Shown: piece by piece, positions 1 to 64,000 of the stretch
How positions within the stretch are numbered: the first letter of the stretch is position 1
Layout of the letters: every line of letters begins with the position of its first letter
Source: Flammeovirga pectinis
Lineage (GTDB): Bacteria; Bacteroidota; Bacteroidia; Cytophagales; Flammeovirgaceae
Length of the DNA: 64,000 nt
Direction: 5' to 3'
NCBI RefSeq assembly: GCF_003970675.1
Contig: NZ_CP034563.1
Location: 1-64,000 of the forward strand
Notes under the pieces: model-generated
What the model saw: only the letters and a program-made list of their open reading frames with translations
Told to the model about the DNA's origin: nothing
Database searches by the model: none
Program-made: the position numbers and the translations under genes

Positions 1-353
1 ACGGTTTTATTAGGAGGTAAATTAATTACTTTTAACTCCCCTGTATTAAAATTTGCATTAGACAATACTCCACCACCAACAACCTTAGGGAAATTAGATA
101 AGGGCTGTAAAATAGATGAATGCGGATCATTTACCATTCCTGGTATAATAATTACAGCACTACCCGAAGAGGAACCTGCATTTTTTAATTCTAAAACTAA
201 CTTTAATTGATCGGTTACTTTAGCATTCGAAACCTTTACTCCTCCTTTTGTATAATAGCTATCTACTAATGCAACTTGTGCCGAAACTTCTATTGATATA
301 AAGCTCAATAGGAGTAATAGTAAAATATAATATGTGTTATTTATGTGTTTCAT
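1..353 (-). CDS. Secreted protein, N-terminal part (runs off the left edge)
   Basis: The ATG at 353-351 opens a frame that stays open to base 1, giving about 117 residues. A hydrophobic stretch rich in Leu and Ile (residues 9-20) ends in VSAQ, a typical Bacteroidota signal peptide. The mature part begins QVALVDSYYTKGG and continues as beta-rich sequence with LKLVLELKNAG, similar in style to repeat domains of large surface proteins, but I recognise no family from this fragment. It starts 8 bp after the stop of the J-domain/OmpA gene, so it is probably the third gene of that operon. PorP/PorE-type genes often sit beside large T9SS-exported adhesins, so this may be the start of one; that is inference. 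The C-terminus lies outside the window. Confidence 0.6.
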   Translation of the reverse strand, partial: MKHINNTYYILLLLLLSFISIEVSAQVALVDSYYTKGGVKVSNAKVTDQLKLVLELKNAGSSSGSAVIIIPGMVNDPHSSILQPLSNFPKVVGGGVLSNANFNTGELKVINLPPNKT

Positions 354-361
354 TTCTAGGT

Positions 362-1252
362 CTATTTTATCAGAATCTCTGTTCTTCTGTTTAACTGGTG
401 TGCTGCTTCATTACAGCTAATATTATTCTCGCAATTATTCAATATTTGTGTTTCACCAAAAGAGAATTGTTGTATTCTATGTTTATCAATTCCTTTTTCT
501 GTTAAATATTTTATTACCGAATTACCTCTTCTTGTAGATAGGTTTTCATTATATGCATATGAACCTCTTGTATCTGTATGGGAACTTAGCTCTATAATTG
601 TATTCGGGTTTTTATTCAAAATCTCAACTACTTTATCTAATTCTTGAATACTTTCTATTGATAAATGTGCTTTATCAAAAGCATAATAAACAGTTTTAGC
701 TACTGGGTAGAAAAAGATAGGAGGAGATGTTTTTTCTTTAGCTCGTCCTTCTTTATTATTTAAATCTATTGCACTTTTATTAAAATTTAAGTCATCAGAT
801 TTTGTATTTGATTCGAAGATAGAAAGTATATAATTATCTAGAATTTTACTAAATGAACTTTCTGCAAAATCCCTTGAATGTTCACTCAAACTAATAAATA
901 TCGAGATTAATCCTACTAGAAATATTATGTAACCTACCCCTTTTCTCTTTAACTTCCTTTGGTCTTTATCCTTCTTAATTTCATCTGCAAAAGCAACCTC
1001 TTCAGCACCATCAAAAGAATTATTTACGAAGCTATTATCGTACTTAAACCGTTTACTTTTATCTGATAATGTAATGTATGCTTCATTTACTTTTTTAAAT
1101 AAATACGCATTATTCTCATCTTCACTTGCTACATCTGGATGATATTTTTTTGCAAGTGAGAAATAAGCTTTCTTCAATTCTTGAGGAGTAGCGTCTTTAG
1201 CAACGCCTAAAATTTTATAATAATCACTCCTATTTTCTTCCGTTATTTTCAC
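362..1252 (-). CDS. J-domain / transmembrane / OmpA C-terminal domain fusion protein
   Basis: The 296-residue protein has three parts. Residues 10-75 form a J-domain (DYYKILGV, with HPD at 38-40), the DnaK-stimulating module of DnaJ co-chaperones. A strongly basic stretch (about 93-104) precedes one membrane helix at 105-122. Residues about 185-296 form an OmpA-type peptidoglycan-binding domain with the HTDTRG and STRRG motifs and the C-terminal NRRTEILIK. The positive-inside rule puts the J-domain in the cytoplasm and the OmpA domain in the periplasm, the same topology as MotB. There is no signal peptide before the J-domain. It lies 14 bp after the PorE-like gene, whose OmpA domain ends in the same 11 residues, so the OmpA part probably arose by duplication. 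I know of no characterised protein with this fusion; a role in recruiting DnaK to a wall-anchored site is inference. Confidence 0.85.
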   Translation of the reverse strand: MKITEENRSDYYKILGVAKDATPQELKKAYFSLAKKYHPDVASEDENNAYLFKKVNEAYITLSDKSKRFKYDNSFVNNSFDGAEEVAFADEIKKDKDQRKLKRKGVGYIIFLVGLISIFISLSEHSRDFAESSFSKILDNYILSIFESNTKSDDLNFNKSAIDLNNKEGRAKEKTSPPIFFYPVAKTVYYAFDKAHLSIESIQELDKVVEILNKNPNTIIELSSHTDTRGSYAYNENLSTRRGNSVIKYLTEKGIDKHRIQQFSFGETQILNNCENNISCNEAAHQLNRRTEILIK

Positions 1253-1266
1253 TACTCAAAAGGTGA

Positions 1267-3150
1267 TTATTTGATTAAAATTTCTGTTCTCCTATTTAAC
1301 TGATACAGTGCTTCTGTACAGTCTTTATCATCTCCACAATCATTTACAGATTGCTTTTCACCATAAGAATTTGAAACTATACGAGATTTATCAATGCCTT
1401 TATGTATTAGAAAATTTTCTACTTCTGTCCCTCTATTTTTTGCTAAAACTTCGTTATAACTATCTGACCCTCTAGAATCAGCATGTGAACTTAATTCTAT
1501 CTTAACTGATGGATTCTTATTTAGAATTTCTATTAAACCATTTAATATTTCTACAGATTCCATTGTAATTATAGATTGATCAAAACCAAAATACACTGTT
1601 TCCAAAACAGGTTGTTTAAGTAATACATCAATTTTAAGTGTTTTCACTTCTATTGCTAGATTCTTTGTGGTAAAAAGTGAGTCTTTTTGATTAAAGAAAG
1701 CCTTTGTTCCTGTTAATATGAAATCCTTATTTTTCTCTATATCAAAATAATATAATCCAGACTCTTCTGACCTTGTTTCTGCAAGAACATTTTCATCAAT
1801 ATCTTTTAATTGAAGTATGGCATCTGGGATTGTATCCTTTGTTATAGCATTGATCACATAGCCAGATAAAGTGATGTATTCTTTTCGTGGTAAAATTGTT
1901 AACTCATAAATGTCATCATCTCCTTTACCTATTTTTCTATCTCTTGATGCAAAATAACCGTGTGCTAAGGTAGAATCTAAAGCCAAACTAAAATCATCGT
2001 GTTTAGTGTTAACAGGATAGCCAATATTATAACTTTTCTTAAATGATCTATCTACCTTTTCAGCAACAAAAATGTCTAACCCACCCAAACCAACATGGCC
2101 ATTTGATGCAAAATATAGGTTACCCTCTTTGTCTAAAAATGGATAGAGTTCACTTCCATCTGTATTGATGTTCCCTCCTAAATTAATTGGATTAGACCAA
2201 ACTCCATTTTTGTAGGTTACCTTATATAAATCTGTACCTCCAAAGCCACCAGGCATATTCGATGCGAAAATTATGGTTTGATCGTCTGCAGAAATTGTAG
2301 GATGACCCACAGCATAGTTTTTAGAATTAAAAGGTAAAACTTCTTCATTTTTCCATTCTCCTTTTCTATTCTTAGTAATCTTTAAAATTTTTAATTTATT
2401 GAGCTTATCCTCTCCAACGGTCTTTTTTGCAAGATTACCATAATTTCTTGTGACTAAAATTGCTTCTTCATGATTAAAATAAGCAATCGGCCCATCATGG
2501 TATTTTGTATTTAAGTTATCATCTAAATTTTTAACTCTTACATTAAGATCGTCTACAGTTGTATAGATATTAAAAAAGTAAGAACCGTCATTGTTATATT
2601 TTTTTGTCAGGAAGTTTTTATTTTCTGGGGGTCTGTTAGAAACAAACGCAATTGTGGAATCTCTTATTACAGGACCGAATTCACTGAATTTTGTATTAAA
2701 TGGAATTTCATCAATAATATATCTAGAAGAATCTTTGTAAAAGATATCTATAGAATCGTAAATCATGTATCTCTCAGCTTGATACGGATGCCCTATTTCG
2801 TTAAAATACATCTCATACCACCTTTTTGCTTCTTTATAATCCCCAATCTCAGCTAATCCTTGTGCATAGTAGAATTTATATATTGCTTTTTGCCCTTCTA
2901 ATTCAGCTAATTTCCCGTAATATTTTGTAGATTCTTTTAAACGGTTTAACTGTCTATAAGAATCTGCTATTTTATTTAAAACATAAGGACTCTCTTTCTT
3001 ATTTCTAAGAACAATTTTATATCTATCAATTGCTTTTTTGTATTGATGCAAATTGTAGAACATATCTGCAATTTTTAATTTTTCAGATTGTGCTACCGAT
3101 TCAAAATTAAAAAGAGTACATATTAATAATAAGTATAATAAGAATCGCAT
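1267..3150 (-). CDS. OmpA-family envelope protein with TPR and PD40 propeller (PorE-like)
   Basis: I chose the ATG at 3150, giving 627 residues, because it places the signal peptide MRFLLYLLLICTLF...VAQ at the N-terminus; the longer frame to 3213 adds a non-signal-like extension. Domains in order: signal peptide, TPR-like helices (about 10-130), a PD40/WD40-like propeller (about 165-415, with repeated FASN and GGxDI/LY motifs), a carboxypeptidase-regulatory-like beta domain (about 425-505) and an OmpA C-terminal domain (about 515-627, SSHADSRG and NRRTEILIK). This is the architecture of PorE, which links the type IX secretion system to peptidoglycan. It is divergent from porP at 3386 and heads the operon with the J-domain/OmpA gene. 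It could be one of several PorE paralogues serving a specific adhesin rather than the core PorE. Confidence 0.8.
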   Translation of the reverse strand: MRFLLYLLLICTLFNFESVAQSEKLKIADMFYNLHQYKKAIDRYKIVLRNKKESPYVLNKIADSYRQLNRLKESTKYYGKLAELEGQKAIYKFYYAQGLAEIGDYKEAKRWYEMYFNEIGHPYQAERYMIYDSIDIFYKDSSRYIIDEIPFNTKFSEFGPVIRDSTIAFVSNRPPENKNFLTKKYNNDGSYFFNIYTTVDDLNVRVKNLDDNLNTKYHDGPIAYFNHEEAILVTRNYGNLAKKTVGEDKLNKLKILKITKNRKGEWKNEEVLPFNSKNYAVGHPTISADDQTIIFASNMPGGFGGTDLYKVTYKNGVWSNPINLGGNINTDGSELYPFLDKEGNLYFASNGHVGLGGLDIFVAEKVDRSFKKSYNIGYPVNTKHDDFSLALDSTLAHGYFASRDRKIGKGDDDIYELTILPRKEYITLSGYVINAITKDTIPDAILQLKDIDENVLAETRSEESGLYYFDIEKNKDFILTGTKAFFNQKDSLFTTKNLAIEVKTLKIDVLLKQPVLETVYFGFDQSIITMESVEILNGLIEILNKNPSVKIELSSHADSRGSDSYNEVLAKNRGTEVENFLIHKGIDKSRIVSNSYGEKQSVNDCGDDKDCTEALYQLNRRTEILIK

Positions 3151-3385
3151 GAGATAATTTTTAGGTTTTACTCGGGATTTCTTTAAAACGTAATAAGCAA
3201 TGTTAAATACCAATTACTAAGATGAGACAATATTATGGGTAGACCATGACAATATTTGTTTTGTAATAATTGTTAAGAAAACAATACAATTTATAGGATT
3301 GAAAAACAATATTTAACAAATGTGAAAGAAAATGGCAAGTGTATGGTCTCAATGGTTTTTAATGTGAACAATCCAATATACACTT

Positions 3386-4309
3386 ATGAAAAACTTACTT
3401 ATCTCTATTGCATTACTACTTAATATCTCTGTTGTTTTTGCACAACAAGATCCAATTTATTCTCAGTATATGTTTAATACTGCAGCAATTAACCCAGCCT
3501 ACGCTGGTGCTTCTGAAACTGTTAGTATAAATGTATTACATAGATCACACTGGGTAAGTATGCCGGGTGCCCCAAAAACAAATACATTTACCGCAACAAT
3601 GCCAATTGCACATAACAAACTAGGTTTAGGTGTATTTGCTATGAACGATGAGATTGGTGTTTTTAAAAATACACAAGCGTATGGTATGTTATCGTATCAT
3701 TTACCAGTTTCTTATAATGGTAAGTTATCTTTTGGCTTGCAGTTTGGGTTTAACCAATATAGAGGTAATCTTACTGAGGTAAAAGTGAGTTCAAATGGTA
3801 AATTTGATCCTGCATTTGCTAATAACATCTCAAAAACTCAGTTTAATACGGGTGCTGGGGTGTGGTTTCAGACAGACAGGTTCTATGCAGGTGTTTCTAT
3901 CCCTAGAATTTTAGATAACAGAAATGTAAAGAAAAATAGTAATGAACCTATTACTATAGAAAATCAAATGCATGCATATTTCATGACGGGTGTTGTATTA
4001 GATGTTAGTAAAGATGTTAAAGTAAAACCTTCTACATTAATTAAGTATGTGGAAAACAATAAAATATCATATGATTTAAACGCTACTGTTTATTTCCAAG
4101 AAAAAATCTCAGTAGGTTTCTCTTATAGAGATACAAAATCTTTGGTGTTAATGTCGGAAGTTCAAGCAACTAAAAATATTAGAATTGGTTACTCTTATGA
4201 TATGAGCTTGTCAGAAGTTCAAAATGTTTCTGGAGGTTCTCATGAGGTAATGTTAAGGTATGAATTGAAGTGGAATAAAACACAAATTATGACACCTAGA
4301 TTCTTCTAA
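3386..4309 (+). CDS. Type IX secretion outer-membrane protein, PorP/SprF family
   Basis: The 307-residue protein has a signal peptide ending VFAQ and then the PorP/SprF start QDPIYSQYMFNTAAINPAYAG. The rest is a run of amphipathic strands (GLQFGFNQYRG, GAGVWFQTDRFYAGVSIPRIL) expected of an outer-membrane barrel, ending in MLRYELKW. PorP/SprF proteins work with T9SS to export or anchor C-terminally tagged proteins, and SprF is needed for the gliding adhesin SprB. It is divergent from the PorE-like operon, so the two units probably serve one secreted partner. A terminator follows directly. Bacteroidota carry many PorP paralogues, so I do not assign a symbol. Confidence 0.9.
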   Translation: MKNLLISIALLLNISVVFAQQDPIYSQYMFNTAAINPAYAGASETVSINVLHRSHWVSMPGAPKTNTFTATMPIAHNKLGLGVFAMNDEIGVFKNTQAYGMLSYHLPVSYNGKLSFGLQFGFNQYRGNLTEVKVSSNGKFDPAFANNISKTQFNTGAGVWFQTDRFYAGVSIPRILDNRNVKKNSNEPITIENQMHAYFMTGVVLDVSKDVKVKPSTLIKYVENNKISYDLNATVYFQEKISVGFSYRDTKSLVLMSEVQATKNIRIGYSYDMSLSEVQNVSGGSHEVMLRYELKWNKTQIMTPRFF

Positions 4310-4316
4310 AAAGAAC

Positions 4317-4350
4317 AAAGCACTTGCAAGAAATTGTAGGTGCTTTTTTA
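4317..4350 (+). terminator. Rho-independent terminator after porP
   Basis: AAAGCAC pairs with GTGCTTT around an inner TGCAA/TTGTA pairing, followed by a T run, starting 8 bp after the porP stop. Confidence 0.75.
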
Positions 4351-4437
4351 TTTAATTACAATTGTTCACAATGTTACGAGTAGGTTAAGTTATATCTAAT
4401 GATTCTTCACAAAAATATTTTAATGCTTTTTTAACAT

Positions 4438-4445
4438 TATGTTTG
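4438..4445 (+). promoter_or_regulatory. Candidate -7 box (TATGTTTG) for the nuclease operon
   Basis: TATGTTTG matches the Bacteroidota -7 consensus TAnnTTTG exactly and lies 92 bp before the first gene of the operon. I see no clear TTTG -33 box at the expected distance, so this is a candidate only. Confidence 0.4.
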
Positions 4446-4473
4446 AATTGATAATTAAATAAAGATCTCTCAA

Positions 4474-4496
4474 GGTATATCGAAAGTAGATATACC
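4474..4496 (+). promoter_or_regulatory. Perfect inverted repeat in the leader of the nuclease operon
   Basis: GGTATATC and GATATACC form a perfect 8-bp inverted repeat around the 7-base loop GAAAGTA. It lies about 30 bp downstream of the candidate -7 box and 42 bp before the ATG. It could be an operator for a dimeric regulator or an RNA hairpin in the leader. It has no T run, so it is not an intrinsic terminator. Confidence 0.55.
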
Positions 4497-4537
4497 ACTA
4501 TTAAATAAATCTAACTTATTTTATTCATTCATCTAAA

Positions 4538-5578
4538 ATGACAAAGATTCAATTTTTTCTCATTTTTTGTTTATTTACAATTAGCAAAAATGTGAATGCT
4601 CAAAAAGAAAATTACAAAGTTTATAGTATCGGATTCTATAACTTAGAAAACCTTTTTGATACACTAGACACTCCTGGTAAGAACGATGAAGAGTTTCTTC
4701 CTAGTGGTTCTTATAAGTGGACCGGAAAACGTTACTTAGAGAAACAAGAAAGAATGGCAACAGTAATTGCCAAAATTGGAGCTGAACTAGCAAAAGCGCC
4801 TCCTACAGTAATAGGTTTTAGTGAAATTGAAAATAAAAGTGTTTTAGAAGATCTGATTAATCAGGATGCTTTAAAGGAGTTTAATTATGGAATTTGCCAT
4901 ATAGAATCTCCAGATAAAAGAGGGGTTGATGTGGGACTAATCTATAGAAAAGATCAGGTAACAATTGATAAAGTATCTAGCAGAGATCTTAGAATAAAAG
5001 AAACGTACGCTGGTAATAATTGGGAATTTGCTTCAAGAAACCAATTAATTGTTGAAGCAGAGTTAGCAGGAGAAAAATGTGCTTTTATGGTCAATCACTG
5101 GCCGTCAAGAAGAGCTCAATCGTCTTACAGAGAAGCAGCAGGAACATTAAATAGATCAATTATTGATTCTTTAAGAACTATCGACCCTAACATTCATTGT
5201 ATCACAATGGGCGATTTAAATGATGATCCTACCAATAAAAGTGTAACCAAGGCATTAGGAGCTATTGGAAATTCAGATAAGTTATCATCAAAAAACATCC
5301 TATACAATCCTTTTAATAAGATGTATAAAAAAGGGTTAGGAACATTAGCATACAGAGATAGTTGGAACCTGTTTGATCAAATAATAATTTCAAAAGAACT
5401 CAAATTAAACAAAGAAGGTCTATTCTTTTATAGAGCTGAAATCTGTAATTTCTCAGAATTAAAAAATAAAGAAGGCAGGTACAAAGGGTATCCGCATAGA
5501 ACATATTCAGGTGGCAATTACTCCGGAGGTTATTCGGATCACTTCCCTGTCGTTATCTATCTAATTAAACAAATCTAA
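4538..5578 (+). CDS. Secreted endonuclease/exonuclease/phosphatase (EEP) family protein
   Basis: The 346-residue protein has a signal peptide ending NVNAQ and a complete EEP (DNase I-like) fold. Its metal and catalytic motifs are visible in order: FYNLENLFD (residue 33 on), SEIEN (about 95), GVDVGLIYR, VNHWPSR, GDLNDD and a C-terminal SDHFPVV. The family hydrolyses phosphodiester or phosphate-ester bonds with a divalent metal; secreted bacterial members are commonly nucleases, but phosphatase activity cannot be excluded. It is the first gene of a plus-strand operon and lies 29 bp before a TonB-dependent receptor. The operon ends with a second, unrelated nuclease, which favours breakdown of extracellular nucleic acid. 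Confidence 0.85.
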   Translation: MTKIQFFLIFCLFTISKNVNAQKENYKVYSIGFYNLENLFDTLDTPGKNDEEFLPSGSYKWTGKRYLEKQERMATVIAKIGAELAKAPPTVIGFSEIENKSVLEDLINQDALKEFNYGICHIESPDKRGVDVGLIYRKDQVTIDKVSSRDLRIKETYAGNNWEFASRNQLIVEAELAGEKCAFMVNHWPSRRAQSSYREAAGTLNRSIIDSLRTIDPNIHCITMGDLNDDPTNKSVTKALGAIGNSDKLSSKNILYNPFNKMYKKGLGTLAYRDSWNLFDQIIISKELKLNKEGLFFYRAEICNFSELKNKEGRYKGYPHRTYSGGNYSGGYSDHFPVVIYLIKQI

Positions 5579-5607
5579 CATTTATTTTCTCTCATCAATC
5601 TATAAAG

Positions 5608-8328
5608 ATGAAACATATTTTGACTTCAATCTTGTTGTTCATTCAATTTGTAGCAATTGCTCAAGAAGGAACAATGAGTGGTACTGTTCGTGTGAATGGT
5701 ACAGAAAGAGCTCTTGTTGCAATACGAGTAGCCATTAATGGAAATACGTATATTACTGATGAAAATGGTAAGTTCGAAATTCCGAGCGATATCAATCTTA
5801 AAGATGCATTAATCCATATTTCTGCAGATGGTTTTGTACCTGTAGACATTAAGTTTAAAGATAAGATGGTGATACTCCTATCGCCCCAACTTGATGATGC
5901 TAACTCTATTGCTTTATCACTTACAGATCTAGACGAAGATGACGGTGATACACAATCTACCCCAGGTCTTTTATTCTCGTCGGGCGATGCTTATTCTGCT
6001 ATTGCTGGTTATGCTTGGGGACCATATTGGTTTAGAGCTAGAGGATATCAGTCAAATTATATGAACGTTTATATTGATGGAATTAACATGGCTTCTCCAG
6101 AAAGAGGGTATGCTTCTTTCTCTATATGGGGTGGTTTAAATGACGTTACTCGTAATAAAGAAACAACTGTTAATATGTCTCCAGTAGATTTTACTTTTGG
6201 TAATATTGGTGGTTCTACAAACATAATTACAGACCCTTCTCAACAACGTCCTGGTTTTAAGGCAAGTTACTCAATGAGTAATTCAAGTTATAGAAATAGA
6301 TTTATGCTCACTTATTCTTCTGGTTTACTAGAAAATGGGTGGGCATTTACGGTTTCTGGATCTAGAAGATGGGCACAAGAAGGTTTTGCAGAAGGTACTA
6401 CTTATGATGCTTATGCAGGATTTATTAGTGCCGAAAAGCAATTTTCTGATAGACACAAAATTGTTTTAACTGCTTTTGCTGCTCCATCAACAAGAGGTCA
6501 GCAAGGAGCAACAGTACAAGAAGCTTACGATTTAAAAGGAACAAATTATTACAATCCGTATTGGGGTTACCAAAATGGAGAGAAACGAAACGGTCGTACA
6601 AAATCAACACTGTCTCCTCAATTTATTGTAAAAGATCAATGGAAAATTAATGAGAAATTGACCTTAAAGACAGCAGTTGGCTTTACATATAGTAAAGAAA
6701 AAAGAACTGCATTAAATTGGTACGATGCTCCAGACCCAAGACCTGATTATTACAGAAATTTACCTTCGTATCAGTACGATCAAGGTAATACAACTGCAGG
6801 AGATTTATTAACTGATTTATGGAAAACAGATAAATACGGTCAAGTAGATTGGGATTTTTTCTATAAAACAAACCAAAATAACCCAGAGACTGTACCTGTT
6901 GATTGGACAAAGCCTAATGGTGAAACAATTACAGGAAATAGATCACATTATATTTCTGAAGAACGTAACTTAGATGCTTATCATATTGATGTAAACCCAA
7001 CAATAATCTGGGATATTAACTCATCATTGAAGTTAACAACAGGCATTCAATATCAACTTTACAAAGGAAATAATTACAATACTTTAGGAGATCTTCTTGG
7101 AGGTGATTTTTGGGTAGATATTGACAATTTTGCTGATAGAGATTTCCCAAACCCTGTTAAAGCTTTAAATGACATGAACGATCCTAATGTTGTTAAGAGA
7201 GTTGGAGATCGAATTGGTCATGATTACTCTTCGAATATAACAACTGCAGGTTGGTGGGCGCAAGTTCAAAAGTCTTTTAATAGAGGTTCTATTTACTTAG
7301 GAGGTAACATTACGCAGACCTCTATGTTTAGAGAAGGTAACAGAAGAAAAGGTTTATTCCCTCTAAATTCATATGGTAAATCTGATGTATTAGATTTTAC
7401 AGATTATGGTGCTAAGATTGGTGGTGAGTATTTTATTACTGGTCGTAATGTAGTGACTGCAAACGCTACTTATTATACAAAAGCACCTTACTTTGTAGAT
7501 AGTTTTACTTCTTTAAGAACAAGAAACGAAACGGTTGAAAATCTTAAGTCATCTAATGTGATTTCTGGTGATGTAAATTACTATTATAGAGGCGAAAGAT
7601 TAAAAGCAAGAGCATCTGCATTCTATACTCAAATAAACGATCAGACTAAAGTGATTAGTTATTATGACGATGCCTATCAAAACTTTGTAAACTATGTGCT
7701 TACTGGCATGGGGCAAGAAAATATGGGTGTTGAATTAGGCTTACAATACAATATTACTCCAGAATTAAGGGCAAAAGCTGCCGGTACATACGCAAGTTAC
7801 ATGTATAATGCTAACCCTAACGCAACAACTACAGTAGACAATAGTTCGTCAAAACTTAGTGAAGATGAAACAGTTTATTTTAATAATAGACATGTAGGTG
7901 GTACTCCAGAAGTTGCTGGTTCTTTAGGTTTAGAATATTGGTCTAAAAACTATTGGTTTGTAGGTATTCAAGGTAATTTCTTAGGTGATAGATATGTTAC
8001 TTTAAACCCTGCCAGATATACAGATAGAGCTATTGATGAGCCAAATATAGAAGTTGGAAGCGATCAATATTATGCAATACTTGATCAAGAATTATTAGAA
8101 AACTCTTTCACTCTTGATATCTCTGGAGGCAAAAGTTGGAAGATCCACAACTACATGCTTCGTGTTAATCTAAATATCAATAATGTTCTGAACAATCAGA
8201 ATATTGCCACTACAGGTTTCCAGCAATTTAGATATGACTTTGTAGATGGTAATCCAGATAAATTTGCCAACAAATATTACTACGCACAAGGTATTAGAGC
8301 CTTTTTAAACGTAGGCTTAACATTCTAA
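5608..8328 (+). CDS. TonB-dependent outer-membrane receptor
   Basis: The 906-residue protein has a signal peptide (ends AIAQ), a carboxypeptidase-regulatory-like domain (about 20-95: GTMSGTVRVNG...ADGFVPVDI), a plug domain (about 115-210: WFRARGYQSNYMNVYIDGINM, GNIGGSTNI) and a 22-strand-type barrel to the C-terminus, which ends in an aromatic residue (NVGLTF). Such receptors import ligands using TonB energy. There is no SusD partner; two DUF5689 lipoproteins follow and an EEP nuclease precedes it, so the likely cargo is a nucleic-acid-derived product or phosphate. That substrate is inferred from neighbours only. Confidence 0.9.
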   Translation: MKHILTSILLFIQFVAIAQEGTMSGTVRVNGTERALVAIRVAINGNTYITDENGKFEIPSDINLKDALIHISADGFVPVDIKFKDKMVILLSPQLDDANSIALSLTDLDEDDGDTQSTPGLLFSSGDAYSAIAGYAWGPYWFRARGYQSNYMNVYIDGINMASPERGYASFSIWGGLNDVTRNKETTVNMSPVDFTFGNIGGSTNIITDPSQQRPGFKASYSMSNSSYRNRFMLTYSSGLLENGWAFTVSGSRRWAQEGFAEGTTYDAYAGFISAEKQFSDRHKIVLTAFAAPSTRGQQGATVQEAYDLKGTNYYNPYWGYQNGEKRNGRTKSTLSPQFIVKDQWKINEKLTLKTAVGFTYSKEKRTALNWYDAPDPRPDYYRNLPSYQYDQGNTTAGDLLTDLWKTDKYGQVDWDFFYKTNQNNPETVPVDWTKPNGETITGNRSHYISEERNLDAYHIDVNPTIIWDINSSLKLTTGIQYQLYKGNNYNTLGDLLGGDFWVDIDNFADRDFPNPVKALNDMNDPNVVKRVGDRIGHDYSSNITTAGWWAQVQKSFNRGSIYLGGNITQTSMFREGNRRKGLFPLNSYGKSDVLDFTDYGAKIGGEYFITGRNVVTANATYYTKAPYFVDSFTSLRTRNETVENLKSSNVISGDVNYYYRGERLKARASAFYTQINDQTKVISYYDDAYQNFVNYVLTGMGQENMGVELGLQYNITPELRAKAAGTYASYMYNANPNATTTVDNSSSKLSEDETVYFNNRHVGGTPEVAGSLGLEYWSKNYWFVGIQGNFLGDRYVTLNPARYTDRAIDEPNIEVGSDQYYAILDQELLENSFTLDISGGKSWKIHNYMLRVNLNINNVLNNQNIATTGFQQFRYDFVDGNPDKFANKYYYAQGIRAFLNVGLTF

Positions 8329-8374
8329 TCAAAAACTATTTCCACATAAGTTATTTATATAAAATACCCTTATC

Positions 8375-11300
8375 ATGAAAAAATACATTAAGAGGTTTAC
8401 TAGATATAATTTAATTTTGATGAGTCTCTTTCTTACAATTTCAGCTTGTGAGAAAGACGACCCAGATATGCCAGGAACAAAAAAAGAAAGTTCTAAAGTA
8501 AACGTTCAGGTTACCCACTCTATCTCACAATTAAAAGAGTTATACGACGGGTCTGATTTATTTGATATTAATGAAGATATCACCATCCAAGGAACAGTAA
8601 TTTCTTCGGATTCTACAGGAAACATTTTTAAATCAATTTTTTTAATTGATGATTCTGGACAAGGTATTCAAGTCAAAGTAAATAAGACAGAACTTTATCT
8701 TGATTATAAAATTGGTCAAAGACTTTTTATAAAATGTAAAGATTTAATGTTAGGTCAGTATGGAGGAATCATACAAATTGGAGGAGAATACAAAGGTAAA
8801 ATTGGTAGTATTGATGAAGCACTTATTGCTGATCATATTATAAAAGGAGCATTAGAAAATATTCCAACACCTACTAAGTTAGATTTAACAGCTCTTCCTA
8901 AGGAGATTGAAAAATTATACAATACTTGGGTAACTTTAGAAAATGTACAATTTGTTGAACAAAACGTAAATTATACAGACGGTCAGAAAACTACAAATAG
9001 AGTAATAACAATTGCTTCTGGAGAAAAAGTAGCTGTTAGGACTTCTAATATGTCTAGTTTTGCAGGAGAAAAATTACCTACAAAAAGTGGTAGTATAACT
9101 GCTATTTTATCTGCTTTTAATGGCGATTTACAATTAACTATCAACTCTTTAGACGATGTAAAATTTGAAGCTCCTCGTTTCAATATCTCTGCCGGAAACG
9201 GAAAAGGTACTTTAGCAGATCCTTTTGATATAAAAGCCGCAGCAGCAAGAGAAGGTGAAAAAGAAGTTTGGGTAAAAGGTTATATTATAGGTTCAATTAA
9301 TGGTAAATCTTTTAAAGATGACTTTGTTCTCGGTTCGCAAACATCTTCTTCGGTTTCTAATGTATTAATTGATACAGATAAAGACGTCAAAGATGCTACA
9401 AGTGCTTTTCCAATTCAGTTATCTGATTTACAGCTTCGTTCTGATTTAAATTTAAAAGACAATAAAGTTAATTACAAAAAAGAAATCTGGATTAAAGGTG
9501 ATTTAGAAAGTTACTTTTCTACAACAGGTTTAAAGAATGTCACTGCTTATTCTTTTGATGGTAAAACAGTTGTTTCAGTACAAGGAAGTAGTAATACTAT
9601 TGGTTTAGGAAATGAAATTAAAGGTAGCGAATTTACTAAATCTACTATTGATTTTATTACTTGGAATGAAACAACTTCTGGAGCAATTTGGGAAAGTAGT
9701 AATCAAAAAGTTGGTGTAAATGCTTTCAAAAAAGGTGCTACTTCAGCATGGATGATCTCTAAAAATGAGGTCGACTTTTCTGCCCTTACCACACCTAGAT
9801 TAATTATTACAGAGGAACTTAATTACTTCTCAGATTTTAAAGATATTGAAGTTCTAGCATCTACCGATTATAAAGGTGGCGATCCTACAAAAGCCAATTG
9901 GTCTGTCTTGAATGTAGATGGTGTTCGTAAAAATGCAGGAGAAAATGAAGTCCAATTTGATGTATCAGGAAGTGCTTATATCGCATTTAGATATAAGTCT
10001 TCAGATACAAAATCTATGGAATGGTCTATTAAGAGTGTAGAAGCTGCAGAAAAAGTTGCTGTACAACCTGCTGATCCTGTTGAGGGAGATGGTTTAACAA
10101 TAGCAACAGCATTTAATGTTGCTGGGGTTAAAGCAAATCAAGGAGCTGCAAAAAATAAAGACTATAAATGGGCAAAAGGTAAAATTGTTGGTTACTTAAC
10201 TAGTGCAGGTTTTATGGCAGGTACAGCAGGAGCTGGAAATACAAACATAGTAATTGCACTAAGAGATAACGAAACCAACGAAGATAAATTAGTGAGTGTT
10301 CAACTAAGTAAAGGCTATATCAGAGACGGTTTAAATTTAGTTGATAATCCTTCTTACTTAAATAAAATTATTTGGGTAAAGGGTGCATTCGAAAAATATT
10401 ATGGCCTTGAAGGTATTAAATCAATAAAGGCTTTCTCTATTGATGGTAGTACTGAAGTTCAAGACCCAGGGAGTATTGTACATCCTATTTTAGGACAAGG
10501 AACTGATATTTTAGGAAGTTCACTTGTGGCTACATCAATAGATTTTAGTACTTGGAATGTTACATCTTCTGAAATGATATGGACAGCAAAAAGTAGTAGT
10601 GCAAGTATTAATGGTAACGGAAAGGGAACAAATAATTCGTGGTTAATCTCTAAATCTACAGTAGATTTTTCATCACTTACTACACCTAGATTATTTATTA
10701 CTGAACAGATTTCATCTTTTAAAGCACTTACTAATGTTAGAATTGTTTATTCAACAAACTACTCTGGTAATGGAGACCCAACAGCTGCAACATGGACTGA
10801 CTTTACTGTAGATGGAACAAGAGTAACATCTGGAAGTACAACAACTCTTTTAGAACAACCTACTGGAGCAAATAATATCTACATCGCTTTTGTTTATACA
10901 AATAATGATGATTCTGATGCTTCGAGTTGGTCTATTTCTAGTGTTAAAGCTGATGATAAACCAACTGGTCCAATTTTACCTGCTGGTGTTAATTTAGGAG
11001 ATGCTTCTGTAAGTGGTTTTTCTGATCTAATAATTTCAGAATACGTTGAAGGTTCTGCTACTGCCAATAGATTTATTGAGCTATATAATGGAACCGGAAG
11101 TGAAGTTGATTTATCAGAATATGTATTGAAAAAAGACTCGAATGGTAAAGGTACTTTTAGTTCTAAAATATCATTGAGTGAGAAACTTCCTAATGGGGCA
11201 ACTTTGGTAATAATGTACAAAGCAGAATCTGCAAATGTACTCCCTGCAGGTGTAACGGGTAAAAGGAATGGCTCTTTATCAATTACAGGTAATGATATGG

Positions 11301-11506
11301 TTGCTTTATTTAAAAAAGCAACTGATACAGAAATTGATAGGATTGGTATTAAAACTTCTTCAGATTTTGCAAAGGATATTACCTATGTAAGAGAGAAATC
11401 TGTAAGATCTCCCAAAGCAGGAGAAGTAGACCCTAGCACTTCTTCAGAGTGGGTGGCTAAATCAAAAGATGATTTTTCTAACCTTGGTTCTCACTCATAC
11501 AAATAA
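8375..11506 (+). CDS. Large surface lipoprotein: DUF5689, tandem OB-like (DUF6359) domains, lamin-tail domain
   Basis: The 1043-residue protein begins with a lipobox (LTISAC, Cys about 25). A DUF5689 domain follows (about 45-270: ITIQGTVISSDSTGN, GQGIQVKV). Two copies of a longer unit come next: a DUF6359-like OB fold (KEVWVKGYIIGSINGK near 300; YKWAKGKIVGYLTSAG near 600) followed by a beta-sandwich segment (SAWMISKNEVDFSALTTPRL; NSWLISKSTVDFSSLTTPRL). The C-terminus is a lamin-tail domain (DLIISEYVEGSATANRFIELYN, about 885-1000). OB folds often bind nucleic acid or oligosaccharide, so this could be the surface substrate-binding partner of the TonB receptor 46 bp upstream. That role is inferred. 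The internal duplication covers roughly 300 residues per copy. Confidence 0.75.
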   Translation: MKKYIKRFTRYNLILMSLFLTISACEKDDPDMPGTKKESSKVNVQVTHSISQLKELYDGSDLFDINEDITIQGTVISSDSTGNIFKSIFLIDDSGQGIQVKVNKTELYLDYKIGQRLFIKCKDLMLGQYGGIIQIGGEYKGKIGSIDEALIADHIIKGALENIPTPTKLDLTALPKEIEKLYNTWVTLENVQFVEQNVNYTDGQKTTNRVITIASGEKVAVRTSNMSSFAGEKLPTKSGSITAILSAFNGDLQLTINSLDDVKFEAPRFNISAGNGKGTLADPFDIKAAAAREGEKEVWVKGYIIGSINGKSFKDDFVLGSQTSSSVSNVLIDTDKDVKDATSAFPIQLSDLQLRSDLNLKDNKVNYKKEIWIKGDLESYFSTTGLKNVTAYSFDGKTVVSVQGSSNTIGLGNEIKGSEFTKSTIDFITWNETTSGAIWESSNQKVGVNAFKKGATSAWMISKNEVDFSALTTPRLIITEELNYFSDFKDIEVLASTDYKGGDPTKANWSVLNVDGVRKNAGENEVQFDVSGSAYIAFRYKSSDTKSMEWSIKSVEAAEKVAVQPADPVEGDGLTIATAFNVAGVKANQGAAKNKDYKWAKGKIVGYLTSAGFMAGTAGAGNTNIVIALRDNETNEDKLVSVQLSKGYIRDGLNLVDNPSYLNKIIWVKGAFEKYYGLEGIKSIKAFSIDGSTEVQDPGSIVHPILGQGTDILGSSLVATSIDFSTWNVTSSEMIWTAKSSSASINGNGKGTNNSWLISKSTVDFSSLTTPRLFITEQISSFKALTNVRIVYSTNYSGNGDPTAATWTDFTVDGTRVTSGSTTTLLEQPTGANNIYIAFVYTNNDDSDASSWSISSVKADDKPTGPILPAGVNLGDASVSGFSDLIISEYVEGSATANRFIELYNGTGSEVDLSEYVLKKDSNGKGTFSSKISLSEKLPNGATLVIMYKAESANVLPAGVTGKRNGSLSITGNDMVALFKKATDTEIDRIGIKTSSDFAKDITYVREKSVRSPKAGEVDPSTSSEWVAKSKDDFSNLGSHSYK

Positions 11507-11514
11507 TAAATAAC

Positions 11515-11546
11515 TGCTTGATGAGAGTTAAACCTCTCATCAAGCA
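11515..11546 (+). promoter_or_regulatory. Strong intercistronic hairpin between the two lipoprotein genes
   Basis: TGCTTGATGAGAG and CTCTCATCAAGCA form a perfect 13-bp stem with a 6-base loop, placed between two co-directional genes. The flanking bases are ATAGCTTC, with no T run, so it is unlikely to terminate. It more likely marks processing or 3'-end stabilisation of the upstream message. Confidence 0.7.
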
Positions 11547-11574
11547 ATAGCTTCATATAGTAACAAAAATTATC

Positions 11575-13692
11575 ATGAATCATATTTTCAATAAAGGTCG
11601 ATTAATAATCATATCACTTTGTCTGTTTCTTTCAGCATGTGTAGATACAGATTATACCAATCCTTCAGAAATAAATAAGGCATTACCAACTGCCACTTTA
11701 TCTATTGCAGAATTAAAAGCACTGCACATTGGAGGTGATAACGATACAACATCAATTCCTTCAAATATTATTATAAAAGGACAAGTTGTTTCTTCTGATA
11801 AAGAAGGCAATATCTATAAAGAATTATACATTCAAGATGCTACTGGAGGTATATTAGTGCGTGTAGATATGTCGCCTGTATATACCAAATTCCAATTGGG
11901 TCAAGAAATTTCTATTGCTTGTGGCAACTTAGTTCTTGGTTCTTATGCTTCAAATATTCAGTTAGGAATTCCATCGTTAAATAAAGGTGTTCCTGCTGCT
12001 GGTAGAATTCCTTCTCCATTAATTCAACAATACTTTAGTACTGGCGAAGTTAAAGAAGTGGCAATTGCTACTATTACCGTTAAGGAATTGATAGAAAATC
12101 TTTCTACATACGCAGGTAAAAGAGTTAAAATTGATAGCCTTACAGTTATTAATAATGATGCCGGAAAAACTTTTGCTGATGCTGTAAATGAAGCTACTGA
12201 AAATCGTTATTTTAATGATGCTTCTACAACAGAAAATATTAATGTTAGAACAAGTGGTTTTTCAGATTTTGCAGGTGATAAACTTCCTGAAGGAAAAGGT
12301 ACTATATATGGTGTAGTTTCAAGATTTAGAGACGAGCCTCAACTTATTATTAATAATCCTAGAGAGGATGTTATTGATTTTAAAGCTGTTGAAAATCAAA
12401 AACCTTCAGGCCCTATTGCCATTAAAACTGTAGATCAATTGAACGAAGCGTTTGATGGAACAACAAAATACGATGAAATTGCTTTAGAAAATTGGCTCAA
12501 TATTTCTGAAGAAGGGACAAGAAAATGGTATATCAATGATTACAAAGGAAATACTTACGCTAATATTTCTGTTTTTAAAGCGAATGAAAAAAGAGTAAAC
12601 TGGCTTATCACTCCTAAATTAAATGTTGTTGCAGCTAAAGACAAAACTATATCTTTCAGAACAAGACAAGAGTATTCTACAGGTGCTGTTTTAAAAGTGA
12701 TGGTTTCTGCAAATTACGATGGCTCTGCAGCTCCTTCTGATGCTAAATTTACATGGACAGAAGTAAATGCTAAACTAAGTAATGACGGGCAATCTGGTTA
12801 TGGTAGTTGGACAACCTCTGGTGCTGTAGATTTATCTTCGTACGGAAATGTAGTTGTAGCTTTCTACTATGAAGGTGAAGAGGGTGTTACAGATGGAGGA
12901 TATTCTATTGATGATATTGTTTTTAACTATACAAAAGATCCAATTATACCAGGTCAAGGATATGTATTATTAGATACTATAAAAAGTGATCATACATTAA
13001 TTCCTAGTACAACTGCTCAATTTAGTTATACAGATCAAGAAATTATCCGTCATGATGGCTATTATTTAGCCTATAATGAAGATACTGAAAACCCAATTTG
13101 GGTGGCATATGTGCTTACAGCTGCAGATGTTTCAGGTAGTATATCTAGAACAGATGATTTTAGAATTGACACAAGCATATCTACCAAATCAACCAACAGT
13201 AAATCATTTAGAACAGGAGGTAGTTTAAACTATACCTACGATCGTGGTCATATTAAACCAGCAAGTGATTCTAAATTATCAGCTTCTGAAATGAGTGATA
13301 GTTTTTATATGTCGAATATGTCTCCGCAAACAAGTGAGTTAAATCAAAAAGAATGGCGATTCTTGGAAGAACATGTAAGAGACCTTGCTACTCAAAATGG
13401 TAAAATCTATGTTGTTTCTGGTCCTGTGCTAGATAAAAACTACCATGAATGGATTGACAGAGGTGTTGATGATGATGGTGATGGCGACATTGACAAAGTA
13501 GCCGTACCAAAAGCTTATTATAAAGTGGTTTTAGTTCTTAAAAATGGAACACCAGAAGTACATGCTTGGATTCTTCCAAATAAGGATAAATCTCAAGGGA
13601 ACCTCAATAAATATTCTACCTACAAGGTAACTTTACAAGAGTTAGAAACGAGAACAAATATTGATTTCTTCAATAGAGTTCAAGGATTATAA
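11575..13692 (+). CDS. Surface lipoprotein: DUF5689 domain fused to a DNA/RNA non-specific endonuclease
   Basis: The 705-residue protein has a lipobox (LFLSAC), a DUF5689 domain (about 40-270: IIIKGQVVSSDKEGNIYKEL), a choice-of-anchor-type beta-sandwich (about 280-460: WLNISEEGTRKWYINDYKG, SYGNVVVAFYYEGEEG) and a C-terminal NUC1/NucA-like domain. In the nuclease domain DRGHIKP carries the general-base His at residue 559, and NMSPQTSELNQKEWRFLEE supplies the metal-binding Asn and the conserved Trp-Leu-Glu. The family cuts single- and double-stranded DNA and RNA without sequence preference. The DDDGDGDIDK stretch (about 640) is an insert that may bind calcium. It closes the operon and is followed by a terminator. 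Lipid anchoring would keep the activity at the cell surface. Confidence 0.88.
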   Translation: MNHIFNKGRLIIISLCLFLSACVDTDYTNPSEINKALPTATLSIAELKALHIGGDNDTTSIPSNIIIKGQVVSSDKEGNIYKELYIQDATGGILVRVDMSPVYTKFQLGQEISIACGNLVLGSYASNIQLGIPSLNKGVPAAGRIPSPLIQQYFSTGEVKEVAIATITVKELIENLSTYAGKRVKIDSLTVINNDAGKTFADAVNEATENRYFNDASTTENINVRTSGFSDFAGDKLPEGKGTIYGVVSRFRDEPQLIINNPREDVIDFKAVENQKPSGPIAIKTVDQLNEAFDGTTKYDEIALENWLNISEEGTRKWYINDYKGNTYANISVFKANEKRVNWLITPKLNVVAAKDKTISFRTRQEYSTGAVLKVMVSANYDGSAAPSDAKFTWTEVNAKLSNDGQSGYGSWTTSGAVDLSSYGNVVVAFYYEGEEGVTDGGYSIDDIVFNYTKDPIIPGQGYVLLDTIKSDHTLIPSTTAQFSYTDQEIIRHDGYYLAYNEDTENPIWVAYVLTAADVSGSISRTDDFRIDTSISTKSTNSKSFRTGGSLNYTYDRGHIKPASDSKLSASEMSDSFYMSNMSPQTSELNQKEWRFLEEHVRDLATQNGKIYVVSGPVLDKNYHEWIDRGVDDDGDGDIDKVAVPKAYYKVVLVLKNGTPEVHAWILPNKDKSQGNLNKYSTYKVTLQELETRTNIDFFNRVQGL

Positions 13693-13710
13693 ACTAAATT
13701 CTTAAAAAAG

Positions 13711-13756
13711 AAAAGACTCCAATATTAGTGTTTCCGCTATGTATTGGAGTCTTTTT
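13711..13756. terminator. Bidirectional terminator between the nuclease operon and the M43 protease gene
   Basis: AAAAGACTCCAATA pairs perfectly with TATTGGAGTCTTTT across a 17-base loop, with T runs on both strands. It separates two convergent genes. Confidence 0.85.
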
Positions 13757-13773
13757 ATTTTGAAATATTTTTC

Positions 13774-14709
13774 TTATTCTATAATTAGTCCTCTCCTATT
13801 TTCACTTTTAAGGACTTCATTCATTTTATCACATTGTCCTTGAGTAAACATATTTTGAACTACAGAATAATTCATAAAGTTATTTTCCAGAGGCGGTCCA
13901 AAAAGTTCCTCGCAAGGCCTATAACCCATTACAAACATATAAGGTGTGTCATCAATTTCATCATCATAATCGTTAGCATAAAATTGATATCCATTCCGCT
14001 CATAAATTAATTCGTTTACACCATTTTCAATATAATTCCTCATTTTACTGCAATCTATTTCACTTGGATATGTTTTCCCAAATGTATGGTATAAACCTAA
14101 ATAGTGTCCTAATTCATGCGTAAATGTAGACGAAAGAACTCCTTTATTAAAGGCTTTACCATATACATAAATACCACCTTTAACCATATCTGTTGAACCT
14201 TCATTTTGAGGGAGTCTTGTGTGTCCAAAACCTTCAGAATCTGTATATGGTATCAAGAAAAAGTTTACATATTTTGTTCCATCTACATCTTCATGCTCTT
14301 GACGAACTAAGTCTCCCGAAACTGAATCTTCTAAACCTGCTGAAAGGTTTGTTGTTGTCATTGCAGAGAATTCAGTAGTATCAAATAAAAATACAATTTT
14401 AGGAATTTGATAGATAGCCCCAAATCCTTTTTCAATCTCTTGATTGGGCAGTGTACTAGAAAGTGTGGTATTAATAGAATCTACCAACTCTAAAATTTGA
14501 TCTTCGGTATAAAAACTATCTTCAGAAGAATACTGATGTACTGCTAATCTTAACTTAGTTACATTCTCAACTCCGTTCCATCTATTATTAAACTTTTCTA
14601 GTTCAGAATACTCAATTTTTGGAACGGTACTATTCGTTTCTTGTTCTTGTTTTGAGCAAGAAATAAATACAACTAAAAAAGATAAAAAGAGGTATTTGTA
14701 AAATGTCAT
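13774..14709 (-). CDS. M43-family (pappalysin/cytophagalysin) zinc metalloprotease lipoprotein
   Basis: The 311-residue protein has a lipobox (VVFISCSK) and the extended zinc motif HELGHYLGLYH (residues 198-208), followed by a Met-turn (NNFMNYS) near the C-terminus, both hallmarks of the M43 metzincins. It is short for the family and carries no T9SS tail, which fits lipid anchoring rather than T9SS release. Cys residues in IDCSK and RPCEEL may form a disulfide, as in other M43 enzymes. The gene stands alone: a bidirectional terminator lies downstream and the next minus-strand operon ends with its own terminator. Substrate unknown. Confidence 0.88.
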   Translation of the reverse strand: MTFYKYLFLSFLVVFISCSKQEQETNSTVPKIEYSELEKFNNRWNGVENVTKLRLAVHQYSSEDSFYTEDQILELVDSINTTLSSTLPNQEIEKGFGAIYQIPKIVFLFDTTEFSAMTTTNLSAGLEDSVSGDLVRQEHEDVDGTKYVNFFLIPYTDSEGFGHTRLPQNEGSTDMVKGGIYVYGKAFNKGVLSSTFTHELGHYLGLYHTFGKTYPSEIDCSKMRNYIENGVNELIYERNGYQFYANDYDDEIDDTPYMFVMGYRPCEELFGPPLENNFMNYSVVQNMFTQGQCDKMNEVLKSENRRGLIIE

Positions 14710-14817
14710 ATTAGGCTTTTAATATTTTGAAAATAGTAAGTAATTAGTATTAAGTACTTCTATTGACAATCTATTTTACTACTAAGACAAATTGTATTAA
14801 AGAATAATTTCAATCTA

Positions 14818-14860
14818 TAAAAAATGCACCATCTGATTCTATTCAAATGATGCATTTTTA
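14818..14860 (-). terminator. Terminator after the export operon
   Basis: AAAAATGCA pairs with TGCATTTTT, with additional ATC/GAT pairing inside. It lies 40 bp past the stop of the methyltransferase gene on the minus strand. Confidence 0.75.
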
Positions 14861-14899
14861 ATCAATTAATTTTGATTGGAGAATTAATGTTACAAATTA

Positions 14900-15721
14900 T
14901 CACTTTTTCCAAAAAACTGATAAATGATCTATTTCTATAATCTCAGAATCGATTTTATGTTCTAATCTATAATCTAATACTGCTTTTTTACATGCCTCTA
15001 CAGCTCCCCAATCATCAATAATTATGTAGCCTCCAATAGATAATTTTGGGTACAAATTAGTTAAACTATCCATTGTAGACTCGTACATATCTCCATCTAA
15101 CCTTAATAATGATAGTTTTTTTATTTTATCAGTCGACAAAGTGTCTTTAAACCACCCTTTTAAAAACTTTACATTTTGAGTCAATAAATCATATTTCTTG
15201 AAATTATTTTTTACTGTATCTAAATTTATAGACAATTCTTCCATTTTATATAAATAGTCTCCTTTGTCTTCTTTATATTTCTCTACATTTGGCATTGGTA
15301 ACCCCTCAAAAGAATCGGCTACCCAAACATTTCTGTGTAATTCATTATTTAATTTTAATAATGCATTCATGAAAATTGTACAACCACCTCTCCATACTCC
15401 AGTTTCAATTAAATCACCAGGTATTCCATTCTTGATAATATCGTTAATACAAAATTCAATATTATCTAACCTTTTTAAACCGACCATTGTATCAGCATAA
15501 ATAGGCCAATCATTACCATTAACCCTATCTTCGTAATTAGATCTGACAATTCTTGTTATTGCTAATTTTCTTGATCTAAAAAAAGAATCTAACACTCGTA
15601 AAATTTTAAATCTCAAATTTGGATTTTTTGGTGGATATAAGGGAGAATATTCATCAATACCAATTCTATGATAGTCAATAAGTACTTTCTTGAGTAGAGA
15701 AATATATAATTTATCTTTCAT
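14900..15721 (-). CDS. TylF/macrocin-type O-methyltransferase family protein
   Basis: The 273-residue protein carries the TylF-family signature: GDLIETGVWRGGC (SAM-binding motif I), VWVADSFEGLP, LRLDGDMYESTMDSL and the metal-binding GGYIIIDDWG followed by a C-terminal IDHLSVFWKK. Family members methylate hydroxyls on sugars of macrolides and other natural products using S-adenosylmethionine and a divalent metal. It starts 4 bp after the stop of the TolC gene and so is the last gene of the ABC-HlyD-TolC operon. That location suggests it modifies whatever the operon exports or a surface glycan, but the substrate cannot be read from sequence. No signal peptide; cytoplasmic. Confidence 0.85.
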   Translation of the reverse strand: MKDKLYISLLKKVLIDYHRIGIDEYSPLYPPKNPNLRFKILRVLDSFFRSRKLAITRIVRSNYEDRVNGNDWPIYADTMVGLKRLDNIEFCINDIIKNGIPGDLIETGVWRGGCTIFMNALLKLNNELHRNVWVADSFEGLPMPNVEKYKEDKGDYLYKMEELSINLDTVKNNFKKYDLLTQNVKFLKGWFKDTLSTDKIKKLSLLRLDGDMYESTMDSLTNLYPKLSIGGYIIIDDWGAVEACKKAVLDYRLEHKIDSEIIEIDHLSVFWKK

Positions 15722-15725
15722 ATTA

Positions 15726-17141
15726 CTATTTCATTACCGGTGGTACACCTGCTGTCCAATTTAATTCTGCTACAGATTTAGCATATTCTGCTTTCATCTT
15801 AAATAGCTTTGTTTCAGCTTCTAAAAGTTTACCCTCTCTTACATTCATATAAAAGACTGTACTTTCTCCCGCTTCGAATTTATCTGCTTCACCTTGGAGT
15901 AAAATTTGATAATTGACAGACATTTCTTGTTGCATATCAGTCAATTCAACGTAATTTTCTACGGCTATAAATGCTCTTCTTATATTATTCGACACCTCTC
16001 TTTTCTTCATAATCATTGAGAGCTCATTGTCTTGAATTTTCAATTTTGACATCTGAAGTTTTGCTCTTTCTTTTCGTAAGAATAAAGGCATAGAAAAAGT
16101 AGCTCCAAATTTATAATTTTCTCCTAAACCATACTCCCAACCACTTACAGGTGTAGTACCTAAGTAATTGTATTTTAAGTTAAGCTCTGGTTTAACAGCT
16201 TCTTTTGCCATTCTTTGATCAATAGCTAAAATAGAATTTTTTGCTTGTAACCCTATAATATCTGGGTGAGCAATATTTGCTTCGATAATCAATTGATCTA
16301 CAGAAGGAAGTATTTCTACTTTTAACTCTTCAGGGAGAATCTCAGGTAATAATTCTAATGGTTTACCCTCGTCTGTCCACATATGGTTAGACAGTACTAA
16401 ACGAGCTTTTTGTAAATCCATTTGAGCCATTCTCAAATTAATTTCTCTTTGTTGAATTGTAATTTTTGCTTCAACCCCATCAACAGTGGCCAAATCTCCT
16501 TGTCGAATTCTTTCATCAACAGATTCCATTCTAAATTGAGCAAGTTCATATCCTTCCAATGCTAGTCTATATTGATGGTAGGTATAATACCACTCCCAAT
16601 AATCTTTAGCAATCTGTAATATCAACTTATTGATAAGCTTTATCTGGTCTGCTTCTGCCAATTTCTGCATGGCATGACTTTTCTTTAAAGCTGCTCTACG
16701 TTCATCCATCAAAAGACCTTTTAAAACAGGAAGTTCTAACCCAATATACATCAGACCATTTCCTCCATCGGTGTCATTTTCAGGATTAAGTTTATATCCA
16801 TCATTTCGTTCGTAGCCCACATTAATATTACCAGCCCACAAAGGAATTTTAGCATAAGAATTCCATTTCTGATAGTATTCATTATTCTTAAATACTTTCT
16901 GATCGTACTTCGATTCTAGTTTTGGATCAAAATATCCTTTACCCAATCGAATTTGCATTTGACCTTGTGCTGATAATAATTCTGCTTGTTGAGCTACTGG
17001 ATGATAAACCATTATCATTTGGTATAAATCATCTAGTGTTAACTTCTTAATTGTGCTATCTGCCTCTACGTCTTGTGCTAAACCTTGTGATATAAAGCTA
17101 AGCGAGAGCACACACAATAAGTAAGAAAATATTCTTTTCAT
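15726..17141 (-). CDS. TolC-family outer-membrane efflux protein
   Basis: I start it at the ATG at 17141, which gives the signal peptide MKRIFSYLLCVLSLSFISQGLAQ and 471 residues; the upstream extension to 17192 lies inside the HlyD gene. The mature part has the two-repeat helical pattern of TolC proteins, with long coiled-coil-like stretches (LALEGYELAQFRMESVDERIRQGDL, repeat two with LLQGEADKFEAGES) and the late motif LNWTAGV. It forms the outer-membrane channel for the HlyD adaptor and ABC component encoded just upstream; its start is 1 bp from the HlyD stop. Confidence 0.88.
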   Translation of the reverse strand: MKRIFSYLLCVLSLSFISQGLAQDVEADSTIKKLTLDDLYQMIMVYHPVAQQAELLSAQGQMQIRLGKGYFDPKLESKYDQKVFKNNEYYQKWNSYAKIPLWAGNINVGYERNDGYKLNPENDTDGGNGLMYIGLELPVLKGLLMDERRAALKKSHAMQKLAEADQIKLINKLILQIAKDYWEWYYTYHQYRLALEGYELAQFRMESVDERIRQGDLATVDGVEAKITIQQREINLRMAQMDLQKARLVLSNHMWTDEGKPLELLPEILPEELKVEILPSVDQLIIEANIAHPDIIGLQAKNSILAIDQRMAKEAVKPELNLKYNYLGTTPVSGWEYGLGENYKFGATFSMPLFLRKERAKLQMSKLKIQDNELSMIMKKREVSNNIRRAFIAVENYVELTDMQQEMSVNYQILLQGEADKFEAGESTVFYMNVREGKLLEAETKLFKMKAEYAKSVAELNWTAGVPPVMK

Positions 17142-17142
17142 G

Positions 17143-18492
17143 CTATTTCTTTTTCTTTGCAACTGGGTTATCCAAGCTTGGAGGGAAACCATTTATCTGA
17201 CGCCATAATTCGTACCAAATTGGCACTTCTTCTAGCATTACCCATCCAAAAACACCTGTACCCATTCTTAATTCTTGAGGCCAATCTTCGTCTTTTTCGT
17301 TAGAGTCTTGTGTAATTAACACTCTAAAAGTACCATCTGGTTGGTTCATAAAATCAACTACTTCTACCTTACCACCAAAAGTACCAACAGACACACTTGG
17401 CCAACCAGAAAATTGGATAGATGGCCAACCATCAAAACGTAAACGAACATGTCTTCCTTCTTCAATTAAAGGAACATCCATGGTTTTAATGTAAATAGCA
17501 GCAGCTAAATGAGGTTGGTCTGGTACTAATGTTAGTAATGCCTGACTACTTTTAACGTTCTCACCAATACCACTATTTAATGCTTGTACCACTACTCCTT
17601 TTTGTGGAGCACGAATAACACGCATACCCGCACGAATTTCCATACTCGATAACTCGTTTCTTGCTTTAGCCAAAGAACCCTCACTATCTGCTATATCAGA
17701 TAAGGTGGTACTTAGTTCAGAATCTGTTTTTGCAATTTTATCAAGCGCTTCGTTTCTTGCAGCATTTTTACCCAAAATAGCATTCTGAAACTCATTGATT
17801 GCCATTTCGAATTTAGTTCTTGCACCAACTTCTTTAGATTTTGCTTGTTGATATTTACTTCTAACGCCTTCTAATTTCGTTAAAGAAATCAATCCTTTTT
17901 GGTGTAGCTCTTGATTTGCATTATACTGTCTATCTGCATTTTTCAGATCAATTTTAGACGCTTCCCAAGCAATACTATCACTTTCTACTTTAAGAATACT
18001 TTGCTCAATTTTATTATCAAATTGTTTTAATTTAATAATTAAACCTTCTTCTAGTGCATCTAATTGACGCTCTTTGGCCCGAACTTTATCTCTTTTAGCA
18101 TTAATTGCTTCTCCCTTTGCCATAATACCTTCTTCCAAACGTAGTATCATGTCTGGGTCAATGTATTTATCTTTAATTTCAGCAATGGTAAGCAATACCT
18201 GACCTGAATCTACATGTTGTCCCTCTCTTACATTCCATTGTGCAATTGTTCCATCTATTGGGCACTGTATTTTTTGAGGTCTGTCTTGTGGCGTTAACGC
18301 AGTCATTTCTCCTCTAGCTCTAATGTTTTGTTGCCAAGGAAGAATTAATACTATTCCCATAAGTATAAGAATTGCAATAAGCCATCTAGCCACTTTCTTT
18401 GCTTCGGAAGGTGTTTTTAAAGTATTTAATGAGCCAAACCTTCTATCATATTCTTGCTGATCCGAAGGCTTTTTTGGTGTTATATTTAGCAT
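17143..18492 (-). CDS. HlyD-family periplasmic adaptor (membrane fusion protein)
   Basis: The 449-residue protein has a short cytoplasmic N-terminus, one membrane helix (about 35-53, WLIAILILMGIVLILPW), a lipoyl-like half (CPIDGTIAQWNVREGQHVDSG, about 77-98), a long coiled-coil hairpin (about 120-285), the second lipoyl half (IRAPQKGVVVQALNSGIGENVKSS, about 300) and a beta-barrel region. This is the type I secretion adaptor plan. It begins 12 bp after the ABC gene, so the three form one export complex. The C-terminal lysine-rich end (PVAKKKK) is unusual but probably neutral. Confidence 0.9.
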   Translation of the reverse strand: MLNITPKKPSDQQEYDRRFGSLNTLKTPSEAKKVARWLIAILILMGIVLILPWQQNIRARGEMTALTPQDRPQKIQCPIDGTIAQWNVREGQHVDSGQVLLTIAEIKDKYIDPDMILRLEEGIMAKGEAINAKRDKVRAKERQLDALEEGLIIKLKQFDNKIEQSILKVESDSIAWEASKIDLKNADRQYNANQELHQKGLISLTKLEGVRSKYQQAKSKEVGARTKFEMAINEFQNAILGKNAARNEALDKIAKTDSELSTTLSDIADSEGSLAKARNELSSMEIRAGMRVIRAPQKGVVVQALNSGIGENVKSSQALLTLVPDQPHLAAAIYIKTMDVPLIEEGRHVRLRFDGWPSIQFSGWPSVSVGTFGGKVEVVDFMNQPDGTFRVLITQDSNEKDEDWPQELRMGTGVFGWVMLEEVPIWYELWRQINGFPPSLDNPVAKKKK

Positions 18493-18504
18493 TTTAAATC
18501 AGAA

Positions 18505-20667
18505 TTAAACGTTAAAAGATGATGTAAGGAAACATTGTTTGAAACTGTCTTGGTCTTTAACCTCATCTACAGTTCCAATAACCTCTACTTTACCGGCACT
18601 CATAATTGCAACTCGATCACTTAATGTTGATAGAATTGGATCATTACCCACAAAAATTAACGTCCAAGGGTTCTTTTTATCAGTTAAAAACGTTAGAATT
18701 TTCATTCTTACATGGCTTTCTAATTCTTGGAATGTTCTATTTAGAATCAATAACCTTGGATGGTCTACAATACACCTTGCTAGGATAAACCTTATTACAA
18801 CACTTTCTGAAAATACCTTTCCTCCTGCTGCAATTACTGTTTTTAAACCTTGTGGTTGTTTCTCAACAAAATCCAAGAGCTCTACACTTTTAAGTGCCCA
18901 AATAATATCTTCATACGTAATATTATCTCTACCCATTGTAATATTTTCTAAAATTGTTCCATCAAACAATTCTTCATCCGATAGGTTTTTAGAAATATCA
19001 CTTCTTAAACTTAGTAAATCAATATCTCTTAATGAATGATCATCGTAGCTAATTCCCCCTTTGTAATTATCAAGGAATCCTCCTAGTGCCAAAATCATAG
19101 TATCTTTACCAGAAGAATTATACCCTGCCAAACAAATACGTTCGCCAGATTTAATATCAATATTCACTCCGTTTAGCACTTTTGTTCCATTAGGGAAAGT
19201 GTAATGCAAGTCTTTCATTTTAACTGTAAGACCTTCTTTTATATTCTGATTTAACAATACGCCACCTTTTCTTTCTAAAGGTAAGTCTGTAACATGAGCA
19301 ATTTTATCTACAGCAGTTAGCATATCATAAGCTACTTCCATAGAAAGTACTAACTTTTCTGAAGCTGATAATACTAAAACAATAACGATTTCTGAGGCAA
19401 CAAATTGACCTAAATTGATCTCTCTATTAATAACCAACCAAGAACCAATTATAAGTAAACCACCTGTTACTAAGGTTTTAAAAATATATACATAAAGAAA
19501 CTGATTGATCACTACACCAAACTGTTTATTTCTATAATAAAGATAATGGTTTGTAAGATTTTCTGTTCGTTCTACTGGTAAAGATGTGTTCCCTGCTATT
19601 TTAAAAGAAAGCAACGTTCTTGCCATTTCTTCTAACCAATGCACTACTTTATACTTATACTTAGATTCTACCATATTGGCGTCCAATGCTTTTGGACCTG
19701 TTATGTAGAATAAGATGATAAGCATACCAATTAATACCATTCCAAAAACAATAAATAATGGATGATAAAACGAAAGGAGAATCATACCAAAAAGAATCTG
19801 TAAAATTGCTCCTGAAAGGTCTATCAAGAATTTTGGTAAACTTTTCTGAATGGTCAGAACATCAAAAAATCTGTTCATTAATTCAGGTGCGTAACTTCCT
19901 AAAAGCGATTCTAGTTTTATTTTTGGTAATCTAAATGCAAACTCAAAGGCTGCTTTAACAAATACTCGTCGTTGTAATGTCTCCACTACTTTTAACTGCA
20001 TTATTTGTAAACCACCGGTAAACATTGTCACTACAATCACTAACCCAATCATAACAGAAATGGAATCAATTACTACTCCACCTGCTATTAATTCTATAAC
20101 GGTTTGTACACCTAATGGTAATACTAAACCAAATAATGAAATTAATAATGCGTATAAATAGATGTAACCAATGTCTTTCTTTTCTGCAGAAAGTAATCTA
20201 TATAATCTTGCAATTGATGAATTTTTTTTTTTCGTTTTTTCATCAGAAATCATAGGGTTATTAGAAATAGGCACTGCATATTCTACTTCCCCATCGTCGT
20301 TTCTAACTAAATGATCTAATGCTCTTGTAAGGTTAATATCAGATTCTTGTCCTAAGACATCTATAGCCGTTGCAAGAACTTTCCCTTTTTCATCAGCACA
20401 AAAAATTACAGGCATTTTAGAACCATCTAAATTACAAAGTGCAATAAATGGTGTAATACTTTTTTCTAAATGTGTTGTTAACTGATTGATGGTGCCCCTG
20501 TTTCTAACAATTGCTAGATTAATGGCATCTGCATAACGCACAAAAACTTCCCAGAAATCTTTCCCTTCAATTGCGTCTACTATTGGCTCTTGAAAATCTG
20601 TTTCAACTGGATGATTGATTTGAGATGACAGAAGATAACTAAGTTTCTTATATCCTTTGTTTGTCAT
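18505..20667 (-). CDS. ABC exporter (type I secretion-like) with a degenerate nucleotide-binding domain
   Basis: The 720-residue protein has an N-terminal domain of about 150 residues resembling the inactive C39-like domain of type I exporters, a transmembrane domain (about 165-440) and a C-terminal ABC domain (about 480-720). Every ATPase motif I can locate is altered. Walker A reads GYNSSGKDT (515-523), with Asp where Ser/Thr should follow Lys521. The signature LSGGQ is FSESV (619-623). Walker B LLILDE is LLILNR (Asn643, Arg644). The switch His is Asn675. The Q-loop segment reads SKNLSDEELF without a clear Gln. The reading frame is intact over 2.1 kb, so this is a maintained gene. It heads the HlyD-TolC-methyltransferase operon, with no second ABC gene beside it. 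It may pair with an active ABC subunit encoded elsewhere, or work without hydrolysis. Confidence 0.85.
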   Translation of the reverse strand: MTNKGYKKLSYLLSSQINHPVETDFQEPIVDAIEGKDFWEVFVRYADAINLAIVRNRGTINQLTTHLEKSITPFIALCNLDGSKMPVIFCADEKGKVLATAIDVLGQESDINLTRALDHLVRNDDGEVEYAVPISNNPMISDEKTKKKNSSIARLYRLLSAEKKDIGYIYLYALLISLFGLVLPLGVQTVIELIAGGVVIDSISVMIGLVIVVTMFTGGLQIMQLKVVETLQRRVFVKAAFEFAFRLPKIKLESLLGSYAPELMNRFFDVLTIQKSLPKFLIDLSGAILQILFGMILLSFYHPLFIVFGMVLIGMLIILFYITGPKALDANMVESKYKYKVVHWLEEMARTLLSFKIAGNTSLPVERTENLTNHYLYYRNKQFGVVINQFLYVYIFKTLVTGGLLIIGSWLVINREINLGQFVASEIVIVLVLSASEKLVLSMEVAYDMLTAVDKIAHVTDLPLERKGGVLLNQNIKEGLTVKMKDLHYTFPNGTKVLNGVNIDIKSGERICLAGYNSSGKDTMILALGGFLDNYKGGISYDDHSLRDIDLLSLRSDISKNLSDEELFDGTILENITMGRDNITYEDIIWALKSVELLDFVEKQPQGLKTVIAAGGKVFSESVVIRFILARCIVDHPRLLILNRTFQELESHVRMKILTFLTDKKNPWTLIFVGNDPILSTLSDRVAIMSAGKVEVIGTVDEVKDQDSFKQCFLTSSFNV

Positions 20668-20713
20668 TATTTTAGTAATATAGATTCGTGACGTAGTAGT
20701 GTTAAGTTGAACA

Positions 20714-20721
20714 CAAAATTA
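20714..20721 (-). promoter_or_regulatory. Candidate -7 box (TAATTTTG) for the export operon
   Basis: Read on the minus strand, TAATTTTG matches TAnnTTTG and lies 46 bp before the ABC start codon. No clear -33 element is seen. Confidence 0.35.
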
Positions 20722-20847
20722 ATAGAAATGTTTAGAGGTTATTGTCTCGATTATGCAAATAGAACATAATAACCTGTTGTATACTATTAAATTTTGTTAT
20801 TTGAGGAACTTTAGATGATAATTTCGACTCAAATGTCTGTTTCCAAA

Positions 20848-21438
20848 TTATCTATTCATCTTAAACAAGAGTGATTTTTTAATTACATCCCACTCATCTC
20901 TAACAATAGAAAAAACAACGGTATCTCTTAAAGTTCCATCTAAACCTATCTGATGGTTTCTAAGTATTCCGTCTTGTTTTGCTCCCAATCTAGCAATTGC
21001 ATTCCTAGAAGCATGGTTATGCCAATGTGTTCTAAACTCTACGGCAATACATTTTAAATTTTCAAAAGCATACTTTAATAAAAGATATTTACACTCCGTA
21101 TTAACTCCAGTTTTTTGGAATGATTTTGCATACCAAGTTGCTCCAATTTCTAAACGTCTATGCATGGCTGTTGCATTTAGAAAACGAGTTGTCCCTATTA
21201 CTTTACCAGATTTTTTATCTACAACTGCAAATGGTAAACCATTATCATAATGGAAGGAGTTTAATGCTTTCTCAATGTATTCATCTATGGAATCTTTGGA
21301 AGGAACAGATGTAAACCAAAGGTTCCAAAGTTCACCGTCATCTGCGGCAGCTATTAAATGGTCTTTATGGTCTAATTGTAAAGGAATAAGTTTTACCAAC
21401 TCTCCTTCTAATTCTATTCTCTTAAGCCATTTCCCCAT
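20848..21438 (-). CDS. GNAT-family acetyltransferase (RimJ/RimL type)
   Basis: The 196-residue protein has the GNAT layout: an N-terminal LEGELVKLIPLQLDH strand, central GKVIGTTRFL and LEIGATWYAKSFQKTG (acetyl-CoA-binding region) and the family's RTHWHNHASRNAIARLGAKQDGIL segment, which is typical of RimJ/RimL-like N-acetyltransferases. It is 180 bp upstream of the export operon on the same strand. The exact acceptor (a protein N-terminus, amino acid or small molecule) cannot be told. Confidence 0.85.
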   Translation of the reverse strand: MGKWLKRIELEGELVKLIPLQLDHKDHLIAAADDGELWNLWFTSVPSKDSIDEYIEKALNSFHYDNGLPFAVVDKKSGKVIGTTRFLNATAMHRRLEIGATWYAKSFQKTGVNTECKYLLLKYAFENLKCIAVEFRTHWHNHASRNAIARLGAKQDGILRNHQIGLDGTLRDTVVFSIVRDEWDVIKKSLLFKMNR

Positions 21439-21488
21439 AATAAAGTTATGTTGTAGTTATAAAATGTTGAGCATAATTTTGTTTGAAC

Positions 21489-21525
21489 AAAAATAAGGGA
21501 GAAATGATATTCCTCCCTTATTTTT
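21489..21525 (-). terminator. Terminator after the VIT-domain gene
   Basis: AAAAATAAGGGAG pairs perfectly with CTCCCTTATTTTT around an 11-base loop. It lies 55 bp past the stop of the minus-strand VIT-domain gene; its symmetrical T runs would allow it to work both ways. Confidence 0.85.
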
Positions 21526-21579
21526 AAAGTTATTTCACATTATATAACGAGCTGTAAGGTACTACACTAGAATCTAAGG

Positions 21580-24570
21580 TTAGTTGGCTACTTTAAATTC
21601 TAATGTTCCAATATCAAAAATCCCTTTCTGAATTTCAGACAATTGTAAGCTCACAACACTACGTTCTTCACTAGGTGTACCATAATTGGTATATAGAAAT
21701 GCTCTTACAGTAACTGGGCCGAATAAAGATTGCTTTGAATTTCCGTAATAATGTGTTTGAATAAAATAATTTCCATCCACTGCATATTTTAATCTAAATT
21801 CTTCTGGTCCATAACCTTGCGTTAAGTCTTGAGATATAATACCTCCTATATCTGTTTTTTTATGTTGGTAATAACACTTCTCTTGTAACGGATCGGTTAC
21901 CCATAAATCAATATCTGTGTCTAACATATCCCAATCAATCACTATTCTAATATCTACAGGCATGTTAAAAATGAAGCGTTTATCGAGCGCAGAAATATCT
22001 ATTTTATCAGAATGTCTTGCTATTAAGTCATTCATTTCATGAAGAAGTATCATATCAATATTTCCAAATCTTCTGCTTACATCATCAGAAAAATCGCCTC
22101 CAATAATAGAATAATAACAATCTACTGCTTCTTGGTAATTACCCATATCAGCATAAACAAAAGCAAGGTCTCTAAAATTCTGAGGCTCAAAAGGTCTCAA
22201 ATCAATTAATTTTTTGAATATGAAGATTGATGTATTGTATTGTTTAAACTCTTGTAATTTTCTACCTAACGTTCTTAAAATTTCATGGTTTTCAAGATCT
22301 ATTTCTGCAAGATTACTAATTACTTGAAGTGCTAAATCTGATTTACCTTCCTTATAAAAATAAGAAGCTACATCATAGAAAAAAGAGGGTGTTTCAGCAT
22401 ATTGTTTTCTTAGAGAATAATATTTAAGTAATTGATTCCTTCCTTTTTCAGCTTTAATCTCCATTAAATACGCAGCATTAGAATCATATGTATTTAGTTT
22501 CATCACAGATTTTGTATTCCTTTTTGCAACCTTTTCTTTTAAATTCACATTTGCGCTTTCAGCAGATGGAGCCATAAAGAAAGCTTCTTCTTCTAATTCC
22601 ATATCCTCAGAAACACTTTCGTTTGCTCTGCTATGACTTGCTCGTTGTCGCGTGGCGGGAACAATAACGGTTTCTTCTAAAAAACTATCTTCTTCATCTG
22701 GTACTTCAATAATGCCATTTATAGTTTGGTCTCTTTTATTATTTTGTTTTTTTTCTTTTCTTTTTAATAACTCTTCTTTAGCAAAAGAAGTCTTGTCTTC
22801 TGCATTTTCCCACCATTCAATATCTTTTTTAAACTGTGTCCATACTACATCTAAATGGGCTATCTTGTCTTTCTCTTTGTTTGATATTTTTTCTGCTAAT
22901 AACGTATTGTATTCTTTTAATAAAGAAGATGGAGGAGTTATTTCGTGCTGAACATAATCTTCAATTCTATCTAAAACTATAAATGATGTATAATCTGTAA
23001 CAATACTATATTCTTTACCTAAGGCTGTTATTTTCCCTTTGTTCTTTTTTGATTGGATAGATAATTCATCAATCTGTTTTTGGGCCCACAGTTTTTCAAT
23101 TAAAGAAAAATCATTTTTATCGTTCTTTATAATAGTAAATGATTTTGATTCAGTTACTTTTCCATTAGTACCAAAGTTCAATTTTATTACGCTTTTATTT
23201 CCATTTAAAACACCTGTAATTCCAAAATTTCCTTCTATTAAGGTTGGTTTACTTGGGTATACCTTTTCAATTTCAGCATTATTAAATTGTGCACTTATAA
23301 ATTGTAACGGAGGGTGTGTAATTAGGTGGACTGCATTTGTGATTTTTAGTTTTTGTAAATCAATAAATACCCCATTATTTTGAACTGCTATCGATTTTAG
23401 AAAAGTTTTATTAGCGACACTATTAGCACAAATAGTATAAACAGGTTTTGTAACTTGAATTAGTGTTGAATTAGAAAAATTATGTACACCATCTGTAAAT
23501 AATAGAAACTCGTCTGTTTGTTCATCATCAAATAGTAACTGATTTATAACCGTTGCCCCATCATAATCTAAAACATTTAAATAACTTTTCACTTCGGTAA
23601 CATCTCCATTTTTAACCGTAAACCTTTTTCCCTTTTTCGCTTTAATATTAAATGGAATAATTTCTAGTTCTACGTTTTTTATCCAATCAATGTAGCTCTC
23701 TAAAAAAACAAGGTTTTTATTTATTTCTGCTGATGTTCTTGATCCTGAAATATCCCAAAGAACAGTTATTTTTTTAGGTTTGCTTTTTAATTGAACAGAT
23801 GCCAAAGGTTGTGTATTAATATAAAAGTAATTTTGATGATGAACAGTCCCCTTAGAAGTAACAATGTCTTTTATATTATCTGATTTTGGAAGATCAAAAG
23901 ATAAATTTTTAGTTAAAAGAAAATTTATCTTTTTATACTTACTTACAAATGCAGAATGTTGTTCATCGAATTTTAAAGAGATTGTATTTTTTGTATTTGA
24001 TGGAACAGCAATAGGCCTATTTACTACTTCAACATGTACTTCAAAATTATCTAATTTATTCGTGAAATCTAGAGGGAGGTTATAGTATAAACCTTGCTCA
24101 TTTACTTCTAATTCATGATCAAAAGCCACAATGCACTTTTTATATTCTTTTGGGTTTAATGGGTAAAGTGAGGTTTTGAAATTTTCTCCTACTGTTTTTT
24201 CTAAAATACCTGGGTCAATTTGTTGTCTTACAACTTGTTCAAAAACTTCTTTTGCTTTTTCTTTCTTAACAACAACTCCTTCTCTTAATTCTCCATTTAC
24301 ATCAAGTGCGTATCTAGAAACTACTTGCCCTGCCGATAAAGGAAAGTTTAAATCTCCTTTCAATATATTATCTCCATAATTATAAAAATGCATCTCCATT
24401 GTTGTTGTGGCTATATTATCCACTACAAGTACATCAATATAGAGTTTTCTTAATGCAACGGAATCACTTTTATCTATCCGATTTATGGATACATTAGGCA
24501 TTAAAATTTGTGCTGAAAGGGTAGTACTTAATACTACGTACGATAGAATAATAAAGAGTAGCTTTTTCAT
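21580..24570 (-). CDS. VIT domain / vWA-like / TPR / DUF2135 secreted protein
   Basis: The 996-residue protein has a signal peptide (ends LSAQ), an N-terminal VIT domain (about 25-155: NFPLSAGQVVSRYALDVNGE, the GVVVKKEKAKEVFE segment), a von Willebrand A-like domain whose MIDAS motif reads DISGS (about 274) with LLFTDG later, a charged low-complexity linker (about 600-690), TPR-like repeats (about 740-850) and a C-terminal DUF2135 domain (DIDLWVTDP, about 890-990). VIT and vWA pairs occur in inter-alpha-trypsin inhibitor heavy chains and many bacterial surface proteins and suggest metal-dependent protein binding. No T9SS tail or lipobox, so it is periplasmic or exported by another route. It stands alone with its own terminator. 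Function unknown. Confidence 0.8.
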   Translation of the reverse strand: MKKLLFIILSYVVLSTTLSAQILMPNVSINRIDKSDSVALRKLYIDVLVVDNIATTTMEMHFYNYGDNILKGDLNFPLSAGQVVSRYALDVNGELREGVVVKKEKAKEVFEQVVRQQIDPGILEKTVGENFKTSLYPLNPKEYKKCIVAFDHELEVNEQGLYYNLPLDFTNKLDNFEVHVEVVNRPIAVPSNTKNTISLKFDEQHSAFVSKYKKINFLLTKNLSFDLPKSDNIKDIVTSKGTVHHQNYFYINTQPLASVQLKSKPKKITVLWDISGSRTSAEINKNLVFLESYIDWIKNVELEIIPFNIKAKKGKRFTVKNGDVTEVKSYLNVLDYDGATVINQLLFDDEQTDEFLLFTDGVHNFSNSTLIQVTKPVYTICANSVANKTFLKSIAVQNNGVFIDLQKLKITNAVHLITHPPLQFISAQFNNAEIEKVYPSKPTLIEGNFGITGVLNGNKSVIKLNFGTNGKVTESKSFTIIKNDKNDFSLIEKLWAQKQIDELSIQSKKNKGKITALGKEYSIVTDYTSFIVLDRIEDYVQHEITPPSSLLKEYNTLLAEKISNKEKDKIAHLDVVWTQFKKDIEWWENAEDKTSFAKEELLKRKEKKQNNKRDQTINGIIEVPDEEDSFLEETVIVPATRQRASHSRANESVSEDMELEEEAFFMAPSAESANVNLKEKVAKRNTKSVMKLNTYDSNAAYLMEIKAEKGRNQLLKYYSLRKQYAETPSFFYDVASYFYKEGKSDLALQVISNLAEIDLENHEILRTLGRKLQEFKQYNTSIFIFKKLIDLRPFEPQNFRDLAFVYADMGNYQEAVDCYYSIIGGDFSDDVSRRFGNIDMILLHEMNDLIARHSDKIDISALDKRFIFNMPVDIRIVIDWDMLDTDIDLWVTDPLQEKCYYQHKKTDIGGIISQDLTQGYGPEEFRLKYAVDGNYFIQTHYYGNSKQSLFGPVTVRAFLYTNYGTPSEERSVVSLQLSEIQKGIFDIGTLEFKVAN

Positions 24571-24755
24571 AAAATACTAGTAATGAGTAATAATATAAGT
24601 TCTTGCGATAATATTAAGGTGTTTATTTATATCATCACTACCAATTAAATTAACATTACCATCCTACGTTTTAGTATTTTTATCAAATATTAAATAATGA
24701 AACAAGTGCTAGTTATTAAAAACTACTTTCTAATTCAAATAACTTTAATTTCAAA

Positions 24756-24793
24756 AAAAAATCACTCTACTATTATTAGTAAAGTGATTTTTA
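24756..24793 (-). terminator. Terminator after the T9SS-tail protein gene at 24814
   Basis: AAAATCACT pairs with AGTGATTTT, with a longer A run on the plus-strand left side that gives the T run on the minus strand. It lies about 20 bp past the stop. Confidence 0.75.
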
Positions 24794-24813
24794 TACAGTA
24801 TGATGTATCAATA

Positions 24814-25800
24814 TTATTGCATCTGAAACTTGATAATATCTTTTTCTTTTCCTTGTAAAAGGTGCATCACAAATACTCCTCGCCCCCAAGGTGTAGAAAG
24901 ATGTTGAGTATTTAAATTATCAAACGATTGATAAACTAACTGCCCTATCTGATTAAATATCATAATAGTATAAGGGTCATTATTATTTACATCCAAATTG
25001 ATTGTATTCCCTGCAGATTGCGGAACAGGATAAATTACTCCATTTATATCTTGACTTTCCTTTTCGCTATAAACAACCTGAATTGGTCCAAATATTTCAT
25101 TCTTACCATCAAGATCTACTTGATTTAAACGAAAATAACCTGTTCCACTACGAATTATATAATCATCGTATTGATAATCAATCTGAACATTGCTATTCCC
25201 TGCAGCAAGGATAATATCTAGTGTTTCCCAATGTCTATTATCCGAAGAAAATTGTACTTCAAAATGTTTGCTATTAATTTCCGATGCTGTACTCCAATAT
25301 AAAGAAGTACCATTCTCAAAAACTTCAGCTTCAAAATTGATAAGTTCAACAGGAAGATCGTCACCAGGATAACCACATTCTTCTTCTGGATCAAAGCCTA
25401 TTATATCATCCTTAAATGTAACTCCGTCATCAAATTCAATACAACTTTCTTCTGAGTTTTCATCCCAAATTACTTCTGTATCTCCATCCTTATTAAAAAC
25501 ATTCACTTGTTCTGCAGAGAATTCAAGGTCACCTCCTAGCATCACAAACTTTACATTAGATAAGTGAATTGAGCCGTGATTTGTTAACTTTAAAACACCT
25601 CCAGAATATATTTCATAAATAACGTTCGTTATTTTATTATCATCTTCTTCTACTATTGTAGTAATCGGAATAACTGTTTCTTTATAATTTATATTTTTAT
25701 CTTCAATGTATTTCTGACCTTTAGTTAAATGTATCGACAAAAGAGTTATAAAAAGTATGAAAGTGATACTATTTATTACTGCTGATTTATTCATTTTCAT
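24814..25800 (-). CDS. Secreted protein with T9SS type A-like C-terminal sorting domain
   Basis: The 328-residue protein has a signal peptide (about 1-29), a short beta-rich N-terminal region listing hydrophobic repeats (LKLTNHGSIHLSNVKFVMLGG), a DLPVELINFEAE segment that opens a fibronectin-like domain common in Bacteroidota (STASEINSKHFEVQFSSDN, FRLNQVDLDGKNE) and a C-terminal sorting domain (IYPVPQSAGN, TIMIFNQIGQLVYQS, RGVFVMHLLQGK). It should cross the outer membrane by T9SS. It has the same layout as the protein at 27292-28239, so the two are paralogues. No catalytic domain is visible; an adhesive or structural role is possible. Confidence 0.8.
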   Translation of the reverse strand: MKMNKSAVINSITFILFITLLSIHLTKGQKYIEDKNINYKETVIPITTIVEEDDNKITNVIYEIYSGGVLKLTNHGSIHLSNVKFVMLGGDLEFSAEQVNVFNKDGDTEVIWDENSEESCIEFDDGVTFKDDIIGFDPEEECGYPGDDLPVELINFEAEVFENGTSLYWSTASEINSKHFEVQFSSDNRHWETLDIILAAGNSNVQIDYQYDDYIIRSGTGYFRLNQVDLDGKNEIFGPIQVVYSEKESQDINGVIYPVPQSAGNTINLDVNNNDPYTIMIFNQIGQLVYQSFDNLNTQHLSTPWGRGVFVMHLLQGKEKDIIKFQMQ

Positions 25801-25916
25801 AATAAATTCGTTTAATATAAGAGTATTAAACTGTTATATTATCTCATTATGAATGTCACCTTTACATGTCACTTATTTAACGTTTAGTATAGTTTAATTT
25901 GTTTTTTTAAGCTATT

Positions 25917-26237
25917 TTAAATATCTCCTAACCCATAGTCTCGTTCTACCTTACAAATTCTTGTTTTATACGCTTTGTACCAATTCTCTCTTCCTTTATT
26001 TCTCGCTTCTGTATGTTCTGTATTTTCTTTCCAAGCTTTTATAGATGCTAAGTCTTTCCAATACGAAACAGTAATGCCTATATCTTCACGTGCCGCTTCA
26101 AAGCCAAGAAAACCATCTTGTTTACTTACCATTTCCACCATTTGATTGGCCGTTTCTTCGTAACCGTCTAGTGTATCAGTAACTAATGTTGTAAAAATCA
26201 CTGCATAATAAGGAGGTTTAGGAGTTTCTGCTATCAT
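25917..26237 (-). CDS. Antibiotic-biosynthesis-monooxygenase-fold (ABM) family protein
   Basis: The 106-residue protein has the ABM/dimeric alpha-beta barrel pattern: YYAVIFTTLVTDTLDGY, KQDGFLGFEAAREDIGITVSYWKDLASIKAWKENTEHTEA and a closing VERDYG. Members include heme-degrading and quinol monooxygenases, but many have no assigned reaction. It is 117 bp from the T9SS-tail gene and separated from the next upstream gene by a terminator, so it is probably transcribed alone. Confidence 0.8.
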   Translation of the reverse strand: MIAETPKPPYYAVIFTTLVTDTLDGYEETANQMVEMVSKQDGFLGFEAAREDIGITVSYWKDLASIKAWKENTEHTEARNKGRENWYKAYKTRICKVERDYGLGDI

Positions 26238-26257
26238 TTTTCAATTTGTTCATTTAA

Positions 26258-26292
26258 TAAAAAAATCACCTTAACTTTATATTAAGGTGATT
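26258..26292 (-). terminator. Terminator after the small membrane protein gene
   Basis: AATCACCTTAA pairs perfectly with TTAAGGTGATT over a 7-base loop, with seven T residues after it on the minus strand, 7 bp past the stop at 26299. Confidence 0.85.
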
Positions 26293-26298
26293 GAATTT

Positions 26299-26817
26299 TT
26301 AAGCCGTTTCTAAAGACAAGGAATTTACTAATGAAAGATCATCTGGCGATAACACTATTTTTTCTCCTGACTTTAAAAATACTATTACATAATTTTTTCT
26401 TTGTGAAATATAGAATGTGAGCTTTCCGTATTTTGTGTTTGAAAACTTACCGAAATACCCAAAATAACCACCTACTCCAAATGTTCTTATTGTTTTTCCC
26501 ATCTCACTCTTTGCTGGTGCTATTACCTTATCAATTTCTACCAATTGATACGATTTATTTTTTCCTCTACGGTGTATAATCAATTTATTATCTGTAACCT
26601 GATAGCCTTTTGGTGCATATAAAAAACAAAACATAAAAAGTGCTACCATTCCTACAATAATAAATAAGTGCAACAAATTTTCAGGGAATAAATTTGTGCT
26701 ATAGTACACTAGGTTAATTACACTATTATAGATAACAAATACTGATATTGAAATTGTAAATACAGTAAGTATTTTAGCTAATGTATCTAATGAGGTTGAA
26801 TAAAATTTATCATTCAT
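26299..26817 (-). CDS. Membrane protein with a PH-like (bacterial PH) domain
   Basis: I start it at the ATG at 26817 (MNDKFYSTS), giving 172 residues; the longer frame to 26907 runs through a terminator hairpin. Two membrane helices (about 12-35 and 47-66) are followed by a beta-rich domain, YQVTDNKLIIHRRGKNKSYQLVEIDKVI to EKIVLSPDDLSLV, resembling bacterial PH domains. Such proteins are small membrane-associated factors of mostly unknown function. The glycine/aromatic run GVGGYFGYFGKFSN is a notable loop. Confidence 0.65.
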   Translation of the reverse strand: MNDKFYSTSLDTLAKILTVFTISISVFVIYNSVINLVYYSTNLFPENLLHLFIIVGMVALFMFCFLYAPKGYQVTDNKLIIHRRGKNKSYQLVEIDKVIAPAKSEMGKTIRTFGVGGYFGYFGKFSNTKYGKLTFYISQRKNYVIVFLKSGEKIVLSPDDLSLVNSLSLETA

Positions 26818-26851
26818 AGTTTTTAAGTTAATTAGTACACTACAATATACT

Positions 26852-26890
26852 AAAAAAAAGAGGTAACCATAAAACAGTTTTATGATTACC
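26852..26890 (-). terminator. Minus-strand terminator with no large gene before it
   Basis: GGTAACCATAAAA pairs with TTTTATGATTACC (one mismatch, 3-base loop) and is followed on the minus strand by TCTTTTTTTT. The nearest upstream large gene ends at 27292, about 400 bp away, which points to a small transcript between them. Confidence 0.75.
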
Positions 26891-26929
26891 CCTTCCCTTA
26901 TCAACAAGAAATTTAAATCTCTAAAGTTT

Positions 26930-26980
26930 TTACTTTACGAGTTTTATCATCCTTGCAACTGGACTTTTCATCAATTTCAT
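26930..26980 (-). CDS. Candidate 16-residue peptide (MKLMKSPVARMIKLVK)
   Basis: A short ATG-to-TAA frame gives a basic, amphipathic 16-residue peptide just before the terminator at 26852-26890. It could be a chance frame. It is listed because it lies in a unit with its own promoter-like and terminator sequences. Confidence 0.2.
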   Translation of the reverse strand: MKLMKSPVARMIKLVK

Positions 26981-27006
26981 ATTGATAAAACAAAAGTCAA
27001 AATTAT

Positions 27007-27102
27007 TTAGTTTTTTTTTGTGTAGCGACCTAAAAGGTACATAACGAAATGAATACTAAAAATTAAAAAAATAACACTAATGAGTAAAAATTGAGTTGTC
27101 AT
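27007..27102 (-). CDS. Candidate 31-residue membrane peptide
   Basis: The frame reads MTTQFLLISVIFLIFSIHFV and ends MYLLGRYTKKN. It has a single 20-odd-residue hydrophobic helix and a basic C-terminus, as in many small membrane proteins. It begins about 47 bp downstream of a TACATTTG box and shares the unit with the 16-residue frame and the terminator at 26852. No homologue is recognised. Confidence 0.35.
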   Translation of the reverse strand: MTTQFLLISVIFLIFSIHFVMYLLGRYTKKN

Positions 27103-27148
27103 ATAAAAGGGGACTTGTATACACACAGATTATAAATTCAGTACAGTA

Positions 27149-27175
27149 CAAATGTATCAATTTAAACAAATGTAC
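27149..27175 (-). promoter_or_regulatory. Repeated TACATTTG boxes upstream of the small unit
   Basis: TACATTTG, an exact TAnnTTTG match on the minus strand, occurs twice (27149-27156 and 27168-27175), 19 bp apart start to start. Outer GTACA/TGTAC ends make the block partly palindromic. This may be a promoter with an overlapping operator. Confidence 0.4.
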
Positions 27176-27291
27176 ATTAACATTAATCATTAGTTTATTA
27201 ACATAATTTACACAAAACCCAACATTACAAGCTAACCAAAAGATAAAGTAGTGCTTATATTCTACTGGAAAGTATCTGTTTATTTATCCAA

Positions 27292-28239
27292 TTAATTCAC
27301 TATTAATTTTTCTACAATTTTAGTTTTACCACTTTTCACTTCTATAAAAAGCATTCCTTTACCAAAAATCATTGGTACTTTTGCGTGATTTAGATCCGAA
27401 GAAAATTCAGTGTATGTTCGCCCAGAAGAATCATAAATTCTAACTTCCATCTCATCAAAACTGGATAAAATATTTAAATCATCACCATACTTTATAGGGT
27501 TTGGGTATACTGTTAATGTCCTTTCAGAATTATCTAAATGCACAGCATTAGGTCCGTAAACATATGCTTTTCCATCAAAATCGACTTGTTTAAGACGGTA
27601 ATAAACAATAGTTGCATTTGGTAATCCAGAATCGGTAAACGAATAATCTAATTTAACGTTAGAGTTTCCAGATGCTTTAATTACCCCAATATTTGTCCAA
27701 TTTCTATTATTTGTAGAGCGTTCTACATCAAACCTATCGGCATTAATTTCTGATGCTGTTGCCCATTCTAACAATACATTATTTTTAGAAGTTGAAATAG
27801 TTGAGTTAAAATAAATCATTTCGACAGGTAAATCATCACCGTAGCACCCGTCTAAAGTAGAAACTGTGCTATCTCCATCTTTAAAAACTGTAACATTTAC
27901 AACACCAATTGTACATAAAGCTCCATGATGATCACTTCCATTTTTATTTATAATTAAGGTATCATAAACCTCAATTTCTTTTTCAAAATATAATTCTGAT
28001 TTATTCTTAAGAATTATCGAGCAATTGTTTAACTGAACGTTATTAAATGTAAGAGTTCCATTATTACTGATGTCAAAAACGGTACTAACAAATAATGTAT
28101 CACTAAAAGTAATTTGTTCATCAATCTTTATAGTATTATTGTCCTTTGCAATTTCAAAATCTCCTAAACTTTCAAGATCATTAGAAGTACAAGAAAAAAC
28201 AGTAATGATTAGTATAGATATTAAGTATAGATTCTTCAT
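27292..28239 (-). CDS. T9SS-tail protein with a lipobox-like N-terminus
   Basis: The 315-residue protein begins MKNLYLISILIITVFSCTSND, which fits a lipoprotein signal with Cys17. It then has a beta-rich region (SNNGTLTFNNVQLNNCSIILKNKSELYFEKEI), the DLPVEMIYFNSTIS fibronectin-like domain (ATASEINADRFDVERSTNN, YYRLKQVDFDGKAYVYG) and a T9SS type A tail (LTVYPNPIKYGDD, VRIYDSSGRTY, GKGMLFIEVKSGKTK). It is a paralogue of the protein at 24814-25800. Having both a lipobox and a sorting tail is unusual; the lipobox may be only a signal-peptidase-I site with a chance Cys. Confidence 0.8.
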   Translation of the reverse strand: MKNLYLISILIITVFSCTSNDLESLGDFEIAKDNNTIKIDEQITFSDTLFVSTVFDISNNGTLTFNNVQLNNCSIILKNKSELYFEKEIEVYDTLIINKNGSDHHGALCTIGVVNVTVFKDGDSTVSTLDGCYGDDLPVEMIYFNSTISTSKNNVLLEWATASEINADRFDVERSTNNRNWTNIGVIKASGNSNVKLDYSFTDSGLPNATIVYYRLKQVDFDGKAYVYGPNAVHLDNSERTLTVYPNPIKYGDDLNILSSFDEMEVRIYDSSGRTYTEFSSDLNHAKVPMIFGKGMLFIEVKSGKTKIVEKLIVN

Positions 28240-28411
28240 AGATTATTAAAATGTAACATTGTTGCAATTATATTTATTACTAACGGTGAAAATCAGCTTT
28301 AGTTACTACTTTCTCAAAATAGTTCAAACTATTAACCTCTATTACATGAATTAAACGTGCTCTTTTTAATCAAAGATTACTCAAAAAGGATAATACACTT
28401 ACTACAAAGGA

Positions 28412-31400
28412 TCAATTAATTATAATCTTCTGATAAAACTTCTTTTTTGAAATAACAGATAATTCCATTATGTACACACCTACTTTTAAGTGATGGACAT
28501 CAACAAGGAGTTGGTTTTTTTTGTTTGAAAATCCTACGTCAAAACTTTTACCAGTCAAAGTATGAAATGTAACATTATTTACAGAAGTTAAATTTGATAA
28601 TTCCACAGTTATAATATCAGAACTTGGTATTGGGTACACTTTTGCTCCTATTGTAATTAACTGATTGTAAAGTGATGTAAGTAATGATTTATCAGAAATA
28701 TTAATTATTCCTTCGGCTGAATTACATGCTGTATTATTTGTACTGATTACTTTGTATTCTCCTAAATTAGAAGGATATATAAATGTATCTATCTGAGCGA
28801 TTAACTCATTATTATAGTACCAAGAATAATATTTTGTAGTATCAATATTTACTATTTCAATTCTATCATTTCTATAGACTAATTTAGGAGTTGCAATAGT
28901 ATCAGATTGGTTAATTACTACTGTATCGGAATAATAAATACAACCATTGTTAGATGTTACTTGTAAATGATAGTTTCCCGTTTCATGTAATGAAATATCT
29001 TTTGAAGTTGTACTTAAAAGTTCATCATTATTATACCAATTATAGAAAACATTATTATCATTGACAATACTATTGACTGAAAGCAATATCTCTTCCTGTG
29101 CACAAAAACTTGTTCGTCTATCAGTAAGTAATAAGATGTCATTTATTTCATTACAACCTATTCCAATTGTTACAACTGCGACTTCTATTATTAGTGAAGT
29201 CCAATTAGGATGAGTTGCTATACACACGTATCTTCCTCCATCTAAGTTTGATGCATTTTGAATAAATAAGCTATCTCCAATTTGTACATTGTCTTTATAC
29301 CAAGTATAAACTACTCTATCAATTTTATTTTGTAATTCATAGATATAATCATTCTCAATTTCTATTTGTATAACTTCATGATATAAATCAAATTTTTGGT
29401 TTGAGTAGTGAATATTTTGAATTTGAATATTTTCTAAATCATTAAAAAACAATTTATTACCCATTAAACTAGCTTGATGTATTGAAGCTGGCAACTGAAT
29501 ACTTTCCAATAAATTATCACTTAAATTAATATCAACTAAAGTTGAGTTTAAAGGATAATCCCATTCCGTAAATTTATTATGACGCAAATTAAGATATTCT
29601 AATTCGTCTTTGTTCTCCAAACTCTCATGCATATCTACCAATTGATTAAAAGAGAGGTCAAGTTTTTTTAAATGAGGAACATTATTAAGATTATTTTCAA
29701 CTTTGTTTATCTCGTTATGGTTCGCAAATAAATGGTGTAAAGTAGTCATACCTTTTACTTTTGGTACTTTTGTCAATTTATTATGATGTACCCAAAATGT
29801 ACGCAATGCTGGTAAATTATTTACACCTTCTATATCCTCATCTTCTAATAAATTAAAAGACAAATCCAAGAGCCATAAATTAGGAAGATGCCACAAACTA
29901 TCTGATATAGTAGTTAAATGTGTATTATATATTTTCAAAACTTCAAGGTCTTTAAAAGCGGCAATTTGATCTGGTAGATTTCTTGATTCTCCTAATCCAA
30001 ATAATAAAAGACCTGTAATCTTACCATCAGTATTAGTATAAAAATAATCCCAATTACGGATAGGTTCTAAAACATTTACTGGAATGTTCATTTCTGTGTA
30101 TAATGATAAAAGAGACAAAGAGTCTTCTGCAGAAATAATAGTAGTTGGAGTGGGAACATTTGGTGGACTTGTGACTTTTATAATCAGGTCGTCTGCTGTC
30201 TCACATGAATTGGGGTCAGTAAATATCGCTTTTAAACGATAAGTCCCAATGCCACTTGTAGCTGCACTAAAATTATAAGGTGTAGTACTAACGAGAACAT
30301 CATCTAAATAGTAATTGATTGATGGCGTAGTTAGTGCTCCTACATTAGCCGATATTGTAAAATCTTGAACATTTGAGTGTAAAAACAATGTATCTTGAAG
30401 TACCGATAAATGTAGACGGTAAGGTTTATAAACAGTTACATTTTGTGCTATTGAATCTCTAACAACATAATCTGAATCTGTAAAATATGCCTTTATTAAA
30501 GTTTCAACTCCTTCTCCTTCTACATTTGATTGCTCAATTACTCTGGTTGGATCAAATTGATGCGTTGAGTGAACAACTCCTTTTCCAGAAAAGTGAGAAA
30601 GTGTTAGCCCTGAAAAACCACTTAATTGACCAGATAGTTGCAGATTTATAGGTAAATCAAATTGACAATAACTTGCATTCAACTGAAGAGCAGTTTGTTC
30701 ATCATTCACATACAACGTTTTAGTGTAATTCCCTTCACAATGTTCGTCATAAATTCTATAATGAATAATATGCTGCCCTACTCCTGCTTGATTAGAAAAA
30801 AATTGATTAGAAACAACTCCATTACCTGTTATCTCAATTGTTACCTGATCACTATCTACAGATGTTGATAAATTAATACCTTGGGTTGCGTTTACATCAT
30901 ACGTAGAATCTAAAGGGTACAAGTTGACAATCTGACTTTCGACATCAAACACTTCAATTTCGACGTCGTTACTAATATCTGAATCTTCATAATAAGAAAT
31001 TACTCTCCTATATCTATAACTCCCAGAAGTGGGTACTGCTTCTATATATAAATTGTCCGTACTACTATTAGGAATCTCATTCCAAGGTCCATCATCAAAA
31101 GATACTTCCCAATGTATATCCATTCCTTCTGTTGGTACTTCGATTGAGGATGAAGTAGAAAATGCTCTACCATCAATTTCAATAGATGTAGAAGACCCTG
31201 TTATTGTTGTATTAAGTAATAAATGACAAAAATAATCTTCGTCTGGAGCAGTTATAACATTTGATGAGCCATTATTTACTTGATAATGAACGCTAGAACT
31301 ATTTGTTGTTTCTGAAACGGGAATAGCATTGCCTGCTAGATCTTCTATGGTTATTAAAAATGGTAATGGCTCATAAAAATATGGATCTACAGTAGAAAAT

Positions 31401-31948
31401 TTCCTACTTAAAATTATTGTGTGTGTATTTATAGTTTTGGTATCAAATTCGTGGTTATGAATAGTGCCATTTACAAACGAAATTTGCTCATTTGCGGATA
31501 TTCTTAAATAGACAGAATCACCAGGTGTAACTATATTATCATCATTATCAGACCATATTTCAACTTGACTAATTATGGGAGGTGAGTTATCAAAAAAATA
31601 ATTTTGAGATGCAGTTACTAAAGTCTCTAGAATTGTGGTTTTCAATTTTATAATCGCTCCATCGGATAAATCAAAATCTGAAAAATCTACTGTTATTCTA
31701 TATTGATAATCTTCAGAAATAGTACTTACATTTAGTGGTATGTCTACTTGATTATCTGCTATATATACACTGAAATTTGCGGCTACAGGATTTAAGCTCT
31801 CTCCATTTAAGTCCCATGATAAAATAGAATTATTGGTATTTTCGTTCAAATTATGTCCAAAAGTGATTATACGTTGTGCTATACAATTGATTGATAAGCA
31901 ACAATAAATTGTAATGATGAATAACAACTGCAATGTCATCCTTTTCAT
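28412..31948 (-). CDS. Large surface protein with leucine-rich repeats, Ig-like domains and T9SS tail
   Basis: The 1178-residue protein has a signal peptide (ends CIAQ), several beta-sandwich segments (about 25-600), a block of leucine-rich repeats (about 650-820: LEVLKIYNTHLTTISDSL, LWLLDLSFNLLED, LKKLDLSFNQLVD, LEYLNLRHNKFTE), an Ig-like domain (about 880-930: YTWYKDNVQIGDSLFI, DGGRYVCIATH), further Ig-like units with FYNWYNNDELLS and YYSWYYNNELIA, and a T9SS type A tail (KVYPIPSSD, KVGVYIMELSV, FYQKIIIN). The composition points to a T9SS-exported adhesin or binding protein. It stands alone, 173 bp from the next minus-strand gene. Confidence 0.85.
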   Translation of the reverse strand: MKRMTLQLLFIITIYCCLSINCIAQRIITFGHNLNENTNNSILSWDLNGESLNPVAANFSVYIADNQVDIPLNVSTISEDYQYRITVDFSDFDLSDGAIIKLKTTILETLVTASQNYFFDNSPPIISQVEIWSDNDDNIVTPGDSVYLRISANEQISFVNGTIHNHEFDTKTINTHTIILSRKFSTVDPYFYEPLPFLITIEDLAGNAIPVSETTNSSSVHYQVNNGSSNVITAPDEDYFCHLLLNTTITGSSTSIEIDGRAFSTSSSIEVPTEGMDIHWEVSFDDGPWNEIPNSSTDNLYIEAVPTSGSYRYRRVISYYEDSDISNDVEIEVFDVESQIVNLYPLDSTYDVNATQGINLSTSVDSDQVTIEITGNGVVSNQFFSNQAGVGQHIIHYRIYDEHCEGNYTKTLYVNDEQTALQLNASYCQFDLPINLQLSGQLSGFSGLTLSHFSGKGVVHSTHQFDPTRVIEQSNVEGEGVETLIKAYFTDSDYVVRDSIAQNVTVYKPYRLHLSVLQDTLFLHSNVQDFTISANVGALTTPSINYYLDDVLVSTTPYNFSAATSGIGTYRLKAIFTDPNSCETADDLIIKVTSPPNVPTPTTIISAEDSLSLLSLYTEMNIPVNVLEPIRNWDYFYTNTDGKITGLLLFGLGESRNLPDQIAAFKDLEVLKIYNTHLTTISDSLWHLPNLWLLDLSFNLLEDEDIEGVNNLPALRTFWVHHNKLTKVPKVKGMTTLHHLFANHNEINKVENNLNNVPHLKKLDLSFNQLVDMHESLENKDELEYLNLRHNKFTEWDYPLNSTLVDINLSDNLLESIQLPASIHQASLMGNKLFFNDLENIQIQNIHYSNQKFDLYHEVIQIEIENDYIYELQNKIDRVVYTWYKDNVQIGDSLFIQNASNLDGGRYVCIATHPNWTSLIIEVAVVTIGIGCNEINDILLLTDRRTSFCAQEEILLSVNSIVNDNNVFYNWYNNDELLSTTSKDISLHETGNYHLQVTSNNGCIYYSDTVVINQSDTIATPKLVYRNDRIEIVNIDTTKYYSWYYNNELIAQIDTFIYPSNLGEYKVISTNNTACNSAEGIINISDKSLLTSLYNQLITIGAKVYPIPSSDIITVELSNLTSVNNVTFHTLTGKSFDVGFSNKKNQLLVDVHHLKVGVYIMELSVISKKKFYQKIIIN

Positions 31949-32220
31949 AGTAGTTTTTGAATTAGGTAGTAATTAGGTTTTGGGTTTTATCAAGATAAAT
32001 CATTCTACTTCACTTTGAACATAATTTGCTAGGTTAACATCAAAATCAAAGAATTACACCAAATAATCTACATATAATACAATACCTTTCTTTAGAAGAA
32101 TTCTAAACTAGGAAAGATGATAAAAACTCTGTTTTGTAACTGTTAAATATGTGAAATTTACGCTAATATTACTGTACTATAAATGTATAAACACAATCAA
32201 CTGAATGTGTAACTTTAATA

Positions 32221-32811
32221 ATGATGTTTAAAAAACTCATACCACCAAAACAATGGCAACCTGTAGTCGCAGCACTAATAGGAGCAATTGTCGGACTTGC
32301 AATTTACACTGCATACAATGCACGTGTAGGTTCATACTTGTCTGACGATCCTACTACCTGTGTCAATTGCCATGTTATGACACCAGAATTTGAAAGTTGG
32401 AAACACAGTTCACACCGAGAGGTAGCAACATGTAACGACTGTCACGTTCCCCATACAAGTGTATTTGCAAAATACGGTTTCAAAGCCAAAGATGGATTAT
32501 ATCACTCATATGTGTATACCACAAGGTCTGAACCTCAAGTAATAAGAATGCACGAAGCCGGGCAAGAAGTAGTACAAGCAAATTGTATTCGTTGTCATGG
32601 CGATCAGGTTACTGATGCAAAAACTGTTGCAATGGTTCCTGATAACTACAAACACAGAACTGAGAGACAGTGTTGGGAGTGTCACAGAGAAACTCCTCAC
32701 GGAAGAGTAAAAAGTTTATCTTCTGTTGGATTAGGTATTGAACAATTACCTGTTCAGTACGACAAAAAATTAATTGTACCAGAATGGCTGAAAAATGCCC
32801 TTAGTAAATAA
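32221..32811 (+). CDS. nrfH: Cytochrome c nitrite reductase small subunit NrfH
   Basis: The 196-residue protein has one N-terminal membrane helix (about 14-32) and four CxxCH heme-binding motifs: CVNCH (47-51), CNDCH (71-75), CIRCH (122-126) and CWECH (151-155). This is the tetraheme NapC/NirT-type quinol dehydrogenase NrfH, which passes electrons from the menaquinol pool to NrfA. Its stop is 8 bp before nrfA. Two consecutive ATG codons open the frame; I used the first. Confidence 0.95.
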   Translation: MMFKKLIPPKQWQPVVAALIGAIVGLAIYTAYNARVGSYLSDDPTTCVNCHVMTPEFESWKHSSHREVATCNDCHVPHTSVFAKYGFKAKDGLYHSYVYTTRSEPQVIRMHEAGQEVVQANCIRCHGDQVTDAKTVAMVPDNYKHRTERQCWECHRETPHGRVKSLSSVGLGIEQLPVQYDKKLIVPEWLKNALSK

Positions 32812-32819
32812 TAAAACGC

Positions 32820-34322
32820 ATGAGTTCTAAATTAAAAAATTGGCTTTTATTCATTGCTACTTGCTTAGTTGTCATCCTTTTGGCTATGTTAGGTAGTAAT
32901 ATCACAGAAAGAAAGAGTGAATCACAGTTCGCTTACCAACCACAGGTTAAAATTACAGAATTTGAACCTAGAAATGAGGTTTGGGGCGAAAACTTCCCTC
33001 GCCAATATCAATCATTCATGAAAACTAAAGAGATGAATTTCTCTACAATGTTGAATGGTAATCAAGAAAAAGATATTTTAGAAGACTCTCCAGAACTAGT
33101 TGTATTATGGGCTGGTTATGGTTTCTCTAAAGATTATAACGCTCCAAGAGGACACGGTTATGCAATTAAAGATATCCGTGAAACTTTAAGAACAGGTGGA
33201 CCAACTGGACCGGGTACTGGACCAATGCCTAGTACTTGTTGGACTTGTAAATCTCCTGATGTTCCTAGATTAATGAACGAAATTGGTATTTCGGAATTTT
33301 ATGCAGGAAAATGGGCAGATAAGGGTGCTGAAATTGTAAACCCTATTGGTTGTGCAGATTGTCACGATAACAAAACAATGGCTTTAAAAATCTCAAGACC
33401 CGCTTTAATCGAAGCATTTGAGTCTATGGGTAAAGATATTAACGATGCATCTCATCAAGAAATGCGTTCATTAGTTTGTGCACAATGTCACGTTGAATAT
33501 TACTTCAATAAAAAAGAACCAAAGAAAGGTGTTCCTTACTTAACGTTCCCTTGGGCAAACGGTATGACTGTTGAAGGTGCTGAAAAATATTATGATGACA
33601 TTAACTTTAGTGATTGGACACACTCAATGTCTAAAACACCAATGTTAAAAGCTCAACACCCTGGTTATGAAACATTCCAACAAGGTATTCACGCAAAAAG
33701 AGGCGTTTCTTGTGCAGATTGTCATATGCCATATAAAACTGAAGGTGGACAGAAATTCACTGATCACCATATTCAATCTCCTTTATCAAACCCTGCAAAC
33801 TCATGTCAGGTTTGTCATCGTCAAGAAGAAAAAGAGTTGATTGAAAATGTTTATTCTAACCAAAGAAAAGTGAAAGAACGTACTAAACGTTTAGAAAAAA
33901 TTCTTGTTAGAACTCACGTAGAAGCTAAAAAAGCTTGGGATCTTGGTGCTACTGAAGCTCAAATGAAACCAATCTTAATGGATATCAGACATGCACAATG
34001 GAGATGGGATTATGCAGTTGCATCTCACGGTGGTAGTTTCCACGCTCCTGTAGAAATTAGTAGAATTGTTACTACTGCTACAGATAAAGCACAAGAAGCA
34101 CGTATTAAATTGGCTCGTTTATTAGCTGATTTAGGATACGACAAAGAAGTGCCTTACCCAGCAATTGAAACTAAAGCGAAAGCTCAAAAATATATTGGTT
34201 TAGATATGCCAAAATTGGAGAAAGAAAAGAAAACTTTCGAAAAGAATATCATTCCTAAATGGTTAGAGCAAGCAAAAGCTCGTGAAGCTAAATACCCAAC
34301 TGAAACGGTATCTAGTAAATAG
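32820..34322 (+). CDS. nrfA: Cytochrome c nitrite reductase catalytic subunit NrfA
   Basis: The 500-residue protein has an N-terminal signal/anchor helix and five heme motifs: the active-site CWTCK with its lysine ligand (140-144), then CADCH (178-182), CAQCH (220-224), CADCH (298-302) and CQVCH (329-333). The CxxCK heme defines ammonia-forming nitrite reductase, which reduces nitrite to ammonium with six electrons in the periplasm. It is co-transcribed with nrfH and followed by a terminator, then by the CcsBA synthase gene. Confidence 0.97.
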   Translation: MSSKLKNWLLFIATCLVVILLAMLGSNITERKSESQFAYQPQVKITEFEPRNEVWGENFPRQYQSFMKTKEMNFSTMLNGNQEKDILEDSPELVVLWAGYGFSKDYNAPRGHGYAIKDIRETLRTGGPTGPGTGPMPSTCWTCKSPDVPRLMNEIGISEFYAGKWADKGAEIVNPIGCADCHDNKTMALKISRPALIEAFESMGKDINDASHQEMRSLVCAQCHVEYYFNKKEPKKGVPYLTFPWANGMTVEGAEKYYDDINFSDWTHSMSKTPMLKAQHPGYETFQQGIHAKRGVSCADCHMPYKTEGGQKFTDHHIQSPLSNPANSCQVCHRQEEKELIENVYSNQRKVKERTKRLEKILVRTHVEAKKAWDLGATEAQMKPILMDIRHAQWRWDYAVASHGGSFHAPVEISRIVTTATDKAQEARIKLARLLADLGYDKEVPYPAIETKAKAQKYIGLDMPKLEKEKKTFEKNIIPKWLEQAKAREAKYPTETVSSK

Positions 34323-34342
34323 CAAAAAATACTAGTATATTT

Positions 34343-34390
34343 GGAGCTGTTGTATTGATAAGTAAATCGATGCAACAGCTTTTTTTATTT
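34343..34390 (+). terminator. Terminator between nrfA and ccsBA
   Basis: AGCTGTTG pairs with CAACAGCT, followed by TTTTTTTATTTT. Some read-through would be needed to co-express the downstream synthase from the nrf promoter. Confidence 0.8.
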
Positions 34391-34428
34391 TATTAAACTC
34401 ACTCAGACTTTTTTGTCCTAAACTTATA

Positions 34429-37400
34429 ATGCAAAAAGTTTTTAAACTCCTGTTCTCAAACAAACTAACATTGGTTTGTTTAATTACTTATGGCTTTGCT
34501 ATGGCAAATGCTACATTTATTGAGAATGACTTCGGAACACCTGCTGCGCGTGGGTCTGTGTATGATGCACTTTGGTTTGAAATTCTTCAAGCCATTTTAG
34601 GTATCAACTTTATTGGAAATATTTTCAAATATAAATTATTAAGAAAAGAAAAACTTGGTGTCCTAACTTTTCACCTTGCTTTCATTATCATTCTTGCTGG
34701 TGCATTTGTAACTAGATATGCTGGTTACGAAGGTAATCTTAGAATTAGAGAAGGTAGTAGCAGTAACGAACTAATCTCTTTAGAACGTTATTTCCAAGCC
34801 CATATTCACGGTAAAAGCCTAAATAAAGAAATTAGTGAAAAGAGTAAATTCACAATTTTAAAACAGCCTGATGTTTCTTGGACAGAAGAAAATAAAGGTG
34901 ATAAAATTACAATTCAACCTAAAGAATATATTCCTGATGCAGTACAATCTATTGTTGAAGGAGAGGTTTCTGATGCGGTTATTGAAATAGTAACAGCAAG
35001 TGAAACAGGGAGAAGTAGCATTTACTTAGAAAAAGGAAAAAGTAGATTTCTCTCTGGGATTGAAGTTACTTTTGACAACCCAAAAGAAGGAGCTATAAAC
35101 ATTAAAGAAACAGCTAATGATTATAGTATACATGCTCCTAATCGACTTACTTACTTTATAATGGCAAGTCAGTCTAGTGGTGCAACAGAAGAAAATACAG
35201 AAGATAAACTACAACAACGTGCTTTGTACCAAATGGGCGATTTACGTTTTGTAATTAAAGATATTCATGATGGAATGCGTTTGGGGTACTCTCCAGCTCA
35301 AACCAAAAAGATGAAAGCTCAAGCTGCTGATTTACTTTTTGTTGATGTTACAGTGAATGATGAAACTGAGGAAGTAATTTTAGCAAGTTTAAGTGGTGTT
35401 ATAACTCCTTTTAAAAACATAAACTTAGGAGGGTATCATATTGAAGTTTCTTATGCTCCAATTATTACTAAACTTCCTTTCTCTTTATTTTTAAATAATT
35501 TTGAGATGGAAAAATATCCTGGTTCAGAAAATCCTTCTGCTTATTCTAGTGAAGTAATTGTTCAAGATGGAGATAAAACATTTCCTTACACTATTTTTAT
35601 GAACAATGTACTTGATTATAGAGGGTATAGATTCTTTCAAGCTTCTTTTGATCAAGATGAATTAGGAACAGTTCTTTCTGTCAACAAAGACAGACCAGGT
35701 ACTATAATTACATACATCGGTTACTCATTAATGACTATTGGTATGATGATGACTTTCTTTGAAAGAAAATCTCGTTTTAGATTGATAAGCGGTAAATTAT
35801 CTAAATTAAAAGCATCTCAATCGGTAACACTACTTGCTGGATTATTCTTCTTCATTCCTTTATTTAAATCAAATGGACAAGTACTTGAGGAAGAACAAAC
35901 TCTTGAGCGATCTCAGCATATTGATAAAGAACATGCAAAAAAATTCGGAACATTACTTGTTCAAGATATGGATGGTAGGTTGAAACCGATCAACACATTG
36001 AGTTCTGAATTTTTAAGAAAGCTAACTAGAAAGACATCTTATACATTAGAAATGAAAGATGGCTCGTCTGAAAAGATGGATAATGATCAGTTATTTCTTG
36101 CATTACACATTGACCCTATGTATTGGCAAGCTGCTCCTCTAATAAAAATTGATGGCGATGCTGGACAAGGAATTTTTAATATCATACAAAAAGAACAAGC
36201 TGATTTAGTTTCTTTCGATGATTTAATTAACATGGAAGGCGACTATCTTTTGAGGAATGCTGTTGATAAAGCTCAACAAAAAAAGCCATCCGAAAGAGGT
36301 GAATTAGATAAAGAGTTAATTAAAGTTGATGAACGTTTTAATATTCTTTTCCAAGGTTTATCTGGAAATTACTTAAAGATATTTCCTGCAAAAGACGACC
36401 CTAATAACAACTGGTTTAATGCCAATTTTATTAGCAATCCTTTTGGTGCTGCAGAAGATTCAGCCTTTGTAAGAAATATAATGAAGGTTTATTATATGGA
36501 AATTTTCAAAGCACGTTCTTCTGATGATTGGACAGATGCTGAATTAAATTTATCCTATGTGAGAACTTTCCAAAAAGTGATGGGTAAAGAGATTTATCTT
36601 TCAGACCAAGCAATAACATCAGAACTTTGGTATAACAAATTGAATATCTTCAATAACTTATTTCCAATTTACTGGTTACTTGGTGTTTATCTTTTAGTAA
36701 TTGCTTTATTAAAAGTGTTTAAAAATTCAAAAGGAACAAGGTTAGCCTATAACTTTGGGGTCGGATTTGAAATGGTAGCCTTCTTTGCATTTACATTTAA
36801 CTTAATCTTAAGATGGTATATCGCACAATATCCACCTTGGACTAACGGTTACGAAATGCTTATTTTAGTGGCATGGTCATTATTCCTATTTGGATTTATC
36901 TTTTACAGAAAAAGTGATTTTATTCTACCTCTAGTATCACTATTTGGGGGAACACTATTATTTGTAAGTTTCTTAGATTGGTTAAATCCTGAAATCACAA
37001 ATTTAGTTCCTGTTTTAAAATCATATTGGTTAAAAATTCATGTTGCAATTATTGTGAGTAGTTACGCCCCACTTGCATTATCTGCATTATTAGGGTTTAT
37101 CAATCTAATCTTTATGGTTGTTCAAAATAAACGCTTTAAGAATCCAATATTAGAACTTACATATATAAGTGAATTGTCTATGACAATTGGTTTATATATG
37201 CTAGCAATTGGTACATTCTTAGGTGGTGTTTGGGCAAACGAATCATGGGGTAGATATTGGGGTTGGGACCCTAAAGAAACTTGGGCCTTAATTTCTGTTA
37301 TTGTTTATAGTGTTGTACTTCATTTTAGATTAGTACCAGCTTTAAAAGGAAATTATACTTTTAACCTTGCAAGTTTAGTAGCCTTTTCTTCTATTGTAAT

Positions 37401-37557
37401 GACATCGTTTGGTGTGAATTACTACCTAACAGGACTACATTCTTATGCAACAGGAGATCCAGTTCCTGTACCTACATTTGTTTATTATGTAGCTGCACTT
37501 ATTGTCGTTCTTGGTTCAACAGCCTATTATAGAGAGAGTTCAAAAACTAATAAATAG
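34429..37557 (+). CDS. Fused cytochrome c synthase (ResB-CcsA, CcsBA/NrfI-like)
   Basis: The 1042-residue membrane protein combines an N-terminal ResB/CcsB half (helices near 10-30, 45-60 and 80-95, a large periplasmic domain, helix near 425-445) with a C-terminal CcsA half of about six helices (from about 745) holding the heme-handling motif WGRYWGWDPKETWAL (about 942-956). CcsBA proteins export heme and attach it to apocytochromes c. In epsilonproteobacteria the relative NrfI is needed for the CxxCK heme of NrfA; position beside nrfHA suggests the same job here, but that is inference. It is longer than many fusions because of the extra periplasmic part (about 470-740). Confidence 0.9.
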   Translation: MQKVFKLLFSNKLTLVCLITYGFAMANATFIENDFGTPAARGSVYDALWFEILQAILGINFIGNIFKYKLLRKEKLGVLTFHLAFIIILAGAFVTRYAGYEGNLRIREGSSSNELISLERYFQAHIHGKSLNKEISEKSKFTILKQPDVSWTEENKGDKITIQPKEYIPDAVQSIVEGEVSDAVIEIVTASETGRSSIYLEKGKSRFLSGIEVTFDNPKEGAINIKETANDYSIHAPNRLTYFIMASQSSGATEENTEDKLQQRALYQMGDLRFVIKDIHDGMRLGYSPAQTKKMKAQAADLLFVDVTVNDETEEVILASLSGVITPFKNINLGGYHIEVSYAPIITKLPFSLFLNNFEMEKYPGSENPSAYSSEVIVQDGDKTFPYTIFMNNVLDYRGYRFFQASFDQDELGTVLSVNKDRPGTIITYIGYSLMTIGMMMTFFERKSRFRLISGKLSKLKASQSVTLLAGLFFFIPLFKSNGQVLEEEQTLERSQHIDKEHAKKFGTLLVQDMDGRLKPINTLSSEFLRKLTRKTSYTLEMKDGSSEKMDNDQLFLALHIDPMYWQAAPLIKIDGDAGQGIFNIIQKEQADLVSFDDLINMEGDYLLRNAVDKAQQKKPSERGELDKELIKVDERFNILFQGLSGNYLKIFPAKDDPNNNWFNANFISNPFGAAEDSAFVRNIMKVYYMEIFKARSSDDWTDAELNLSYVRTFQKVMGKEIYLSDQAITSELWYNKLNIFNNLFPIYWLLGVYLLVIALLKVFKNSKGTRLAYNFGVGFEMVAFFAFTFNLILRWYIAQYPPWTNGYEMLILVAWSLFLFGFIFYRKSDFILPLVSLFGGTLLFVSFLDWLNPEITNLVPVLKSYWLKIHVAIIVSSYAPLALSALLGFINLIFMVVQNKRFKNPILELTYISELSMTIGLYMLAIGTFLGGVWANESWGRYWGWDPKETWALISVIVYSVVLHFRLVPALKGNYTFNLASLVAFSSIVMTSFGVNYYLTGLHSYATGDPVPVPTFVYYVAALIVVLGSTAYYRESSKTNK

Positions 37558-37587
37558 TTTTACTAATGAGCTATTAAAATATAATTG

Positions 37588-37622
37588 AAAGGTGTTTTTC
37601 TTAGGGAAGACACCTTTTTTTG
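37588..37622 (+). terminator. Terminator after ccsBA
   Basis: AAAGGTGT pairs with ACACCTTT over a 14-base loop, followed by a T run, 31 bp after the stop. Confidence 0.8.
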
Positions 37623-37703
37623 TAAAATTATTTTTACCGAATAGGGTTTTTATTGTAGTGTATCCCTTTAGATAATGAAAACGTCTTATAATCATTATCT
37701 ACA

Positions 37704-38774
37704 ATGGAGAATATTAATAGAAAACTTAAAATAGCATTATTATTAATTGCTCAATTACTGATCTGCCAATTCAGTTTTAGTCAGGGGTTTGGCGACCGTG
37801 TTGAAGGTAAGATGAAATTTATTCCACTGCCCTTTCTTGATTATGACCTCTCATCAGGTGCTACTGTTGGTGCATTACCGATGCTGATGTTTAACACATC
37901 AGAAAAAGATACAGTCTCTCCTTCTTCTGTAATTGGTGTATTAGGAACAAATTCAGAAAATAAAAGTTGGATTGGTTTAGCTTTCGGTAAAATTTATTTA
38001 GACGAAGATAATTGGCGACTTACAGGCGCTATTGGACGTGGAGATTATCATTTTCAACACTTTGTTGGAGGCCCAGTAAATATGTGGTCTAAGTACAACA
38101 CAAATTATCAATTCGCTTTTCTAAGTGTAGAAAAAAAGATATATCAAGATATGTATATTGGAGTCAATTACTTTCACAATTCGTATGACTCAGAATCAGA
38201 AATTCAACTCGAAAAGCAAAAACGACAAAAATTTAATGGTCTTGGAATATCATTTTCTATAGATAAAAGATCAAACGTATCTTACCCTACTAGTGGTTAC
38301 CTTCTAGATATTGATTATAATACTTACCCTTCAATATTTGGAAATACGAAAGAATCTAATCAAATAGAAATAGCATTTAATCATTATAAATCTTGTAGAA
38401 AAGGTAAAGATGTATTAGCAACCAGAGTATTTACAGGTATAGGTATTGGCAATATAGACTTCAACCAACAATTTATAGTTGGAGATACTGATATTAGAGG
38501 CTATTCTAATGGACAATATAGAGGTAACTTTTTAATTAGTGCCCAAGCAGAATATAGATATAATTTTTCTAATAGAATTGGTGCTGTTGGCTTTGTCGGT
38601 GCTGCTACTGTTTTCGGTGCAAATAATGAAGAGCATAATGGTAAATTCCTACCCTCTGCAGGTATCGGATTTAGATACACATACTTAAAAGACACCAATT
38701 CAAAATTAGGGTTTGATGTTGCAAAAGGTGATGGAGATTGGGGGTTTTATTTTAGAATTTCTGAATCTTTTTAA
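37704..38774 (+). CDS. Omp85-type (BamA/TamA family) outer-membrane barrel without POTRA domains
   Basis: The 356-residue protein has a signal peptide (ends SFSQ) and then barrel strands only. The Omp85 pattern is visible in GDTDIRGYSNGQYRGN and in the terminal GIGFRYTYLKDTNSKLGFDVAKGDGDWGFYFRISESF. There is no room for POTRA domains, so it is a minimal member of unknown function, not BamA itself. It resembles the protein encoded at 43177-44583, particularly in the C-terminal GxGFR...FDxxxGxxGxYxRxSxxF arrangement. Stands alone. Confidence 0.8.
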   Translation: MENINRKLKIALLLIAQLLICQFSFSQGFGDRVEGKMKFIPLPFLDYDLSSGATVGALPMLMFNTSEKDTVSPSSVIGVLGTNSENKSWIGLAFGKIYLDEDNWRLTGAIGRGDYHFQHFVGGPVNMWSKYNTNYQFAFLSVEKKIYQDMYIGVNYFHNSYDSESEIQLEKQKRQKFNGLGISFSIDKRSNVSYPTSGYLLDIDYNTYPSIFGNTKESNQIEIAFNHYKSCRKGKDVLATRVFTGIGIGNIDFNQQFIVGDTDIRGYSNGQYRGNFLISAQAEYRYNFSNRIGAVGFVGAATVFGANNEEHNGKFLPSAGIGFRYTYLKDTNSKLGFDVAKGDGDWGFYFRISESF

Positions 38775-38871
38775 AAAAATAAATTTTTAGGGGTGACATT
38801 TTAAGAGTACTGTTATTAGTATGTGAACCAAGCAATGAGGTTCAAACTTTAAAACTCTAAAAAATACAGAA

Positions 38872-39483
38872 ATGAAAAATTTATTTATTTTATTGTTCGC
38901 TTTAACATTCGGTTCTTTCTTCGCTAATGCTCAAGAAAATACAAATCAAGTTACAACTACTGAAACATCAATAGTTAAAGAACAAAAAGGAATTCAACTT
39001 TATAAAGAATTATATACGGATATGGATGGTGTAGAAGTACACAACTATATTATCAATGAATTAAAAGGAAAAAGAGAATTTAATGGAGATTATTCAATAA
39101 TGTTCTTAGAAGAAGAGGCATTTTTAAAGCCAATTTTTGAGAACAATAGTTTAATTAAAATTCAAGTTGTTTTCCAAAATGAAGATGTAGAAGCTGTATA
39201 TTCTAGCTTAAGAGGTATAGAACAAGCTTTCAATCAAATTGAAGAATGGGACCAAACAAAAACAGAAGAATTTGTATGGTTATTCAAAAAACAATTTGAA
39301 GAAAAAGTAAACAATAAGAATGAGTTAACAATATATTCAGCAGGTGTATTCCACGACGAAATTGGACATGGATGGCATGCAACGTTACAAATCAACCCTA
39401 GGTTAGATGAAACTGCTGAAATAAGTGATGAAGAATTGGCTCAAAAAACAGCATTAATTCAATCTGATATGTTCGCTAAGTAA
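38872..39483 (+). CDS. Secreted protein of unknown function
   Basis: The 203-residue protein has a clear signal peptide (MKNLFILLFALTFGSFFANAQ) and a soluble acidic mature part. I recognise no domain. Notable stretches are YKELYTDMDGVEVHNYI and the His/Trp-containing FHDEIGHGWHATLQIN near the C-terminus; EIGHGWH resembles metal ligands but lacks a full HExxH. It has its own terminator. Confidence 0.7.
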   Translation: MKNLFILLFALTFGSFFANAQENTNQVTTTETSIVKEQKGIQLYKELYTDMDGVEVHNYIINELKGKREFNGDYSIMFLEEEAFLKPIFENNSLIKIQVVFQNEDVEAVYSSLRGIEQAFNQIEEWDQTKTEEFVWLFKKQFEEKVNNKNELTIYSAGVFHDEIGHGWHATLQINPRLDETAEISDEELAQKTALIQSDMFAK

Positions 39484-39513
39484 GAAAATTGTTAGTTTCT
39501 TTTTTAGATAATG

Positions 39514-39545
39514 AAGTCGGTAGATCTTTTCTACCGACTTTTTCG
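39514..39545 (+). terminator. Terminator after the secreted protein gene
   Basis: AAGTCGGTAGA pairs perfectly with TCTACCGACTT over a 5-base loop, followed by TTTCG. Confidence 0.8.
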
Positions 39546-39713
39546 TTATATAATATAATTAACCTTAAGTATTAAGAAATAATCTACACATTGTTATTCT
39601 AAGAATGACCGCTAATATTTATATTATGTACTTCTTTTAGTATAATTATTAGAAGAATATTTCTTGAAAAAAGAAATACTATCTAAATTGCTAATACTAA
39701 AAAAATTATATTT

Positions 39714-40034
39714 ATGCTATTTGAAAAAAACGAAAAGAAAGCAGTAGTCAAAGTCGTCAACGACATGATGTTATCTGATGGAGTAATTGATGTTCAAGAA
39801 GTAGTTTACTTATCTTTATTAAAAAAGAAATTTAAATTTGATGATAAATTTATTGAAGAATCAAAAAAGTTAACAACTTCAGACAGCGTATCAATATTAA
39901 AAGGCATGCCTGACCAGAAAAAGGAATGGGTAATGAAAATTTTATTCGAGATGGCAAATGTCGATAATGATTTTGATGCTAATGAGAAAATATTACTAGA
40001 AAACATCAGAGTACTAATTGATTACAAAGGATAA
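39714..40034 (+). CDS. TerB-like helical protein
   Basis: The 106-residue all-helical protein has the TerB/DjlA-type pattern: MMLSDGVIDVQEVVYLSLLKKKF and, in the second half, MANVDNDFDANEKILLENIRVL, with paired acidic turns (DGVID, VDNDFD) that are the putative metal-binding sites of this fold. No TerC or other tellurite-resistance genes are nearby, so the name reflects fold only. A small A-rich hairpin (39657-39679) lies about 35 bp before the start. Confidence 0.6.
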   Translation: MLFEKNEKKAVVKVVNDMMLSDGVIDVQEVVYLSLLKKKFKFDDKFIEESKKLTTSDSVSILKGMPDQKKEWVMKILFEMANVDNDFDANEKILLENIRVLIDYKG

Positions 40035-40353
40035 TAAATCTTTAAATTAATAATACACTACTTCCAGAAAACCTAACTTAGTTATCAATCAACTGCTGAT
40101 TGATAACTTACAATAATGGATATACTATCAAAAGTTATTCTTTTCAAGAAGAAAAATAACTTTCTGATATATTTTAATCATAATCTATCAACACTGCATA
40201 CTATATCCAACGTTAATTAGGGTATAGATAGAATAATAGTAGTATAGATAGTAGTTATGTAGAAAGGAGCTTTCCGTTGGAGTGCTCCTTTTTTTGTATT
40301 ATAAGAATAATAAATAATTTGTATATTTAGGCTAAACATTATCTTATTATAGT
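40035..40353 (+). other. 319-bp gap with strong hairpins and a terminator
   Basis: A perfect hairpin, GTTATCAATCA/TGATTGATAAC with a 5-base loop, lies at 40081-40107. A second, weaker one (AAGTTATT/AATAACTT) spans about 40132-40163. The ten-base word GTATAGATAG occurs twice before the terminator at 40263. A 34-codon frame at 40116-40220 is probably chance. The gap may be a long structured 3' UTR or a small RNA. Confidence 0.4.
40263..40297 (+). terminator. Terminator 230 bp after the TerB-like gene
   Basis: AAAGGAGC pairs with GCTCCTTT, followed by TTTTTG. It ends whatever transcript crosses the structured gap. Confidence 0.8.
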
Positions 40354-40839
40354 ATGAAATTATATACATTATCAATTCTACTTTTCATTTTCAGTAGTTT
40401 TTCAATAGTAAATGCTCAAACTGCAGGGAATTCAAATCCACCACCTATCACAGACAAAATATCTAATGAAGGTTGGTTAAATGATGCACATAAAGCATCA
40501 CTATTAATGGAAAAAAACAATGCTCCTTTAATTATTAATTTTACAGGAAGTGATTGGTGTGGATGGTGTAAGAAAATTAAAGCAGAAATTTTTGATACTG
40601 CTGAATTTAAAGCCTGGGTTAAAGAAAATAAAGTGGTTTTGTTAGAACTTGATTTTCCTAGAACAATTCAGCAATCAGATTTATTAAAAGCACAAAATCA
40701 ATCTTTAGCACAACAATTTCAAGTTAAAGGTTACCCTACAATTTTTGTAATAAAAGGCAAAGAGGTAATTCAAACAGGCTATGTAAAAGGTGGACCAGAA
40801 AGCTGGATTAAAAGCGTAGAAGCAAATATTGAGATATAA
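40354..40839 (+). CDS. Exported thioredoxin-fold protein
   Basis: The 161-residue protein has a signal peptide (ends VNAQ) and a thioredoxin fold with the active site CGWC (69-72) in FTGSDWCGWCKK and the cis-Pro segment GYPTIFVI. This SDWCGWCKK subgroup is common in Bacteroidota and is usually a periplasmic disulfide reductase or oxidase of undefined partner. It shares a convergent terminator with the next gene. Confidence 0.88.
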   Translation: MKLYTLSILLFIFSSFSIVNAQTAGNSNPPPITDKISNEGWLNDAHKASLLMEKNNAPLIINFTGSDWCGWCKKIKAEIFDTAEFKAWVKENKVVLLELDFPRTIQQSDLLKAQNQSLAQQFQVKGYPTIFVIKGKEVIQTGYVKGGPESWIKSVEANIEI

Positions 40840-40859
40840 AAAGTTAGTATTTACCTCAC

Positions 40860-40897
40860 AAAAAAAGAGATGGAATTTAAAATCCATCTCTTTTTTT
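40860..40897. terminator. Bidirectional terminator between convergent genes
   Basis: AAAAAAAGAGATGGA pairs with TCCATCTCTTTTTTT. Its right end overlaps the last codon of the minus-strand gene at 40896. Confidence 0.85.
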
Positions 40898-41420
40898 ATT
40901 CATTAAATAATTCATCAAAATATGCTTCCCATGTTTCTGTATATTCTAACGTAGGAAAGTTACTCTGCCCTGAACTTGACACCATTAAAGAGGTGTAATA
41001 AGTAGAGCCATCAATAAATTGTTTACTTGTATGTGTTTCTTTTCTTAAGTCCTGACATAATGCATGGAATAATTCATGGCAAATTAATTGCCTTCTAAGA
41101 TAATCTAATTCAAGTTTAGTGCTTTTAGGATTAATTTTCACTACACGCATTGTATTAGATTGACCATGAATATTATCTGCTAGATTATTACCCCATTTTA
41201 TAGTTACTTTTCTATTTCTAAACGTCACATTTCTATCTGCTGCTTCTTTTACAAACTGATTAACGTGAACGTTAAATATTTCTTCTAGTCTATCATCTTC
41301 ATATTTCACTTTAAGATCATAAGGATCTACTTTCATATCAATTAAAGAACATGCATTTATTGATACAATTATTAGGATAAAGACTAATTTTAAAGTTGTT
41401 TGAAAAATGTTATTCATCAC
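40896..41420 (-). CDS. Putative zinc-metallopeptidase lipoprotein
   Basis: The 174-residue protein has a lipobox (VSINAC, Cys24) and one zinc-protease motif, HELFHALCQ (His115, Glu116, His119), in a segment ICHELFHAL typical of gluzincin-like or putative metallopeptidase families. A third zinc ligand could be in TETWEAYFDE near the C-terminus. The protein is small for a protease and the fold is not otherwise recognised, so catalysis is likely but unproven. Confidence 0.65.
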   Translation of the reverse strand: MMNNIFQTTLKLVFILIIVSINACSLIDMKVDPYDLKVKYEDDRLEEIFNVHVNQFVKEAADRNVTFRNRKVTIKWGNNLADNIHGQSNTMRVVKINPKSTKLELDYLRRQLICHELFHALCQDLRKETHTSKQFIDGSTYYTSLMVSSSGQSNFPTLEYTETWEAYFDELFNE

Positions 41421-41602
41421 GTAGTTTAGATAATTGTATTAGGTTTATGTGCAATATTAATAACTTTTACACTTGTTTACAACATAAGGCTCAATTATTT
41501 AAAACAACACATAACACTAAATAATAGACACGTAACCTTAGAAGGTTGAAAACAAGTAATTGTAAAACTTTTCAAAATATTTTATCTAGTTTTTTAATAA
41601 AA

Positions 41603-41628
41603 AAAGGTAGCTAAATTAAGCTACCTTT
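41603..41628 (-). terminator. Terminator after the NAD(P)H oxidoreductase gene
   Basis: AAAGGTAGCT pairs perfectly with AGCTACCTTT over a 6-base loop, with T residues following on the minus strand. Confidence 0.8.
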
Positions 41629-41634
41629 ACTTTC

Positions 41635-42207
41635 TTATTTAAATAAATTCTTTGTTTCTAGGAGATATTTTTTACGAACTTCATCGGATGTTGTAGGTAC
41701 TGCACCAAAATAGGTTATTTCTGATTTTATTCCACAGAATCCAAATACACCACCATCAAATATCCTTGTTAAGGATTTGTACATATCTGATCCTTCATAA
41801 TATTCTGTAGGAGAACCGTGAGGAATAATAACATTGGATGTTTTACCTGTAAGCATTGCATCCACTCCTGTTTCTGTATATTTAAAAGCAAATCCACTTG
41901 CAAATACTCTATCTATATAACCTTTTAACATGGCAGGCATTTGTCCCCACCATAGAGGAAAAACAAACGTGATGTGTTCCGCCCAGGAAATATCATCTTG
42001 ATATCGTTTTACATCACTTGGTGTTTCTCCACCCATAAACATTCCTTGAATATCAGGAAACTTTAAAACTGGGTCAAAGTTTTCACTATACAGATCCGTT
42101 ACTTTTACTTCATCACCTCGTTCTTCACTAGCAGAGATTACCTCATTTACAATAGCTTTTGTAAAGCTTTCAGGATTTAAGTGAGAAAATACAATTAAAT
42201 GCTTCAT
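41635..42207 (-). CDS. NAD(P)H-dependent flavodoxin-fold oxidoreductase (NQO/KefF/MdaB type)
   Basis: The 190-residue protein has the flavodoxin-fold quinone reductase pattern: MKHLIVFSHLNPESFTKAIV at the N-terminus, the conserved FPLWWGQMPAMLKGYIDRVF loop and the later GKTSNVIIPHGSP. Such enzymes use FMN or FAD to reduce quinones or nitro/azo compounds with NAD(P)H, often in stress defence. It is a single-gene unit with its own terminator. Confidence 0.88.
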   Translation of the reverse strand: MKHLIVFSHLNPESFTKAIVNEVISASEERGDEVKVTDLYSENFDPVLKFPDIQGMFMGGETPSDVKRYQDDISWAEHITFVFPLWWGQMPAMLKGYIDRVFASGFAFKYTETGVDAMLTGKTSNVIIPHGSPTEYYEGSDMYKSLTRIFDGGVFGFCGIKSEITYFGAVPTTSDEVRKKYLLETKNLFK

Positions 42208-42356
42208 TTTATATTTCTATTTTATACAATTTTTATAGATAACATGTATATGGAGTGAAATGTAACCTAATATTGATTTAATTCAATAATGTCTCTAAAT
42301 CGTTCTTTTCTGAATATATTCAATGATTAAGCTTTTAATATTAGTTTAAGCAAAAA

Positions 42357-42385
42357 AAAAGCTTCTCACAACATGAGAAGCTTTT
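42357..42385 (-). terminator. Minus-strand terminator inside the structured gap
   Basis: AAAAGCTTCTCA pairs perfectly with TGAGAAGCTTTT over a 5-base loop, and nine A residues on the plus-strand left side give a T run on the minus strand. Confidence 0.75.
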
Positions 42386-42685
42386 CACTATTTTTTCAAT
42401 AACTATTTTACAAAATCTTTTTTTTTATGGATAACTAATTAGTGCTCTTTTATTAAAGAGAGAACATTTTGTTCTCTCTAATAATATTGTGGGTAAAGAA
42501 ATAGCAAATAATTATTATCAATAATTTCTTAGTAATAAGGAAGTAGTAATACCTATTTCCTTTTTACTTATGCTAATGTAGAAGAATATTATGCAGTAGT
42601 TTTAATCAAAATAGATAGATGGTAACACAATACAGATTATGACTATTTATTGTTACCCAAAGTCCGTTTTGTGATCTTTTTAGAC

Positions 42686-42722
42686 AAAAAAGCCTGAACT
42701 TTTTAAAAAGTTCAGGCTTTAA
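42686..42722 (-). terminator. Terminator after the small secreted protein gene
   Basis: AAAGCCTGAACTTTTT pairs with AAAAAGTTCAGGCTTT, a 16-bp stem with almost no loop, directly after the stop of the gene at 42724. Confidence 0.85.
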
Positions 42723-42723
42723 T

Positions 42724-43023
42724 TTAATTTATTTCTTCGGTGATAACCATCGCTCCATAGTTTAGAAACCGAATATTATCAAAATAAAAATGAATTAGTT
42801 TACCAGATTCATCTTCATACGTCAATTTTATTTCTCGTGAACTTATGTTCCCTTTAGATGATTTATCTACTTTGATTAAGTTATGTTCTTTAATCATTTT
42901 TTTCATCTCTCTTTTAGCTTCCATCTTTGAAATCCCATCTTTTTCAAGAAGTGGAACTTCGTTAGCAAACAATGAAACTGATGTAAACAGTAGCGCAGAT
43001 AATAACTTATAGAACTTGTTCAT
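42724..43023 (-). CDS. Small secreted protein of unknown function
   Basis: The 99-residue protein has a signal peptide (MNKFYKLLSALLFTSVSLFA) and a 79-residue basic mature part containing EAKREMKKMIKEHNLIKVDK and a final strand pair (KLIHFYFDNIRFLNYG). No family is recognised. It has its own strong terminator. Confidence 0.65.
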   Translation of the reverse strand: MNKFYKLLSALLFTSVSLFANEVPLLEKDGISKMEAKREMKKMIKEHNLIKVDKSSKGNISSREIKLTYEDESGKLIHFYFDNIRFLNYGAMVITEEIN

Positions 43024-43176
43024 AGTGATTATATAATTTGGTGATTTATAATATCTTATAACAAAAGTCTAAGAATATCACCACATAACAAAGTACAAAC
43101 TACAAATAAAGTTTAATATTAAACATTTATGGAATTAAATTGATGTATGTTAATTATTTCACTGCTAATGAATACT

Positions 43177-44583
43177 TTAGAATGCAGAAATAAATCTCAT
43201 ATACGCACCAGAAGAGCCATCTTTACCTACACCATAATCAAAATTAATAGTTGATCTCGATTTCTTAATCACTTGAAATCTAAAACCTAATCCTCCTCCT
43301 GGGTTTACATAAGAAAACTCTCCATTCAACTCAGAAACTGTATGTGCATTTACAAATGCAGTCATTCCAAACCATTTGTATAAGTTGACTCTATACTCCG
43401 CTTCCAAATACAATAATTTTTCGCCTAAATATCTACCTGCAGTATATCCTCTACCGCTACTATACCAATCATCTCCACCAATTCTAGGTAAGTTAAGGTA
43501 TGGAGTATCTCCAAAAGTAAGATTAGCTAACCCCCAAAAGGCTAAAATCTGTGTATAGTTTTTATTTAAGTTTACATAATGCCTTAAATCTGCATAAATA
43601 CTTGTTGAGTTATAGGTACTTCCCAACCAATCTTGATAGGTATTTACAATCAAGTTTGCATAAGAACCTTTAAAAGGTGTATTAATATTATCTCTAGAAT
43701 CATAAAGTAAATTTATACCTATACCACTATAAATATATCTTTCCTGTGTACCATAAGGATGGTAACCAAATGGAGTTGGGTAATAATTTTGTTGTAATTC
43801 ATTGGTTGGTTTATCTGCATTATAATCTGATGCAAACCCGTTCTGATCTACATTATTTTGTTCCCAGAAAGTATCGTATTTATTATCTCCATATTTAGTA
43901 TCTATTGCACTTTGAACTTGATCTGCTGTTTGCCCATCATTTTTACCATTATTAATTATGTCTCTCATACCCTCAGCAGAATCATCTACTAATTTATATT
44001 TCTGATCATAATTAAAATTGACCCCAACAAAAAAGTCTTTCTTCACTTTTTTATAACCTCTTAGTACAAATTTAAATACTGAAGGGCTTACTTGTGTAGA
44101 CCATTGTTCTTGGGTATTACCACCGACACCATAAGTTACCTGTGGACTTACACTCCATGTAATTGAATTAAAAATATAGTATTTCTCTTCGTTTGTATAT
44201 AAACTAGAGTTTATACGTACAATATTTTGATTATTTGTAGTCCATGTATAAGAAGGTACTACAGAAGAAAGTCTAGTTTTTTCTGGGTCTGCACCTAATC
44301 TAAAAGATCCAATTCCGCCTACACCTAATATTAAACCTGTAAATGGATTATAGGCTACAACCGGAAGTACAATTGTATAAACCTTTTTGTCTTTTGGTTT
44401 AGTGGTGACAGTATCTCCTGATGCTTTTAATTTAGCAGCTTTCTTTTTTCTTAATCCATCGACAATATCGTAATCATTTGGAGAATAATTTGGATCTGAA
44501 AAGTGCCCTTTTTGTCCGAAAACTGTAATAGATGAAATACAGAAAAACAAAAAGAGAATTGTAACTTTTAATGAATTAAGCAT
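43177..44583 (-). CDS. Omp85-type outer-membrane barrel without POTRA domains
   Basis: I start it at the ATG at 44583, which gives the signal peptide MLNSLKVTILFLFFCISSIT...FGQ and 468 residues. The rest is barrel strands, with the Omp85-like IGGDDWYSSGRGYTAGRY region and the C-terminal GGGLGFRFQVIKKSRSTINFDYGVGKDGSSGAYMRFISAF. It resembles the shorter protein at 37704-38774 in this C-terminal part and likewise lacks POTRA domains. An acidic loop (about 205-260) with many Asn, Asp and Gln is probably extracellular. Function unknown. Confidence 0.8.
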   Translation of the reverse strand: MLNSLKVTILFLFFCISSITVFGQKGHFSDPNYSPNDYDIVDGLRKKKAAKLKASGDTVTTKPKDKKVYTIVLPVVAYNPFTGLILGVGGIGSFRLGADPEKTRLSSVVPSYTWTTNNQNIVRINSSLYTNEEKYYIFNSITWSVSPQVTYGVGGNTQEQWSTQVSPSVFKFVLRGYKKVKKDFFVGVNFNYDQKYKLVDDSAEGMRDIINNGKNDGQTADQVQSAIDTKYGDNKYDTFWEQNNVDQNGFASDYNADKPTNELQQNYYPTPFGYHPYGTQERYIYSGIGINLLYDSRDNINTPFKGSYANLIVNTYQDWLGSTYNSTSIYADLRHYVNLNKNYTQILAFWGLANLTFGDTPYLNLPRIGGDDWYSSGRGYTAGRYLGEKLLYLEAEYRVNLYKWFGMTAFVNAHTVSELNGEFSYVNPGGGLGFRFQVIKKSRSTINFDYGVGKDGSSGAYMRFISAF

Positions 44584-44730
44584 GTATTGAGTAGTAATTT
44601 TGAGTGAAATAAAAAGTACACTATATAAATTAACCAATTACCCCCTAGATCATAAATTCTATTATTATTACTCTTTGATTTCTGTAAATACTAAAATTTT
44701 TTCTTAAAGTCATACAATTCTTTTAAATCC

Positions 44731-44767
44731 AAAAAGCCAATCGAGATTACTTCCCAATTGGCTTTTT
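44731..44767 (-). terminator. Terminator after the beta-helix gene
   Basis: AAAAAGCCAAT pairs perfectly with ATTGGCTTTTT over a 15-base loop, just past the stop at 44786 on the minus strand. Confidence 0.85.
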
Positions 44768-44785
44768 ATGATAACAGATGGAATA

Positions 44786-47398
44786 TTAATTTAAGACTAC
44801 TTTTTTTGTCTTTCTTTTCCCATCTGTATCAATAATAATTAACTGATAAAGTCCTCTTTCTAGATGATCTATTCTTATCTTATTTTTAGATTGCAATTTA
44901 AATGATGATATTTCTAGCCCCATTAAATTCATCAAAATACCCGTTTTATCACCTTGCCAATTATCTGTAGAAATATGTAGAATCTGCTGAGCTGGATTAG
45001 GATAAATAATTACTTTTTCTTGACCAAAATTATCAATACTTGTCACCTTTCCTGAATTAACGGTAAGTTTAATTTCAGCAATAAAACTACCATCAATAGA
45101 AATTGCTGTAATTGTAACATCCCCTTCCTTAAGAGCTGTTACTGTTCCATTAGAGTTTACTGTTATTATTTCATTGTCCGAACTTTTCCATTCTATATTT
45201 TTATTTGATGCATCTAAAGGTGTAAATATAATTTTCAGCATTTTTTCTTCCCCAATTTCAAGGAGTTGCTCAGTTAATTTAAATTCAATTGATGTAAGTT
45301 CGATATCCTCCTTATCATCAAAGAAATTGTATCTATTATCCACACCAATATTTGGAGGATAGCTATCCAAATTCACCTCATTACCAAATGGATCTTTATT
45401 TAACTTAAGCGATATATCTTTAAAAATTCCTTTCCCTGCCATAGGAAAGTCAGGTTCTGGAAATGATACCCCTCCGTTAATTACAGGGCTATTTTCACTA
45501 ATTTGATACCCTTCTTTATTTCTTGCACCTCGCTCTATAAATAATGGTTTTTCAGAAATTGAATGCTTATCTAAGTCTGTAAATTCAGTACTAATATTTC
45601 CTTCAAATAAGTTGTTCGAAACAATAAATTCACCTTGCATCTCCATTTCTACATTTTCTCCAATTACGCCATCACCCTCTTGCACAAAAATGTTATTATA
45701 GATATATGTATTCTTACTGTACAAAGAAAAATCTGGTTTAATAGCTGCATCAACGTAGATTGTATTGTTGTAAATATATACTCCATCAGAAGGAATAGGA
45801 TCATTTTTTACAGTATTTCCATCTACTGTAGTTGTTCCTACAAAACCAGATGTCCAAATAGTACTTCCATGAAAATCTCTTACACCATCATTTACACTTA
45901 CATTAAAACGATAAGCAACATTGTGGTTATCACCTAAAATTTCAACAAATCCACCTTCAGAATCTTCACTATAATTGTATTGAAAGATGATATTCTTATT
46001 TCCAAAATCAATATGCATTCCATAAGAATCGTTATATCCTCTTATGCTTAAAGATGTATTGTACTGCGCTAAGATATCTGTTGAAGAAAAAACCCACATT
46101 CCACTTCCTCTACCTACTAATCGGGGCTCGTTAGGATCGCTATGTCCTGAGTGATCAAAAAAGTTATTTTCAACCAATGCATTTTTAACTTTAGATAAAA
46201 TAATCCCCGAACCTCCCGTTTTTTCAAAATGATTATTTTTGATGATAAAATTCAATGATCTATTTACTTCGTCGTCCTCCGTTCCTTTTCCTTTATGAAT
46301 AGACCATACACCTGCTTTACCTATATTAGAAAAGTAGCAATCCTCTATCAATACATCTTTTATGGTTATCGTTTTATCCACTTCACTGCTATCTGATTCA
46401 AAACGAAGACCTGTTACATTTAATGCATCAAAATCTTCTGGTAAAGACGTTCCAAATACATCTGTTATTTTTAGGTCTCTAAATATTAGATTTTCTGAAA
46501 TACCTGTAGCCCATTTGTTGGCAACCACTAAAATTCCAAAACTTTTTTCTGCTCCCCAATTCGATCTATCACTATTCTGTCTATCATTCTTTACCCAAAT
46601 GTTAGACATTATCACATGAGATACATTAATGTATTTAATAGCCTCAAAATAATCTCCTCCTTCAATAGCTCCAGATCCAGAAATTATTGGTAATTCTCCT
46701 TCCCCATAACTACTAATTTCTATAGGTTCATCTTCTGTACCTACACTTTTTATTACTAAGTTACCTAAGAAAGTGTCTCCTTTTCTAAATAATAATTTAT
46801 CACCTGCCTTAAAAATCCCTCCTTCATTTAAAGGCAATGCTGCTTGAGAAGCTCTTACTAATGTTTTCCACGGAGAATCAATTGTTCCTGTATTTAAATC
46901 ATTACCATCAGCACTCACATAATAGGTATCTAAAATAACCTCTTCTTGTACCTCCGAAGTCACAAATTTATCCAATAATAAAGTTTCACCGATTGGAGAT
47001 TTTATTGTAATTGTATTTTCTCCTTTTGTTAAAGTCACTGTAAATTTAAAACTCCCTGCCACACCTTGGTACGCCCAATTGGACGGTGATAAAGTAGCAG
47101 TTTGTTATTCGTTTGTGTTTATAGCATAGAAAAACGATTGTTCTTTACTTCCGTTAAAATAAAATATTCTGAAGTCGTAATCTCCATCCTCTGGCACATC
47201 TAAAATTGTGCAACTTAAAGATTCTTCTCCTGTAAGTTTTATAAATGATCCACCCGAAGCATTCACACGATCAGCTAATTCAATTTCATCTGAAAATGTA
47301 GTTGATTCTGCTTCTGTCTCTTGTAAAAAGCTGTTTGCAAAAGTAGTCTGTAGTACTATCAAAATAAGTAGTACTGTAAGTTGTAATTGATTAACCAT
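44786..47398 (-). pseudogene. T9SS beta-helix protein gene split by one in-frame TAA
   Basis: Two frames, 47398-47105 (97 residues, signal peptide MVNQLQLTVLLILIVLQTTFA) and 47104-44786, are in the same phase and separated only by the TAA at 47107-47105. Reading through the stop gives a continuous CBM-like module: FFYAINTNE, stop, QTATLSPSNWAYQGVAGSFKF. After this come a right-handed parallel beta-helix (YYVSADGNDLNTGTIDSPWKT and the Asn-rich repeats that follow), a Big_2 Ig-like domain (WKSSDNEIITVNSNGTVTAL) and a T9SS tail (VIIYPNPAQQ, LERGLYQLIIIDTDGKRKTK). A GTG at 47062 could start a shortened protein without signal peptide, which T9SS could not export. The fold is that of polysaccharide lyases and related enzymes; exact activity is unknown. 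It may be a recent pseudogene, a sequencing error or a read-through stop. Confidence 0.8.
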
Positions 47399-47563
47399 TT
47401 TATTGAAAAAGTCTAGTCAAAAAAAAATGTTTGTATAGACAATTTACAATGATTGAATATTTACATTTAGCGTAAAAAAACATATCACTAGCATACCAAA
47501 AGATTTGATAACACATCTTTGATATTCTGAACACAAAATGAATAAAATGCTTCTTTACAACTC

Positions 47564-47603
47564 AAAAAAGAGAAAAACACACGAATGCATCTTTCTCTTT
47601 TAT
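47564..47603 (-). terminator. Terminator after creD
   Basis: AAAAGAGAAA pairs with TTTCTCTTTT over a 16-base loop, with a T run on the minus strand, about 50 bp past the creD stop. Confidence 0.65.
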
Positions 47604-47651
47604 ATATTAACACAGTCACCGCTACTCTAAATATAGCAGTAAAAACATTTT

Positions 47652-48983
47652 CTAAGTTGTCTCTAAATTGAGTTTATACCAATTAATTTTTCTTGTATAA
47701 TACATTGTACAAGCAAGAATAACTGTTATACCAATACTACCCATCAATAACGCATAGTCAACCATTTGTAGTGTTATAAATAAGAAACTATAGATAGCAC
47801 AGAGTATTGAAAGTAATAGGTACGATAATTTCTTATTTTTAAAGAGTGTAAGAGAATACAGAAAGATCATGGTAACAATAGAAAAAGTAGACACTCCATA
47901 CGCAAAATTAAAGTTAGTATGCTCCGATATTGATACCAATAAGATATAAAATATGCTCAGTGCAAAACCAACCATTGCATATTGTAAAGGGTGTATCCTA
48001 GTTTTATTAATAATCTCAATCAAGAAGAAGATTAAAAAAGTTAGAACTATAGTCATTAACCCGTATTTTGCTGAACGTGTTGATTTCTGATAATCATCTA
48101 ACGGGAGAATAAGATTAAGCCCAAATTCTGTTTTATTAATAATTTGTTTATAGTTTAATTCTTGACTAATCCATTGTTGAGGAAAATTTCTATTGAGTTG
48201 TAATACCTTCCAAGAAGCTGTAAACCCTTCTTCAGTAATATCTCTTTGATCGGGTAAAAAGTTACCTACAAAGCTAGGTGAATTCCAGTTAGATTTAAGT
48301 GCTACTTGTGTTGTTGCTCCTAATGGTATAAATGATAAATTTTGACTGCCTTGTAAATCTAAATCAAAATTAAAGTCAAAACTACTTAAATTTTCTTTTG
48401 TGAGAGCTATTGGAATTGTAACCCCACTTTCTATTAAATCAGGAATTTTTGTTCCAGGTTTTACCGTCAATAAATTATCATTCCATTTCATTTTAATCTG
48501 ATTTTTTATTCCTCTTAAATCAGAAATACCAATGGTTAGAAATGCTTTATCATATTGTATTTCTATTAATTCTGATTTATTGGGTACCTCATCCAAAACA
48601 AACTTTCCTCTTAAATTTAATTGTGAGGTGTAGACAATTATTTCATAAATACCTCTCCCCAATGCTTCTGGAGTAATTACCCCATCTACAGTAAGTTGAT
48701 CTGGTAGGACAATCCAATCCTGTGTGTATTTAATTTTCTCTCCCTCCTTGTCAATTCTCTCTAAAACTAAAGGTATAGTTAAAATTGGTCCTTTAATTTG
48801 CTGTTTATTTGCCCATTTTGATGATACTTCATCAATTGCCTTTTCATTTAAAAACTCTCTCTCATCAATAACATTTTGTATTAACGCTAAAGGAATTAGT
48901 AATAATACTATCAGTATGCCTATGATTCCTATTTTAACCATTACTGTATTTTTTTTCCAGCTTTTTTTCTCTTGATTTTCCAT
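47652..48983 (-). CDS. creD: Inner-membrane protein CreD
   Basis: The 443-residue protein has a single N-terminal membrane helix (about 15-37), the CreD hallmark RE..LNEKAIDEVSSKWANKQQIKGPILTIPL, a large periplasmic beta domain and about five helices in the C-terminal third (from about 305: YGLMTIVLTFLIFFLIEIIN, HPLQYAMVGFALSIFYILL). CreD is a cell-envelope protein induced by the CreBC system in Enterobacteria; its biochemical role is still open. In Bacteroidota it often neighbours a small winged-helix regulator, as here. A palindrome shared with the regulator operon lies 16 bp before its start codon. Confidence 0.92.
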   Translation of the reverse strand: MENQEKKSWKKNTVMVKIGIIGILIVLLLIPLALIQNVIDEREFLNEKAIDEVSSKWANKQQIKGPILTIPLVLERIDKEGEKIKYTQDWIVLPDQLTVDGVITPEALGRGIYEIIVYTSQLNLRGKFVLDEVPNKSELIEIQYDKAFLTIGISDLRGIKNQIKMKWNDNLLTVKPGTKIPDLIESGVTIPIALTKENLSSFDFNFDLDLQGSQNLSFIPLGATTQVALKSNWNSPSFVGNFLPDQRDITEEGFTASWKVLQLNRNFPQQWISQELNYKQIINKTEFGLNLILPLDDYQKSTRSAKYGLMTIVLTFLIFFLIEIINKTRIHPLQYAMVGFALSIFYILLVSISEHTNFNFAYGVSTFSIVTMIFLYSLTLFKNKKLSYLLLSILCAIYSFLFITLQMVDYALLMGSIGITVILACTMYYTRKINWYKLNLETT

Positions 48984-48999
48984 ATTAATAATTAAAAGT

Positions 49000-49016
49000 A
49001 CTTTGAATTACAAAGT
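49000..49016. promoter_or_regulatory. Operator-like palindrome A, before creD
   Basis: ACTTTG-AATTA-CAAAGT, a perfect 6-bp inverted repeat with a 5-base centre, ends 16 bp before the creD ATG. Two further copies lie in this 1.1-kb locus. Confidence 0.7.
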
Positions 49017-49161
49017 GATTAGATAAATTTTTTTAAAGTGAGAACCAATGTGAAATCACACATCGAATAGATAGATAAGTTTGCATTTTTTTGATGTCTG
49101 ATTCATCTCTAAATAAAGATTTTTTCTTTCTTGTATAGTTCATTTTTTGATTTTTAAAAGT

Positions 49162-49178
49162 ACTTTGAAATACAAAGT
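49162..49178. promoter_or_regulatory. Operator-like palindrome B, between the regulator stop and creD
   Basis: ACTTTG-AAATA-CAAAGT, the same arms as sites A and C, preceded like them by AGT. It lies 15 bp past the stop of the regulator gene and about 180 bp upstream of creD. Confidence 0.7.
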
Positions 49179-49193
49179 ATAGATATAAAATTT

Positions 49194-49484
49194 TTATTTT
49201 AATAAGTTTTCAATAGCCTTAATATGTTTAGAAAAAGCAATTCTCCCCTCAGATGTAGCTGCATATTTTGTATTTGGTTTTCGGTTAAGAAATTCCTTCC
49301 TAACAGAGACAAATTCACTTTTTTCAAGAGATTTTAAATGACTTGCTAAATTTCCATCAGTTACACCAAGTAATTCTTTTAGGGAATTAAAGTCAAGGTA
49401 CTCATTTACAACAAGTGCCGCCATTATCCCTAATCGAACTTTATTTTCGAAGGCTTTATTTAGATCGTTTAATAAATCTTTCAC
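49194..49484 (-). CDS. Small winged-helix transcriptional regulator (HTH_34/ArsR-like)
   Basis: The 96-residue protein is a single winged-helix domain: FENKVRLGIMAALVVNEYLDFNSLKELLGVTDGNLASHLKSLEKSEFVSVRKEFLNRKPNTKYAATSEG is the run in outline, with the recognition helix in TDGNLASHLKSLEK. It overlaps the upstream membrane-protein gene by 4 bp (ATGA), so the two are translationally coupled. The three ACTTTG-N5-CAAAGT palindromes around the locus are good candidates for its binding sites, making it a probable repressor of both its own operon and creD. Confidence 0.85.
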   Translation of the reverse strand: MKDLLNDLNKAFENKVRLGIMAALVVNEYLDFNSLKELLGVTDGNLASHLKSLEKSEFVSVRKEFLNRKPNTKYAATSEGRIAFSKHIKAIENLLK

Positions 49485-50086
49485 TTTTTCGTGTTAAAAT
49501 GCATGTAACAACCATACGCAATATGTAAAAAGCCAAAACCTACAATCCAAAACCATAGACCGTACCCTATAAATTGCGATGCCAAAAGTCCTAAAATTAT
49601 TTCTAAAATACCAAGTCCTCTTAATTCTGAATTTGTATACTTACTTGCATTTACTAACGCCAAACCATAAAAGATAAGTGTTAGCGGTGCTGCAAGGCCA
49701 ATAAAGCCTTTTTCTACTAAAGAAAGCGTTAAGATACCTCCTGTTGCTAACGGAATAAATAAATTTATTAGTAATCTTTTAGCTTGTAAATCCCATAGTT
49801 TCTGATTGTTCTTTTTAGCTTCATTTAATGTAAAATAAAGTGCCGAAACAATTGCAGCAACTAGTGTTAAGACACCAATTAATACTAATGCATTTATCTT
49901 TTTCTCTCCTATAAAATTTCTATCATACCCTATATTAAATAGAATATCGTAAGCAAAATAGGCACCAATCAGTGCACAAATTCCTGCGCTTATTCCAGAG
50001 AGCCCACTCAAAGATAAAAATCGTGATGAACGATTCATGATATCTTTGATTTCTTTAAGGTCGTTAATGTATTCTTGTTCTTTCAT
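49481..50086 (-). CDS. Polytopic membrane protein coupled to the regulator
   Basis: I start it at the ATG at 50086 (MKEQEYINDL), giving 201 residues; the frame to 50107 would run through palindrome C. A short acidic N-terminus with the ...LKEIKDIMNRSSRFLSLSGLSG segment is followed by about six helices. Proteins of this kind precede small winged-helix regulators in many Bacteroidota and may sense an envelope signal; that role is inferred. Palindrome C lies 7 bp before the start. Confidence 0.75.
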   Translation of the reverse strand: MKEQEYINDLKEIKDIMNRSSRFLSLSGLSGISAGICALIGAYFAYDILFNIGYDRNFIGEKKINALVLIGVLTLVAAIVSALYFTLNEAKKNNQKLWDLQAKRLLINLFIPLATGGILTLSLVEKGFIGLAAPLTLIFYGLALVNASKYTNSELRGLGILEIILGLLASQFIGYGLWFWIVGFGFLHIAYGCYMHFNTKK

Positions 50087-50093
50087 AAAAAGT

Positions 50094-50110
50094 ACTTTGT
50101 AATTCAAAGT
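50094..50110. promoter_or_regulatory. Operator-like palindrome C, before the membrane protein-regulator operon
   Basis: ACTTTG-TAATT-CAAAGT, with arms identical to sites A and B, ends 7 bp before the start codon at 50086 and would block the ribosome-binding or promoter region when bound. Confidence 0.7.
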
Positions 50111-50642
50111 AAGTAAATTAAAATTTTAAGAACAAGATTTAATAGAAAAAATGTGTTTATTATTTTGTATTCATTTAGAATATCTCTTTTTAATTAAACA
50201 CCACATTGTTAATATTATTAAGCAGCTAAAGAGTAAATACTAACAGTCTAAAATGTATTAGTTTCTAACTAAACACAATTTATCCGCCCCATTAATGAGG
50301 AGGATGCAAAGTTGCTAGCTCTACTTGAATATATAATCCTAAGCAATTTAGGTATCTAACTTCTGTTGTATATGATTAAGACACCACTATTTCGAATCTA
50401 CCCAATTTTACATGACTGATTAGCATGATTGTTAATGTTTGATTATTTAAAGTTGGGTGCTAATTGAATTGTAATATTGAGTATTACTTCGCTCATTTAA
50501 AAAACTATATATGCTAAAATATCAACAGAGGTTAATTATTTCAAAAGACTAACTATCAATGCCTCAACGTTTTTATTTTTTAGTTGAATAGTTATTTTTG
50601 GATACTCTGCTATTTTGAATTTAAATATCCAATTTACATTTC

Positions 50643-50675
50643 GTCGACTATAGTCCGTTGTAAGATCGTCTACAA
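50643..50675 (+). promoter_or_regulatory. C-box-like tandem operator for the controller protein
   Basis: GACTATAGTC, a perfect 10-bp palindrome at 50646-50655 followed by CGTT, resembles the GACT...AGTC-CGT operators of restriction-modification controller proteins such as C.PvuII and C.Esp1396I. A weaker dyad TTGTA-N8-TACAA at 50658-50675 has its centre 16 bp further on, close to the spacing of the two dimer sites in those operators. The block lies 17-50 bp before the controller ATG. Confidence 0.65.
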
Positions 50676-50692
50676 TAGATGAATTTTATTTC

Positions 50693-50905
50693 ATGGAAAA
50701 TATCAATGTAGTTTTTGGAAAAAGAGTAAAGGAATTACGTAATCAAATAAAAATATCTCAAGAGAAGTTTGCGAATGAGATAGGTATTGATCGTACCTAT
50801 ATGACTGATATTGAGAATGGGAAAAGGAATGTTTCTTTATTCATTATTGAAAAGATTGCAAAAGGTTTTGAGATGTGTCTGTCTGATCTTCTAAAAGGTC
50901 TATAA
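50693..50905 (+). CDS. Restriction-type controller (C) protein, XRE-family HTH
   Basis: The 70-residue protein is a single XRE helix-turn-helix domain: FGKRVKELRNQIKISQEKFA, then IDRTYMTDIENGKRNVSLFI and IEKIAKGFEMCLSDLL. The RTYxxxIExGxRNxSLxxIxKIA pattern is that of C proteins, which time expression of restriction genes by binding C-boxes. The C-box-like element directly upstream supports autoregulation. The nuclease-helicase gene begins 50 bp downstream. No DNA methyltransferase is present in the window. Confidence 0.85.
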   Translation: MENINVVFGKRVKELRNQIKISQEKFANEIGIDRTYMTDIENGKRNVSLFIIEKIAKGFEMCLSDLLKGL

Positions 50906-50955
50906 TTAATATTTCCATCCAATTAATTACAAAATAAGACCAATTGTCAAGATTT

Positions 50956-52920
50956 ATGAAAAGATATTATTATGGTGATACCATTGCCGATTTTTTGAAA
51001 AAAGATACAATAACAATTCAAGGATTCTTACTTAAATACCATAAAAACAAGCAACTTGAAGAACTTCAGAAGAATGCTTGGGAAGCTCAAATAGACATAT
51101 TAAAAAACCAACTGATAGGTTTAGAAGGTCAAATATATTTTGAATATACCATTCCTAGAATGGGAAAAAGAGTTGATAATATAATAATTATTGATAGTAA
51201 AGTTTTTGTGGTAGAATTTAAAGTTGGTTCTAAAAGTTTTGATTCAATCTCACTTGATCAGGTTATTGATTATACTGAAGACTTAAGAAATTTTCATGAA
51301 GGAAGTCATAATGCAGATTTATTTCCAATTCTCATTTCAACGAGAGCCAATCCTATTCCTGATTTTAATACTGAAATAGGTAAATGTAACTCACATAACC
51401 TATCACAATATATTCAGTTTGTAATAAAAAATAAAAAAACGAAATACCTAAATGTTGAGCAATGGGAAAATTCAATTTATAAACCTACTCCAACTATTAT
51501 TGAGGCAGCTCAAGCTTTGTATAAGGGCCATAATGTTCAAGATATATCAAGGTCTGATTCTGGAGCAATAAACTTAACAAGAACTTCAAATTGTATTTCT
51601 AAAATAATTGATTCAAGTAAAGAGAAATATCAGAAGTCAATCTGTTTTGTTACTGGTGTTCCTGGAGCAGGAAAAACTTTAGCAGGATTAAATATAGCAA
51701 CTATTAGAAAAAGTAAGAGTAAAGATGAACATGCTGTATTCCTTTCTGGAAATGGCCCTCTAGTTGATGTATTAAGAGCTGCTTTAGCTAAAGATGAGGT
51801 GAAAACTGCAAAAGAAAATAAAATTAAATTAAAGACAGATGATGCTAAAAGAAAAGCAAATTCTTTTATTCAAAATATCCATCACTTTAGGGATGATAAT
51901 GTTGGAAGTTTAAAAGCTCCTATTGAAAAGGTTGTTGTTTTTGATGAAGCTCAAAGAGCATGGAATAAACATCAAGCAATAAAATTTATGAATAGTAAAG
52001 GACATAAAGATTTTAAGATGTCTGAACCTGAGTTTTTAATTGATGTGATGAATCGTCATTCTGGTTGGTGTACTATAATTTGCCTAATTGGAGGAGGGCA
52101 AGAGATTAATACAGGCGAAGCAGGAATAAAAGAATGGGTAACTGCTATAAAAGAAAAATATTCTGTTTGGAATTTATATTATTCATCTCTTATAACAAAA
52201 GATAAAGACTACCTAAATGACTATGAATTAAATTCTTGGTTAAATAAAAATGGGACTCCTCTTAATGATCTTCATTTATCTGTTTCCCTTAGATCATTTC
52301 GATCTGAGGATCTATCAAACTTAATACATCAAATTCTAAATTTAGATGAACTAAACACAAAAAGTTTATCCAATTTATTATTACAATACCCAATTGTAAT
52401 TACTAGAGATCTAAAAAAGGCAAAAAAATGGATAAATAAAAAGGCAAAAGGAAGTGAAAGGTGTGGAATGCTTATTTCCTCAGGTGCAAGAAGGTTAAGA
52501 GCAATTGGTATTGACTCCGAAAATGGAATAAGATCAAATTCTGAAAAGCCTAAAATTATAAGTTGGTTTCTTAATGATAAATATGATGTAAGAAGTTCTT
52601 CCTTTTTAGAAGTTCCTTCAACTGAATTTGCAGTTCAAGGCTTAGAACTAGATTGGGTTTGCTTGGCTTGGGGAGGTAATTTCTTTTTTGATAATGACCA
52701 ATGGAATTATCAAAAATTTGTTGGTAGTAAATGGCAAACTATGAAAAAAGAAGAAGATAAAAGGTATCTACTGAATACGTATAGAGTGCTACTTACTCGT
52801 GCTCGCCAAGGTATGGCCATTTTTATACCAGAAGGTTCAAAAAATGATTTTACACGAAAAACTTCATTTTATGATGGTACTTTCAACTATCTGAAATCTA
52901 TGGGCATACCCGTTATTTAA
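50956..52920 (+). CDS. PD-(D/E)XK nuclease fused to a DUF2075 superfamily 1-like helicase
   Basis: I use the ATG at 50956 (654 residues); a TTG at 50944 would add four residues. The N-terminal part has a PD-(D/E)XK nuclease signature: Asp74 in RVDNIII, Glu87-Phe-Lys89 in VVEFKVG and a QxxxY motif (Gln102, Tyr106), as in RecB/Cas4-like nucleases. The DUF2075 helicase part has Walker A GVPGAGKT (234-241), Walker B with DEAQR (330-334) and a late motif RVLLTRARQGMAIFIPEG (about 608-625) typical of SF1 enzymes. Such ATP-driven nuclease-helicase fusions are common in defence islands. It is preceded by a C protein and followed by a small gene, with no methyltransferase. Confidence 0.88.
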   Translation: MKRYYYGDTIADFLKKDTITIQGFLLKYHKNKQLEELQKNAWEAQIDILKNQLIGLEGQIYFEYTIPRMGKRVDNIIIIDSKVFVVEFKVGSKSFDSISLDQVIDYTEDLRNFHEGSHNADLFPILISTRANPIPDFNTEIGKCNSHNLSQYIQFVIKNKKTKYLNVEQWENSIYKPTPTIIEAAQALYKGHNVQDISRSDSGAINLTRTSNCISKIIDSSKEKYQKSICFVTGVPGAGKTLAGLNIATIRKSKSKDEHAVFLSGNGPLVDVLRAALAKDEVKTAKENKIKLKTDDAKRKANSFIQNIHHFRDDNVGSLKAPIEKVVVFDEAQRAWNKHQAIKFMNSKGHKDFKMSEPEFLIDVMNRHSGWCTIICLIGGGQEINTGEAGIKEWVTAIKEKYSVWNLYYSSLITKDKDYLNDYELNSWLNKNGTPLNDLHLSVSLRSFRSEDLSNLIHQILNLDELNTKSLSNLLLQYPIVITRDLKKAKKWINKKAKGSERCGMLISSGARRLRAIGIDSENGIRSNSEKPKIISWFLNDKYDVRSSSFLEVPSTEFAVQGLELDWVCLAWGGNFFFDNDQWNYQKFVGSKWQTMKKEEDKRYLLNTYRVLLTRARQGMAIFIPEGSKNDFTRKTSFYDGTFNYLKSMGIPVI

Positions 52921-53035
52921 ATTGTACTACTATTTATTTTTTTATAAAAATTACTTTTCCTTAGTTTAAGTTACCTCGTTAAACACAAAAATAGGTAAGT
53001 TGAAGAAATACGAAATTTTATAGCTTTAGTAGGAC

Positions 53036-53467
53036 TTGTTGGATGTATTAATAGCCTACTATAGATCAAAAGAACACCTAGAATGGATTAAAGAAAAAGG
53101 TATTTATAACTTTAGGATGAATAATAATAGAGGTGCTTTAAAATTGACTAAAGAGTCATTTAATTCGAAGTATTTACTATTACATAAAAAAGGTGATAAC
53201 ACTTCATCCATTCTTTTTAAGATTAGGAAGCCTGAATTTAGGGTGACTTCACGAGAAACACTTTTACATCTTGGTTATCCAACTAAACCAAGTCAACTTA
53301 GTTACCTTACTATTAGTTTAGATAAGTGTGAAGCAGAAGAATTTAAAGGTTTAAAATGGAAGTTTAAAGATCTGAAAAATTATAAATCAAGAAGGGCTTC
53401 TGCTATACCATTTGCAGCAAGTATCGCTGAGTTTATGAAAGTGAAAGAAATTATAGAAAATGAATAG
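53036..53467 (+). CDS. Unrecognised small protein of the nuclease-helicase cassette (TTG start)
   Basis: The frame has no ATG near its start. TTG codons at 53036 and 53039 come directly after an in-frame TAG, and AGGA five bases before 53039 could serve as ribosome-binding site, so I read about 142 residues beginning LDVLIAYYRSKEHLEWI. The protein is basic and contains GIYNFRMNNNRG, SKYLLLHKKGDNTSSILFKI and TLLHLGYPTKPSQLSYLTIS, a beta-rich pattern that reminds me of PUA/EVE-like modified-base readers, without a firm match. It could instead be N-terminally truncated. It lies 115 bp after the helicase gene on the same strand. Confidence 0.55.
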   Translation: MLDVLIAYYRSKEHLEWIKEKGIYNFRMNNNRGALKLTKESFNSKYLLLHKKGDNTSSILFKIRKPEFRVTSRETLLHLGYPTKPSQLSYLTISLDKCEAEEFKGLKWKFKDLKNYKSRRASAIPFAASIAEFMKVKEIIENE

Positions 53468-53611
53468 CCATCGATATCGTCAACGAATCCCAACGATCCA
53501 ATAAATAATATGTATGAATCAAATCTTAGAATACAAAACCTAATATATATAAATAAGAGGCTTTTTCACAACTAAAACGTGAATTAGTCTCTTTTCCTAT
53601 TATCAATTGAT

Positions 53612-53650
53612 AAAAACAAAAAAAGCACCTCTACATGTAGAAGTGCCTTT
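53612..53650 (-). terminator. Terminator after the sulfatase gene
   Basis: GCACCTCTAC and GTAGAAGTGC pair with one mismatch around AT, with an A-rich left side that gives a T run on the minus strand, about 25 bp past the stop. A weaker hairpin at about 53551-53595 may end the plus-strand cassette. Confidence 0.65.
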
Positions 53651-53675
53651 CAGTATATTAAAAAAAGTTACTCTA

Positions 53676-55088
53676 TTATTCTGCAACCCACCATTTATCT
53701 CCACCTAATGTAGGGAAAACTCTATCTTTTAATTGAGCATTCCAATTGTTCCATTCTTCAGTTAAATCAGCTGCTATTTTCTTATTTTCAGCTTTAATAT
53801 TTATAGTTTCAGCACCATCTTCAGATAGATCATATAACTCACTTGGAATAGTATTTTGTTTACTATTTGCTACTAATTTATAATTACCATGACGGATAGC
53901 CATTGCATTCTGTTCCCACTTTCTCCAGAATAGATAACCATGCGGTGCTCCTTTATCTTTTCCTGTTAAAAATGGAAGTAAATTCACCCCATCTAAAGGT
54001 CTTTCCTTACTAATTTTTACATTAGTCTGAGCCACAATTGTTGCCATAATATCTAAAGAAGAAACCGCATTTTCATACGTTTGTCCTGCTGGAATTACAC
54101 CTTTCCATCGAATGGCAAACGGCACTCTCACACCACCTTCAAATAGATCGCCTTTTTTACCTCTTAACGGACCATTATCAGAAGCATTATTATGTGCTCC
54201 TCCATTGTCTGAAAGAAAGACAATAATTGTATTTTCATCTACACCTTTGTCTTTTAAAGTTTGTAAAACTCTACCCACACCATCGTCTACAGCACTAACC
54301 ATTGCCGCATACGTTTTTCTTTTTTTATTGGTGATATTAGGGAAACGAGATAGGTATTTCTCTGTAGCTTGAAGTGGTGTATGCGGTGCATTATAGGCCA
54401 AATAGACCATGAAATTTTCTCCTGCATCTGCTTGCTTATTGATGTATTTCACTGCTGAGTTCGTCAATTCATCCGTAAGGTAATCTGTTGTTTCAACGTT
54501 CTCTCTGTTCTCTATAATTTTAGTTCTATACCATCCCCATTTAGAGGTTACTTCTGATAAACCATTTAGCGTTAAATTTTCTGGAAAGTAATTATGACCA
54601 CCAGAAAGGAAACCATAAAAATAATCGAAACCTCTTACTAAAGGATGAAAAACGGGGTTAGTACCCATGTGCCATTTACCAATAATTGCACTTTTATAGT
54701 CCGCTTTTTTTAATACTTGTGCAATTGTTTCTTCCTCTACTGGTAAACCAGATATTGCATTGTTTGGATCGATAGAAGGGTTTGTTGTGTACCCAAATCT
54801 ATCTTGGTAGCGCCCTGTAAGAAACCCTGCCCTACTTGGACCACATACAGGAAAACTAACATACCCCTCGTTAAACTTTACACCCTGGTCTGCAATAACA
54901 TCAATGTTAGGTGTGGGGATGTCTTTACAGCCATTAAAACCAACATCAGCCCATCCCATATCATCTGTCATGATAACAATTAAGTTAGGCGATTTATTCT
55001 TTTTCTTAACCGGCTGGTCAATAGCTATTCCAGCTACTGTTACCAAACCAAGCACCAACAATAATAAAAAATATGAAATCTTTTTCAT
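53676..55088 (-). CDS. Formylglycine-dependent (type I) sulfatase
   Basis: The 470-residue protein has an N-terminal signal peptide/anchor (about 1-22), the metal-binding pair in IMTDDMGWADVG (Asp42, Asp43) and the sulfatase signature CGPSRAGFLTGR, whose Cys82 is converted to formylglycine. GKWHMG and SDNGGAHN further along are also family motifs. It should remove sulfate esters from polysaccharides in the periplasm or outside. It lies beside a GH50 agarase, so sulfated galactans such as porphyran or agar are likely substrates; the exact subfamily cannot be told. Confidence 0.9.
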   Translation of the reverse strand: MKKISYFLLLLVLGLVTVAGIAIDQPVKKKNKSPNLIVIMTDDMGWADVGFNGCKDIPTPNIDVIADQGVKFNEGYVSFPVCGPSRAGFLTGRYQDRFGYTTNPSIDPNNAISGLPVEEETIAQVLKKADYKSAIIGKWHMGTNPVFHPLVRGFDYFYGFLSGGHNYFPENLTLNGLSEVTSKWGWYRTKIIENRENVETTDYLTDELTNSAVKYINKQADAGENFMVYLAYNAPHTPLQATEKYLSRFPNITNKKRKTYAAMVSAVDDGVGRVLQTLKDKGVDENTIIVFLSDNGGAHNNASDNGPLRGKKGDLFEGGVRVPFAIRWKGVIPAGQTYENAVSSLDIMATIVAQTNVKISKERPLDGVNLLPFLTGKDKGAPHGYLFWRKWEQNAMAIRHGNYKLVANSKQNTIPSELYDLSEDGAETINIKAENKKIAADLTEEWNNWNAQLKDRVFPTLGGDKWWVAE

Positions 55089-55220
55089 TAAAAAAATATT
55101 TAGTTCGTCATTTCAAATCCTACTTTAATTTACGGAACTAATACAGATCTGGCATCCAATTATAAAGTAGATTTACATGGATGACAAAATTGTACTAACC
55201 TTCATCAATTTTAAGCTATT

Positions 55221-57338
55221 CTATAGCTCAGCGCTCGATCTGTAGTTATAGATATGGTAATTTATTTTACGCATATACCCCACCAATTCGTAGTAAATTT
55301 GGTCTGTCATAGATACCACCCCGCAATTTGCATTCTCTCCATTTCCTTTTCCAGCAGTAGTAGAGTTAGCCCACATAAACCAATGTACTCCAACGCATTT
55401 TGGATTTCTCAATGCTCCTTCTACAAAGTTTACATACTTTTCTCCTCTATTTCTTTGAGTAGATGCATACCCTAAACCTGTAAAGAATTTTCCGGCATCT
55501 AAAGCACCAAAATTAAACTCAGAAATAATAAATGGTTTATCAATTTCTTTTGAGGGATAAGGATAAAATTCTACTTCGTTTTCGTAGGCATTAAAAGACA
55601 AAAGATCTAAATATTTTGCCCCTATTGTAGTATTAATCTTATTTTTATGTTTCCCATGCCATCTACAGCCTATATACATTTTGTTAGGAGCGTATTTACT
55701 TACAAGGTTTTTTGATGTTTTAAAATACGTTTCGCACATTAAAGTATAAAATGTTGTATTAACTTCTTCTAAAGCTGACCATTTAATGTCATTCTTAGCA
55801 ATACGTGTTTTTGCCAATTCTTGCCAACTTTCAAACGACGTTTCTACCAAGGTATTAAAGGCTTCAATTGTCTTTAACTCCTCTTTTACTACACGAATAT
55901 ATTCTTGCTTTGCATAAGAAAGTTTACTTTTTGAGAGCACATCACTTGCTGTACTATTAGGTGTTCCCCAATGAATTTCGTTATTGATATAAATACCAAA
56001 TAAGAACGGATCATTTCCTTTACCATAAAGTTTATTTTTTAGATTCTCTTCTAAATTTACTTCCCATTGCGGATCAAAAACATCAGGAAATTTATCGTTT
56101 ATTTCTGGAGATGTTTCATGAATAATTACCGTATAAGGCAATCGTTTACTTTCGTCAAACTCATTAATATTTTCAACAGACCAGCCTCCTAGAGTATTTA
56201 AACCCCAATTTTTCATTCTTTGTAAAGAAATTTCAGTGTATTTTAACTCACTATTTTCTCCATATTTTCTATATAAATTGGCCGCACCATGGTTATAGGC
56301 TCCCTTTTTATAGAACTGCTTTCCTTCTTCGGTATCTCTTTCCGGAAGTCCCTCAAAAAAGTGTTCTCTATCACTTACTGGTGTTGATACAGATAATTTA
56401 CCTGCACCATTAATTCCTGTAGACCAAAATAGATGTCCTGTAGGATCAATGAGCCACCATTTATTATTAATTTTTTGAGTTCTAAAACTGCCCGTAGCCT
56501 CATAACTTGGGCCAGAAGAATAACCACCAAACTGATTCCATTCTTTAGAACCTGTATACTTAATAAATTCAAGAGTTTCCTTTTCTATTGCCGCCTTAAA
56601 TTGTTCATCATTCGTAATTTTCCCTACCCATTCATCATGTTTATACTGCCCATATTTATTTATAAATGGAAAGAATGAAGCTTTGTTTTTTGTATATAAC
56701 TCTGGAACTGCATTTTTATGCTTAAAGATTCTTTTAAGCACTACTTTTTGTTCAAACTCCTGTGATGGAAACTCAATCTTTATTCCTTTAATATGTTTTG
56801 CATCCACTCCAGCAAAATTTAAGATTACACCACCAGGAATTCCTTTCATTCCCGGAAACTCTTGTGCTTGTGGGTAATCTTCTACGGTAACTTTATCTCT
56901 TATTAAAACACAATTATAGATGAGTGTTTCTTTAGGATTTATATATCCAATATGCTTATTTGTTAATTTGTTTGTTTTCGATTTCCCATATTTTCTACGG
57001 GGATTATCATAAGAAATAACAGGATCGAACCTTACTTTATCCGTAGAATTATTTTCTAATTCAATACTTATAAATTTATGAGTTGTGATATCCCAATAGT
57101 CATCATTTGGATGAAAAGTAATTTTCCCTTTCTCTCCTTTTTTAATAAAAAGTGATAATCCTTCAGTTGTAGAAGTTGCCTCAATATTATCAGTTGTAAA
57201 TTGATTTTCTTGAAGTACTGAAAGGTGTATAATATCTTCATCTTCTTGAATAAGATAAAAACTTGAGAGCGTTGTTATTAGTATAATCAACCCTAAAATA
57301 TAAAAAGAGCGATGTGTTAGTGCTTTGTTCATTTTCAT
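55221..57338 (-). CDS. GH50-like beta-agarase
   Basis: The 705-residue protein has an N-terminal hydrophobic segment (about 10-29), a beta-sandwich CBM-like domain (about 35-215) and a C-terminal (beta/alpha)8-type catalytic domain. GH50-type features are NKWWLIDPTGHLFWSTGING, an NNEIHWG motif with the probable acid/base Glu454, YIGCRWHG and ISEFNFGALD with the probable nucleophile Glu607. GH50 enzymes cleave beta-1,4 bonds of agarose, mostly releasing neoagarobiose. There is no T9SS tail, so it may stay periplasmic or membrane-bound. It is 132 bp upstream of the sulfatase on the same strand. Confidence 0.85.
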   Translation of the reverse strand: MKMNKALTHRSFYILGLIILITTLSSFYLIQEDEDIIHLSVLQENQFTTDNIEATSTTEGLSLFIKKGEKGKITFHPNDDYWDITTHKFISIELENNSTDKVRFDPVISYDNPRRKYGKSKTNKLTNKHIGYINPKETLIYNCVLIRDKVTVEDYPQAQEFPGMKGIPGGVILNFAGVDAKHIKGIKIEFPSQEFEQKVVLKRIFKHKNAVPELYTKNKASFFPFINKYGQYKHDEWVGKITNDEQFKAAIEKETLEFIKYTGSKEWNQFGGYSSGPSYEATGSFRTQKINNKWWLIDPTGHLFWSTGINGAGKLSVSTPVSDREHFFEGLPERDTEEGKQFYKKGAYNHGAANLYRKYGENSELKYTEISLQRMKNWGLNTLGGWSVENINEFDESKRLPYTVIIHETSPEINDKFPDVFDPQWEVNLEENLKNKLYGKGNDPFLFGIYINNEIHWGTPNSTASDVLSKSKLSYAKQEYIRVVKEELKTIEAFNTLVETSFESWQELAKTRIAKNDIKWSALEEVNTTFYTLMCETYFKTSKNLVSKYAPNKMYIGCRWHGKHKNKINTTIGAKYLDLLSFNAYENEVEFYPYPSKEIDKPFIISEFNFGALDAGKFFTGLGYASTQRNRGEKYVNFVEGALRNPKCVGVHWFMWANSTTAGKGNGENANCGVVSMTDQIYYELVGYMRKINYHIYNYRSSAEL

Positions 57339-57669
57339 TCAATTATGTCTAACACAAATATGAATAACACAACCACCTTAAATGCCACAATTTCTTCTAA
57401 TTATTAACACTAATCCGACTTATATCAATTCTATGATACAAGAAACCTCTCTAATAACATTACGCATGCACTTTTGTCAAAATTAATTTTAATAAGATTT
57501 TCTTTTTTCTGTGAGATAGGTTTAACATTTCAATAATTTCAAAATAAAGTTTTTTTTACCACAACTCAAGTTTTTTTTACACTCTTAAAAATTTATTAAT
57601 AGAGACTTTTGTAATGTCATTTAACATCAGTAGGACAAATATATCCTCTATTTAAACTTAGAATTCATT
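57339..57669. other. 331-bp divergent region between the agarase and RND operons
   Basis: AT-rich with several poly-T runs (57548-57580) and no exact TAnnTTTG box that I could place for either side. No frame or RNA gene seen. It must hold the promoters of both divergent units. Confidence 0.4.
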
Positions 57670-58833
57670 ATGAAAAGATTCATCACTTTAACTCTATTAA
57701 GCGTATTATTTATAGGTACAATAAGTTGTAACCATTCAACAAAAAAGATAAAAACTAAAATAGTAGATATACCCGTTACTCAAGTTAAAATTAGAGATAT
57801 ACCAATAGAAAAAGAATATGTAGGCCAAGTTTATGGAACGCAAGACATTCCTATTAGAGCAAGAGTAGAAGGATATCTAGACGGAATTTATTTTGTAGAA
57901 GGAAGTCATGTTAAGAAAGGACAAAAATTATACAAAATAGATTCTGAAGAATATTTGGCAACAGTAGCAATACGAAAAGGAGAACTTGCAGAAGCAAAAG
58001 TTGGACTTGTAAAAGCAAACAATGATCTGGGAAGAATTCAGCCATTGGCAGAGATTAATGCAGTTTCTCAGGCAGATTTAGACGAAGCTATCGAAGCGAA
58101 AGGGGCTGCTGAATCTGTAGTAAATGCCGCAAAAGCTAGTTTACACTTAGCAGAAATAAATTTAGGGTATACTTATATAAGTTCTCCAATTAACGGTGTG
58201 ATTGGTAGAACCAAAGCAAAAGTTGGTGAATTTGTAGGTAAAGATCCTAACCCAGTAATATTAGATGTTGTATCTAAAATTGACTCTGTAAATGTTAGGT
58301 TTTTTATTAATGAAAATGATTACCTAAAGTTTGCTCGCTTTGCAGCTCAAAAAGAAATTAGAACAGGAATTGATCAAGAAACGCAATTAACAAGTGAAGG
58401 CCTAGAGTTAATTTTCTCTGACAATACGGTTTATAAATTGAAAGGTAAAATTGACTTTATCAACAGAAATATTGATGAAAAAACAGGTTCAATTTTAGTA
58501 CAAGCAACTTTCCCTAATCCTTATGAAATACTAAGACCAGGTCAGTTTGCCAAGGTTAAATCTGTAATTGATGTTGTTGAAAATGGAATGATCATCCCAC
58601 AAAGATGTGTTACAGAATTTCAGGGTGAATATTTTGTTTATGTAGTAAACAGAGAAAATAAGGTAGAGAGACGTAGTGTAGAATTAGGGACTACTTATAA
58701 AGATTATTGGGTTGTTGATAGTGGTTTAAAACCAGATGATCAGGTTGTTTTTGAAGGCTTACAAAAAGTAAAAGAAGGTTTAGCAGTACATCCAGAAATA
58801 GTTGAATTCTCATCAAAAATCGCTAGAAAATAA
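57670..58833 (+). CDS. RND efflux periplasmic adaptor lipoprotein
   Basis: The 387-residue protein has a lipobox (IGTISCN), lipoyl halves (RARVEGYLDGIYFVEGSHVKKG, about 55-78; ISSPINGVIGRTKAKVGEFVG, about 170-190), a hairpin of alanine-rich helices between them and a beta-barrel/MP-domain C-terminus (QRCVTEFQGEYFVYVV). This is the AcrA/MexA plan. Its TAA shares its last base with the ATG of the pump gene, so the two are translationally coupled. Confidence 0.92.
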   Translation: MKRFITLTLLSVLFIGTISCNHSTKKIKTKIVDIPVTQVKIRDIPIEKEYVGQVYGTQDIPIRARVEGYLDGIYFVEGSHVKKGQKLYKIDSEEYLATVAIRKGELAEAKVGLVKANNDLGRIQPLAEINAVSQADLDEAIEAKGAAESVVNAAKASLHLAEINLGYTYISSPINGVIGRTKAKVGEFVGKDPNPVILDVVSKIDSVNVRFFINENDYLKFARFAAQKEIRTGIDQETQLTSEGLELIFSDNTVYKLKGKIDFINRNIDEKTGSILVQATFPNPYEILRPGQFAKVKSVIDVVENGMIIPQRCVTEFQGEYFVYVVNRENKVERRSVELGTTYKDYWVVDSGLKPDDQVVFEGLQKVKEGLAVHPEIVEFSSKIARK

Positions 58834-61800
58834 TGAACAAGTCATCTCAAAATTCAAACTTCTTTGTAAAAAGACCCATTGTAGCCATAGTAATTGCTAT
58901 TATTACAACAGTTGTAGGTGCGGTTGCTATTATAGATTTACCCATCGAACAATATCCAAATATTACCCCTCCTGTTGTAGAAGTTAGAGCAACTTATACA
59001 GGTGCAAGTGCATTGAATGTAGAAGAATCTGTTGCTACACCTTTAGAACAAGAAATTAATGGTGTAGAGAACATGATTTACATGAAATCTACTAGTGCTA
59101 ATGACGGGAAATTGGTTATTGAAACTACTTTTGACGTTGGTTCTGATCCAGATATGAGTACTGTTTTTACACAAAATAAGGTATCTACGGCCAGTGCTAA
59201 ATTACCTGAAGATGTAAAACGACAAGGGGTTACAACACAAAAATCGATGCCAAGTATTATGGAATTGGTGTCCATTTATTCTCCAAATGAAACCTACGAT
59301 CAGAAGTTTCTTGGCAACTATGTTTTGATCAATATAAAAGATAAAATTGCTCGTTTAAAAGGTGTTGGTAGAGTAAATGTTTTTGGTGCTTATAATTATT
59401 CTATGCGAATTTGGGTAAAACCAGATCTCTTAGCAAAAATGAATATTACAGTTCCAGAAATAAAAAATGCCATTGAAAATCAAAACCTCATTGCCCCTGG
59501 TGGTAAATTTGGTGGCGAACCATCTCCAGAAGGAACAGAATTTACATATACGGTTATGCTTCCAGACCGTTTAGAGAAGCACGAAGAATTTGAAAATATA
59601 ATTATCAGAACAAATACTGATGGTTCGCAGGTAAAGTTAAAAGACGTAGCCGATGTTGAATTAGGGGTTGAAACTTATGACAATGTTACAAGGTTAAATG
59701 GCAAACAATGTGTAGCTATTTCAGTGTATCAATTGCCTGGCTCTAATGCTGTAGATTTACAAAAACAGGTGATGGAAACAATGAAAGATGTTTCAAAAGA
59801 TTTCCCTGAAGATATGGCGTATTTTATATCATTAGACTCTACTAAAGCCATTACTGCTGGTGTTCATGAAATTATAGAAACGCTTATTATTGCTTTAATT
59901 TTAGTCGTTTTCGTTGTCTTTGTTTTTATCCAAGATTGGAGAGCTACTTTAATTCCAATTTTAGCAATACCTGTATCCTTGATTTCTTCATTTATGTTAT
60001 TCCCAATTTTAGGGTTTAGTATTAATGTACTTTCTCTTTTAGGATTAGTATTGGCTATTGGTTTAGTAGTAGATGATGCCATTGTTGTGGTAGATGCTGT
60101 ACAGGTTTATATTGAAAAAGGATATAGCCCTAGAAGAGCAACAAACAAAGCCATGAAAGAAGTAACAGCACCAATTATTGCAACAACATTGGTATTGGCA
60201 GGTGTTTTTGTTCCTGTAGTAGGTATGTCAGGAATTAGTGGTAGTTTATATCAACAATTTGCCATTACGTTGGCCATATCAATTCTATTTTCTGGAATTA
60301 ACGCACTTTCTCTTTCTCCTGCATTATGTTCATTGCTTTTAAAAGAACATCAACCTGTAAAAGGACCTTTGGGAGGTTTCTTCAGAAAATTCAATACTGC
60401 ATTTGATAAGAGCACAAACAAATATATAGGGTTAACAAAAGTAACCGCTAGAAAACTTATGATTAGTGGCTTAGTAATTATAGGAACTGCAATTGGTGCA
60501 GGAATTTTTGGTGTAAGTATTCCAAGTGGATTTATTCCAGAAGAAGATCAAGGATATATTTATATCAATACGCAATTACCTAATGCGGCTTCTTTAAGAC
60601 GTACAGTTAAGGTAATGGAAAAGGTGGAAGCAATTGTTTTAGAACAACCTGCTGCAGAAGCAATTACAGTAAATAATGGTTATTCACTATTGACAAGAAG
60701 TAATGCCTCAAATTCTGGTTTTGCTTTTATAAAATTAAAAGATTGGGATGATAGAGATATGACAGCAAATGAGTTGATCCATGCTTTAAATAAAAAGTTT
60801 AATGAAGAAATTCCTGATGCTAAAATATTTGCTTTCGGACCTCCTGCCATTCCTGGTTTAGGTAACGGTGCTGGTTTTAGTCTCATGTTACAAGATAAAG
60901 CTGGTATATCTCCTCAAGAATTAGCAAAACATTCTCAAGAGTTTATTAAAGCTGCTAATGATAGACCAGAAATAAGCATGGCATTTACTACTTTTAATGC
61001 AGATGTTCCGCAAAGATATATCAATATAAATAAAGATAAAGCATTAAAATTAGGGGTAAATCTAGATGATATTTATACTACATTTGGAGCCTTTTTGGGC
61101 GGTTCTTATGTGAATGATTTTAATAGATTTGGTCGTTTATACAGAGCGTATATACAAGCAGAACCAGAATATAGAGTTGATGAAAAGCAATTAGATCTAT
61201 ATTATGTTTCTACTGAAAATGGTGATAAAGTAGCACTGTCTACATTAGTTACAGTAGAAAAAAGGTATGGCCCTGAGTATACGCAGCGTTTTAATTTAAT
61301 GCGTGCCGTAGAGGTAAAAGGTACTCATGCAGAAGGGTACAGCTCTAAAGATGCTATGACAGCTTTAGAAGAAGTAGCAGATGAAGTCTTACCAGATACA
61401 ATGACGTATACTTGGAATGGTATGTCGTTTCAAGAAGCTAAAGCATCTGGTGCAGTGTATGGCATATTCGCTTTTTCGTTGTTCTTTGTGTTCTTAATTT
61501 TAGCAGCACAGTACGAGTCTTGGTCGTTGCCTTTCAGTATTTTACTAGGTACTCCATTCGCTATGTTAGGTGCTTTCTTGTTCCTTTGGATTGCAAGAAT
61601 GATAAATCCTAGCTATGTAAACAACATTTTCGCACAAATTTCTCTGGTCATGTTAATTGCAATGGCCGCTAAAAATGCTATTCTGATTGTAGAATATGCA
61701 GAAATTAAATTTAAAGAAGGGTTATCACTTTTTGATGCCGCAATAGAAGCTGCCAAACTTAGATTCCGTCCAATTCTTATGACTTCTTTTGCCTTTATTC

Positions 61801-62024
61801 TTGGTGTTTTACCATTAATTCTCGCTTCTGGTGCAGGTGCCGAAGCAAGAAAAGTAATGGGTATTACATTAATTGGAGGCATGACAGTAGCAACGCTGTT
61901 AGGTGTTTTCTTGTACCCAATGTTGTTCGTGTTTATTGGTAAGATTGGTAAGTACGAAGAGAAAAGAGAAAAACAGAAATTAATAGATGAACAGGAAGCT
62001 TTAGAAGACGAATTAATAGACTAA
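58833..62024 (+). CDS. RND multidrug efflux pump (HAE-1 family)
   Basis: The 1063-residue protein has the AcrB-type layout of twelve helices and two large periplasmic loops: the N-terminal FFVKRPIVAIVIAIITTVVG, DLPIEQYPNITPP, the proton-relay Asp pair in GLVVDDAIVVVDAV (helix 4) and the C-terminal AMAAKNAILIVEYAE. It exports amphiphilic compounds using the proton gradient. It sits between the adaptor and outer-membrane-factor genes, a complete tripartite set. Confidence 0.95.
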   Translation: MNKSSQNSNFFVKRPIVAIVIAIITTVVGAVAIIDLPIEQYPNITPPVVEVRATYTGASALNVEESVATPLEQEINGVENMIYMKSTSANDGKLVIETTFDVGSDPDMSTVFTQNKVSTASAKLPEDVKRQGVTTQKSMPSIMELVSIYSPNETYDQKFLGNYVLINIKDKIARLKGVGRVNVFGAYNYSMRIWVKPDLLAKMNITVPEIKNAIENQNLIAPGGKFGGEPSPEGTEFTYTVMLPDRLEKHEEFENIIIRTNTDGSQVKLKDVADVELGVETYDNVTRLNGKQCVAISVYQLPGSNAVDLQKQVMETMKDVSKDFPEDMAYFISLDSTKAITAGVHEIIETLIIALILVVFVVFVFIQDWRATLIPILAIPVSLISSFMLFPILGFSINVLSLLGLVLAIGLVVDDAIVVVDAVQVYIEKGYSPRRATNKAMKEVTAPIIATTLVLAGVFVPVVGMSGISGSLYQQFAITLAISILFSGINALSLSPALCSLLLKEHQPVKGPLGGFFRKFNTAFDKSTNKYIGLTKVTARKLMISGLVIIGTAIGAGIFGVSIPSGFIPEEDQGYIYINTQLPNAASLRRTVKVMEKVEAIVLEQPAAEAITVNNGYSLLTRSNASNSGFAFIKLKDWDDRDMTANELIHALNKKFNEEIPDAKIFAFGPPAIPGLGNGAGFSLMLQDKAGISPQELAKHSQEFIKAANDRPEISMAFTTFNADVPQRYININKDKALKLGVNLDDIYTTFGAFLGGSYVNDFNRFGRLYRAYIQAEPEYRVDEKQLDLYYVSTENGDKVALSTLVTVEKRYGPEYTQRFNLMRAVEVKGTHAEGYSSKDAMTALEEVADEVLPDTMTYTWNGMSFQEAKASGAVYGIFAFSLFFVFLILAAQYESWSLPFSILLGTPFAMLGAFLFLWIARMINPSYVNNIFAQISLVMLIAMAAKNAILIVEYAEIKFKEGLSLFDAAIEAAKLRFRPILMTSFAFILGVLPLILASGAGAEARKVMGITLIGGMTVATLLGVFLYPMLFVFIGKIGKYEEKREKQKLIDEQEALEDELID

Positions 62025-62028
62025 GAAA

Positions 62029-63429
62029 ATGAAAAAGATACAAATAAATATTGCAACATTCTTTTTGATGGTCAGCGTCTTGAGTAGTTGTAAAATGGGA
62101 AAAGATTATGAAGCTCCTGTAGTGGATACCCCTTTAGAATATAGATTTGGAACAGATACAGTAATCACTACTGAAATTGATACAATGATGGATTGGTCGA
62201 TGCTGATTCAAGACCCAATTTTAGACACTTTAATTGCAACGGCATTGCGTAATAATCAAGATGTGAAAATTGCCATGCAAAGAATTATTGAAGCAGAAAA
62301 ATTGTACCGTATTCAAAGAGTTAACGCAAGGCCAATGCTTGATTACAGTGGAAATTACCAATACGGCAACTTTAATAATATGAATGTTGGAGACCAGCAA
62401 GGTGTATATTTTGGAGGCAGTAACCTTAACTGGGAAATTGATCTTTGGGGTAAAAACAAACGATTATCTGAAGCTGCAAAAGCAGATTATATGAGTTCCG
62501 TTTATGGATTACATGCCGCTCAAATTACTTTAGTTGCTAGTGTTTCTGAGTTTTATATAGAGCTATTGGAAAATCAGGCCAGTTTGCAAGTTGCAGAAAG
62601 AACTTTAGCATCTAGAGATAGTTCTATGGTAATGATGGATGCTCGGTTTGAGAGAGGAGCAATTCCAGAAATTGATCTCAATCAAGCACAAATTCAACAA
62701 GCTATTGCAGAAAGTGCAGTGCCCGTTTATAAAAGAGGAATTGTATTAGCTGAAAATACTTTAAGTATCTTATTAGGCGAAAACCCACGTGCGGTAGTAA
62801 CGGGGCTTTCCTTAACCGAGCAGGTAGTACCACAAGCAATTCCATCAGGTATTCCTTCTGACTTACTAAAAAGAAGACCCGATGTAATGCAATCTGAAGA
62901 AGCTATAATTACTCAAAATGCTCAAGTAGGTGCGGCCATTGCCAATCGTTTTCCATCTATAAGTATAACGGGTTCAGGTGGTGTAGCTTCTGCTGCTCTT
63001 TCTTCTGCCAACCTAACGCAAGGTGCATGGAACATAGGAGCAGGTATTGTTGGTCCACTTTTCGAATGGGGCAAAAATAAAAGAAAAATTGAAGTAGAGA
63101 AAGCTCGTCTCGAAACATCCATTTTAAACTATGAAAAGGATGTGAGACAAAGTTTTAAAGAAGTAGAAGATGCTTTGGCCTCTATCCAATATTATAGTGA
63201 AGAAGAGTTGGCTAGGCAAAAACATGTAACAGCAGCTAGAAGTGCTGAATATCTTTCTAAAGAAAGGTACGACAAAGGTGTTACTTCTTATTTAGAATAC
63301 CTTGAGCAACAAAGAACTGCTTTCGACGCAGAACTAAATTATATCACTGTAAAATCAAATATTCTGAAATCATATATCCAACTGTATAAATCACTAGGTG
63401 GAGGATGGAAAAATAAAGAAGAAAAATAA
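62029..63429 (+). CDS. RND outer-membrane factor, NodT/OprM-type lipoprotein
   Basis: The 466-residue protein has a lipobox (VLSSCKMG), the family opening GKDYEAPVVDTP, and the two-repeat TolC helical fold with YSGNYQYG, LNWEIDLWGKNKR, IPSDLLKRRPDVMQSEEAI and a C-terminal YKSLGGGWK. It starts 4 bp after the pump stop and completes the tripartite efflux operon, which ends in a terminator. Confidence 0.93.
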   Translation: MKKIQINIATFFLMVSVLSSCKMGKDYEAPVVDTPLEYRFGTDTVITTEIDTMMDWSMLIQDPILDTLIATALRNNQDVKIAMQRIIEAEKLYRIQRVNARPMLDYSGNYQYGNFNNMNVGDQQGVYFGGSNLNWEIDLWGKNKRLSEAAKADYMSSVYGLHAAQITLVASVSEFYIELLENQASLQVAERTLASRDSSMVMMDARFERGAIPEIDLNQAQIQQAIAESAVPVYKRGIVLAENTLSILLGENPRAVVTGLSLTEQVVPQAIPSGIPSDLLKRRPDVMQSEEAIITQNAQVGAAIANRFPSISITGSGGVASAALSSANLTQGAWNIGAGIVGPLFEWGKNKRKIEVEKARLETSILNYEKDVRQSFKEVEDALASIQYYSEEELARQKHVTAARSAEYLSKERYDKGVTSYLEYLEQQRTAFDAELNYITVKSNILKSYIQLYKSLGGGWKNKEEK

Positions 63430-63470
63430 TAGCTAGTAGTAGTAGATTAATTAAGTTTAAATAGGATAGT

Positions 63471-63503
63471 AAACCATCTTCATTTTGTGAGGATGGTTTT
63501 TTA
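63471..63503 (+). terminator. Terminator after the RND operon
   Basis: AAACCATC pairs with GATGGTTT over a 13-base loop, followed by TTTATAATT. Confidence 0.75.
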
Positions 63504-63513
63504 TAATTATAGC

Positions 63514-63539
63514 ATTCTAATTTAACGTCAAATTAGAAT
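63514..63539. repeat. Perfect inverted repeat before the last gene
   Basis: ATTCTAATTT and AAATTAGAAT form a perfect 10-bp inverted repeat with a 6-base centre (AACGTC), 112 bp before the ATG at 63651. It may be an operator or a leader hairpin. Confidence 0.45.
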
Positions 63540-63650
63540 TATTGTAGCCCGTAGTTTAAATTTAGAATTCAATTCAATTGTTCATCACTAAAAAACAGGT
63601 GTTCAAATAAAAAAATTGGTAAACTTTCTTCTAGACTATAGTTTTGAAGT

Positions 63651-64000
63651 ATGAAAAATAAACTATTAAAGTATGGCACTTCTTTAGGTATTGGAACTGC
63701 TGTAATGACACTTGTATTCTTTATAATTTATGCACTCGACATTCTTATTATACCTGTAAATGATGTTGGTGAAGTACTCTTAGTATTCTGTGGCTGGAGT
63801 CTTGCTGGAGCGACGATTGCACATAATTTCCATTATTTAAAGAAGCAAAAACCACTTTTCTTAAAGCTATTAGGGTTGTTTTCTTTCTTTGTTTTCACTC
63901 TAGTATATGATGAAAACACCAACATGGAAGACAATCCAATAACAATTGGTTTATTAATTACATTTTGGGTTTTAGTTGTTGCTGCTCTGCTCCCTAAATT
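63651..64000 (+). CDS. Polytopic membrane protein, N-terminal part (runs off the right edge)
   Basis: The ATG at 63651 opens a frame that stays open to base 64000 (about 116 residues). It shows about four hydrophobic segments (GTAVMTLVFFIIYALDILII, VLLVFCGWSLAGATIA, LLGLFSFFVFTLVY, IGLLITFWVLVVAALL). No family is recognised from this part. Confidence 0.6.
   Translation, partial: MKNKLLKYGTSLGIGTAVMTLVFFIIYALDILIIPVNDVGEVLLVFCGWSLAGATIAHNFHYLKKQKPLFLKLLGLFSFFVFTLVYDENTNMEDNPITIGLLITFWVLVVAALLPK

Follow-up and report, generated by a model that had tools for sequence, protein, structure and literature searches.

A candidate defence gene of the PDC-S41 type behind a controller protein and C-box in Flammeovirga pectinis

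Related systems and layout of the locus

The controller (C) proteins of restriction-modification (R-M) systems are explained as timers, by which methylation comes before cutting. The window analysed here is a stretch of 64,000 nucleotides of Flammeovirga pectinis (contig NZ_CP034563.1, positions 1 to 64,000), in which an earlier note had described a cassette of three open reading frames, all of which were found in their places. The features of the locus were as follows:

50646..50670, + strand: two-site C-box operator (sequence, conservation in C-bearing loci and match to the optimal C.Esp1396I core)
50693..50905, + strand: C protein (controller), 70 aa, HTH_3 (profile matches; in 27 fetched loci a homologue immediately precedes PDC-S41)
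50956..52920, + strand: PDC-S41 protein, 654 aa, with a predicted RecB-like PD-(D/E)XK nuclease (N-terminal) and an SLFN-g3 (formerly DUF2075) helicase (profiles and invariant motifs)
53036..53467, + strand: ORF3, 143 aa, TTG start, a free-standing version of a domain that is C-terminal in McrC-like nucleases and DNA methyltransferases, possibly a remnant
50347..50599, no strand: segment of the gene-free region that shares 71% identity with DNA from the closest genus-mate (G006, C2:720318-720585)

Compared with the C-controlled type II R-M systems (Esp1396I, AhdI and BclI), the locus had a controller of the same family, a C-box with the GAC-TATA-GTC site followed by a second site, and the C gene placed 5′ of the nuclease gene, whereas it differed in having no adjacent methyltransferase and in the fusion of the nuclease to a helicase. 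The gene behind C matched the candidate system PDC-S41 over nearly its full length, from which it differed by its position behind a C protein and a C-box. As in McrBC (type IV), no dedicated methyltransferase was present; moreover, in another locus (L172), an McrBC-like pair occupied the same site behind the same C-box and a near-identical C gene, and the ORF3 domain formed the end of many McrC-like proteins. However, the window cassette had neither the McrB GTPase nor the DUF2357-PDDEXK_7 body, but only the C-terminal domain (ORF3). Finally, nuclease and helicase activities are also joined in Nhi (single gene) and Hachiman (HamAB), to which the locus was likened by their description in an excerpt of PMC12904381, where C control is not reported for either of them.

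Altogether, with a probability of about 70%, the locus would represent a defence gene of restriction-like type (PDC-S41) that was acquired horizontally, has no adjacent methyltransferase and stands under a classic C-protein switch.

The controller, its operator and the nuclease-helicase

The top PADLOC match of the C protein was Control_protein PDLC03665 (E 3.8e-24), and its top matches among solved structures in the PDB were C.BclI (3.3e-10) and C.AhdI (7.3e-9), together with a match to the R-M controller protein entry of the 3clc group (1.6e-5). It is a small HTH_3 protein with a C-box upstream of its own gene, as expected for the C family. The distal site (50646-50655) had the canonical sequence GAC-TATA-GTC, and this core is identical to the optimal C.Esp1396I site as given in an excerpt of PMC3758141. 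The second site, with its right half-site GTC at 50668-50670, was imperfect in the window. Taking a C-box as present with at most four mismatches, and shuffles of the same stretch as the null, 20 of the 28 C-bearing loci, window included, carried the operator between positions −46 and −48 relative to the start of C, with an equal match in no more than 2.5% of the shuffled stretches, while it appeared in none of the 54 loci without C (vs. 2 of 54 when shuffled). Its occurrence was thus higher than expected by chance, which bears out the proposal of a C protein with an upstream C-box-like operator; in the eight other C loci, the operator was of another kind or matched poorly.

By analogy, C would activate and then repress its own promoter. 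On entry, the promoter of C and the nuclease would be activated by basal C dimers bound at the strong distal site, and rising C would then fill the weaker second site and repress it, with expression being delayed and afterwards kept at a low set-point. The host might be spared by a nuclease without a cognate protective methyltransferase because of this delayed and low expression. That a delay switch is readily understood beside a methyltransferase, but less so in its absence, was counted against this explanation.

PDC-S41 matched residues 5-657 of the listed 658-aa ORF with a TTG start (E 2.5e-271), the alignment covering positions 1-652 of the 657 in the profile. Since most homologues begin their alignment around residue 5, the ATG at 50956 is the likely start (654 aa), in agreement with the residue numbering of the earlier note. 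The helicase part was assigned to the SLFN-g3 (DUF2075) family by PF09848 (SLFN-g3_helicase, E 1.4e-79, 268.4 bits vs. a gathering cut-off of 24), with both Walker A and Walker B being present. For the N-terminal part, no profile other than PDC-S41 itself was matched, and its motif residues point to a PD-(D/E)XK nuclease: D74, E87, K89, Q102 and Y106 did not vary among 60 aligned sequences (that of the window and 59 picked from the 80 nearest loci), nor did the Walker A stretch from G234 to T241 or DEAQR (330-334). The reading of a nuclease and a helicase with intact motifs in one polypeptide was thereby supported. Against the PDB, the PDC-S41 profile gave weak matches, the best of them (E 0.0024) to potassium-channel constructs, which were taken as chance. 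PDC-S41 is carried by PADLOC as a candidate only, the S presumably standing for a single-gene candidate, and a literature search for the name returned no paper. The gene is probably a defence against viruses.

Recurrence of the pair, methyltransferases and exchange of the effector

Of the 80 nearest loci, 26 had a C homologue immediately 5′ of PDC-S41 in the same orientation, as did one further locus (L082), which gives 27 loci with the pair, or 28 with the window. The remaining 54 nearest loci had no C homologue, although three of them had less than 200 bp of upstream DNA. In a tree of 82 proteins, the C label required 10 changes, at least eight of which were forced by well-supported branches, while shuffled labels required 23.5 on average and none of 500 shuffles was as low as 10. 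In a broader sample, PDC-S41 was found in 21 of 330 genomes of the phylum (the window's own counted), with C in two of them and without it in 19, so the pair is a minority form among PDC-S41 genes. A shared partner in place of C was rejected for the C-less genes, as the genes upstream of them formed no large common cluster, although single ones among these (in L002 and L251) were R-M genes.

A RecB-like nuclease together with an SF1-type helicase is the architecture of repair enzymes too. This resemblance would fit a nuclease-helicase for DNA repair or recombination whose dose is merely limited by C, a reading which is nevertheless improbable given the patchy occurrence of PDC-S41 across phyla (by record titles, Bacteroidota, Campylobacterota, Neisseria, Acinetobacter, Akkermansiaceae and others), its presence on two plasmids of Persicobacter and on contigs with viral or phage labels, and the swap between it and McrBC-like genes at a single site.

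Regarding methylation, a motif screen of the window ORFs of at least 150 aa detected no methyltransferase. A screen of that kind missed a type IIG enzyme in L072, and the counts for the 27 C loci were based on later PADLOC scans and probes beyond it; these scans covered 128 of the 136 listed ORFs (eight long genes, mostly repeats of kept ones, being excluded), and one of them listed the best 25 of 28 families. None of the 27 loci had an adjacent methyltransferase, while two (L046 and L072) had one 3-5 kb away, and a weak mad2 match in L043 (5.5e-10) was left out of the count. The claim that no methyltransferase adjoins the cassette therefore holds for the window and for these 27 loci, and the locus departs from type II R-M both in having no cognate methyltransferase and in having PDC-S41, not a type II REase, behind C.

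PDC-S41 could instead work with a methyltransferase, the cassette being a derivative or still a part of an R-M system that has lost its methyltransferase or keeps it at another place in the genome. C does normally serve R-M, since about 30 of 37 C loci besides the window had a methyltransferase-like ORF nearby (motif screen and probes, L226 and L235 being doubtful), and two C-less PDC-S41 genes were located directly behind R-M genes: a C5-methyltransferase-like gene in L251 and a type I REase gene in L002 (REase_I, 2.1e-132). Because of these two, a link to methylation elsewhere in the PDC-S41 family is possible. For the C-bearing form, however, a methyltransferase partner is unlikely, as the operator was conserved among the 27 loci without an adjacent methyltransferase, where a relic would decay, and the protein is a nuclease-helicase. 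In addition, the own genome presented a single C-box at fewer than two mismatches, hence no second close one that could drive a remote methyltransferase; just two sites with two mismatches were found, vs. five for the reversed-pattern control.

Under the preferred reading of a C-controlled defence gene, PDC-S41 would attack invading DNA by a feature other than a missing cognate methyl mark, such as ends, replication or repair intermediates, or foreign modification; a modification-dependent mode of action is possible.

Locus L172, from a Flavobacterium-like genome (G375), shared both flanks with the PDC-S41 loci L067, L075 and L077, and its C gene shared 66, 65 and 64 of 68 residues with theirs, respectively. 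Where those loci have PDC-S41, it had two genes, one of them of the McrB type (AAA_5, E 1.1e-21), with nucleotide homology ending where the C gene ends and restarting after the effector, while the C-box was the same and at the same site. With the controller, operator and site nearly unchanged and an McrBC-like pair present instead, the effector appears to have been exchanged behind a fixed controller. In this phylum, the C gene and C-box would act as an interchangeable control dock, with type II R-M, McrBC-like or PDC-S41 genes behind it in different genomes.

The recurrence of a C switch before a restriction-like enzyme without an adjacent methyltransferase suggests that its timing or dosage logic may serve another end, for example to keep the dose of a toxic nuclease in check or to shut out other elements under C control. 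Tentatively, the dock might be mobile in Bacteroidota, with exchangeable effectors, and C with PDC-S41 a selfish or defensive exclusion unit of the same C-incompatibility group as R-M systems. If so, when an R-M element under C control enters, the resident C would switch on its REase too early for the methyltransferase of that element to have protected the cell, and a C protein arriving with a foreign element would raise PDC-S41. The alternation of McrBC-like genes and PDC-S41 at one site, behind nearly the same C gene, makes the purpose of the switch directly testable.

The third gene and the gene-free stretch

Searches of Pfam, PADLOC, NCBIfam and PHROGs with a cut-off of E 1 returned no match for ORF3. 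A similar domain forms the C-terminus of many DUF2357-PDDEXK_7 (McrC-like) proteins, and it was also C-terminal on a C5 methyltransferase (PF00145, 2.2e-86) and an N6/N4 methyltransferase (PF01555, 1e-46); neither the window copy nor the scanned fusion proteins had a Pfam family over it. With regard to the PUA/EVE/ASCH fold suggested earlier, ORF3 drew no Pfam hit, and the best PDB match of the family profile (E 0.65) was not credible. The domain, which McrC-like nucleases have in common with DNA methyltransferases of two unrelated classes, may serve in restriction systems for DNA recognition or assembly.

The occurrence of the domain on these proteins would fit the three genes forming one system, with ORF3 as a reader domain (e.g. 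of modified bases) guiding the nuclease-helicase. In line with this, the window ORF3 was intact with its conserved residues kept, and the domain occurred in two other C-led loci, at the end of a co-directional gene run in L218 and within the locus in L224. However, its TTG start directly follows two in-frame TAG codons, no second intact stand-alone copy was present among the matches listed, and by profile the domain was beside PDC-S41 nowhere in 81 other loci and three plasmid or phage contigs, except for a decayed fragment adjoining the C and PDC-S41 pair in L048. A single three-gene system is therefore doubtful, and the conserved set proposed earlier was not supported. The alternative raised with it, a random association of the genes, applies to the third gene, which did not recur, but not to C, which recurred with PDC-S41. 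ORF3 was likewise not found in the plasmid collection, nor by a pattern scan of viral contigs.

Within the preferred reading, ORF3 would be a domain from restriction systems that was left behind or retained at the 3′ end, and this stand-alone copy is possibly a leftover. Whether ORF3 is part of the McrC found in the nearest genus-mate was tested; with an identity of only 24%, it is not a close orthologue of that protein. No convincing McrC body was detected between 52921 and 53033, where the best match (E 0.004) was on the other strand and was taken as chance.

Finally, the accessory location of the cassette was supported by the absence of the PDC-S41 protein from all 17 genus and family mates searched. 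The gene-free stretch that had been taken as a sign of insertion does exist (50108-50692), but it is not simply part of an inserted cassette, since the segment listed above within it resembles the DNA of the genus-mate.

The controller gene, its operator and the nuclease-helicase

The cassette comprised three genes on the same strand, in which the following elements were located:

50643-53467, forward strand: whole cassette (70-aa HTH gene, nuclease-helicase gene, 143-aa ORF)
50646-50670: C-box, the C-protein operator
50693-50905: gene of the controller (C) protein
53036-53467, forward strand: third ORF (ORF3), 143 aa

The C protein, the C-box-like operator and the two active sites that had been read from the sequence in the earlier note were all borne out. 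The top PADLOC match of the 70-aa HTH protein was the Control_protein profile (3.8e-24), and its closest solved structures were C.BclI and C.AhdI. The PADLOC profile PDC-S41, a phage-defence candidate, spanned residues 5-657 of the nuclease-helicase ORF (E 2.5e-271), which was also matched by Pfam SLFN-g3_helicase (E 1.4e-79), formerly named DUF2075. Since most homologues begin to align near residue 5 of the ORF listed with a TTG start, the likely start is the ATG at 50956, giving 654 aa. Moreover, D74, E87, K89, Q102, Y106, the Walker A stretch and DEAQR were invariant in an alignment of 60 sequences, so both active sites appear intact and under constraint, these motif residues also being the basis of the putative N-terminal nuclease assignment.

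Upstream of the window C gene sits GACTATAGTCCGTTGTAAGATCGTC. In the accessible text of PMC3758141, TATA flanked by GAC and GTC is the optimal site of C.Esp1396I; the window carries exactly this arrangement, with another GTC 15 bp downstream, and its spacing looks similar to that of the Esp1396I oligonucleotides printed there, the exact number being uncertain (25OL is printed with 24 letters). In 20 of 28 C-bearing loci, the window operator letters were present with ≤4 mismatches at positions -46 to -48 relative to the C start. In seven of the remaining eight, ACTTATTGTATGTTG or a sequence near it was seen by eye at the same place within a longer inverted repeat, and L029 had a partial version. 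These seven (L030, L043, L046, L047, L048, L065 and L069) form a second operator class, an inverted repeat around ACTTATTGTATGTTG ... CATACAATAAGT at the same position upstream of C. In 54 C-less loci, the 300 bp preceding the helicase gene contained no operator at ≤4 mismatches (shuffles, 2/54). Furthermore, L067 had a second, diverged C-like gene in opposite orientation immediately downstream of PDC-S41 (9998-10216, minus).

The anatomy of the cassette, its conservation, its recurrence and effector exchange are established at the level of sequence. In the proposed mechanism, C would drive a delay and then a set-point of PDC-S41 expression, PDC-S41 would attack foreign DNA and host DNA would be tolerated without a dedicated methyl mark. 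According to the accessible parts of the literature, C proteins generally activate when the first site is filled and repress when the second is filled (PMC4041747, PMC12707154), REase is overexpressed to a toxic level once the repression site is lost (PMC12707154), and a C protein already present in the cell can keep out a newly arriving C-controlled system (PMC12707154, PMC3874152); the last two ideas would extend naturally to the C+PDC-S41 cassette.

Recurrence of the pairing and search for a methyltransferase

Among the best 80 of 322 PDC-S41 relatives in genome contigs, an HTH gene of the BLAST cluster of the window C lay directly upstream on the same strand in 26, and likewise in L082, a locus outside the best 80. 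One of the 26, L029, belongs to the cluster via other members, with no direct match to the window C at E 0.01, and three of the 80 (L017, L019, L032) have <200 bp of upstream DNA, where the presence of C is not judgeable. On a tree of 82 proteins, in which the window protein forms a long branch of unsure placement, the label 'C upstream' (28 rows including the window) required 10 changes, at least 8 of them forced by well-supported branches, against a mean of 23.5 for shuffled labels, none of 500 shuffles being as low as 10. The pairing is therefore clustered on the tree, with several gains or losses. Random association of the three genes would, by the earlier note, refute its reading; of the three, C and PDC-S41 pair recurrently. 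Among 21 PDC-S41 genomes from a sample drawn without regard to likeness to the window, only 2 had a C homologue alongside the gene (for L253, one of the 21, only ~300 bp upstream were present). C control is therefore the minority arrangement among PDC-S41 genes.

Other features of PDC-S41 relatives were also observed. Five homologues (L002, L003, L006, L014, L028) had in common an extra C-terminal domain beyond residue ~655, with the motif KIGKLV/KIGKFV ... SEWYEQP or similar, preceded in L003 by a GreA_GreB C-terminal domain (E 9.6e-9). Two different plasmids of Persicobacter sp. JZB09 (L133, L134) each carried a PDC-S41 copy with equal identity to the window protein (59.1%), no C match being found in the fetched stretch of either, and relatives with 46-48% identity were found in contigs labelled phage or viral (L135, L152).

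No methyltransferase was detected by a motif screen of window ORFs ≥150 aa. Around the 27 C+PDC-S41 loci, 128 of 136 ORFs ≥180 aa within ~4.5 kb were scanned with PADLOC, and a motif look-up was added. An adjacent methyltransferase, which by the earlier note would refute its reading, was found in none of the 27 loci, while two had a methyltransferase-bearing gene at 3-5 kb, namely L046, with an MTase_II-type gene at 4-5 kb (5.2e-13), and L072, with a type IIG enzyme at 3.2 kb (E 0). A weak mad2 match (5.5e-10) in L043, to a gene ~4-5 kb away, was left out of this count. Motif hits in L065, L067 and L069 had no PADLOC match. Moreover, two probes only, for C5 and N6/N4 methyltransferases, gave no match in loci L002-L082, and no second C-box with <2 mismatches was found in the window's own genome beyond the single known occurrence.

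A rival explanation, that PDC-S41 works with a methyltransferase, gains weight from two C-less copies adjoining R-M genes: that of L251 (genome G244) lies directly behind a C5-methyltransferase-like gene, and that of L002 (5032-7998) immediately follows a type I restriction enzyme gene (REase_I 2.1e-132). For the wider family these copies count against the methyltransferase-free reading, confidence in which is slightly lowered by them. We retain as the main reading a candidate PDC-S41 defence gene under a predicted C switch with no adjacent methyltransferase.

No literature description of PDC-S41 by name was found, none of the DUF2075 literature dealt with defence (judged by title and the start of the abstract), and the literature examined contained nothing relevant on PADLOC defence candidates. 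The PDC names reportedly originate in a preprint, and a systematic C-protein survey is said to date from 2009. A limited literature search found no description of a C protein controlling a methyltransferase-free system, which is no proof that print lacks one. C proteins beyond type II are already known, since the accessible text of PMC12707154 describes a family member accompanying a type I hsd locus.

Effectors behind the same controller

The exact C-box occurred in 6 of 395 phylum genomes and its reversed control in 4, a count barely above chance. A C protein follows four of the six sites: in the window, in L167/L173 (C preceding a C5 methyltransferase; PF00145 4.6e-88), in L169/L174 (C near the RteC gene of a mobile element) and in L168/L172 (C, an AAA_5 McrB-like gene, then a 456-aa gene). 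The 456-aa gene had no match in Pfam or PADLOC, and from its position and a PD-(D/E)XK-like stretch we infer McrC. Both L172 flanks are common to the PDC-S41 loci L067, L075 and L077, and the L172 C protein shares 66, 65 and 64 of 68 residues with theirs. The nucleotide sequences remain homologous to the end of the C gene, then lose homology, and align again past the effector. The most economical interpretation is an exchange of effectors at this site, with the C gene and operator left in place.

Surveying 395 genomes for C homologues (E ≤ 1e-8) gave 38 hits in 34 genomes, and the 37 loci other than the window were checked by motif and probe. A methyltransferase-like ORF was nearby in 30 (doubtful in L226 and L235), PDC-S41 in two (L208, L210), McrBC-like genes in one and none of these in four. 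The textbook association of C with a methyltransferase is therefore the rule, methyltransferase-free effectors being the exception. In L214, L218 and L219, single C-led runs contained a C5 methyltransferase, McrB-like genes and a gene following them, so that one controller heads both R-M and type IV-like parts.

The third ORF and the cassette site

ORF3 had no match in four profile libraries. A genome search recovered relatives from 16 of the 394 other genomes of the phylum, and a profile search from 12 of the 394 other genomes of the class, the two samples overlapping. Fourteen of the 16 lay within open frames of 459-813 codons, L102 and L103 being stop-broken, and the match formed the protein end in all relatives read out. 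Carriers scanned had DUF2357 and PDDEXK_7 (L088, L150, L159, L099 split over two ORFs; L155 PDDEXK_7 only), and are McrC-like, DUF2357 plus PD-(D/E)XK being the McrC layout in the accessible text of PMC11090510. The domain also occurred on a C5 methyltransferase (L100) and an N6/N4 methyltransferase (L101). Furthermore, L218 (genome G124) has the co-directional order C, C5 methyltransferase, 377-aa gene, McrB-like and McrC-like gene with the ORF3 domain, and L224 (G398) groups a convergent methyltransferase bearing this domain with a C gene and a 215-aa gene. Given these carriers and C-led loci, the ORF3 domain belongs to restriction loci, some of them C-led.

The three-gene set proposed in the earlier note did not recur: a profile screen of 81 loci and three plasmid/phage contigs found ORF3 with PDC-S41 only in L048, as a decayed end fragment (7555-7692, minus; profile E 2.3e-9) directly upstream of C+PDC-S41. 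This argues against ORF3 as a working third part, as do the two in-frame TAG codons immediately before the TTG start of the window copy, the point at which similarity begins, and the lack of any other intact stand-alone copy among the matches of the phylum search and the class profile search. No convincing McrC body was found upstream of the window ORF3. On balance we lean towards a remnant, a working stand-alone domain being somewhat less probable.

Compared with G006, the closest genus-mate, synteny stopped at 50159 and restarted at 53543. The same flanks are 87 kb apart in G006, and the stretch between them, missing from the window genome at this site, holds a restriction set whose last domain is ORF3-type:

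L150 8794-13413 (C2 ~720.8-725.4 kb): PLD-like gene, McrB-like AAA gene (PADLOC PDC-M26A, 1.1e-49), McrC-like DUF2357-PDDEXK_7 gene with ORF3-type end

By this comparison, the cassette site is a variable region where restriction genes have resided. The window ORF3 was only 24% identical to the G006 ORF3-type domain, and a portion of the window gene-free stretch (50347-50599) was 71% identical to the G006 DNA just upstream of the restriction set.
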